This document shows positions 1 to 40,912 of a stretch of 40,912 nt of DNA, piece by piece (within the stretch, counting starts at the first letter, position 1; each line of letters starts with the position of its first letter). The position numbers and the translations under genes are program-made. The DNA is from an uncultured Alphaproteobacteria bacterium (GTDB taxonomy: Bacteria > Pseudomonadota > Alphaproteobacteria > HIMB59 > GCA-002718135). A model generated the notes under the pieces. That model ran no database searches. It was not told the origin of the DNA and worked only from the letters and a program-made list of their open reading frames with translations. Location: positions 1 to 40,912 of the forward strand of contig CACLBK010000007.1 of NCBI GenBank assembly GCA_902605135.1. Reading direction: 5' to 3'.

Positions 1-1094
1 CCTGTATTTTCTATAATCAGTAGATTGCCAATTTTTTGTTTAGCCAATTTTATATTTTTTAAAAAAATATCTGAACTTTCACAAATTGGACCAGCAATAG
101 CATAATCCATAAACTCATCTGAGTTTACATTTATCGCTGATATTTCATGATGTGCGCCGTACATAGCTGGACGTACTAATGTATTCATACCAGCATCAAC
201 AATTAAATAATCTATACCTCCATTATTTTTAATTGTAATAATCGAAGTAACGGTAATTCCTGCCTCAGCAATTAAATACCGACCAGGTTCAAAAGATAAT
301 TCATAGTTTGTTTTTGTAAAACAATTATCTAGTTCCTCTTTTACCATCCCAATATTAAAATCTGGATCAGAATCCTTATATTTAACATGGAATCCTCCAC
401 CCAAATCAACATGTTTTATATTAATACCTGATTCAATAAACTTATTGGCAGCCATTTTCATTTGATTAAAAGTATTTTTAAAAGCTTCAATTTTACTAAT
501 TTGACTTCCAATATGACAACTAATACCAACTAAATTTAGACTTTTACAAGTTTTAACTAACTCAACAATTTTGTCTATTTTATCAATTTCGATTCCAAAC
601 TTATCCGTTTTTTTGCCTGTAGAAATCTTACTCAAAGTTTCTCCATCAATATCTGGATTAAGCCTGACACCAATATCAACAACCCTATTTTTTTCTGTTG
701 CTAAACTATCAAGCAATTTAATCTCTTCTAAAGATTCAGTATTAATTAAACGTATATTTTTATGCATAGCATAGAGTAAGTCTTGTTCAGATTTTCCTAC
801 ACCTTCAAAAATAATTTTATTTGGATTAAAGCCAGACTCTAAAGCTCTTTTAAGCTCACCAACTGAAACTACATCTGCTCCAAGATCTAATGAGTTCATT
901 AATTTCAAAATAGCTTGATTTGAATTGGACTTAATTGAATAAAAAATATTGTTGCCCAATATTTCTTTAGTTTTATTTACTTGATTAATAATTTTTTCTT
1001 GTGAATATACATAAAAAGGGGTCTCACAAACTTTCACTAAGTCATGTAATGAAGTACCCTCAATATATGGGTCATTATTTTTGTAATTAAGCAT
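1..1094 (-). CDS. lysA: Diaminopimelate decarboxylase (C-terminus beyond window start)
   Basis: Minus-strand reading from ATG at 1094: MLNYKNNDPYIEGTSLHDLVKVCETPFYVYS...FYSIKSNSNQAILKLM...GVGKSEQDL...HIGSQI...VDLGGGF...EPGRYLIAEAG; PLP decarboxylase family motifs; open at the window edge. Confidence 0.93.
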   Translation of the reverse strand, partial: MLNYKNNDPYIEGTSLHDLVKVCETPFYVYSQEKIINQVNKTKEILGNNIFYSIKSNSNQAILKLMNSLDLGADVVSVGELKRALESGFNPNKIIFEGVGKSEQDLLYAMHKNIRLINTESLEEIKLLDSLATEKNRVVDIGVRLNPDIDGETLSKISTGKKTDKFGIEIDKIDKIVELVKTCKSLNLVGISCHIGSQISKIEAFKNTFNQMKMAANKFIESGINIKHVDLGGGFHVKYKDSDPDFNIGMVKEELDNCFTKTNYELSFEPGRYLIAEAGITVTSIITIKNNGGIDYLIVDAGMNTLVRPAMYGAHHEISAINVNSDEFMDYAIAGPICESSDIFLKNIKLAKQKIGNLLIIENT

Positions 1095-1280
1095 TTAATC
1101 AGTATTTATAACAACAGATTGTTGACGTTTTTTTTCTTCTTCTAATTTCTCTAAACATGCTTCATCACATGGGTATGTAATTACTGATTTGTCTACTTGA
1201 TCCTCTGGTAAGCTTAATGGGCCAACTTTCCCACAACTAAAAGTAAACAACAAAAATGATAATAATATTAGTCTGATCAT
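1095..1280 (-). CDS. lptM: Small lipoprotein, LptM/YifL-like
   Basis: 61 aa with lipobox-like FTFSCGKVGPLSLP; located between argH and lysA as is typical of this family. Confidence 0.7.
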   Translation of the reverse strand: MIRLILLSFLLFTFSCGKVGPLSLPEDQVDKSVITYPCDEACLEKLEEEKKRQQSVVINTD

Positions 1281-2662
1281 TATAGGTATTTTTTTATAGC
1301 AAATTGTATCATTTTTTTAGTAATTTTGGGAGCTGTTCCACCAAAACTAGTTTTTGAGTTTACACTATTAATAGCTGATAGCACTTTTTTTGCACCTGCT
1401 GTTATATTTTTGTCAAACTTTCTTAATTCATCAAGAGATAATGAATCTATATTTATTTTTTTTCTTGAACAATAATAAACAACCTTTCCTGTAACATTAT
1501 AAGCATCTCTAAAAGAATAACTAAGATTTTGGACTAACCAATTAGCTAAATCTGTAGCAGTGGCATTTGAATTGTCTATCAACCCTTTCATTTTAGTTTT
1601 ATTAAATGTTGATTTTGATAAAATTTCATTAATAACTTTTACGCACAAGAAAACATTGTCGTATGAGTTAAAAGTTAATTGTTTATCATCTTGTAAGTCT
1701 TTACTATATGAAAGTGGCAATCCTTTAACAATATTAAGCATTGAATTTAAATTGCTAATGATAATACTTGTTTTTCCTCTGACAAGTTCTGCGCCATCAG
1801 GGTTTTTTTTCTGTGGCATAATTGAACTGCCTGTTGATAGTTCGTCTGGTAAATTTATAAAATTAAATTGTTGGTTTGACCAAAGTACAATTTCCTCAGC
1901 TATTTTTGATAAATGAACAGCGATCAAAGATAAAACAAATAAAAATTCTATTACAAAGTCTCTATCTGAGACTGTATCCATGGCGTTTTTTGTTGGCTCT
2001 CTAAATCCTAATTCTTTAGATGTATATTTTCTATCAATAGGAAATGAAGTTCCTGCAAGTGCAGCTGCACCTAATGGACTTTCATTTAAACGATATAAAC
2101 AATCTTTAAGTCTTGTTCTGTCTCTACCAATCATTTCAACATAAGCTAAAACATGATGAGCTAATGATATTGGTTGAGCAATCTGTAAATGTGTATAACC
2201 AGGCATAATTGTTTCAGTATTTTTATTTGCAATATCAATCAAAGTTTTCTGAAATTTCTTTAGTTCACTATCTAAGATTTTTGACTCTTTTTTAATCCAT
2301 AATTTTAAATCAGTTACTACTTGATCATTTCTAGACCTTGCCGTATGAAGTTTCCCTGCAACTTTTCCAATTTTTTTAAATAATAAACTTTCAATGTTCA
2401 TATGAATATCTTCAAGTTTTTTTGAAAATTCTACTTTGTTTTTTTCAATATCTTTTTCAATTGCTTTAAGCCCAGTGACTATTACACTTTGTTCTTTTTT
2501 GTTTATTATTTTTTGCTTACCAAGCATTTTAGCATGCGCAATTGAGCCTGCTATATCTTCTTTATAAAGACGCTGATCAATATCTATGGATGAATTAATA
2601 TCATCTAAAATTTGGCTTGGTCCTTTTGAAAAATGGACATTTCTTGAAGGGTTTTTTTTCAT
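1280..2662 (-). CDS. argH: Argininosuccinate lyase
   Basis: HTARSRNDQVVTDLKLW, GYTHLQIAQPIS, GSSIMPQKKNPDGAELVRGK signature. Confidence 0.96.
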   Translation of the reverse strand: MKKNPSRNVHFSKGPSQILDDINSSIDIDQRLYKEDIAGSIAHAKMLGKQKIINKKEQSVIVTGLKAIEKDIEKNKVEFSKKLEDIHMNIESLLFKKIGKVAGKLHTARSRNDQVVTDLKLWIKKESKILDSELKKFQKTLIDIANKNTETIMPGYTHLQIAQPISLAHHVLAYVEMIGRDRTRLKDCLYRLNESPLGAAALAGTSFPIDRKYTSKELGFREPTKNAMDTVSDRDFVIEFLFVLSLIAVHLSKIAEEIVLWSNQQFNFINLPDELSTGSSIMPQKKNPDGAELVRGKTSIIISNLNSMLNIVKGLPLSYSKDLQDDKQLTFNSYDNVFLCVKVINEILSKSTFNKTKMKGLIDNSNATATDLANWLVQNLSYSFRDAYNVTGKVVYYCSRKKINIDSLSLDELRKFDKNITAGAKKVLSAINSVNSKTSFGGTAPKITKKMIQFAIKKYL

Positions 2663-2766
2663 TTTCCGGGCCTATAAGAGATATTTATATTAATTTCCAC
2701 CCTTATGCTTAAATTATTTTCATACATCAAATTTTTCTTATATAAGCTCAGCTTTATAGAACTCAT

Positions 2767-5001
2767 ATGAATATTAAAAAAGTAGTAGTTATAGGATCTG
2801 GGACTATGGGAAGTGGAATCGCAGCCCAGGTTGCTAATGCAGGAATTTCTGTAACTCTCCTTGATCTAGCTTCAAATGAAGGATCAAGAAATCAAATAAC
2901 AGAAAAAGCTAAAGAAAGAATTATAAAATCAAGACCTCCACTACTTGTAGAAAAAACTAAAGCAGAAAATATTGAAATTGGAAATATAGAAGACGATTTT
3001 TCTGCTGTTTCAGAAGCTGATTGGGTTGTTGAAGCTGTAGTAGAAAGAATTGATATTAAACATTCTATATATTCTAAGATACAGGATGCACGTAAACCTT
3101 CTTCTATAATTTCATCTAATACCTCAACTATTCCTTTGAAAGTTTTATCTGAAAATATGTCTGAGGATATGAAGAAAAATTTTTGCATCACACATTTTTT
3201 TAATCCAGTTCGTTACATGGCTCTTTTAGAAATTGTTACTGAGCCAATTAATGATACTGAAAAAATTAATTTCTTAAAATCTTTTTGTGATGAACAACTT
3301 GGAAAGGGTGTGATCATTTGTAATGATACTCCAGGATTTATTGGAAATAGGATTGGTGTTTATGCAATGCAAGTTGCTATGACTGAAGCATTTAAAATGA
3401 ATATATCAATTGAAGAAGCAGATGCAGTATTTGGAAGACCAATGGGTATTCCTAAAACAGGTATTTTTGGTTTGTATGATTTGATCGGTATCGATTTGAT
3501 GGCAGATGTCTTAAAAAGTTTCATTAAAGAATTACCAATTGAAGATCCCTTTCACGAAGTTGCTCAAGAAATTCCGTTAGTAAAAAAACTAATTGATACA
3601 GGTTATACTGGAAGAAAAGGCAAGGGTGGTTTTTACAGAATGAATAAGTCAGATGGTAAAAAAATTCTTGAAGCAGTTGACCTAGAAACCGGAGAATATT
3701 CTCCTAGTAAAAAAATAAATTTAGGATTGGGTGATAAAATAGATATAAAAAAATTAATTGAAAGAGATGATAAATATGGCAAGTATGCAAAATCGATACT
3801 AACAAAAGTAATTAGGTATGCTGCTTTTCTAATTCCTGATGTTTCATCTAAATATATAGATATTGATGATGCTCTAAGATTAGGCTTTAATTGGACTATT
3901 GGTCCATTCGAGATGTTATCAAATATAGAGACAAATTCCTTTATTAAGAAAAATACTGACATCAATTATTTTGAAACAATTCAAAATAATTTTAAATTTG
4001 AAAAAAGACCAGGCTATCTTGATCCCAATATTGATAATCTTAGATCTCTTAAATTAGAAAAAACATTTCATAACGCTTCTGCAAACGTACAAGATTCTTC
4101 ATCTTTCCAAATTGTAGAATTTACCACTAAAGCTAATGCCCTTAGCACAGACTCTATGCTTGCTTTAAAAGAAGCTGCACAAAATAATAAAAGCACAATT
4201 ATAATAAATGAAGCAATGCAATTCTCGGCAGGCGTAAATTTAAATTATGTAATGGATTTTGCTAAAAATAATGAGTGGTCAAAAATTGAAAAATTTATCG
4301 TAGATTTTCAACAAACCTGTAAAGCAATCAAATATGCAGATAAACCTTTCATTGCAGCGCCTTCTGGTTTAGCGATTGGAGGAGGATTTGAAGTAGTGCT
4401 TCACTGTGATTACTCTGTCTCACATACAAATGTTGTTTTGGGTCTTGTTGAATCTCTAGTAGGTCTAATACCTGCGGGTGGAGGATGTAAAGAAATGTTG
4501 TGGCGTTGGCTACAAACACCCGAAGGAAAAGAAAATTCAGAATATGCTTCTATGAAAGTCTTTGATCTTATTGGTTATGCCATTACTTCAAGTTCACCAA
4601 ATGAAGCTAAACCTAATCAATTTTTTCTTAGTAAAGATAAGGTTGTAATTAATAGGGATAGACAACTTACAACAGCTATTGAATTACTTAATGATATTGA
4701 AAGCAATTATATTAAACCTAGCGAACCTACATTCAGACTTGGAGGAAGTTCTGTAAAAGATAAAATGTTTGAAAAGTTAGAAAAACTTTACACTGAAAAG
4801 AAAATAATGGATCATAGTTTAGAAGTTGGAAAACAAATTGCTTTTGTTTTAAGTGGTGGCGATACAAATATTAATTCTGATCTAACCGAAGATGATCTAT
4901 ATAATTTAGAGCTTGAAGCATTCATGCGACTTATCCAGATGCCTAAAACGCAGGAAAGAATAAAACACACATTAGAAACAGGAAAACCATTAGTAAATTA
5001 A
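2767..5001 (+). CDS. 3-hydroxyacyl-CoA dehydrogenase / enoyl-CoA hydratase, FadN-type domain order
   Basis: N-terminal GSGTMGSGIAAQVANAG NAD-binding motif and HFFNPVRYMALLE; C-terminal crotonase region GLAIGGGFEVVLHCDYSV..GLVESLVGLIPAGGG. Confidence 0.9.
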   Translation: MNIKKVVVIGSGTMGSGIAAQVANAGISVTLLDLASNEGSRNQITEKAKERIIKSRPPLLVEKTKAENIEIGNIEDDFSAVSEADWVVEAVVERIDIKHSIYSKIQDARKPSSIISSNTSTIPLKVLSENMSEDMKKNFCITHFFNPVRYMALLEIVTEPINDTEKINFLKSFCDEQLGKGVIICNDTPGFIGNRIGVYAMQVAMTEAFKMNISIEEADAVFGRPMGIPKTGIFGLYDLIGIDLMADVLKSFIKELPIEDPFHEVAQEIPLVKKLIDTGYTGRKGKGGFYRMNKSDGKKILEAVDLETGEYSPSKKINLGLGDKIDIKKLIERDDKYGKYAKSILTKVIRYAAFLIPDVSSKYIDIDDALRLGFNWTIGPFEMLSNIETNSFIKKNTDINYFETIQNNFKFEKRPGYLDPNIDNLRSLKLEKTFHNASANVQDSSSFQIVEFTTKANALSTDSMLALKEAAQNNKSTIIINEAMQFSAGVNLNYVMDFAKNNEWSKIEKFIVDFQQTCKAIKYADKPFIAAPSGLAIGGGFEVVLHCDYSVSHTNVVLGLVESLVGLIPAGGGCKEMLWRWLQTPEGKENSEYASMKVFDLIGYAITSSSPNEAKPNQFFLSKDKVVINRDRQLTTAIELLNDIESNYIKPSEPTFRLGGSSVKDKMFEKLEKLYTEKKIMDHSLEVGKQIAFVLSGGDTNINSDLTEDDLYNLELEAFMRLIQMPKTQERIKHTLETGKPLVN

Positions 5002-5029
5002 TTTGATTTCTTGTAGTATCGATTAAAAT

Positions 5030-6673
5030 TTGGAGGGATGGATGAATAATTTCAATACAAATCTTGATAAAAATACAGCTAACTTTGTTCCATTATCTCC
5101 TTTAAGTTTTATTTCCCGTGCTAAAGATATTTATCCAAATTATGAGTCACTTGTCTATGGTAATAGAAGTTATACTTGGATAGAAACCTATAACCGTTGT
5201 ACGAAATTTGCTAGCGCTTTAAAAAAACAAGGTATTGGTAAAGGAGATACTGTTTCCATAATTGCAGCTAATACACCTGAAATTTTTGAGGCTCATTATT
5301 CTATTCCAATGATTGGTGCAGTAATTAATACAATTAATACAAGATTGGATGCAGAAACAATTGCATACATTCTGGATCATAGTGATGCAAAATTATTAAT
5401 CACAGATACACAATTTTCACCTACCATGAAAAAAGCCTTAAACCTTTATGGAAAAAATATTCCTATTATTGATATTCATGATGAACAAGCAATATTCAAA
5501 GAAGACGAGGGTGAAAGAATTGGTAAATGGACTTATGAGGATTTTCTTTTAACAGGAGATGATAACTTCGAATGGTCTTTACCTGATGATGAGTGGCAGG
5601 CCATCTCTTTAAGCTATACATCAGGAACAACAGGAAAACCCAAAGGTGTTGTCTACCATCATAGGGGTTCTTATCTAATGTCAACAGGCAGTGTAACAGC
5701 ATGGAATATGCCTAACAAATTAACTTTTTTATATACAGTGCCAATGTTCCATTGCAACGGATGGGGTTATCCATGGACTGCTGCATTAATTCATGCCAAG
5801 GTTGTGTGTTGCCGATATATTATTGCTAAAGATATTTACAATTTAATTGATCAACATAAAGTTACTCATTTTGGAGGTGCGCCAATAGTATTGAGTTTAA
5901 TCGCTAATGCAGATGAGAAAGATAAAAAAATAATCAATCATAAAGTATTTGTTCTAACTGCTGGTGCGCCTCCTACAAGTGCTATCCTTGAGAAGATGGA
6001 CAACCTAGGTTTTGAGGTAATGCATGTTTATGGATTAACAGAAACATATGGACACATATTACAATGTGCATGGAATGAAGAATGGAATGAACTTCCTAAA
6101 ACAAAAAAAGCAGATATTAATTCTAGGCAAGGTGTTCGTTATCCTAATACAGAAGAAGTTATTGTAGCTGATCCAGAGAGTCATAAACGTGTTCCAATGG
6201 ATGGTAAGACAATGGGAGAAATACTTATTAGAGGTAATGTTGTAATGAAAGGATATTATAAAAATAAAGAAGCAACTGAAACATCTATGAAGAATGGCTG
6301 GTTTCATTCTGGAGATTTAGCTGTTGTTTATCCTGATGGTTACATTCAAATTAAGGATCGCTCAAAAGATATTATCATTTCAGGTGGAGAAAATATTTCA
6401 TCAGTCGAGGTAGAGAATGTTGTAGCTAAACATGATTCTGTTTCTCTTGTTGCTGTTGTAGCTAAACCAGATGAAAAGTGGGGTGAAACTCCTTGTGCTT
6501 TTGTTGAATTAGCACCCGGAAAAAATGCCACAGAAGAGGAAATTATACAGTTTTGTAAAGAAAATATGGCTGGATTTAAGAGACCAAAGCATGTAATCTT
6601 TGGTGAGTTACCAAAAACTTCCACTGGGAAGATACAGAAATTTGAATTAAGAACAAAAGCAAAGGAGTTATAA
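5030..6673 (+). CDS. AMP-dependent acyl-CoA ligase (medium-chain / DmdB-like group possible)
   Basis: YTSGTTGKPKGVVYHHRG, PMFHCNGWGYPW, YGLTETYG, GWFHSGDLAVVYPDGYIQIKDRSKDIIISGGENISS, KTSTGKIQK. Confidence 0.9.
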   Translation: MEGWMNNFNTNLDKNTANFVPLSPLSFISRAKDIYPNYESLVYGNRSYTWIETYNRCTKFASALKKQGIGKGDTVSIIAANTPEIFEAHYSIPMIGAVINTINTRLDAETIAYILDHSDAKLLITDTQFSPTMKKALNLYGKNIPIIDIHDEQAIFKEDEGERIGKWTYEDFLLTGDDNFEWSLPDDEWQAISLSYTSGTTGKPKGVVYHHRGSYLMSTGSVTAWNMPNKLTFLYTVPMFHCNGWGYPWTAALIHAKVVCCRYIIAKDIYNLIDQHKVTHFGGAPIVLSLIANADEKDKKIINHKVFVLTAGAPPTSAILEKMDNLGFEVMHVYGLTETYGHILQCAWNEEWNELPKTKKADINSRQGVRYPNTEEVIVADPESHKRVPMDGKTMGEILIRGNVVMKGYYKNKEATETSMKNGWFHSGDLAVVYPDGYIQIKDRSKDIIISGGENISSVEVENVVAKHDSVSLVAVVAKPDEKWGETPCAFVELAPGKNATEEEIIQFCKENMAGFKRPKHVIFGELPKTSTGKIQKFELRTKAKEL

Positions 6674-7984
6674 ATGGACCCAAAAACATATAAATTTGAC
6701 ACACTCAGTCTTCACGCAGGTTATCAGCCAAGCAAAAACGCAGGCTCAAGACAAGTACCAATCTATCAAACAACTTCATATATGTTTGATGATGTTGACC
6801 ATGCGGCAGCACTTTTTAATCTAGAAAGAGGTGGTCATATTTATAGTCGTATGTCCAACCCAACGGTACAAGTTTTAGAAGAGAGAGTTTGTGCATTAGA
6901 AGGTGGAACAGCTGCTCTTGCAACTGCATCTGGAATGAGTGCAATATTTTTAACAATCATGACTCTATGTAACGCTGGTGATCACATGGTTGTTTCTTCC
7001 CAGCTTTACGGGGGAACAGTAAACTTATTTAGATTAACACTTCCTAAGTTTGGCATTAAAACAACTTTTGTAAAACCAAGAGACACTGAAGGTTTTAAAA
7101 AAGCTATCCAACCAAACACCAAAGGTATTTTTGGAGAGCTTGTTGGTAATCCGGGTAATGAATTGATGAACATGCCTGAAGTATCAAACATTGCTAAAGA
7201 AGCAGGTATCCCACTTATTATTGATAGCACTTATCAAACACCTTATCTATGCCGACCTTTTGAACACGGTGCAGATCTTGTCGTTCACTCGTTAACTAAA
7301 TGGATGAGTGGTAATGGATCATCTATGGCAGGAATTTTAGTTGAAGGTGGAACATTTGATTGGATGCAAAATGATAAGTTTCCAACTATGACTGAGCCTT
7401 ACGAAGGTTATCATGGATTATCATTTGCAGAAGAATTTGGTCCAACAGCATTTACAATGATGGCAAGAGCTGAGGGAATGAGAGACATGGGACCTTGCTT
7501 AGCTCCTCAAAATGCTTGGAATATTTTACATGGACTTGAAACTCTTTCTCTTCGTATGGAAAAACATTGTTCTAATGCTTTGAAGATGGTTGAGTATTTA
7601 TCAAATCATGAAAGTGTTGCTTGGGTATCTCATGCAAGTGCACCTGGTCATCCAGATAAGGAACTTGCAGAAAAAATTCTTCCTAAGGGTACTGGCTCAA
7701 TGATTGCCTTCGGAATTAAAGGTGGGAAAGAAGCAGGAGCTGCGTTTATTAATAATGTTAAGCTTGCATCTCATTTAGCAAATGTAGGTGATGCAAGAAC
7801 ATTAGTTATCCATCCGGCATCAGCAACTCACTCACAAATGGATGAGGCAACTCTAAAATTTGCTGGGTTATCTCATGATATGATTAGATTGTCTGTTGGC
7901 CTAGAAGACTTTGAAGATATCGTAAACGATTTCGAAGATGGATTTAGAGCTGCAAAAAAACCTCGTTTAGTTGCAAACAAATAA
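6674..7984 (+). CDS. metY: O-acetylhomoserine aminocarboxypropyltransferase / sulfhydrylase (MetY-like)
   Basis: Cys/Met metabolism PLP family: YSRMSNPTVQVLEERVCALEGG, DSTYQTPYLCRPFEHGADLVVHSLTKWMSGNG, RLSVGLEDFEDI; ATG directly abuts the upstream stop. Confidence 0.85.
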   Translation: MDPKTYKFDTLSLHAGYQPSKNAGSRQVPIYQTTSYMFDDVDHAAALFNLERGGHIYSRMSNPTVQVLEERVCALEGGTAALATASGMSAIFLTIMTLCNAGDHMVVSSQLYGGTVNLFRLTLPKFGIKTTFVKPRDTEGFKKAIQPNTKGIFGELVGNPGNELMNMPEVSNIAKEAGIPLIIDSTYQTPYLCRPFEHGADLVVHSLTKWMSGNGSSMAGILVEGGTFDWMQNDKFPTMTEPYEGYHGLSFAEEFGPTAFTMMARAEGMRDMGPCLAPQNAWNILHGLETLSLRMEKHCSNALKMVEYLSNHESVAWVSHASAPGHPDKELAEKILPKGTGSMIAFGIKGGKEAGAAFINNVKLASHLANVGDARTLVIHPASATHSQMDEATLKFAGLSHDMIRLSVGLEDFEDIVNDFEDGFRAAKKPRLVANK

Positions 7985-8800
7985 ATGAAGTTTAAAGTTC
8001 GTGGTATCGATACGTTTGCCTCCACTGGAGGCAGACCTTTTGATAAAAATAAACCTCTTATTATTTTTGTACACGGTAGTGGACTAAGTCACATGGTCTG
8101 GGTTTTACAAACACGCTACTTTGCATTCCGTGGATACAGCGTTTTAGCTGTTGATTTACCAGGTCACGGATTATCTTCTGGTGAAAGTTTAAAAACTATT
8201 GAAGAAATGGGAGATTGGGTTGGTGATGTTATTGGTGCAGTTGGATGTAAAGAAGCTTCACTAGTTGGACATTCTCAAGGATGTCTTGTAACAATGGAAT
8301 GTGTTGCTCAACACCCAGAAAAAATTAAAACGTTAACTCTTATGGGCGGTGCGTCTGCTATTCCGATGAATCCAGAATTATTAAAGCTAGCTGAAGAGAG
8401 TAATCCTAAGGCTGTTGATCTTATGATGGATTTTGCGCACGGTCCAGCTGGACATTTTGGAGGTCATCCTGTTCCAGGTTTATACCACCTAAATGTTGGT
8501 TCCATGATTGTTCAAAATAAAGAAATTAAAGATACTCTAGGTGTGGATTTTAGAGCATGCGATAATTATAAAAACGGACCTGAAATTGCAAAAAAATTAG
8601 ATTTACCAACTCTTTCTATATTAGGTGCACAAGATAGAATGTGCCGTTTAAAAGATGGAAAAATTCTTGCTGATTATATTAAAGGCTCGGAAGTAAAGAT
8701 TATTGAAGATTGTGGTCACATGATGCTCTTAGAGGAAGCAGATCAAACATTAGAAATTCTAAAGAAGTTTATTGCTAAAAATTATCCATTAATAAATTAA
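7985..8800 (+). CDS. Alpha/beta hydrolase
   Basis: FVHGSGLSHMVW, VDLPGHGLS, LVGHSQGC nucleophile elbow, GAQDRMC, CGHMMLLE; ATG directly abuts the upstream stop. Confidence 0.88.
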   Translation: MKFKVRGIDTFASTGGRPFDKNKPLIIFVHGSGLSHMVWVLQTRYFAFRGYSVLAVDLPGHGLSSGESLKTIEEMGDWVGDVIGAVGCKEASLVGHSQGCLVTMECVAQHPEKIKTLTLMGGASAIPMNPELLKLAEESNPKAVDLMMDFAHGPAGHFGGHPVPGLYHLNVGSMIVQNKEIKDTLGVDFRACDNYKNGPEIAKKLDLPTLSILGAQDRMCRLKDGKILADYIKGSEVKIIEDCGHMMLLEEADQTLEILKKFIAKNYPLIN

Positions 8801-9579
8801 AAATTATATTTAAGTCCAACACCAACTTTTTGATCGTAGCCTTTATTCTGTCTATCCACCCTGTCATAAAAGATATTTATCATCAAATTATTCTTAGAAG
8901 ATATATCTATAGATATTTTTTGTCTGAAATAAGCTGAGGAAGCTGGACTAATATTTGTTTCATATAAAGTTGTGTTATCAGATGTATAGTTTGTAATAAT
9001 TTTAGATGATTGACTACTATCTGATCCAAATTCAATTGTTCCATGTGGAGTAAAAGTAAGAGCCTTACCATTAATTCCTTTACGCAATAAATGAAGTCCT
9101 AAAGCTGAATTTTTTTGATGTAAATGAACACTTTCATAATGTAGTGCATTAGTCCCAGTAGACTCTGTGTAATGTTCCAATTTACCGTATCCAATGTCTA
9201 GTCTTCCAAAAGGATTAATTGTATATTTATTTTTTTCCTCAATAATATTAAATCCTATACTTGAAAAATATTGATTTCCGTTTCTCTTTCCTGAATAAGT
9301 TATAGAATCACTTGAATAAAACCTATCAGTATCTACTTTTATATCTCCGTAACCAAATACAAAATCAACGTACTGAGTCTTAGATAAAGCAAGTGAATGA
9401 TAGGAGCTTATTGTTGTAATATGTAAATCTATATTGGAACCGGATGAGCCAATTTTAATCTCATCCCTACTATCACCTAACGCAAATCCTAAATGATAAT
9501 TGTCATTCATATTAATATCTATTCCAACGGTAATATTATTACCGAATATTGATTTTTGAAGATGATGATGAATCACCAC
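8797..9579 (-). CDS. Autotransporter beta-barrel domain half (out of frame with passenger half)
   Basis: Beta-strand-rich sequence ending KVGVGLKYNF (terminal Phe typical of outer-membrane barrels); overlaps the passenger ORF in another frame. Confidence 0.7.
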   Translation of the reverse strand: MVIHHHLQKSIFGNNITVGIDINMNDNYHLGFALGDSRDEIKIGSSGSNIDLHITTISSYHSLALSKTQYVDFVFGYGDIKVDTDRFYSSDSITYSGKRNGNQYFSSIGFNIIEEKNKYTINPFGRLDIGYGKLEHYTESTGTNALHYESVHLHQKNSALGLHLLRKGINGKALTFTPHGTIEFGSDSSQSSKIITNYTSDNTTLYETNISPASSAYFRQKISIDISSKNNLMINIFYDRVDRQNKGYDQKVGVGLKYNF

Positions 9580-10819
9580 TTATTTTACCTAAATCAATTG
9601 AGCCCTCAGACCAGAAACCAATATTTGATAAGTACTCATCTTCAAGATTTAACATTTTAGAAGAATCTACCAACTTTATGATATTTCTAATCTCTTTATT
9701 ATTTCCATTATATGCAAGTTGAATATTTTGATTAGAAAGATTTTTTTCTTTCATTCTTATATATCCCATTCGTGAATGAATTGTTTGAACAGTATTAAGA
9801 GTATTATTAAATATTCCGTTTATTTGACCATCAACAATAGCAAGAGAATCACTATCTAAAAAAGGACTTGTAAATGTGTTACAAGTTGAGACGCTTCCAG
9901 TTACTGTTAGATCCCAAGTTTCACTACCACTTGATGTTTCAGACAAAGTCCAACTATAATCACCAAATGTTCCTGTTTTTGCTGAACCAATCTCTCCAGA
10001 AGCAACACCATCAATAACATTTGAGTATGTTTCACATGCAAGTGTAGAAGAGGAATGAATGCCAAAATTTGTTGAAGTCCCATTCTCAACATTAGTAAGA
10101 AGCAACTGCCCATAATCGCTAGTACTATTTATTATGATATTATAATTTGTTGAAAAACGTTCTAATCTTAGGGGATCATCTCCATTTTTCCCCTGACTAT
10201 TATTTAGTGTTACCATTGTTCCAGCAAAGTTCGAAATATCTGTCCCACTACTAGTAATAGTTCCTGTATTAGTTAATGTAGTGATTGTAGCAGTATTATT
10301 GATTCCTGAACCACTTGGTGCAGATATTGTTCCACTATTTGTAAATGTTGTTATGGTGGCTGAGCTCTGATTTAGAACTGCAGCATTACCTTCAGTTGCA
10401 GTTATTGTACCGGTATTTGTTAAAGTTGTAATTGTTTTCTGATTTCGTATTGTAAAATACGTCCCACTTATAGTTCCAGCGTTTGATATTAAGTCAAAAG
10501 ATTTACCAGCAACTGTGTTAGCTATAACAATACCACCATTAGTTGATATTAATGATCCTGATGAAGTAATAGTCAAGGAGGAGTTTGTACCGCTATTCGT
10601 CAAACTCATATTAGCAGAAGAGACAGTTGCGCTTAAGGTTATGTTTGCATTTGATCCTGTAATTGAAAAAGCACTTGAACAATCGGAAGAAATTGTTGTA
10701 GTGCCAGATACATCGTCACAAGCATAAGATACTTTGGAGAATGTAGAAATTAATAAGATTAAAACTGTAGTGCATAAAATTGAAATAATTTTATTTGTAT
10801 AAAAGTTTTTTCTTACCAT
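9539..10819 (-). CDS. Autotransporter passenger half with signal peptide and repeated TLTNTGTIT motifs
   Basis: Signal peptide IISILCTTVLILLISTFSKVSYA; repeated ITTLTNTGTIT/ITTFTNSGTIS units; ends at TAA just after the barrel-domain frame opens. Confidence 0.7.
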   Translation of the reverse strand: MVRKNFYTNKIISILCTTVLILLISTFSKVSYACDDVSGTTTISSDCSSAFSITGSNANITLSATVSSANMSLTNSGTNSSLTITSSGSLISTNGGIVIANTVAGKSFDLISNAGTISGTYFTIRNQKTITTLTNTGTITATEGNAAVLNQSSATITTFTNSGTISAPSGSGINNTATITTLTNTGTITSSGTDISNFAGTMVTLNNSQGKNGDDPLRLERFSTNYNIIINSTSDYGQLLLTNVENGTSTNFGIHSSSTLACETYSNVIDGVASGEIGSAKTGTFGDYSWTLSETSSGSETWDLTVTGSVSTCNTFTSPFLDSDSLAIVDGQINGIFNNTLNTVQTIHSRMGYIRMKEKNLSNQNIQLAYNGNNKEIRNIIKLVDSSKMLNLEDEYLSNIGFWSEGSIDLGKISGDSSSSSKINIR

Positions 10820-10838
10820 GCCGCCGTTTGAATGCGGC
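10820..10838 (-). promoter_or_regulatory. Small hairpin immediately 5' of the autotransporter start codon
   Basis: Minus strand GCCGC-ATTCAAACG-GCGGC then ATG; the GGCGG next to the ATG is inside the stem. Confidence 0.4.
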
Positions 10839-10901
10839 TATATTCTATGTGAAGGTTAAAAAACTATTAAAGATTAATAGTATTAAAAAGCTAATTATAT
10901 A

Positions 10902-11084
10902 CTACTTATTTTCTTCTTTATCAGGCCTTGTTAGTTCTTCGAGTTTACGCATTTCTTCTTCCATTTTAAGCTTTTCTTGATCTTCACGTTTCTTTTTACG
11001 TTCTTCAGCTTTCTGCTTAAGTTTAAGCTCTTTCTGCATTTTGCGGTCTCCCGCTTTTGATTTATGATTAAAGTGAATGCCCAT
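10902..11084 (-). CDS. Small highly charged hypothetical protein
   Basis: 60 aa, Lys/Glu/Arg-rich MQKELKLKQKAEERKKKREDQEKLKMEEEM. Confidence 0.5.
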   Translation of the reverse strand: MGIHFNHKSKAGDRKMQKELKLKQKAEERKKKREDQEKLKMEEEMRKLEELTRPDKEENK

Positions 11085-11139
11085 ATAAACCTTGCAACTA
11101 TATACTAAATATTATGAAATAATTCTAGACTCTAATTTG

Positions 11140-11334
11140 CTAATTTCTGGCTAACCAAACGATTACAACAAAGACGAATATAGCAATTGCTTGAAAAAGT
11201 ACCCTTAGTCGCATTAGTTTATTACTGTGATTTTTATTAAGCTTTCCATTTACCGCCATGGCAATAACACCAACGACAACGACTGCTAGTGTTGCAGCCA
11301 TGAATAAAACAAGTATTATTTGCATTGTGCTCAT
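11140..11334 (-). CDS. HIG1-domain / twin transmembrane small protein
   Basis: 64 aa with two hydrophobic helices and an NKLMRLRVLFQAIAI segment typical of the bacterial HIG1 family. Confidence 0.75.
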   Translation of the reverse strand: MSTMQIILVLFMAATLAVVVVGVIAMAVNGKLNKNHSNKLMRLRVLFQAIAIFVFVVIVWLARN

Positions 11335-11396
11335 AAAGATATCTATATAAAACTTTTATTCTATGAAACAAGATTACTTAAATAAAGTGTTACATT

Positions 11397-12071
11397 ATGG
11401 ATAATATTTTAAAGGGCCCATCAATTACAAAACACCAAAATCCAAAAAAATTGATGATTATGCTTCATGGATATGGAGATAACGCTACTAATTTCATTCA
11501 AATTGCAAATTTAATTGATCAAGATGACTGGGGGATGAAATATGTTGCTTTAAATGCACCAGATACAATTCAAGATTATCCTATGGGGCATGAATGGTTT
11601 CAATTATATCTCAATGGCACTCATATTTCTAATGCTGGTGCAAAAGAATATGATGTAGCCAAAAAAAAAATATCTGAGAATGTTGAAAAAATTCATAACT
11701 CTATTTCTCTTTTGTTAGAAAATTTAAATTTAAAAATGACCGATTGTTTTGTTATGGGTTTTTCTCAAGGAGGTATGATGGCTTTTGAACTTGGGCAAAT
11801 ACTTCAAAATCAGTTAGCAGGCTTAGCAATTATATCTTCAAGAATTATATCAAAAGAGCACAAGCCTAATAATGCATTTTTAAAAACACCAATTTTTATT
11901 TCTCATGGTGCTCAAGATGCTGTTTTACCTATTTCCAATTACAACGAGTCACTTGAAGTCTTAAAAAAGTATAACTACAATTATGAAAATTATCTTATTG
12001 AAAGTGACGAGCATACAATGTCACAAGAAACAATAACTTTTTTCCAAAATTTTATTAAAAAAAATATTTAA
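11397..12071 (+). CDS. Phospholipase/carboxylesterase family alpha/beta hydrolase
   Basis: MLHGYGDNATNF, GFSQGGMMAFELG, FISHGAQDAVLP, SDEHTMSQE. Confidence 0.88.
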   Translation: MDNILKGPSITKHQNPKKLMIMLHGYGDNATNFIQIANLIDQDDWGMKYVALNAPDTIQDYPMGHEWFQLYLNGTHISNAGAKEYDVAKKKISENVEKIHNSISLLLENLNLKMTDCFVMGFSQGGMMAFELGQILQNQLAGLAIISSRIISKEHKPNNAFLKTPIFISHGAQDAVLPISNYNESLEVLKKYNYNYENYLIESDEHTMSQETITFFQNFIKKNI

Positions 12072-12135
12072 AGTAATCGAATCTTAATATTATATTACTA
12101 TTTGAATAATATGACATGGGTGAGTAGAAACTAAA

Positions 12136-12690
12136 ATGAGTACCGCAGAAAATCCAGCTTTAGTTCTTAATGCTGATTTTCGGCCGCTATCTTATTACCC
12201 ACTTTCTTTATGTTCATGGCAAGATGCTATCAAAGCTGTTTTTCTTGAAAGAGTTTCAGTGATAGAAAATTACGAGCACGAAGTTCATTCTCCAAATCTT
12301 ACTTTTAAGTTGCCAAGTGTAATTGCCTTAAAGGATTATGTAACTCCACAACGAAGACCTGCCTTCACTCGTTTTAATGTTTTTCTGAGAGATAATTTTA
12401 CTTGCCAATACTGCACTAATCGTTTTCCAGCTAACGAATTAACATTTGATCATTTAGTGCCAAAATGTCTGCATGGAAAAACTACTTGGGAAAATGTTGT
12501 CTCAGCATGTACGTCATGTAATTTAAAAAAGGGAAGAAAACTTATTCAGAACACTGATATGAAACTTTTTAAAAAACCTCTACGACCATCTTCAATTCAA
12601 CTACAAAATAATGGCAGAAATTTTCCTCCTAACTTTTTGCATGAGACTTGGAGAGATTATTTATACTGGGATACAGAACTAGAAAATTAG
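12136..12690 (+). CDS. HNH endonuclease
   Basis: FTCQYCTNRFPANELTFDHLVPKCLHGKTTWENVVSACTSCNLKKGRK. Confidence 0.9.
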   Translation: MSTAENPALVLNADFRPLSYYPLSLCSWQDAIKAVFLERVSVIENYEHEVHSPNLTFKLPSVIALKDYVTPQRRPAFTRFNVFLRDNFTCQYCTNRFPANELTFDHLVPKCLHGKTTWENVVSACTSCNLKKGRKLIQNTDMKLFKKPLRPSSIQLQNNGRNFPPNFLHETWRDYLYWDTELEN

Positions 12691-13256
12691 ATTTTTTTTG
12701 AAATTGCAATTGCCGTTTTACATCCAAGCTCTATTACTTTTGACATAATTTTATATCCTGGTGCACTTTCAGCATCATGCTCTATACCAATATCGTGATG
12801 TTCAAGTTCATCATCTCTAAATTTAGAAATTGTTTTTTTTAAATCTTTATGATCATCTCCTAAGAGTTCCAATTGTTCTTGGTAGTGTTCACCTATTACT
12901 TTTTCAACAGCAACAGTACAAGCCATGGCAGCCTTTTCTCCCATTAATGCTGTGGATGCGCCGAGCGCATAACCCGCAACATTCCACAAAGGAAGGAGAG
13001 CAGTTGGTCTAACTCTATGTTCCAATATTAATTCATTAAATTTATCAATATGTTCTTGTTCTTGATCTGCCATATGTTGAATTGTTTTGCCAAGCTTTGA
13101 ACTTTTGCCAAATATTGCTATTTGACCATCATATATTTTGGTTGCACCATATTCACCAGCATGATCGACTCTTATGATTTCTTCTAAAACTTCCCTATGA
13201 GTAGTTCTACCTGATGAAGAATTTTTTTTAGACGTTTTTTTCTTTTTTAGTGCCAT
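12687..13256 (-). CDS. coq7: Demethoxyubiquinone hydroxylase (Coq7); start chosen at MALKKKK, ORF track extends to 13280
   Basis: IIRVDHAGEYGATKIYDGQ, DQEQEHIDKF, RDDELEHHDIGIEHDAESAPGY di-iron ligands. Confidence 0.92.
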   Translation of the reverse strand: MALKKKKTSKKNSSSGRTTHREVLEEIIRVDHAGEYGATKIYDGQIAIFGKSSKLGKTIQHMADQEQEHIDKFNELILEHRVRPTALLPLWNVAGYALGASTALMGEKAAMACTVAVEKVIGEHYQEQLELLGDDHKDLKKTISKFRDDELEHHDIGIEHDAESAPGYKIMSKVIELGCKTAIAISKKI

Positions 13257-13722
13257 AGTTCTTGAATAAATAAATAGCATTTAAAATAAAAATAACTAGT
13301 AAAACAAGCGTATTAATTGAAGCAGCAGAAATGCCAAAAAAGCTCCAAATAACCTCATCACAACTGATTACTTGCTTTGATAATATCTGCGCTTTAAGGT
13401 CGGAAGCACTCTCACTATTTGTTAACATTACTGAACAGCCTGAAGGACCTTTAAGAATTTTATTTTCAACTCCAACATGCCATATAGAATAAAAGAGACC
13501 GTAAACTGCAGCTAATTGAATCAATAAATAAAACACAACTTTATTTAAATTTTTAATAATAAAAATAAAAACTAAACTTACTAAAATTAAATAATACGGA
13601 TGTCTTTGTTTTAAACATAACTCACATGGTTGAAGATTAAAGAAGTACTCTGCAATTAATGCGGATGATATCGAAATTAGGGAAATGATAAATAAAAGTA
13701 AAGTCCAATTACGAATGATCAT
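13228..13722 (-). CDS. dsbB: Disulfide bond formation protein B
   Basis: QPCELCLKQRHPYY motif, four hydrophobic helices, periplasmic Cys pair (GPSGCSVM ... VISCDEVIW). Confidence 0.85.
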   Translation of the reverse strand: MIIRNWTLLLFIISLISISSALIAEYFFNLQPCELCLKQRHPYYLILVSLVFIFIIKNLNKVVFYLLIQLAAVYGLFYSIWHVGVENKILKGPSGCSVMLTNSESASDLKAQILSKQVISCDEVIWSFFGISAASINTLVLLVIFILNAIYLFKNYGTKKEKNV

Positions 13723-14303
13723 AAAAATCTAATTATAAACACACTGCCAACAAGTAAAATAAAAAATGTAATAGATAAGATATTAAAATATTTATCAATA
13801 AATAGTTTTATTTTTTCACCAAAAAAATATAACAGAATTGCAATTAAATAAAATCTAAGACCTCTACCAATTATAGAAACTATAACAAATAAGTAAATAT
13901 TTAATCCGAATACACCGCTTGCTATTGTAATAAACTTATAGGGAAATGGAGTTATACCAGCACCCAAAACAATCAAAATACCAAATTCTTTATAATAATT
14001 TTCAAAAATACTAAACGAACTTTCTAAATGATAAAATTCAACTATATACAAACCAATCGAATTGAAAAAAAAATATCCAATTGCATATCCAAACATGCCT
14101 CCTAGAACTGAAGACAAAGTACAGATAAAAGCATAAAATAAAGCTTTTGTTTTTGAAGCCAATGCCATTGGTATCAAAAGTATATCTGGTGGAATTGGAA
14201 AAAACGAACTCTCAGCAAATGATATTAAACTTAAATACCATTTTGCATTTTTATGTTCTGCTTTTTTTAAAGTCCAAATGTAAATATTTTTAAGAAAATT
14301 CAT
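13719..14303 (-). CDS. YqaA/DedA-like VTT-domain membrane protein
   Basis: AESSFFPIPPDILLIPMALASK; G.GITPFPYKFITIASGVFGL. Confidence 0.82.
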   Translation of the reverse strand: MNFLKNIYIWTLKKAEHKNAKWYLSLISFAESSFFPIPPDILLIPMALASKTKALFYAFICTLSSVLGGMFGYAIGYFFFNSIGLYIVEFYHLESSFSIFENYYKEFGILIVLGAGITPFPYKFITIASGVFGLNIYLFVIVSIIGRGLRFYLIAILLYFFGEKIKLFIDKYFNILSITFFILLVGSVFIIRFL

Positions 14304-14384
14304 TAATTATTACAATATAAATAATTTTGACTTATACTAATAACGATTTTAAATCTAAAAAATTTATCTTCTCAATATTTTTAA

Positions 14385-15581
14385 ATGGAAACTACAGAAA
14401 CTAAAGAATTAAAAACAGCATTTTTTGCAACTTTTTCTCAAGGATTATTTGCAACACTCATTTTTAGTACTTTTATGGTCAACACCCCAATTCTTTTTGA
14501 GTTAATAGAAATGACAAAAACTGAATTTTCAATAGGCTTTGTATTTTTTGGAATTTTTAATGTAATTACTAATCAATTAACCACGCGTTTTTTATTACCA
14601 AAAATTGGAAGTACAAATTGCTTAATAATAGCAAGACTAATGTATTCTTTTATTCCATTTTATATTTTTTATTTTTCAAACTATAATATTTTTATTTTAG
14701 TTTCTATATTCTGGGGAGTTTCTATTGGAATACAAGCGCCAAATATTTTTACACAAGTTGCTATTATAGAAGAAAGAACCAAAAAAATTCTTAATCCAAT
14801 TTTTAAATCTTCTTTTAATTTTGGTTTTTTAAGTGGTGCAGCAATATCAAGTATTTGTCTTGGTTTTGATATTGATCCTATTTACACAACTTTTTTCATT
14901 GGCTTTTTTGTATTTATTTCAACAATATCAATGTATTTTTTTGGTTTAGAAAAAAAATATGATGTAGTGAATGATAATCCAAGATTTGCAATTCCAAACT
15001 TCAACATCATTTTATTTGCATCTATTAATATGTTTATTATTGCTTTTATGGGAATAATTGTTCAATGGTCGCCTCTTTGGCTTGTTACAGATTTGGCAGC
15101 CCCAATATATCTAGTTGGATCAATTGTAATTTTTTTTAATGCTGGTGAGATCGTTGGCAATATTTTTGCTTCTAGATTAATTAAAAAATTTAATGAATTA
15201 ATTGTAGGCCCTTGTTTTGCAATGGTCGGATCAATAATATTATTATTGAGTATAATTACTCAAAATATTTCTTTTATATTTATATCGATAACAATATTTG
15301 GGTTCTTAATTTCGAATGTTATGCCGATCGTATTTAGGCAGGCCGTAAGGCATTCAAATAATCCAATACCTATAACTATTTCTCATATATCAAGCATAGC
15401 TTTTGTAGGAGCTATATTTGGACCTGCAGTTGTCGGGATTTCTGCAGAAACATTTGGCTTAACATTTAATATGTACGTTTTAGGAGCAATTATGTTTTTG
15501 ATTTCTCTATTAATGTATTTAATTATGTTCAAAAGTAAAAAAAAAATAGATAATAAAATACAAACATCTCAAAATTTTTAA
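14385..15581 (+). CDS. MFS transporter (tandem paralog 1)
   Basis: About 12 hydrophobic segments; clear similarity along its length to the next ORF. Confidence 0.85.
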   Translation: METTETKELKTAFFATFSQGLFATLIFSTFMVNTPILFELIEMTKTEFSIGFVFFGIFNVITNQLTTRFLLPKIGSTNCLIIARLMYSFIPFYIFYFSNYNIFILVSIFWGVSIGIQAPNIFTQVAIIEERTKKILNPIFKSSFNFGFLSGAAISSICLGFDIDPIYTTFFIGFFVFISTISMYFFGLEKKYDVVNDNPRFAIPNFNIILFASINMFIIAFMGIIVQWSPLWLVTDLAAPIYLVGSIVIFFNAGEIVGNIFASRLIKKFNELIVGPCFAMVGSIILLLSIITQNISFIFISITIFGFLISNVMPIVFRQAVRHSNNPIPITISHISSIAFVGAIFGPAVVGISAETFGLTFNMYVLGAIMFLISLLMYLIMFKSKKKIDNKIQTSQNF

Positions 15582-15621
15582 GATTAGTTTTAAAAATAAA
15601 ATTTTAGAAAGATTAAATATT

Positions 15622-16812
15622 GTGTCTGAATATAAAGTATTAAAAAGATCTTTTTATATTGCTTACTCAGTAGGTTCATTAAACATTTTTCTTTTAACTA
15701 TTTATATGGTTCATGTACCAATTTTACTAGATATACTAAAAATTACAAAAGTAGAATTTTCATTTGGATTAACATTATTCGGTTTATTTAGTATAATTTC
15801 TAATCAAGCAACTACACTTTTTTTGACTCCAAAGATTGGAACAAAAAACTGTATTGTTATTTCAAGAACCATTATCTCTTTTTTACCTTTTATAGTTTTT
15901 TTTTCAGAAAGTTATTTTGTTTTCTTACTTGTATCATCTGTTTGGGGTTTAGCTATGGGCATACAGGTACCAAATGTTTTGTTACAAGTTAGTATTATTG
16001 AAAAAAAAACTGCAGAAATCCTAAACCCTATATTTAAATCAGCTTTTTCAATAGGTGTAATTTGTGGTTCAATAACCGCTAGTGTTGCACTTGGGTATAA
16101 TTTTAATCCCATTAATATATTTATTTTTTTTGGCTTTATTTTTATCTTTTCAGCCGTAACAATTTATTTTTTTGGATTACCAAGAAAATATGACATTGTA
16201 AGCAAAGGTTCAAAATTTACTCTTCCAAGTAAAGATGTTTTTATATTTGGACTCATAAATATGCTTATATTTGCTTCTATGGGAATAATTGCACAATGGT
16301 CATCATTGTGGCTGCTTAATGATCTTAATGCAGCTATTTTTATGGCTGGCTCAATAGTACTTTTTTTTAATATTGGAGGAATAATTAGCAATTTTTTAGC
16401 ATCAAATCTTATCAATCTGTTTAATGAAAAAATTGTAGGCCCTTACTTTTCTATTATAGGATCAATAATTTTGATAGTTAGTATCACGACAATGAACTTA
16501 TATATAATTCTTTTAGCTATGATAATTTTTGGATTTTTTACATCAAATTTATTACCTATAGTAATTAGATTAGCTGTTAAAATCTCTAAAGAACCCATGC
16601 CTAAAACTATCTCTCATATAACTAGCATAGGTCAAGCAGGAGCTTTATTTGGTCCAGCAATTGTTGGTTTTTCTGCTTCAATCTTTGGATTAACTTTTAA
16701 TATGTATGCACTAGGTTTTATTTTTTTAGGTATTTCGTTTTTATTATTAACAGCTATAAAAAATAATACAGTGGTAGGAGTAGAGGGAATCGAACCCACA
16801 CCACCGAAGTGA
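15622..16812 (+). CDS. MFS transporter (tandem paralog 2); C-terminus reads into antisense tRNA-Leu
   Basis: Paralog of 14385..15581; final residues VVGVEGIEPTPPK are encoded by the complement of the tRNA gene. Confidence 0.85.
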   Translation: MSEYKVLKRSFYIAYSVGSLNIFLLTIYMVHVPILLDILKITKVEFSFGLTLFGLFSIISNQATTLFLTPKIGTKNCIVISRTIISFLPFIVFFSESYFVFLLVSSVWGLAMGIQVPNVLLQVSIIEKKTAEILNPIFKSAFSIGVICGSITASVALGYNFNPINIFIFFGFIFIFSAVTIYFFGLPRKYDIVSKGSKFTLPSKDVFIFGLINMLIFASMGIIAQWSSLWLLNDLNAAIFMAGSIVLFFNIGGIISNFLASNLINLFNEKIVGPYFSIIGSIILIVSITTMNLYIILLAMIIFGFFTSNLLPIVIRLAVKISKEPMPKTISHITSIGQAGALFGPAIVGFSASIFGLTFNMYALGFIFLGISFLLLTAIKNNTVVGVEGIEPTPPK

Positions 16813-16856
16813 CCGGATTTTGAATCCGGCGCGTCTACCAGTTCCGCCATACTCCC
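16772..16856 (-). tRNA. tRNA-Leu(CAA), CCA encoded
   Basis: Minus strand GGGAGTATGGCGGAACTGGTAGACGCGCCGGATTCAAAATCCGGTCACTTCGGTGGTGTGGGTTCGATTCCCTCTACTCCTACCA: acceptor pairing, D arm, anticodon loop TTCAAAA, long variable arm, TTCGATT loop. Confidence 0.95.
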
Positions 16857-16900
16857 AGTTTATTTTTCGGGCTTTTACTTGGTTTTTTAAATTAAGTCCA
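16857..16900 (-). promoter_or_regulatory. Promoter-like module of tRNA-Leu
   Basis: Minus strand TGGACT-N17-TAAAAG-N15-GGGAG; same architecture at both displaced copies. Confidence 0.6.
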
Positions 16901-16930
16901 TTAGCTTATTTGAAGAAATTGAATTCGAAA

Positions 16931-16951
16931 AGCGTCGTAAAAGCGTCGTAA
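16931..16951. repeat. AAGCGTCGTAA direct repeat pair
   Basis: aagcgtcgtaaaagcgtcgtaa; a related aagcgtcgta recurs at about 17599. Confidence 0.5.
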
Positions 16952-17047
16952 TTATTATGATTAATCTGAGTAAAAAATTTTATGATGATCATAATTATCC
17001 TGCTGTCAAACACGGAGATTATTGAGACTCAGATGAAAAATTAGCGT

Positions 17048-17087
17048 ATAGGCCGACTGGGTTAGTGGTAAGGCCTATCACTAACCC
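17048..17087. other. Two interleaved inverted repeats (terminator/antiterminator- or pseudoknot-like)
   Basis: ATAGGCC(17048-17054)/GGCCTAT(17072-17078) interleaved with GGGTTAGTG(17059-17067)/CACTAACCC(17079-17087), followed by TTTGCTTTT. Confidence 0.6.
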
Positions 17088-17163
17088 TTTGCTTTTACCT
17101 TTCATTTAATTTTAAAATATCATTTTTAATTAACAAATTAGAGGTTTTTATCTATAAGGGTAC

Positions 17164-17559
17164 ATGACTTTATTAAGCAAGTTTTTGATCCTTTTTTTTT
17201 CACTGCACGTCGCAATTACTGTGGTTGCTTATTTTTATGGCTTTTCATTTACCTTCCCTTTTATCGTAACAGAAGGCACTTATGTGCCTGAACATCGTTT
17301 ACAAAGTTTACGTTTATCAACTTTTACCACTTTTATTTATTTTGGTTTTCGATATTTATTTTTTGGTTCAGAAAAGTTGCATCCAATACAATTCTTAGGT
17401 GTTTCTTTATTTAACTTAGGTGTTATAGGTGGTCTATGCCTTTATGTTAATGATATTAAAGACTCTTCAGAATATTTTTTAGTACCTTTTTTTATATTTT
17501 CATCAATAATTTTATATAACGCTGCCAATCCAAAATTTAGAAATTACTTTAAAAAATAA
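17164..17559 (+). CDS. Hypothetical multi-helix membrane protein (cargo of tRNA-bounded segment 1)
   Basis: 131 aa with about four hydrophobic segments; no family recognised. Confidence 0.6.
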   Translation: MTLLSKFLILFFSLHVAITVVAYFYGFSFTFPFIVTEGTYVPEHRLQSLRLSTFTTFIYFGFRYLFFGSEKLHPIQFLGVSLFNLGVIGGLCLYVNDIKDSSEYFLVPFFIFSSIILYNAANPKFRNYFKK

Positions 17560-17666
17560 CCTTTAGATTATTTATACTATTAAAATATTTTAATCAAAAA
17601 GCGTCGTATGAGCGTTAAATATTAAAAGATAACTATAATCTTATTGAATTAGTTTAGTTTTTTAAA

Positions 17667-17718
17667 CGAAGTGACCGGATTTTGAATCCGGCGCGTCTAC
17701 CAGTTCCGCCATACTCCC
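17667..17718 (-). pseudogene. Truncated tRNA-Leu 5' copy (copy 2)
   Basis: Minus strand GGGAGTATGGCGGAACTGGTAGACGCGCCGGATTCAAAATCCGGTCACTTCG, identical to the full tRNA, then diverges in the variable arm; no T arm or acceptor 3' strand. Confidence 0.9.
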
Positions 17719-17762
17719 TTTAAATTTTTCTTAGTATTACTAGGTTTTAAGAGCTAAGTCTA
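17719..17762 (-). promoter_or_regulatory. Retained promoter-like module of tRNA-Leu copy 2
   Basis: Minus strand TAGACT-N17-TAATAC-N15-GGGAG. Confidence 0.55.
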
Positions 17763-17870
17763 TTAAGTTATAGGTCATTTTTAGAATGATAGGGAATCTA
17801 ATAGGAATCTAAAATTTTATAAAAATATAGTTTAATTAAATAAGAGATTTTTATATTATCTTTTAAAGAT

Positions 17871-18554
17871 ATGTATTTCAAAATTATATTTATAATATTT
17901 TTTTTTATCACTTCAAAACTGATGGCCGAAGATACTCTCCAAAGTAACTTTGCAAACTTAAAAAAACTATTAGATAGTAAAACTATTACAATAGAGCAGT
18001 TTAATAATGGTATGAATAAATTGTTAACTAACTCTGAAGAATATAAAAGTTTAAAAGAATTATTCAAAAACAATGTTATTAACGAAAAAGATTACTTAGA
18101 TATTTTGGAAAATTTAATTTTTGAAGGTGAAGACTTAGTTGAAAAGAGTAATATAGTTAGCGATCAACAATCCAAAGAAATAACTAAGGAAATTGAATTA
18201 CAATTAATAATTACCCAGGTTGGACAGAGAGTTCCCTTATCATTAAATGCAAAAGTTGATAGTGAAGAAAGATTATTATTATTGATTAATGAAAACAAAG
18301 TTGAAGAAATCATTATAAAAGAAAATTCTAATAATTTCTTTAGCGCTGATAATATTAAATCATTTAAAAATGTTAAGATAAATTTTAATAATCAGAAAAA
18401 ATTGAAAGGCAAAGGCAGAATCGCTGTAAAATCTTTTCCTGATGCTAATTTAGTTATGTGGTGGAATATTGATCTTTCAAATGAAAATCCAACAGGTGAA
18501 ATTGTTATTGAAATTCCAGGGAAAGGTCCTCAAATAAAATTAGAACCAAACTAA
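17871..18554 (+). CDS. Hypothetical exported protein with two SHOCT-like helical repeats (cargo of tRNA-bounded segment 2)
   Basis: Signal peptide MYFKIIFIIFFFITSKLMA; LKKLLDSKTITIEQFNNGMNKLL and LKELFKNNVINEKDYLDILENLI repeats. Confidence 0.6.
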   Translation: MYFKIIFIIFFFITSKLMAEDTLQSNFANLKKLLDSKTITIEQFNNGMNKLLTNSEEYKSLKELFKNNVINEKDYLDILENLIFEGEDLVEKSNIVSDQQSKEITKEIELQLIITQVGQRVPLSLNAKVDSEERLLLLINENKVEEIIIKENSNNFFSADNIKSFKNVKINFNNQKKLKGKGRIAVKSFPDANLVMWWNIDLSNENPTGEIVIEIPGKGPQIKLEPN

Positions 18555-18655
18555 AAAACTAAATTTATTTAAAATAGGTCAACAACATGGCAACAAATAA
18601 TATATGAAAATTATTTTAGGAATATTTTTTGGCTGTACAGTTAGCAATAATAATG

Positions 18656-18717
18656 CCCACACCACCGAAGTGACTGGATTTTGAATCCGGCGCGTCTACC
18701 AGTTCCGCCATACTCCC
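18656..18717 (-). pseudogene. Truncated tRNA-Leu 5' copy (copy 3)
   Basis: Minus strand GGGAGTATGGCGG...GGATTCAAAATCCAGTCACTTCGGTGGTGTGGG then diverges at the T arm; one change in the anticodon stem (TCCGG to TCCAG). Confidence 0.9.
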
Positions 18718-18761
18718 AAATTATTTTTATTAATATTACTTGGTTTTTAAAGCTAAGTCTA
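18718..18761 (-). promoter_or_regulatory. Retained promoter-like module of tRNA-Leu copy 3
   Basis: Minus strand TAGACT-N17-TAATAT-N15-GGGAG. Confidence 0.55.
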
Positions 18762-18998
18762 TTAAGTTAATTGAGTAAATCAGAACATCAATCAACTATA
18801 GGTTAAAGTTTTTAAATTGAAAATATATCAACAATATCAGTGCACAACATTAAAGTACATAGTTGCTCGTCCTTTTTACCAAGTGTAAATTTTTATTTAT
18901 GTTAATACTTTCAATTATTGTTAAAAATAAATTTGTTAATACAAAAATTTCATCATGATTTTTTTAATAACATTATAATATAACTACAGGAGGTTATA

Positions 18999-19292
18999 AT
19001 GCCAAAAGCATATTGGGTTGGAATGGTTGATGTAAAAAATCAAGATGAGTACAAAAAATATGCAGATTTAGCAGGACCAGCTCTTTTAAAGGCTGGAGCA
19101 AAAATTCTTAGTAGAGGGGGGAAAATAAAAAATCTTGAAGGAAAAATGATTAACAGGTTAGTAATAGCAGAGTTTCCATCATTAAAAGATGCAAAAAAAT
19201 TCTATAATTCTGATGAATATGCTGGTGCTCTAAAGTATCTTAATTCAGAAGTATGTGACCGTTCTTTAAATATTGCAGAAGGTGTTGACTAA
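18999..19292 (+). CDS. DUF1330 family protein
   Basis: AYWVGMVDVKNQDEYKKYADLAGPALLKAGAKILSRGGK...RLVIAEFPSLKDAKKFYNSDEYAGAL; aggagg RBS upstream. Confidence 0.85.
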   Translation: MPKAYWVGMVDVKNQDEYKKYADLAGPALLKAGAKILSRGGKIKNLEGKMINRLVIAEFPSLKDAKKFYNSDEYAGALKYLNSEVCDRSLNIAEGVD

Positions 19293-19316
19293 AAATATTA
19301 AACTAAAAATTAAACA

Positions 19317-20900
19317 ATGGCTAAAACTAAAAATATTTTATTTATCATGGCAGATCAACTTAGATGGGATTATCTGTCATGTTATGGACATCCATATCTT
19401 AAAACTCCGAATATTGATAAGCTTGCGAAAGAAGGTGTTATGTTTGAATCCGCTTTTGTTCAATCTCCAATTTGTGGCCCCTCGCGTGCTTCTTTTTATA
19501 CTGGTAGAACAGTTTTTAGTCATGGAGCAACCCTTAATCAAGTTCCGCTCCCAATTGGTGAGCTAACTATTGGTGATTATCTTAGAAAAGATAACATCAA
19601 AACAGCAGTTGTTGGTAAAACTCACATGAAGCCTGATAAAGATGGAATGGAAAGACTTGGTTTAACTAAAGAAACAGATATTGGAATGATAGTAAGTGAA
19701 CCTGGTTTTGATCCCTATGAAAGAGATGATGGATTACATCCAAACAACTGGGTTAAAAATTACTCTACAGCATTAACTTATAATAAATGGTTAAATAGTC
19801 TTGGCTATGAAGGAGATAATCCGTGGGAAACTTGGGCTAATTCTGCTGAAGGACCAAATGGTGATTTGCTAAGTGGGTGGAGATTAAGAAACTCAAATAA
19901 ACAAGCAAGAATTAAAGAAGAGCATTCTGAAACAGCATACATGACCAATAGAGCTATAGATTTTATGAATGAAAATAAAGATGATCAATGGATGCTTCAT
20001 TTATCTTTTATAAAACCTCATTGGCCTTATATTGCTCCTTCTCCATACCACAATATGTATTCACCAAATCAATTTTATGAAGTTGCAAGAGATGAAAAAG
20101 AAAAAAATATTCAACATGAGGTTTATCAAGCTTTTACTAATGCTCGTGTATCTAAGGTCTTTTCAAAAATGGAAGTTAGAGAGGCTGTAATAACTGGATA
20201 TATGGGCTTAATTAAACAAATTGATGACAATCTTGGAAGGTTATTTGAATTTATGGAACAAAATAAATTGTTTCAAAACACTATGATTGTTTTTACTTCT
20301 GATCATGGCGATTATCTTGGAGATCATTGGCTTGGAGAAAAAGAACTATTTCATGAACAAAGTGTAAGAGTTCCTCTTATTATATATGACCCATCAGAGA
20401 ATGCTGATTCTACTAGAGGTCAAAGAGAAAAAAAACTTGTTGAGTCTATTGATCTTTTACCAACTTTTTTAGAGACGCTTAATAGTTCAACAAGCACTCA
20501 TAGACTTGAAGGAAGATCACTATTACCCATTATAAGAGGTACTCAATTAAATGATTGGCGTAATTCTGTATTTAGTGAGATTGATTATGGACTTCATTCA
20601 GCAAGAGATGAATTAGAATTAGGTCCACATGAAGCAAGAGCATTTATGATAAGAACTGAAAAATGGAAATATATTTATTACAAAGGTTTTAGTCCTCAAC
20701 TCTTCAACCTCGAAAGAGACCCTAATGAATTTGAAGATTTAGGACAAGATCAGGAATATGAAAAAATTAGAGCAGAATTAAAAGACTTATTATTAAAAAG
20801 ACTAATTAATAGAAAAAACTTACTTACTGTTGATGAAAAATTTGTTTTTAAAGGTCAGGATGTCGAAAGTGAAGGTGGTGTAATGATAGGTGTTTGGTAA
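19317..20900 (+). CDS. Sulfatase / phosphonate monoester hydrolase family enzyme (formylglycine type), no signal peptide
   Basis: NILFIMADQLRWDYLSCYGHP, CGPSRASFYTGR formylglycine motif, FTSDHGDYLGDHWLGEKELFHEQSVRVPLI. Confidence 0.92.
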   Translation: MAKTKNILFIMADQLRWDYLSCYGHPYLKTPNIDKLAKEGVMFESAFVQSPICGPSRASFYTGRTVFSHGATLNQVPLPIGELTIGDYLRKDNIKTAVVGKTHMKPDKDGMERLGLTKETDIGMIVSEPGFDPYERDDGLHPNNWVKNYSTALTYNKWLNSLGYEGDNPWETWANSAEGPNGDLLSGWRLRNSNKQARIKEEHSETAYMTNRAIDFMNENKDDQWMLHLSFIKPHWPYIAPSPYHNMYSPNQFYEVARDEKEKNIQHEVYQAFTNARVSKVFSKMEVREAVITGYMGLIKQIDDNLGRLFEFMEQNKLFQNTMIVFTSDHGDYLGDHWLGEKELFHEQSVRVPLIIYDPSENADSTRGQREKKLVESIDLLPTFLETLNSSTSTHRLEGRSLLPIIRGTQLNDWRNSVFSEIDYGLHSARDELELGPHEARAFMIRTEKWKYIYYKGFSPQLFNLERDPNEFEDLGQDQEYEKIRAELKDLLLKRLINRKNLLTVDEKFVFKGQDVESEGGVMIGVW

Positions 20901-22208
20901 TCAATTCATCAAACTTGGTAAATAAAGACATATTGCAGGAAAAATAATTATTAGTGCTACTCTTATCATATCTGCAAATAAAAAAGGTACAGTTCCAAAC
21001 CAAATAGTTTTTAAGGGAGTAGATTGCATTACACCTTTAATTACAAAAAGATTCATTCCAACTGGAGGTGATACAAGACCAAGCTCAACAACAATAACAG
21101 CAAAAATTCCAAACCATACTGGATCAATACCGGCGTCAACAATTACTGGATAGAAAACTGGAATAGTTAAAAATAACATTGCTAGTGAGTCCATTAAAGT
21201 TCCAAGAACAATATAAATTGCACAAATAACTAAAATTATACCAAGTGGTGTTAGAGCTAGACTATCTATAAAATCAACAACGGTAAAAGGCATTTGAGTG
21301 ACTGTAATAAGAAAGTTGAACATACTAGCGCCAACAACTATTAGATATAATGAGCCAACTGTTCTTATAGTAGACCAGGTTGCGTCAGTTAACATCTTGA
21401 TTGTTAAATCACCTTTAAGAAAAATGAGAATGATAACTAATATAACTCCAACTGCAGCACTTTCTGTTGCCGTAAAAAATCCTAAGTATAGGCCTGCCAT
21501 GATAACAACAAAAATAAAAAAAATTGGAATAACTTTCCATATTGCAGCAAGTCTTTCATTGATTGGCATCTTTTTTCCATGACCACCATGTGATGGATAG
21601 AAGTAAAGAAAAATTCTAATTGTTATCATATAGAGCACCACTGCAATTGCTCCTGGAATTAGGGCGGCAAAGAAAAGTTCTTGAACTGATTGTTCAGTTA
21701 AATAGGCATAAATAACTAACATAACACTTGGAGGAATTATAATTCCCAAAGTTCCTCCAGAAGCTATTGAACCACTGATAAGAGCTTCACTGTAGCCATG
21801 CCTTTTCATCTCTGGCCCTGCCATTTGAGCCATAGTTGCCGCTGTAGCAATAGATGAACCACATATCATTCCAAAACCACCACAAGCTCCCACAGTAGAC
21901 ATGGCCAATCCACCTTTATAATGACCAACTACAGCATAAGCAGCATCATATAAGTTTCTTGATAAATTAGCGCTATTAGCCAAGTTACCCATAAGAACAA
22001 ATAATGGCATAACAGAAAGTGAATATTTTGATACCGCTTCATACGGAGCAAAACCTAAAACAAGAATTGCTGGATCAAGACCTGAAATGAAAGCAAAACC
22101 AATAAATCCTACAACTAACATTGAAATCCCAATAGGAATATTTAATGCCATCAAAGCTAAGACTGCAGCAAATGCTAAACCACCATTTATGATTGGATCA
22201 TAATCCAT
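20901..22208 (-). CDS. TRAP transporter large permease (DctM type)
   Basis: 435 aa, many hydrophobic segments; GASIATAATM-like GSSIATAATMAQMAGPEMKRHGY, GTLGIIIPPSVMLVIYAYLTEQSVQELFFAALIPG. Confidence 0.94.
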   Translation of the reverse strand: MDYDPIINGGLAFAAVLALMALNIPIGISMLVVGFIGFAFISGLDPAILVLGFAPYEAVSKYSLSVMPLFVLMGNLANSANLSRNLYDAAYAVVGHYKGGLAMSTVGACGGFGMICGSSIATAATMAQMAGPEMKRHGYSEALISGSIASGGTLGIIIPPSVMLVIYAYLTEQSVQELFFAALIPGAIAVVLYMITIRIFLYFYPSHGGHGKKMPINERLAAIWKVIPIFFIFVVIMAGLYLGFFTATESAAVGVILVIILIFLKGDLTIKMLTDATWSTIRTVGSLYLIVVGASMFNFLITVTQMPFTVVDFIDSLALTPLGIILVICAIYIVLGTLMDSLAMLFLTIPVFYPVIVDAGIDPVWFGIFAVIVVELGLVSPPVGMNLFVIKGVMQSTPLKTIWFGTVPFLFADMIRVALIIIFPAICLYLPSLMN

Positions 22209-22693
22209 TATATCTCTTTGCCGAATTGCTCGAATACACTTTTAATGAACCATAAAATTATAGCCAAGACGCTAATCCACATTGCTGCTGCAATTACATA
22301 AAAGAAAGGATAAAAATATAATTCAAGCTCAAGTGTAACTCTTCCATTGTTAGTAAATTCTAATGCACTTAAAGTAGTAGCATACGCCATCATGGACATA
22401 ATAGAAATCATAAAAATAAATTTTAAAATTATAATAATTTTTTTTAATAAATTATTATCAATTTGATTTATAAAATCGGCTGATACATGAGAGTTTAAAA
22501 AAAATGCTCTTGGCATAGCTAAAAACGCAACCAAAGCCATTCCTACTTCAACTATTTCAATTGTTCCCATTACAGGTGAGTTTAGAAATCTTCTGCCAAA
22601 GACATCACAAAAAGTAAGAACAGCTAAAAAAAATAAAACTATACAAGCACCAATTGCAGAATAATTGAATATCTTATCTATTTTCGCTTGCAT
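22208..22693 (-). CDS. TRAP transporter small permease (DctQ type)
   Basis: 161 aa, four hydrophobic segments, FCDVFGRRFLNSPVMGTIEIVEVGMA; overlaps the dctM start. Confidence 0.9.
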   Translation of the reverse strand: MQAKIDKIFNYSAIGACIVLFFLAVLTFCDVFGRRFLNSPVMGTIEIVEVGMALVAFLAMPRAFFLNSHVSADFINQIDNNLLKKIIIILKFIFMISIMSMMAYATTLSALEFTNNGRVTLELELYFYPFFYVIAAAMWISVLAIILWFIKSVFEQFGKEI

Positions 22694-22730
22694 ATAGAAT
22701 TATCAGTATATAACAATAACATACAAAACT

Positions 22731-23585
22731 ATGAATTATATTTCCTTTTTAATTAATAATGAAGAAAGATTTGGAATAGTTTCCGACAATAAAGTTACAG
22801 ATCTAACAGGACAAATTAATAATACAAATTCTCTAAAAGAATTAATTAAATCAAATGGTCTTGAAGAGGGAAGAAATTACGCAAAGAATAACCCTGGAGA
22901 AATTGATCTTAGTTCCATAAAACTTTTACCTGTAATTCCTAATCCCAGCAAAATTATATGTGTTGGTTTAAATTATCATGATCATGTTAAAGAAACTGAA
23001 AAGACAGTTGCAGATAATCCAGTAACTTTTCAACGATTTAATGATAGTCAAACTGCTCATTTACAAGATATGATAATACCTAAAGCATCTGATAAACTTG
23101 ACTTTGAAGGTGAAATGGCTCTGATAATGAAAGATACAGGAAGTCATATAAATGAAGACAATGCCTTAAATTGTATTGCTGGCTATTCTTGTTACAATGA
23201 TGGATCAGTTAGAGATTGGCAACGCCATACGAAATCAACCTTTGGAATGGGAAAAAATTTTAAAAAAACTGGAAGTTTTGGACCTCATATGGTGATGGCT
23301 CAAGACATAGATGATTATAAAAAACTAACAATTGAAACATTCTTAAACGGTGAAGTAATGCAGAGCGCTTCTTTGAGTCAGTTAATTTTCGATCTTCCCT
23401 TTTTAATTTCTTATGTCTCAAAAGCACTTCCCTGGAGAGCAGGAGATGTATTAGTAACTGGTACCCCTGGTGGTGTAGGATTTAAAAGAAATCCTCCGAT
23501 TTATCTTAAAGAGGGTGATAAAGTAGATATTTCCATTTCAGAGATTGGAACTTTATCCAATACTCTCCAAAACGAAGTTATTTAA
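22731..23585 (+). CDS. Fumarylacetoacetate hydrolase family protein
   Basis: KIICVGLNYHDHVKET, DFEGEMALIM, GYSCYNDGSVRDWQ, VTGTPGGVGFKRNPP. Confidence 0.92.
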   Translation: MNYISFLINNEERFGIVSDNKVTDLTGQINNTNSLKELIKSNGLEEGRNYAKNNPGEIDLSSIKLLPVIPNPSKIICVGLNYHDHVKETEKTVADNPVTFQRFNDSQTAHLQDMIIPKASDKLDFEGEMALIMKDTGSHINEDNALNCIAGYSCYNDGSVRDWQRHTKSTFGMGKNFKKTGSFGPHMVMAQDIDDYKKLTIETFLNGEVMQSASLSQLIFDLPFLISYVSKALPWRAGDVLVTGTPGGVGFKRNPPIYLKEGDKVDISISEIGTLSNTLQNEVI

Positions 23586-23670
23586 TACTGATAATAAATT
23601 AAATAAATAAAATATAGACATTTTTTTTCGTAGCAGTTAGCCTCAGACATCTTTTAAGGGAGGACGCAAA

Positions 23671-24690
23671 ATGAAAAAAATTTTAATAGCTTTTTTGTTT
23701 GGAGTTTTTACTTTTGGTTTTATTTCTTCTGCATCGGCAGACTCAATAGAACTTAAATTAGCAACTTTCGAACCACCTAAAGCATTTATAGCTGATAAAA
23801 TTTTGGCTGCTTGGGCAGAGAAAGTAAATATGGAATCTGGTGGAGAACTTGATGTAAAAGTTTTTGCTGGAGGAGTATTAGGGGGACCACCCAAACAATA
23901 TGATATTGTTAAAGGAGGAGTAGCTGATATTTCTTGGACTGTTCTTGGTTATATTGGAGGACAATTTCCTTTAAGCTCAGTAATTGAATTACCATTCTTA
24001 ACTAAAACCTCTGCAGCAGGTTCAAAAGCATTAAATATTTTATATGATGAGGGTTATCTAGATAAAGAAATGAAAGGTATTAAATTAATAGGCCTTCACT
24101 CTAATCCTGGGTACCATATTCATATGAAAGAAGATAATGTTGTAAATCCATCTGACTTTGCTGGTAAAAAAATCAGAGTTCCTAGTAAAATGGTAGCTGA
24201 TATTCTTGCAAAACTTGGAGCTACTGGAGTTAAAGTTCCTGCTCCTGGAACTCAAGAAGCTCTTCAAAAAGGAGTGCTTGATGGGACACCATTTCCTTAC
24301 ACCGCAATTGGATCATTTAGATTACAGGATGTAACAAAGTATCATACTGAGTTAAATATTAGTAATGCAACATTTGGATTAATAATGAATGAAGATAAAT
24401 ATAATAGTCTTCCTGATAATCTAAAAAAAGTCATTGATAATAATAGTGGTCATGCTTTTGGTGATTGGGCTGCAAGCTTAATTGATGCTCAAAATGCTAA
24501 AATGAAAGATGAAGTAATGGGATTAGATGGTCATGTAATTACCATTGCATCTGATGATGTTTTAGCTGAATATAAATCTATACTTGCTCCAGTTGAGTCT
24601 GAGTGGCTTGATGAAATGCAAGGTAAAGGATTAGACGGGCAGGCTGTTTTAAATAGAGCGAGAGAAGTAATCGCAGATATTGATGGCTAG
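23671..24690 (+). CDS. TRAP transporter substrate-binding protein (DctP family)
   Basis: Signal peptide; GVLGGPPKQYDIVKGGVADISW, PSDFAGKKIRVPSKMVADILAKLGA, gggagg RBS. Confidence 0.93.
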   Translation: MKKILIAFLFGVFTFGFISSASADSIELKLATFEPPKAFIADKILAAWAEKVNMESGGELDVKVFAGGVLGGPPKQYDIVKGGVADISWTVLGYIGGQFPLSSVIELPFLTKTSAAGSKALNILYDEGYLDKEMKGIKLIGLHSNPGYHIHMKEDNVVNPSDFAGKKIRVPSKMVADILAKLGATGVKVPAPGTQEALQKGVLDGTPFPYTAIGSFRLQDVTKYHTELNISNATFGLIMNEDKYNSLPDNLKKVIDNNSGHAFGDWAASLIDAQNAKMKDEVMGLDGHVITIASDDVLAEYKSILAPVESEWLDEMQGKGLDGQAVLNRAREVIADIDG

Positions 24691-24740
24691 TTAAAAACAA
24701 TATATTATGAGCCTATAAATATTTTTATAGGCTCAGAAAA

Positions 24741-25715
24741 ATGGCAATTAATTCTTTAAGTTACATAGGTGTTAATTCAGACAAAATAGAAGACTGGTCA
24801 GAATACACCCAGAAATGTTTGGGCATGCAGCAAGTTGATCGTGCTAAAGGTACCCTTAGTTTTAGAATGGATGATCACAAACAGAGACTTGCTATTACTG
24901 GTGACACAGGAGACAACATGGCATTTATGGGTTGGGAAGTTGAGTCCAAAGATGATATTGAAATGTATGCAACTAGACTCCAGAAAAATAACATTGATGT
25001 TATTTATGCTGATAAAAATTTATGCGACAAAAGATTTGTAGAGGAACTAATTTTCTTTCATGATCCTCAAGGTAACAGAATAGAAATTGTTTATGGACCG
25101 ATGAAAGATGAAGATCCTTTTATACCTGGGCGTCCGATATCAGGTTTTAAAACTGGTCCTTATGGAATGGGGCATATTGTAATCCATGTCAAAGATGTAA
25201 AATCTCTCATACCTTTTTATACAGATATATTAGATTTTAAAATTAGCGATTATAGTAATACGCCAATCTCACTTTGTTTTTTTCATGTTAACGGTAGGCA
25301 TCACAGTTTTGCTTTTTTTGGATCTGGTCGAGAAGGCTTTCATCACTTCATGGTTGAATATAATAGCCTTGATGATGTTGGCCAGGGATATGATCTTTTG
25401 CAATATAAAGATGATACTATTGCTTATACTTTAGGTAGACATACAAATGACTATATGACCTCATTTTATTCTCATACACCTTCAGGTTTTTTTATTGAAA
25501 ATGGCTGGGGAGGAAGAATTATAGATCCCAAAACATGGAAACCAATAGAGACATTTGAAGGCCCTAGCTTTTGGGGTCATGAAAGACTCTATATGTCAGA
25601 TGAAGATAGACTTAAATTTAGAGAAAAAAGATTAGATACCGCTTCACAAGGAAAGCAAGCCCCATTATTTATTGACTGTCCTTGGCTTTACTCAAATATT
25701 CAAAATAAAAAATAA
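24741..25715 (+). CDS. VOC-family extradiol ring-cleavage dioxygenase (BphC-like)
   Basis: Metal ligands in context: GHIVIHVKD, GFHHFMVE, HTPSGFFIENGWGGR; RHTNDYMTSFY. Confidence 0.88.
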   Translation: MAINSLSYIGVNSDKIEDWSEYTQKCLGMQQVDRAKGTLSFRMDDHKQRLAITGDTGDNMAFMGWEVESKDDIEMYATRLQKNNIDVIYADKNLCDKRFVEELIFFHDPQGNRIEIVYGPMKDEDPFIPGRPISGFKTGPYGMGHIVIHVKDVKSLIPFYTDILDFKISDYSNTPISLCFFHVNGRHHSFAFFGSGREGFHHFMVEYNSLDDVGQGYDLLQYKDDTIAYTLGRHTNDYMTSFYSHTPSGFFIENGWGGRIIDPKTWKPIETFEGPSFWGHERLYMSDEDRLKFREKRLDTASQGKQAPLFIDCPWLYSNIQNKK

Positions 25716-25724
25716 TTACAATAA

Positions 25725-27188
25725 ATGAATAATTTCTTTGATGTAATTATCATAGGTTTTGGACCAACAGGCGGAACATTAGCTAGTTTGCTCGCAAAGA
25801 GTAATTTGTCAGTTCTTATGTTGGAAAAAGAAAAAAGTTTATATCCTTTGCCTCGTGCAGTTCATTTTGATGATGAAATTATGAGAGTATTTGAGACAAT
25901 TGGTATTAAAGAAAAGTTTAGAAAATATACAATAATAAATAAAGGAACTAAATTTGTTGATGAAAATAATAATGTTTTATTAGATTGGCCAAGACCAAAA
26001 GAAGTAACTGAAAATGGATGTTATCCAAGTTATAGATTCCATCAACCAGACTTCGAACGTGTAGTGCGCCATCATTTAAAGTCATACAAAAAATTTAAAT
26101 CTATACAAAATGCAAATGTAACAAAAATTAAAAACTTAAAAGATTTTGTAGAAGTAAGTTTCCAAGATACAGAAACTTTAAAAAGTAAAATAGTAAAAAG
26201 TAAGTATCTGATTGGGTGTGATGGTGCTAATTCAATTACTAGACAATCAATAAACTCTAAATTCAAAAATTTAGGTTTTACCCAAAAATGGGCAGTAATA
26301 GATCTTATTCTTAAAAAAAATAAAAATCTTCCTGATAGAACAATTCAATATTCTAACCCAAAAAGACCAGCAACATACTGTAGAAATGTTGGAAAAAGAA
26401 GAAGGTGGGAATTTGCTCTCAAAAAAAACGAGAATGAAAAAAAAGTTGTTACAGATGATTTTATTTGGAAATTCTTGAACCCGTGGTTAAAGCCTACTGA
26501 AGCTATAATAGAAAGAAAAGCAATCTATACATTTCAGTCAGCAATTGCGAATAAATGGCGAAAAGGAAGAGTTTTTATTGCAGGAGATGCAGCGCATCTT
26601 ATGCCTCCTTTTATGGGACAAGGAATGTGTGCTGGAGTACGAGACGTATCAAATCTAAGCTGGAAAATTATTCATTGTGTAAAAAAAAACCATAATGAAA
26701 TACTACTTAAATCCTATCAAAAAGAACGGTTTTCAAATGTAAAAGAATATATTGAAACTACAATGAAAATGGGTGAGTTTATCAATGCAGTAAGATCTTA
26801 TAAAATTTCAAATACTGTATTTGATCAGAGTGATGGGTCTAAAAGTATGAAATCTATAAAACCTGAACTTGGTCCTGGTTTAGGATCTAAATCTGATAAA
26901 AATAGAGGCAAAATTTTTCCTAAATTTAATATTTCTAAATCTAAATCTTTTGATGAATTATTTTCATTTGAACCAATATTAGTAGTTTCAAAAAAGTTAA
27001 AATTAAAAAAAATGTCAAACAAAATTAAAATAGTAAAAGAAAGTTCATACAAGGAATTATCCAAAATTTTAAAAACATTTAATACAGATGCAATCCTTGT
27101 TAGGCCTGATAGATTTATATTACAGACTTTTAAGAAAAAAAATTTTTTAGATAATTTAATTAAAACTAATCTAAAAAATTTTAATTAA
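25725..27188 (+). CDS. FAD-dependent aromatic hydroxylase (MhpA-like)
   Basis: DVIIIGFGPTGGTLASLLAK, PRAVHFDDEIMRVFE, GRVFIAGDAAHLMPPFMGQGMCAGVRDVSNLSWK, ILVRPDRFI. Confidence 0.9.
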   Translation: MNNFFDVIIIGFGPTGGTLASLLAKSNLSVLMLEKEKSLYPLPRAVHFDDEIMRVFETIGIKEKFRKYTIINKGTKFVDENNNVLLDWPRPKEVTENGCYPSYRFHQPDFERVVRHHLKSYKKFKSIQNANVTKIKNLKDFVEVSFQDTETLKSKIVKSKYLIGCDGANSITRQSINSKFKNLGFTQKWAVIDLILKKNKNLPDRTIQYSNPKRPATYCRNVGKRRRWEFALKKNENEKKVVTDDFIWKFLNPWLKPTEAIIERKAIYTFQSAIANKWRKGRVFIAGDAAHLMPPFMGQGMCAGVRDVSNLSWKIIHCVKKNHNEILLKSYQKERFSNVKEYIETTMKMGEFINAVRSYKISNTVFDQSDGSKSMKSIKPELGPGLGSKSDKNRGKIFPKFNISKSKSFDELFSFEPILVVSKKLKLKKMSNKIKIVKESSYKELSKILKTFNTDAILVRPDRFILQTFKKKNFLDNLIKTNLKNFN

Positions 27189-27969
27189 TAAATTCTATTA
27201 CTTCTTTTACTTTTGATTCATTATTAAGAGCTACACTGCCATCAAGCATATGAATAGAGTTTTCAAAACCTACTCTTATGTTTCCACTTAGGCTAATTGC
27301 TTTTTTAATACATTCTTTTTCTTCAACACTAAATGCACAAATTGCCCAATCACCATTTATTCCATTTTTTTTCTTAGAATCTAGAAACTTAGGGATTAAG
27401 TTTGGATCACTTTTACGTCCAGTATAATGACCAATTGTAAACATACACCAGGTATTTTCATTTGGAAGTTCTGCTACTTTTATTAATTTTGAGAGTATTT
27501 CAAGTTCTTCAGGAAAGTAACAAATGTGTTGAATTTTTGTCTCTTTTTCAACTAAATATTTATAGACTTTAATATCTTCATTTGAAGGATTACCAGAAGG
27601 TATCATTTCTTTTATACCTATTGATATTCCAGGGGTCTCTACATTATAGATCAAATTCTGCATTTGTTCAGGTGAGTAAATACCTATTGCTTCAGTTGTT
27701 ATTTGCAAATGCATTTTAGGAACAATAGATTCTAATTCTCTTAAAGCTTCTTTATAAAGTCCAGCATCTAAAACATGCAAACCATCATTATCTCTTACAT
27801 GAAAATGTAGAGCTTCAGCGCCTGAATTATAACAAGCCTTAGCCGTTTTACAAATTTCATCAATTGTTATTGGAATACTTTCATGATCTGTTTTCATTCG
27901 CCTTGAACCATTTGGAGCAACCATTAATTTTGGGAGAGAAAATGGTTGATAAAAATTCATTTTGTTCAA
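27181..27969 (-). CDS. Beta-keto acid cleavage enzyme (BKACE/DUF849 family)
   Basis: VAPNGSRRMKTDH, GAEALHFHVRDNDGLHVLDAGLYKE, VGFENSIHMLDG. Confidence 0.88.
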   Translation of the reverse strand: MNKMNFYQPFSLPKLMVAPNGSRRMKTDHESIPITIDEICKTAKACYNSGAEALHFHVRDNDGLHVLDAGLYKEALRELESIVPKMHLQITTEAIGIYSPEQMQNLIYNVETPGISIGIKEMIPSGNPSNEDIKVYKYLVEKETKIQHICYFPEELEILSKLIKVAELPNENTWCMFTIGHYTGRKSDPNLIPKFLDSKKKNGINGDWAICAFSVEEKECIKKAISLSGNIRVGFENSIHMLDGSVALNNESKVKEVIEFIN

Positions 27970-27980
27970 TTGGGAAATAT

Positions 27981-28589
27981 TTATTTTGGACGCCTTAAAT
28001 TAAATTTTGAAGACACTGTTGAATATTCGGAATAACCCATACGTGAAATATAACGCATAGATACACTATCTACTCTTTTATTTTTTATAAATTTATTGTT
28101 AATATAAATTCCAATAACCTCTCCAATAACCATTGTAGAAAGTTTTTTAGAGTTTGTTTTGAGTTTTAATGTTTTAAGCAACTTACATTCAAGGTTAACC
28201 GGACTATCATAAACAGATGGAGCTTTAACAAGTTTAGATTTTCTTTTTTTTAACTTTGCAGCTAAGAACTCATCTTCATTAGGTTTATAATTTGATGAAC
28301 TTATATTCATTGCATCTCTCGTTGTAGAAGTTGCAAAATTAACAACAAACTCTTTTGTTGAAAGTATATTTGAAAGTGAATCCTTAAAACCACCATAGGC
28401 AGAATCACCATTTGAACAAAACATCACTTGAGGAGGTTCATCTGCAACAGCATTAAAGTATGAGTAGGGAGCTAAATTTGGAATTCCCTGTTTACTTAAG
28501 GAAGAAATCCAACCAATAGGTCTTGGAAACACAAGTGCTTTGTAAGGATCTATTTTAAATGGATGTCCATTTTTGGGTTCGTAAAACAT
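27981..28589 (-). CDS. Flavin reductase-like FMN-binding protein
   Basis: KALVFPRPIGWISSLSKQGIPNLAPYSYFNAVADEPPQVMFCS. Confidence 0.88.
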   Translation of the reverse strand: MFYEPKNGHPFKIDPYKALVFPRPIGWISSLSKQGIPNLAPYSYFNAVADEPPQVMFCSNGDSAYGGFKDSLSNILSTKEFVVNFATSTTRDAMNISSSNYKPNEDEFLAAKLKKRKSKLVKAPSVYDSPVNLECKLLKTLKLKTNSKKLSTMVIGEVIGIYINNKFIKNKRVDSVSMRYISRMGYSEYSTVSSKFNLRRPK

Positions 28590-28590
28590 T

Positions 28591-29010
28591 CTAATTTTTT
28601 GAGTATGACTTTGCGTACTCTTTTATTTTTTCTAGCATTGAATATACACCATTTCTTCTTCCTGGTGTTAAAAGCGTATCAAGTTCTAAAATATTTAAGT
28701 GATCGAAATCTGAATTCTTAATTTCTTGAGGATTTCTATCACCATAAATATCACACAATATAGTAACCATTCCTTTAGAAATAAAAGCATCAGAGTCATA
28801 GTAAAATGAAAGCTTATTTTCATTTAATCTAGGAACCAACCATACTTGTGCCTGGCAGCCCGACACTTTAAAAGTATCATTTCTAAACTCCTCTGGAAAT
28901 TTTTTTGCATTTTTTGCTTGGTCTATTAAAAATTTATATTTATCCATTCCATCATCAAACAAATCAAGACTTTCTTTGTAGTAATTTATTTTTTCTTCAA
29001 TTGTTTTCAT
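28591..29010 (-). CDS. sufE: SufE family Fe-S cluster assembly protein
   Basis: FRNDTFKVSGCQAQVWLVP with catalytic Cys loop; LLTPGRRNGVYSMLEKI. Confidence 0.87.
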   Translation of the reverse strand: MKTIEEKINYYKESLDLFDDGMDKYKFLIDQAKNAKKFPEEFRNDTFKVSGCQAQVWLVPRLNENKLSFYYDSDAFISKGMVTILCDIYGDRNPQEIKNSDFDHLNILELDTLLTPGRRNGVYSMLEKIKEYAKSYSKN

Positions 29011-30056
29011 GAAATATGTTTTCTTAATACTTTAGCAGAATCCTCTGGCAATACATCCATTATAAAAACACCTGCCATTGATTCTGATCCAGCTAAAATT
29101 TTTGGTTTATCACCATGTCGTAAAGGAGGGTAAAACTCAACATGGAAATGAAAACTATTATCATTAAGTTCAGGAGAAGCATGTAAGCCCATTATATAAG
29201 GACATCTTTTATTAAGAAAAGAGTCATATCCTTTTACAACTTTTTGTATACATTTTGAAAAACCCTCTATTTGACTATCATTAAATTTCCATGGGCCCTC
29301 AATTTGTTTTTTTGGTATTATCCAAACTTCATAAGCATACCTTGCAAAGGGAGGTACTGCGGCAATAAAATGTTCATTCTGATACACATAATATTTTTCT
29401 TCTAACTCATTCATTATTTTAATTAAAAAATTTTCTTTTTTGAATGCCCTAATCTCTGTTTCAATTACAGGCGGAATAAATGGATAAGCATAAATTTGAC
29501 CATGTGGGTGATGTAGAGTCACGCCACATTCTTTGCCTCTATTTTCAAATGGAAGTACATATTTAATATCTGGATTTTTTTGTAACTCCTTATATCGGTC
29601 TATCCAAACTTGAGTTAGTAATTCTATTCTATTCAGTGGCATTTCAGAAACAGTGCTTAGATGTTCTGAAGAATATACCACAACTTCACACTCACCTTTT
29701 GATGGTCTAGTTGGAATATTTTCTAAAGATATATTTTTCCCCATTGAATTAAAACTTGCCCACCGATTAGGAAAAACTGCAATTTCAAAGTCTGAAAAAG
29801 GTATTTCTGTCGGATAGTTTAAATTTCCTCCTGGACATAATGGACAATATTCTTTCGGTGGGAATGATGTTCTATTTTTTCTTCCTGCCGAATATGTAAC
29901 CCACTCTTCTCTTGATGGATTCCATCGCATATGAGGTTCAGGAATTTCACTTATATCAAGCTGTTGGCTTGGAGACTCACTGTGCTGCTTGTAGCCAAAA
30001 AGTAAAAGGTCTTTATCATCATTTCTTTTAAATATCCTTTTATGAATTTCTGCCAT
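29007..30056 (-). CDS. galT: Galactose-1-phosphate uridylyltransferase
   Basis: CPLCPGG, FPNRWASF, HHPHGQIYAYPF active-site motif, ELNDNSFHFHVEFYPPLR. Confidence 0.94.
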   Translation of the reverse strand: MAEIHKRIFKRNDDKDLLLFGYKQHSESPSQQLDISEIPEPHMRWNPSREEWVTYSAGRKNRTSFPPKEYCPLCPGGNLNYPTEIPFSDFEIAVFPNRWASFNSMGKNISLENIPTRPSKGECEVVVYSSEHLSTVSEMPLNRIELLTQVWIDRYKELQKNPDIKYVLPFENRGKECGVTLHHPHGQIYAYPFIPPVIETEIRAFKKENFLIKIMNELEEKYYVYQNEHFIAAVPPFARYAYEVWIIPKKQIEGPWKFNDSQIEGFSKCIQKVVKGYDSFLNKRCPYIMGLHASPELNDNSFHFHVEFYPPLRHGDKPKILAGSESMAGVFIMDVLPEDSAKVLRKHIS

Positions 30057-31023
30057 TTATCTTCTCTTCCCATTTAATTGATGAATTAATTATTTCCTCG
30101 AGATCATTATACTTAGGCTGCCATTGAATATGCTTTGATATTTTTGAAGTTTCAGCAATTAATTTTTCAACATCTCCTTCTCTCCTTGTCGAAAATTTAT
30201 AATTAATTTTATTCTGACAGATCTTATTTGCAGTGTTTACAACATCTAAAACACTGAACCCATTTCCATAACCACAATTAAACAAATTAGATTCTAACTT
30301 TTCTATTAGATATTTGGCTACTTTTAGATGAATATCAGCAAGATCTGAGACGTGTATATAATCTCTTATAGCTGTTCCATCTGGAGTATTATAATCATTA
30401 CCATAAATTTCGATATGATCTCTTTTCCCAATAGCAACTTCGGATAATATTTTAATTAAATGAGTAGATCGTTTTGAAATTTGCCCAGACCTTAAATTTT
30501 TATCTGCACCAGCAACATTAAAGTATCTTAATATAACAAATTTAAAATCGTTTTTATTTTCTATTAAAAATTTTTCAGTCTTGATCTTTGACTCAGCGTA
30601 AGGATTTTGAGGATTTAAATTTGTACTTTCATCTATTAATTTATTTTCTCTTACTAATCCGTATGCAGCGGCAGTTGATGAAAATACTATTTTATCCAAA
30701 CCATTTTTCTTACAAATTTTAAAAAGTTTAATTGCATTTTCTGTATTATTTTCAAAATACTTTTCAGGAAATTTTACCGACTCTTCTACTTGTATAAAAC
30801 CTGCAAAATGCATTAGTACATCAAAATTATTTGAATTTAATATACTTGAAATATTTTCTTCATCATCAATATTACATCTTGTGAATTCTGCATCTTTAGG
30901 AATTAACTTTTCATCTCCTGTAGATAAATTATCAATAATATGAACATTATGACCAGCGTCCAGCAGACATAGCGCTGCATGACTTCCAATATATCCAGCA
31001 CCTCCAGTTAAAAGAAAATTCAT
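30040..31023 (-). CDS. galE: UDP-glucose 4-epimerase
   Basis: LLTGGAGYIGSHAALCLLDAGH, SSTAAAYG, NPYAESKIKTEKFL, RYFNVAGAD. Confidence 0.95.
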   Translation of the reverse strand: MNFLLTGGAGYIGSHAALCLLDAGHNVHIIDNLSTGDEKLIPKDAEFTRCNIDDEENISSILNSNNFDVLMHFAGFIQVEESVKFPEKYFENNTENAIKLFKICKKNGLDKIVFSSTAAAYGLVRENKLIDESTNLNPQNPYAESKIKTEKFLIENKNDFKFVILRYFNVAGADKNLRSGQISKRSTHLIKILSEVAIGKRDHIEIYGNDYNTPDGTAIRDYIHVSDLADIHLKVAKYLIEKLESNLFNCGYGNGFSVLDVVNTANKICQNKINYKFSTRREGDVEKLIAETSKISKHIQWQPKYNDLEEIINSSIKWEEKINGRNS

Positions 31024-31158
31024 ATAAATATATAATAAATTATTATTACTTAATTTAAAATTGATAAATTTTATAAATGAGTAATATCGTATACTTGTTT
31101 ATTTGTTGAATTCAAAATAAAGTCTGTTAATGCTAAAAAAAAACAAATCTTTCAATTT

Positions 31159-31896
31159 ATGAGACTAGATAAAAAAAATATCATTGTAACTGCTGCTGCT
31201 CAAGGAATAGGAAAAGCTACAGCATTAAGATTTGCAAATGAGGGAGCTACAGTTTTAGCAACTGATATTAATGAAGATAGGCTCAAAGATTTAAAAAAAG
31301 AAAATGATAATATTCAAATTATTAAATTAGATGCTACGAATAAAAATGAGGTTGAGGCTTTTTGTTCAACTGTAGATAAGATAGATGTTTTATTTCATGC
31401 TGTGGGTTTTGTTCATCATGGTACCATTCTTGATTGTGATGAAAATGAATTTTCAAGATCAATAAATGTAAATGTTTTTTCAGCGTATTTAATGACTCAT
31501 AATCTCTTACCAAAAATGCTTAAAGAGAAAAAAGGAAGTATCGTTATTGTTTCCTCTGCTGCTTCAAATGTAAAAGGTGCTCCTAATAGATTTATCTATG
31601 GCACAACCAAAGCCGCACTCAACGGATTTGTAAAAGCTATAGCCATTGATCACGTCAAAGATGGTATCCGCTGTAATGCCATTTTACCAGGAACGGTTGA
31701 AACACCTTCTTGGGAGGGTAGAGTTAACATGGCTGAGGATCCAATACAGGCACGATCAGATTTTATTGCTAGGCAGGCTATGGGAAGATTAGCACAACCA
31801 GAAGAAATTGCATCTCTTGCAACATATTTAGCAAGTGATGAATCAGATTTTGTTACTGGTACTTTAAATTTAATTGATGGAGGATGGACTTTATAA
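31159..31896 (+). CDS. SDR oxidoreductase, 2-keto-3-deoxy-L-fuconate dehydrogenase-like
   Basis: VTAAAQGIGKATALRFANEGA, SSAASNVKGAPNRFIYGTTKAAL, GRLAQPEEIASLATYLASDESDFVTG. Confidence 0.85.
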   Translation: MRLDKKNIIVTAAAQGIGKATALRFANEGATVLATDINEDRLKDLKKENDNIQIIKLDATNKNEVEAFCSTVDKIDVLFHAVGFVHHGTILDCDENEFSRSINVNVFSAYLMTHNLLPKMLKEKKGSIVIVSSAASNVKGAPNRFIYGTTKAALNGFVKAIAIDHVKDGIRCNAILPGTVETPSWEGRVNMAEDPIQARSDFIARQAMGRLAQPEEIASLATYLASDESDFVTGTLNLIDGGWTL

Positions 31897-32744
31897 TGAA
31901 AATCTTGAGATTCAGAATTGGTAAAGAAGTAAAACCTGGATTACTTGATCAAGAAGGTAATATTCGTGATGCTTCTTCTTTAGTAAATGATTGGGATAAC
32001 AAAAATATAACCATAGACAAACTAAATGAGGTAAAAAAAACTGACCTTACATCTTTACCTTTAGTTGAAAAGAGTGATGGGTTTGCCCCTTGTGTTTCTA
32101 AATATAGTATTGGAAAGTTTATATGTATCGGTCTTAATTATTCTGATCACGCAGAGGAAACAGGCCAAAAAGTACCCCCGGAACCTATCATATTCGCTAA
32201 AGCAACAAGTGCAGTTATTGGCCCAAATGATGATGTAGAAATACCAAAAAAATCAGTTAAATCAGATTGGGAAGTTGAGCTCGGAGTTATTATAGGAAAA
32301 GAGGCAAAATATATTTCTGAAAGTGAATCAGAGTCTCACATTGCTGGATACTGTGTCATCAATGATTTAAGCGAAAGAGAGTTTCAAATAGAACATTCAG
32401 GTCAATGGGTGAAAGGCAAATCTTGTGATACTTTCGGTCCAATAGGTCCTTATTTAGTTACAACTGATGAAGTTCCAGATCCACAAAATTTAAAAATGTG
32501 GCTTGATGTTAACGGAAAAAGAATGCAGGATGGTTCTACTAGTACGATGGTTTACAAAGTAAATTTTTTAATCAGCTATCTGAGCCAGTTTATGTCATTG
32601 CAACCAGGTGATATTATTTCGACTGGAACACCCCCTGGAGTTGGAATGGGAATGAACCCACAAGTTTTTTTAAAAGCAGGTGATGTGATGAAGCTCGGCA
32701 TTGAAGGTTTAGGAGAACAAACTCAAAAAACTATTCAAGCATAA
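31896..32744 (+). CDS. FAH-family hydrolase, possibly 2,4-diketo-3-deoxy-L-fuconate hydrolase (ORF track starts upstream at 31884)
   Basis: FICIGLNYSDHAEETGQKVPPEPIIFAK, SDWEVELGVIIGK, NDLSEREFQIEHSGQWVKGKSCDTFGPIGPYLVT, STGTPPGVGMG; ATG overlaps the SDR stop. Confidence 0.88.
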   Translation: MKILRFRIGKEVKPGLLDQEGNIRDASSLVNDWDNKNITIDKLNEVKKTDLTSLPLVEKSDGFAPCVSKYSIGKFICIGLNYSDHAEETGQKVPPEPIIFAKATSAVIGPNDDVEIPKKSVKSDWEVELGVIIGKEAKYISESESESHIAGYCVINDLSEREFQIEHSGQWVKGKSCDTFGPIGPYLVTTDEVPDPQNLKMWLDVNGKRMQDGSTSTMVYKVNFLISYLSQFMSLQPGDIISTGTPPGVGMGMNPQVFLKAGDVMKLGIEGLGEQTQKTIQA

Positions 32745-33898
32745 TGTTTGGAAGCATAAATAACTGTCACAACGTTAAAGATTTTAGAAACTTAGCAAAA
32801 AAAAGATTACCTAGTCCTATTTTTCATTATATTGACGGCGCTGCTGATGATGAAATAACTTATAAAAGAAATACTGATGCTTATGAGCAGTGTGATTTAA
32901 TTCCCAATGTTTTAAGTGGTGTTGATAAAGTAGACATGTCGACCACAGTAATGGGTCAAAAATTAGATATGCCATTGTATTGTGCACCAACTGCTCTTCA
33001 AAGACTATTTCATTACGAAGGAGAGATTGGTGTTGCTAAAGCTGCTGAAAAATTTGGAACAATGTTTGGTATTTCTTCTTTAGGCACAGCGAGCATAGAA
33101 GAAATATCCGATCTTGTTAAATCTCCAAAACTTTTTCAACTATATGTTCATAAAGATAAGGGATTAAACAAGGCCCTTATAGAAAGATGTAAAGAATCTA
33201 ATTTTGAAGCAATGGCTGTAACAGTTGATACTGCAGTTGGTGGAAATCGAGAAAGAGATTTATATACGGGCTTTACCATTCCTATGAAACTAAAACTAAA
33301 CAGTGTTGCTAGCTTCATGCTGCATCCAAAATGGGCAATAGATTATTTTACAAAACCAAAATGGGAATTAAGCAATCTAAAAGATCACATTAGTGAGGGC
33401 ACAAAAGTAATGACAACCATTGGAGACTACTTCACAAAAATGTTAGATAATTCAATGAGCTGGAAGGATGTTGAAAATATTAATAAAGAGTGGGGCCGTC
33501 AATTTGCAATAAAAGGAGTAATGTCAGTAGAAGATGCAAAGAAAGCTGTTGATGTTGGTGCTTCAGCAATAATGATTTCTAATCACGGGGGAAGGCAGTT
33601 AGATGGCTCAAGATCACCATTCGATCAACTTGCAGAAATTGTCGATGCTGTTGGAGATAAAATAGATGTTATCTGTGAGGGCGGAATTAGAAGAGGTACT
33701 CATGTCTTAAAAGCGTTATCTCTCGGTGCCAAAGCCTGTTCTGGAGGAAGAATGTATCTATATGCTCTTGCTGCTGGTGGTCAAAAGGGTGTTGAAAAAA
33801 GTTTATCGAATTTACGCAATGAAATTGAAAGAGATATGAAATTAATGGGAGTTTCTAACGTAAAAGAGCTAACAAGAAAAAATCTAAAATTCAGATAA
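32744..33898 (+). CDS. FMN-dependent alpha-hydroxy acid dehydrogenase (L-lactate dehydrogenase-like)
   Basis: FHYIDGAADDEITYKRN, LFQLYVHKDKG, TVDTAVGGNRERD, ISNHGGRQLDGSRSPFDQL; ATG overlaps the FAH stop. Confidence 0.9.
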   Translation: MFGSINNCHNVKDFRNLAKKRLPSPIFHYIDGAADDEITYKRNTDAYEQCDLIPNVLSGVDKVDMSTTVMGQKLDMPLYCAPTALQRLFHYEGEIGVAKAAEKFGTMFGISSLGTASIEEISDLVKSPKLFQLYVHKDKGLNKALIERCKESNFEAMAVTVDTAVGGNRERDLYTGFTIPMKLKLNSVASFMLHPKWAIDYFTKPKWELSNLKDHISEGTKVMTTIGDYFTKMLDNSMSWKDVENINKEWGRQFAIKGVMSVEDAKKAVDVGASAIMISNHGGRQLDGSRSPFDQLAEIVDAVGDKIDVICEGGIRRGTHVLKALSLGAKACSGGRMYLYALAAGGQKGVEKSLSNLRNEIERDMKLMGVSNVKELTRKNLKFR

Positions 33899-33958
33899 AT
33901 TCACAATTTTTTAAAAAAAATTATTTATTCTCATTAAATTTTATCTTACAATTTTTTT

Positions 33959-34279
33959 ATGAATGATGAAATAGAACCAATTTTTATAGGAGAAGTTGAT
34001 GATATAGATGTTGGTTCTGTTGAGAATTTTGAACATGAAGATGTTAATTACGCAATTTATAGAATTGAATCAGGTTTTTTTGCAACTGAAGGTAATTGTC
34101 CATGTGCGGAAAGATCTCTATTAAGTGAAGCAAGCATTGAAGCCGAAGAACTTGAATGCCCATCTTGTGGAAATAAATTTAGTATTGTCTCTGGAGATCC
34201 TATTACAGATTTAGATCAAAATCCATTAAGGATATATGATGTAACCGAAGAGGATGGAAATCTTTACCTAAATCTTTAA
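33959..34279 (+). CDS. Rieske-fold (MocE-like) ferredoxin-type protein with Cys in place of both His ligands
   Basis: 106 aa; FATEGNCPCAERSLL...ELECPSCGNKFSIVSGDP aligns by eye with CTH...CPKH-type Rieske ferredoxins but reads C-x-C and C-x-x-C. Confidence 0.72.
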   Translation: MNDEIEPIFIGEVDDIDVGSVENFEHEDVNYAIYRIESGFFATEGNCPCAERSLLSEASIEAEELECPSCGNKFSIVSGDPITDLDQNPLRIYDVTEEDGNLYLNL

Positions 34280-35241
34280 CTTAATATATCCAAATTAATT
34301 ATATTACTTTCTATTAAGTTTTTACTTTTAGATAAAAAGTTAAAAACATTTTCGCAGCATTCAATTGCCATTCTTTTCCTACACTCTAATGTAAGAGCGG
34401 CATTATGAGGGGTTAAAATAATATTTTCCAATGAAAATAATTTGTGATCATTTATGGGAGGTTCTTGTTCAAAGACATCAATTCCTGCTCCAAATATTCT
34501 ATTATTATTTAACGCATCAAATAAATCATCTTCATTAATAATACCACCTCGAGCTGTGTTAATTAATATTAAATTAGATTTGAAAATTTTGAATTCATTT
34601 GAAGAAATTAAATTTTTTGTTTTATCGTTTAGAGGTAGATGGATACTGATGTAATCAGCAATTTTAAAACCTTCATCTTTATTTATTGGAATACAATTAT
34701 TACTTGTAATTTCATTTTCACTAATAAAAGGGTCATGAACAAATATTTCCATATCAAACCCTAAGCATCTTTTTGCAAGGGCCTTTCCTATTCTTCCAAA
34801 ACCCATGATTAGAATTTTTTTATTATAGAGTTCAAAAAAATTTGGTAAATTTGCTTTTTCTTTAAATTTATTATCTCGTGTTAGTTTATCAGATTTAGAA
34901 ATATTTTTTGTAAGATTTAGCATCATTGTCATCACATGCTCAGCTACACTTACTGCATTTGCTTTGCCAGTAATTGCCATAGCGATTTTGTTTTTATTTA
35001 AATATTCAGTGTCAACATTGTCATAACCTACACCATGTCTTGCCACAATTTTAAGGTTTCGACTTTTTGAAAGAATATTTTTATTTAATTCTGCTGTTCG
35101 GATAATTATCCCATCGACATCTGATAATTCCTTAATTAAATTATTTTCTTCTATGTTATTTGTTACAAAATACTCAATATTATTTTTATTAAAAAACTCA
35201 TATCCACTTGGATGAATATCTCCTACAATTCCTACTTTCAT
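34276..35241 (-). CDS. D-isomer-specific 2-hydroxyacid dehydrogenase
   Basis: ILIMGFGRIGKALAKRCLGFDMEIFVHDP, LINTARGGIINEDDLFDAL, GIDVFEQEPP, LTPHNAA. Confidence 0.92.
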   Translation of the reverse strand: MKVGIVGDIHPSGYEFFNKNNIEYFVTNNIEENNLIKELSDVDGIIIRTAELNKNILSKSRNLKIVARHGVGYDNVDTEYLNKNKIAMAITGKANAVSVAEHVMTMMLNLTKNISKSDKLTRDNKFKEKANLPNFFELYNKKILIMGFGRIGKALAKRCLGFDMEIFVHDPFISENEITSNNCIPINKDEGFKIADYISIHLPLNDKTKNLISSNEFKIFKSNLILINTARGGIINEDDLFDALNNNRIFGAGIDVFEQEPPINDHKLFSLENIILTPHNAALTLECRKRMAIECCENVFNFLSKSKNLIESNIINLDILS

Positions 35242-35338
35242 TGTGATTTTATATTATAAAAAATTAAAAAAATACATTGTTTAACTCTTTAAATTTTTCC
35301 TTTATGTAATATGATAATTCTATAAGTTTGAGGAAATT

Positions 35339-37183
35339 ATGAAAACCATAAAAATGTCATGCTCCCATGCATTAATTAAGTATTTAACTGTCCAAAAAAT
35401 TTTGATTAATGGAAAAAAAGAACCATTGTTCCCTGGAGCATTTGGAATTTATGGACATGGTAATGTTGCGTGCATTGGTCAAGCGATGGAAGAATTTCAA
35501 AATGATTTACCAGCATATAGAGGACATCATGAACAAAATATGGCCCTAACTGGTATTGCCTATTCAAGAGCAAAACGCAGGAAACAAATATTTGTTGCAA
35601 CTTCTTCAGTAGGACCTGGTGCAACAAATATGGTTACAGCCTCTGCAGTAGCTTTAAGTAACAGACTTCCAATTTTACTTTTACCCGGCGATACTTTTTC
35701 AAGTAGATTTCCTGATCCAGTTTTACAACAAGTTGAGCATTTTAACTCTCCTTCTGAAACACAAAATGATGCTTTTAGATCTGTATCTAGATACTTTGAT
35801 AGAATCACAAGGCCAGAGCAGATTTTATCTTCTTTACCACAAGCAATAAATACAATGCTCGATCCATCTGACTGTGGACCGGCTGTAATTTCGATGTCGC
35901 AAGATGTTCAAGGTGAGGCATATGAATACCCAGAGATTTTTTTTGAAGAAACTATTCATGAAATAAGAACTATTCATCCTGATCCTAAACAAATAAATGT
36001 TGCTGCTGAAAATTTAAAAAATTCAAAACAACCAATTATTATTTCTGGCGGTGGCGTATTATATTCTGAAGCTGAAGAGGAAATTTCTTCTTTTGCAAAA
36101 AAACATAATATTCCTGTTATTGCAACAGTTATGGGCATTGGTTGTATGCATAAAGATGATCCTTACTATATAGGTGCTACAGGAGGCTTAGGGGAAGGAT
36201 CAGCAAATAATTTATCTAGAGATACAGACCTAGCTTTAGCAATCGGTACGAAATTAGCAGATTTTACAACTGCATCTTGGACAAATTTTCAAAATGAAAA
36301 TTTTAAACTTGTATCCGTTAACACATCGAGATTTGATACAGTTAAACATAGGGCTTTCCCCGTAGTAAGTGATGCAAAAATCGGATTAAAGGAATTGTCG
36401 AAAGCTTTAGGGGATTGGAAAGCTCCTAATGGATGGTATCAAAGAGCAATTGACGAAAAAATTAAATGGGAAGAATATGTTGCTAAAGAAAGTGGACCAA
36501 CAAATCAAGAATTACCATCATATGCTCATGCCGTAGGAGCCGTCTATCGAAACTCTGATCCCTCTGACATTGTTGTAACAGCAGCTGGCGGATTAGTTGG
36601 AGAGGTTGTTCAAATTTGGAAACCAAAAGAAATTAATACTTTCGAAACCGAATGGGGTTTTAGTTGTATGGGATATGAAATATCAGGTGCATTAGGAATT
36701 AAAATGGCAAAACCTGATCAGGATGTTGTCGTATTTGTTGGAGACGGATCTTATCTTCTACAAAACAGTGATATTTATAGCTCAGTTTTATATGATAAAA
36801 AATTGATCATTGTAGTATGTGATAATGGTGGTCATATGGTTATTAACAGACTGCAACTTGCGAAAGGCGGTAAAGAATACCTTTGTAATTTAAATGCTGC
36901 CGGAGCTACCAACCTTCAGTTTGTTGACTTCGAGGCTCATGCAAAAAGTATGGGAGCAAATGCTGAAACTGTAAAGTCTACCTCGGAATTAGAAGCTGCT
37001 TTTAAAAGAGCTAAAGCATCTGATAAAACATACGTAATTTCAATGAAAACAGATGGGTATGAATGGTTAGAAGGTACAGCTTTTTGGGATAGCCCAACAC
37101 TTCAGGTTTCTTCCACTAAAGAAAATAAAGCTGCCTATGAAGAATTTGTAGATGGAAAAAATAAACAACGAAAAGGTGTTTAG
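35339..37183 (+). CDS. iolD: 3D-(3,5/4)-trihydroxycyclohexane-1,2-dione acylhydrolase (TPP enzyme)
   Basis: LFPGAFGIYGHGNVACIGQAMEE, HHEQNMALTGIAYSRAKRRKQIFVATSSVGPGATNMVT, GDGSYLLQNSDIYSS...VCDNGGHMVINRLQ. Confidence 0.93.
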   Translation: MKTIKMSCSHALIKYLTVQKILINGKKEPLFPGAFGIYGHGNVACIGQAMEEFQNDLPAYRGHHEQNMALTGIAYSRAKRRKQIFVATSSVGPGATNMVTASAVALSNRLPILLLPGDTFSSRFPDPVLQQVEHFNSPSETQNDAFRSVSRYFDRITRPEQILSSLPQAINTMLDPSDCGPAVISMSQDVQGEAYEYPEIFFEETIHEIRTIHPDPKQINVAAENLKNSKQPIIISGGGVLYSEAEEEISSFAKKHNIPVIATVMGIGCMHKDDPYYIGATGGLGEGSANNLSRDTDLALAIGTKLADFTTASWTNFQNENFKLVSVNTSRFDTVKHRAFPVVSDAKIGLKELSKALGDWKAPNGWYQRAIDEKIKWEEYVAKESGPTNQELPSYAHAVGAVYRNSDPSDIVVTAAGGLVGEVVQIWKPKEINTFETEWGFSCMGYEISGALGIKMAKPDQDVVVFVGDGSYLLQNSDIYSSVLYDKKLIIVVCDNGGHMVINRLQLAKGGKEYLCNLNAAGATNLQFVDFEAHAKSMGANAETVKSTSELEAAFKRAKASDKTYVISMKTDGYEWLEGTAFWDSPTLQVSSTKENKAAYEEFVDGKNKQRKGV

Positions 37184-37221
37184 TTAATTTTAAAATTTTT
37201 TTAAAATAAAAAAATTTAAAT

Positions 37222-38250
37222 ATGAGTAAAAAAAAACCTGTTATTCTTGTGGATCCATATCCAAGGACAATGGATTTAATATTTTCTGACTCAAATTTAA
37301 AATATCTAAAAAAAAACTTTAACCTAGTTGTTGCTCCAAAAAAAAATAAAAAAAATTTTTATGAAAAAAATTTACCAAATGCTGAATATATTTTTGGGCA
37401 ACCTAATTTACCCACTTCGTTAATTTCTAAATCAATAAAGCTTAAAGCTATATTTAATGTTGAAAGTAATTTCATGGATAATATGGACTATGAATATTGT
37501 TTTAATAATGGAATACACGTTCTTGCAACTTCTCCTGTATTTGCTCAACCAGTTGCAGAAATGGCTTTGGGGCTTACTTTATCTATTGCCAGGAGTATTC
37601 ATATTGCTCATTCAGACTTTGTTGCAAGTAAAGAAAAATATGGAGGAGCAATTAGTCAAAAAAATTTTTTATTAAAAAATAAAACATTTGGCTTAATTGG
37701 TTTTGGAGATCTTGCAAAATCATTAACACCTCTTTTAAAGGTATTTTCTAAGGATATACTTGCATATGATCCTTGGGTTCCGAACAAAGAAATTGAGAGA
37801 TTTGAAGTTAAACCAAACAATCTAAACACATTACTAAAAAAATCAGATGTTATATACATTTTAGCATCTATTACTTCATCCAATCAATCAATGATAAATA
37901 CATCAAATCTAAAATTAATAAAAGATGGTTCAGTGTTTGTGTTAATGAGTAGAGCAGCAATAATAAATTTTGATAATTTTTATACATTTTTAAAAAATAG
38001 AAATGTCTTTGCGGCAATAGATGTTTTTCCTCAAGAGCCTTTTCCAAAAAATCATAAATTAAGAAAACTTAAAAATATTATTTTCTCACCACATAGAGCT
38101 GGTGCTTTAGATTCTGCGTTTAAAGAAATGGGAGAACTAGTTATTCAAGATTTGAAACTCATTTATAAAGGGTTACCTCCACGTTTGTGTAAAAAAGCAG
38201 AGAGGGAATCTGTTAAATTTTTACGATCAAAACCAGTTGATATTAATTAA
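37222..38250 (+). CDS. D-isomer-specific 2-hydroxyacid dehydrogenase, divergent
   Basis: FGLIGFGDLAKSLTPLL, VFVLMSRAAIINFDNFYTFL, AIDVFPQEPFPKNH, FSPHRAG. Confidence 0.85.
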   Translation: MSKKKPVILVDPYPRTMDLIFSDSNLKYLKKNFNLVVAPKKNKKNFYEKNLPNAEYIFGQPNLPTSLISKSIKLKAIFNVESNFMDNMDYEYCFNNGIHVLATSPVFAQPVAEMALGLTLSIARSIHIAHSDFVASKEKYGGAISQKNFLLKNKTFGLIGFGDLAKSLTPLLKVFSKDILAYDPWVPNKEIERFEVKPNNLNTLLKKSDVIYILASITSSNQSMINTSNLKLIKDGSVFVLMSRAAIINFDNFYTFLKNRNVFAAIDVFPQEPFPKNHKLRKLKNIIFSPHRAGALDSAFKEMGELVIQDLKLIYKGLPPRLCKKAERESVKFLRSKPVDIN

Positions 38251-38271
38251 AATTTATTTAAAAACACATTT

Positions 38272-39018
38272 ATGTCTGATCAATTAGTGCTAGAAGCAAA
38301 ATCAGTTTCAAAATTCTTTGGTACTATAACCGCTCTTGAAAACGTAAATCTTCAATTAAATAAAGGTGAAGTTCTGGGTGTAGTAGGTGATAATGGTGCT
38401 GGCAAATCAACATTGATGAAAGTTTTATCTGGTTTGTATAAGCCAAGTGAAGGGTCACTTTTTTTTGATAAAGAAAAAGTAACATTAAGTAGCCCAAGAG
38501 ACTCTCAAAATTTAGGTTTAGAAATGGTTTATCAAGATTTGGCACTAGCAGGTAATCTTCCTATTGGAGACAATATTTTTTTAGGAAGAGAGCCAACTAG
38601 AAAAGTTGGTCCTTTCAATTTTTTAGATCATAAAAAAAGAAAACAATTAACTGAAGAGCACTTAGCAAAATTGAAAATAAATGTAAAAAGTGCCGATCAG
38701 AAAGTTGAAGAATTATCTGGTGGACAAAGACAAGCCGTAGCTATTGCAAGAGCAACAGCCTTCAATGCGAAAATTGTTTTAATGGATGAACCAACAGCAG
38801 CACTTGCAGTCAAAGAAGTTGGAAAAGTTTTAGATTTAATTTTAAACTTAAAAAAATTAGGTGTTAGCGTAATTGTAATTAGCCATAGAATGGATGATAT
38901 ATTCACAGTCTGTGATCGAGTAATGGCATTATTTCAAGGAACAAATTTTGCTGAATCTGAATTAAAAAATACTTCAAGAGATGAAGTGATTGGCTGGATA
39001 ATGGGTAAGAAAGACTAA
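38272..39018 (+). CDS. Sugar ABC transporter ATP-binding protein, single domain (FrcA-like)
   Basis: GDNGAGKSTLMKVLSG Walker A, ELSGGQRQAVAIARA signature, IVLMDEPTAAL Walker B. Confidence 0.94.
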   Translation: MSDQLVLEAKSVSKFFGTITALENVNLQLNKGEVLGVVGDNGAGKSTLMKVLSGLYKPSEGSLFFDKEKVTLSSPRDSQNLGLEMVYQDLALAGNLPIGDNIFLGREPTRKVGPFNFLDHKKRKQLTEEHLAKLKINVKSADQKVEELSGGQRQAVAIARATAFNAKIVLMDEPTAALAVKEVGKVLDLILNLKKLGVSVIVISHRMDDIFTVCDRVMALFQGTNFAESELKNTSRDEVIGWIMGKKD

Positions 39019-40025
39019 TGGATAAAAATCAAGAATCCTTATTTGTAAGACTCATTCCATTTTTTGAAAGATACGGAATATTATTACTTATTCTAATAAT
39101 GATTGCAGTTTTACATTTATTGCAACCAGATGTTTTTTTATCATGGAGAAATGTAACAAATATTTTTAAACAAGTTTCTTGGCAGTCGATGTTGGCACTT
39201 GGAGTCTTCATGGTTATTGTTACTGCAGGTATAGATTTATCAGTTGGATCGATTATCATGTTATCTTTGATGGGACTTGCGATTGCGTCAAAAGCTGGAA
39301 TGCCTTGGTATGTTGTTATGTTAGTTGCTCCTGCAATAGGATTTCTATGCGGTATGTTCAATGGTATCGGTATAACACTGCTTCGTATGCCTCATCCTTT
39401 TATAATGACACTTGGCACTCTCTATATTTTTAGAGGAATAGGAAATTTAATCTCAGGTGGTGTTCCAATTACAGGATTTGCTGAACAAATAAGAGTTATT
39501 GGGAATGGTAAAATCAAACTTGATGCTTTTTTTGGAGAAGGGGCAAGAGAGTACATACCTACTAGTTTGATTTTAATGATTGTTATATTTTTTATCTTCT
39601 GGGTTTTTTTAAATCATACTAGAATTGGGAAATGGATATATGCTATTGGAGGTAACCCTGGCGCAGCAAGGGCAGCAGGAATTAATGTTGATCGAATTTT
39701 AATTATTGTTTACACTTTATGTGGTTTCTTAGCGGGAATCGGTGGTTTAATTTTAGCCGGAAGAACTAATTCAGCCTATCCTAATGCTGGTCTGCAATCT
39801 GAGTTAGATGCTATTGCTGCAGTCATCATAGGTGGAGCAAGTTTCTTTGGAGGCAGAGGAACGGTATTAGGGGTATTTGCTGGAGTAATGATTATGGGCA
39901 TACTTCGAAATGGTCTAAATTTGATGAACGTAAGTGTTTTCTGGCAACAAGTTCTCATTGGATCTATCATTATTTTGGCCGTTTATATTGATGTTTTAAG
40001 AAGACAACTTGCAACAAGAACATAA
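39018..40025 (+). CDS. Sugar ABC transporter permease (RbsC/FrcC family)
   Basis: VTAGIDLSVGSIIMLS, IGKWIYAIGGNPGAARAAGINV, GGASFFGGRGTVLGVFAGVMIMGILRNGLNLM. Confidence 0.94.
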   Translation: MDKNQESLFVRLIPFFERYGILLLILIMIAVLHLLQPDVFLSWRNVTNIFKQVSWQSMLALGVFMVIVTAGIDLSVGSIIMLSLMGLAIASKAGMPWYVVMLVAPAIGFLCGMFNGIGITLLRMPHPFIMTLGTLYIFRGIGNLISGGVPITGFAEQIRVIGNGKIKLDAFFGEGAREYIPTSLILMIVIFFIFWVFLNHTRIGKWIYAIGGNPGAARAAGINVDRILIIVYTLCGFLAGIGGLILAGRTNSAYPNAGLQSELDAIAAVIIGGASFFGGRGTVLGVFAGVMIMGILRNGLNLMNVSVFWQQVLIGSIIILAVYIDVLRRQLATRT

Positions 40026-40112
40026 TATTAAAAAATAATCATTTTCTGACAAACAGTCACTTGATTAGATTTTCATTTTTCATTAATGGTTAAAAAAATT
40101 TAAGGAGGAAAT

Positions 40113-40912
40113 ATGAAATTTTTTATTTCTTTAATTACTACTTCTTTATTGTTTTTTTCAGGTAGTCTTCTTGCAGGCTCCCATGCTAAAACAATAATGC
40201 TAAGTACAAAAGGACCAGGTGCAGGAAACCCATTTTGGGCTTCAGTAGAAGCTGGTGCTAAAGATGCTGCTGAAGAGTTAGGCGTAAACCTAATTATTTT
40301 ATCACCACCACAAGAGAGTGATGTTATGGCTCAGGTAGCACAAATTGAAGACCAAATTGCAAAAGGTGTAGACGGTATTGCGATTGCACCAACTGACCCT
40401 AACGCAGTTGCACCAATTCTTGATGACGCAATGGCATCAGGTGTTCCAGTTGTATATATTGATACTAATGGAATTAATGAAGGTGTTACTTTTATTGGAA
40501 CCAACAATATCAATGGCGCTGCTTTAGCTGCTCAATACATTTGTGATAATGTTCCAAGTGGATCTGACGTTGCAATTCTTCAAGGAATGATAACTCAAAC
40601 TACTGGTCAGCACAGAGCAGAAGGATCTCACAAAGGTCTTGAAGCATGTGGTATGAATATTGTTGCTGAACTTCCAGCTAACTGGGATACTGCACAAGGT
40701 ATGTCAGTAACTGAAGATATCTTAACTGGTAACCCAAATCTAAAAGCAATCTTTGCTTCTAATGATAATATGGGTTTAGGCGCTATCCAAGCATTGAAAA
40801 ATGCTGATATGCTAGATGATGTCGTAGTTGTAGGTTTTGATGCTAACCCTGATGCTGCTGCAAGTGTAATGGCTGGTGAAATGTCAGCTACTATTGCTCA
40901 ATTCTCATATAA
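40113..40912 (+). CDS. Sugar ABC transporter substrate-binding protein (RbsB-like), truncated by window end
   Basis: Signal peptide MKFFISLITTSLLFFSGSLLAGSHA; FWASVEAGAKDAAEELGV, DGIAIAPTDPNAVAPILDDAMASGVPVVYIDT, IFASNDNMGLGAIQAL; aggagg RBS. Confidence 0.93.
   Translation, partial: MKFFISLITTSLLFFSGSLLAGSHAKTIMLSTKGPGAGNPFWASVEAGAKDAAEELGVNLIILSPPQESDVMAQVAQIEDQIAKGVDGIAIAPTDPNAVAPILDDAMASGVPVVYIDTNGINEGVTFIGTNNINGAALAAQYICDNVPSGSDVAILQGMITQTTGQHRAEGSHKGLEACGMNIVAELPANWDTAQGMSVTEDILTGNPNLKAIFASNDNMGLGAIQALKNADMLDDVVVVGFDANPDAAASVMAGEMSATIAQFSY

Follow-up and report, generated by a model that had tools for sequence, protein, structure and literature searches.

Whether a Rieske fold that has exchanged both of its histidine ligands for cysteine still carries a two-iron cluster, or has taken up another metal, is a question posed by a small gene in an uncultured alphaproteobacterium of the HIMB59 order. 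A ligand set of two cysteines and two histidines defines Rieske centres and is the source of their high, pH-dependent potentials. The gene, named here RskC4, lies within a stretch of 40,912 nucleotides of contig CACLBK010000007.1 (the window) at positions 33959-34279 of the forward strand, reads from ATG to TAA, and encodes a Cys4 Rieske-fold protein of 106 amino acids. The protein has a predicted pI of 4.05 and a predicted charge at pH 7 of -22, much like the -17 of a paralogue of the usual two-histidine (HH) type in the same genome. Loop 1 presents Cys47-Pro-Cys49 where C-x-H is expected (TGT CCA TGT; 34097-34105), and loop 2 presents Cys67-Pro-Ser-Cys70 in place of C-x-x-H (TGC CCA TCT TGT; 34157-34168), such that cysteines occupy the exact positions of the histidines of Rieske ferredoxins. 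The codon positions given for both motifs in the initial annotation are exact, as is the 60-bp gap it placed between an LldD-like gene, which stops at 33898, and the start of RskC4 at 33959.

Assignment of RskC4 to the Rieske fold draws on both profile scores and structure prediction. The Pfam model PF00355 (Rieske) is exceeded (25.5 bits; cut-off 20.3) and matches 15 of 15 members of the RskC4 set at E <= 1, and Rieske_2 falls slightly under its cut-off (25.6 bits; cut-off 27). Resemblances among the NCBIfam models, to HcaC, NirD and the MocE ferredoxins, are all below cut-off, with 38.4 bits for NirD (cut-off 74.65) and 36.3 bits for the MocE model TIGR02377 (cut-off 136.15). The best sequence matches in the PDB are the Rieske ferredoxins of the carbazole, biphenyl and naphthalene dioxygenases. 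An AF2 model built from 15 sequences is mostly β-structure with two loops, and was confident in one of five cases (best pLDDT 80.9, the others 63-67); its top Foldseek matches are all Rieske ferredoxins of the CarAc, BphA3 and NdoA type (probability 1.00, TM 0.71-0.79). RskC4 is thus a Rieske-fold protein, in agreement with the initial annotation. That annotation had allowed for a known zinc-ribbon family unrelated to Rieske proteins, but the zinc-ribbon models of Pfam score below cut-off (LysW, 14.4 bits against 27; Trm112p, 13.5 against 22), with such sub-threshold matches in 12 of the 15 members, and an unrelated zinc ribbon is ruled out by the profile scores and the predicted fold. The redox-sensitive protein Hsp33 gave no match to RskC4 in Pfam (E <= 1) or NCBIfam (E <= 0.1).

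The four cysteines are a fixed feature of the family. Scanning 84,980 species genomes brought up 36 relatives (63-100% identical), each from a single-cell or metagenome assembly of a marine alphaproteobacterium and each bearing CxC and CxxC. Widening this set with loci from whole-genome searches produced 34 distinct proteins, which share 62-100% identity with the RskC4 of the window and all display C-x-C-17-C-x-x-C with a constant 17-residue spacer, and not the C-x-H...C-x-x-H set of the Rieske superfamily; chance falls far short of explaining such agreement. The intervening positions vary (CPC, CNC, CTC, CSC, CHC and CLC in loop 1; CPSC, CPTC, CVGC and CASC in loop 2), and all four cysteine codons undergo synonymous switches between TGT and TGC without the residue ever being altered. 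Pairwise dN (0.02-0.26) lies far under dS (0.1-1.9), with the more distant pairs having a dS of about 1 and a dN of 0.06-0.26, and the other invariant positions fall mostly in or near both loops and in an SIVSGD stretch past loop 2. These substitution patterns indicate that strong purifying selection has acted on the four-cysteine site since its origin. The initial annotation had proposed examining whether the pattern marks a conserved clade; it does, none of the homologues restoring a histidine, and a local mutation or sequencing error is ruled out by the agreement of 34 distinct proteins. The low scores of RskC4 against every named ferredoxin subfamily could also be those of a Rieske relic in decay whose cysteines are accidental, a reading of negligible probability. 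It is refuted by this conservation: the cysteines are invariant across five genera, the reading frames are intact, and dN/dS is well under 1.

The ancestry of this site can be traced to ferredoxins of the MocE type. A maximum-likelihood analysis of 61 rows, with many forks left unresolved by an alignment of only 105 columns, joins the Cys4 rows in a single clade (support 100/100), which is nested among HH MocE-type ferredoxins and set apart by a stem of 1.92 changes per site. The clade is grouped with MocE-type HH ferredoxins that include the paralogue of its own genome, at a fork whose support of 98/71 leaves the exact sister unresolved, and common descent with MocE-type sequences was recovered. 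The paralogue itself (G000:C12:29448-29747; CTH...CPMH) passes TIGR02377 (137.8 bits; cut-off 136.15) and adjoins an ORF that reads as ferredoxin-reductase-like (L002). Together, the tree and the paralogue show that the cysteine set is derived, with a single origin as far as seen, and that the histidine type persists alongside it. On sequence grounds, RskC4 is a lineage-specific offshoot of the Rieske superfamily, derived from a MocE-type ferredoxin.

Among 162 genomes searched within the HIMB59 order, full-length copies with the Cys4 set were found in one family only (f1), where they occur in genus g1 and in four others (g454-g457); the sister family f2 has none. We take f2 to be the family of the HIMB59 isolate, which would make f1 the main AEGEAN-169 (AEGEAN-169/SAR11-V) group. 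AEGEAN-169 bacteria have a broader sugar range than SAR11, rhamnose transport included (PMC10308909). In samples of 385 genomes from the class and 399 from the phylum, through which a Cys4 set too divergent for the RskC4 query could escape, all matches outside f1 have histidine at both places. A plasmid search yielded one weak match, annotated as an oxygenase ferredoxin subunit. No natural all-cysteine Rieske protein was found in the open-access literature, a weak absence given that coverage.

The genomic setting points to sugar-acid catabolism, with RskC4 the last gene of an L-fuconate/rhamnonate-type operon of dehydratase, SDR, diketo-acid hydrolase and lactate dehydrogenase. In the window it is preceded on the same strand by an SDR dehydrogenase (31159-31896; PF13561), by operon context a probable 2-keto-3-deoxy-sugar-acid 4-dehydrogenase; by an FAH-family hydrolase (31884-32744) resembling 2,4-didehydro-3-deoxy-L-rhamnonate (or fuconate) hydrolases (NF053535, 383.7 bits; cut-off 500); and by the LldD-like FMN-dependent 2-hydroxyacid dehydrogenase (32744-33898; PF01070, 432 bits), which is left without a subfamily because its best NCBIfam model, NF008398, scores 314 bits against a cut-off of 376. 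From the family names and pathway knowledge, the full module would comprise a dehydratase, a 4-dehydrogenase, a diketo-acid hydrolase releasing pyruvate and L-lactate, and a lactate-oxidizing step. Such a module would constitute the non-phosphorylating route for L-fucose and L-rhamnose. A convergent 2-hydroxyacid dehydrogenase gene (34276-35241, reverse strand; PF02826) overlaps the last 4 bases of RskC4 and is followed by a gene for an IolD-type TPP enzyme (35339-37183, forward strand; TIGR04377, 763 bits; cut-off 715); in loci L152 and L154 the former is absent from this position and the IolD gene comes directly after RskC4. The IolD-type gene of the window is full-length and stands next to sugar ABC transporter and 2-hydroxyacid dehydrogenase genes, with no other inositol gene identified in the stretch examined.

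The order SDR-FAH-LldD-RskC4 is nearly constant across subclades and the flanking genes differ. Other RskC4 loci have enolase-type sugar-acid dehydratases directly upstream, and in L037 an L-fucono-lactonase-like gene is also found there. Unlike most of its relatives, the window has no enolase-type dehydratase upstream of the SDR gene (31024-31158), where galE/galT are found instead on the other strand; the upstream half of the operon has been exchanged between subclades. An FAH gene is the neighbour found beside every mapped RskC4 locus, including L155, which bears FAH-LldD-RskC4 without an adjoining SDR. Among the 37 genomes of genus g1, RskC4 and FAH are co-present or co-absent in all, with both in 29, a co-occurrence that is mostly synteny since the two genes are close neighbours in incomplete assemblies. 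A SufE-family gene for Fe-S assembly (28591-29010, reverse strand) adjoins galT at a distance of about 5 kb from RskC4, and several related loci retain a SufE-like neighbour. Signals from a promoter and terminator scan around RskC4 were at the level of shuffles. The usual partner of Rieske ferredoxins is missing, as the window's assembly (68% complete) yielded no ring-hydroxylating (Rieske) oxygenase.

The near-constant LldD neighbour suggests itself as a partner, with RskC4 as its dedicated electron acceptor conveying electrons from L-lactate to the respiratory chain. The two genes lie side by side in the same orientation at nearly all loci of the family, and the acidic RskC4 (pI 4.05) contrasts with a basic LldD (pI 8.5-9.0 for full-length copies in RskC4 loci). 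This charge complementarity is uninformative, however, because the LldD pI ranges of genomes with and without RskC4 overlap, and several loci separate the two genes. Locus L156 (G867, 91% complete) reads SDR-FAH-RskC4, with no LldD match in the assembly at E <= 1e-10, whereas L151 (G041, of the sister family) reads dehydratase-SDR-FAH-LldD followed by unrelated genes, without RskC4. LldD also persists without RskC4 in L135 and L136, the HIMB59 family has close LldD relatives (79-81% identical) without it, and one RskC4 locus has a broken LldD frame (L036/L153). The dedicated-acceptor role is therefore unlikely. As the L156 and L151 exceptions imply that LldD neither needs RskC4 nor is needed by it, LldD is not an obligatory partner, and the functional meaning that the initial annotation had suggested for this neighbour is weakened.

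These loci hold further observations. L156:1244-2490, with RskC4 directly after FAH, and L151:9012-11544, with FAH-LldD, constitute a natural gene-loss pair. At L036:7998-9177 (the same genome as L153:7401-8580), the LldD frame is split by a stop or frameshift beside an intact RskC4, possibly as a pseudogene or through an error of assembly. The LldD at L038:8747-10318 is 96-97% identical to that of the window next to an RskC4 of only 63-64% identity, and the LldD of L037 is 72-73% identical; the differing histories of these neighbours suggest recombination inside the operon. Another alphaproteobacterium (L141:6847-9173) has two tandem LldD-like genes in one operon, 57% and 66% identical to that of the window.

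Which metal RskC4 binds must be weighed among three readings, which overlap with the question of its partner and whose likelihoods need not sum to one. We narrowly favour an all-cysteinyl [2Fe-2S] electron carrier over a zinc protein, with a probability approaching an even chance. Both histidine ligands of a MocE-type [2Fe-2S] ferredoxin were replaced by cysteine in place (CxH to CxC, CxxH to CxxC), and by this account the cluster would be held between the two loops with Cys47 and Cys67 on one iron and Cys49 and Cys70 on the other. RskC4 would then be a soluble, very acidic electron carrier, presumably with a potential below that of its histidine-ligated relatives, and may serve a redox reaction that belongs to the deoxy-sugar-acid pathway or adjoins it. 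The [2Fe-2S] reading is consistent with the invariant ligand set and spacer, with the nesting of a single Cys4 clade among HH MocE-type ferredoxins, with an HH paralogue that passes TIGR02377 beside a reductase-like ORF, with the fold match to CarAc, BphA3 and NdoA-type ferredoxins, with an acidity like that of the paralogue, and with the SufE gene in the window. Precedent is provided by engineered variants of the Sulfolobus (S. solfataricus) protein ARF, reviewed from the work of Kounosu and Iwasaki (PMC2946596). The H64C variant forms a low-potential 3Cys-1His [2Fe-2S] cluster, demonstrating that one is possible in a Rieske fold, but H44C alone fails to form a cluster, and assembly is largely impaired in H44C/H64C, which bears the same CxC...CxxC set as RskC4 (PMC2946596).

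That impairment is also an argument for zinc, by which the four cysteines would bind one Zn(II) as Zn(Cys)4 in a zinc-ribbon-like structural module or an Hsp33-like oxidation-sensitive switch, with no electron transfer; RskC4 may in that case be a scaffold or regulator for sugar-acid enzymes. Hsp33 binds one zinc through CXC and CXXC motifs (PMC8282892), Rieske cluster loops resemble those of rubredoxin and zinc ribbons (PMC2946596), and the second knuckle of RskC4, C-x-x-C-G, resembles a zinc knuckle; the weak LysW/Trm112 matches and the lack of an oxygenase partner also speak for zinc. Those matches, however, are far below cut-off and cover only part of the domain, the whole Rieske domain and its strong acidity are retained, and loop 1 keeps the CxC spacing of a two-iron site and has not been turned into CxxC. 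Zinc is a serious possibility, somewhat better than one chance in three. A mononuclear, rubredoxin-like Fe(Cys)4 site is improbable, and slightly more so than LldD as a dedicated partner. Precisely this kind of site was obtained in the ARF triple variant H44I/K45C/H64C, but that design needed CxxC in loop 1 (PMC2946596), whereas every natural homologue has CxC, unvaried in position. Because RskC4 has CxC at the histidine positions, and not the CxxC of the engineered rubredoxin-type site, a kept two-iron site fits it.

Comparison with known systems places RskC4 closest to the MocE- and oxygenase-type ferredoxins (TIGR02377; CarAc, BphF/BphA3, NdoA), which it resembles in size (about 105 residues), whole-domain alignment, predicted fold, loop spacing and acidity and among which its clade branches, but from which it differs in its two cysteines for histidines and in having neither an oxygenase nor an adjoining reductase gene. 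The small NirD subunits share the Rieske fold (3c0d is among the Foldseek matches), and some of them are without canonical cluster ligands, but RskC4 has gained four thiol ligands rather than lost them. Hsp33 shares the CxC and CxxC set and is a single-zinc protein of unrelated fold and sequence. The engineered ARF variants H44C/H64C and H64C have the same fold and ligand replacement made by hand, and the double variant largely failed in cluster assembly, whereas in RskC4 the set occurs naturally and is conserved throughout a bacterial family.

As both histidines have been permanently replaced, RskC4 is a natural version of the ARF double variant and a direct test of which metal this scaffold holds, a question raised by the ARF engineering itself. 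The conserved Cys4 clade shows that the Rieske fold tolerates a full histidine-to-cysteine swap in evolution, and it offers a ready set of proteins for studying the choice between [2Fe-2S], mononuclear iron and zinc in one scaffold. RskC4 also marks a conserved component of putative deoxy-sugar-acid catabolism in the AEGEAN-169/SAR11-V group. Were the [2Fe-2S] reading true, this lineage would have overcome the hurdle in cluster assembly at which the same replacement failed in the laboratory. It is conceivable, at about two chances in five, that RskC4 is the first natural all-cysteinyl [2Fe-2S] protein in a Rieske fold, a low-potential carrier akin to plant ferredoxins in abundant ocean bacteria.

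Elsewhere in the window (8797-10819, reverse strand), an ORF for an autotransporter β-domain overlaps a preceding repetitive, secreted ORF in a different frame (9539-9579), as if one gene had been split by a frameshift.
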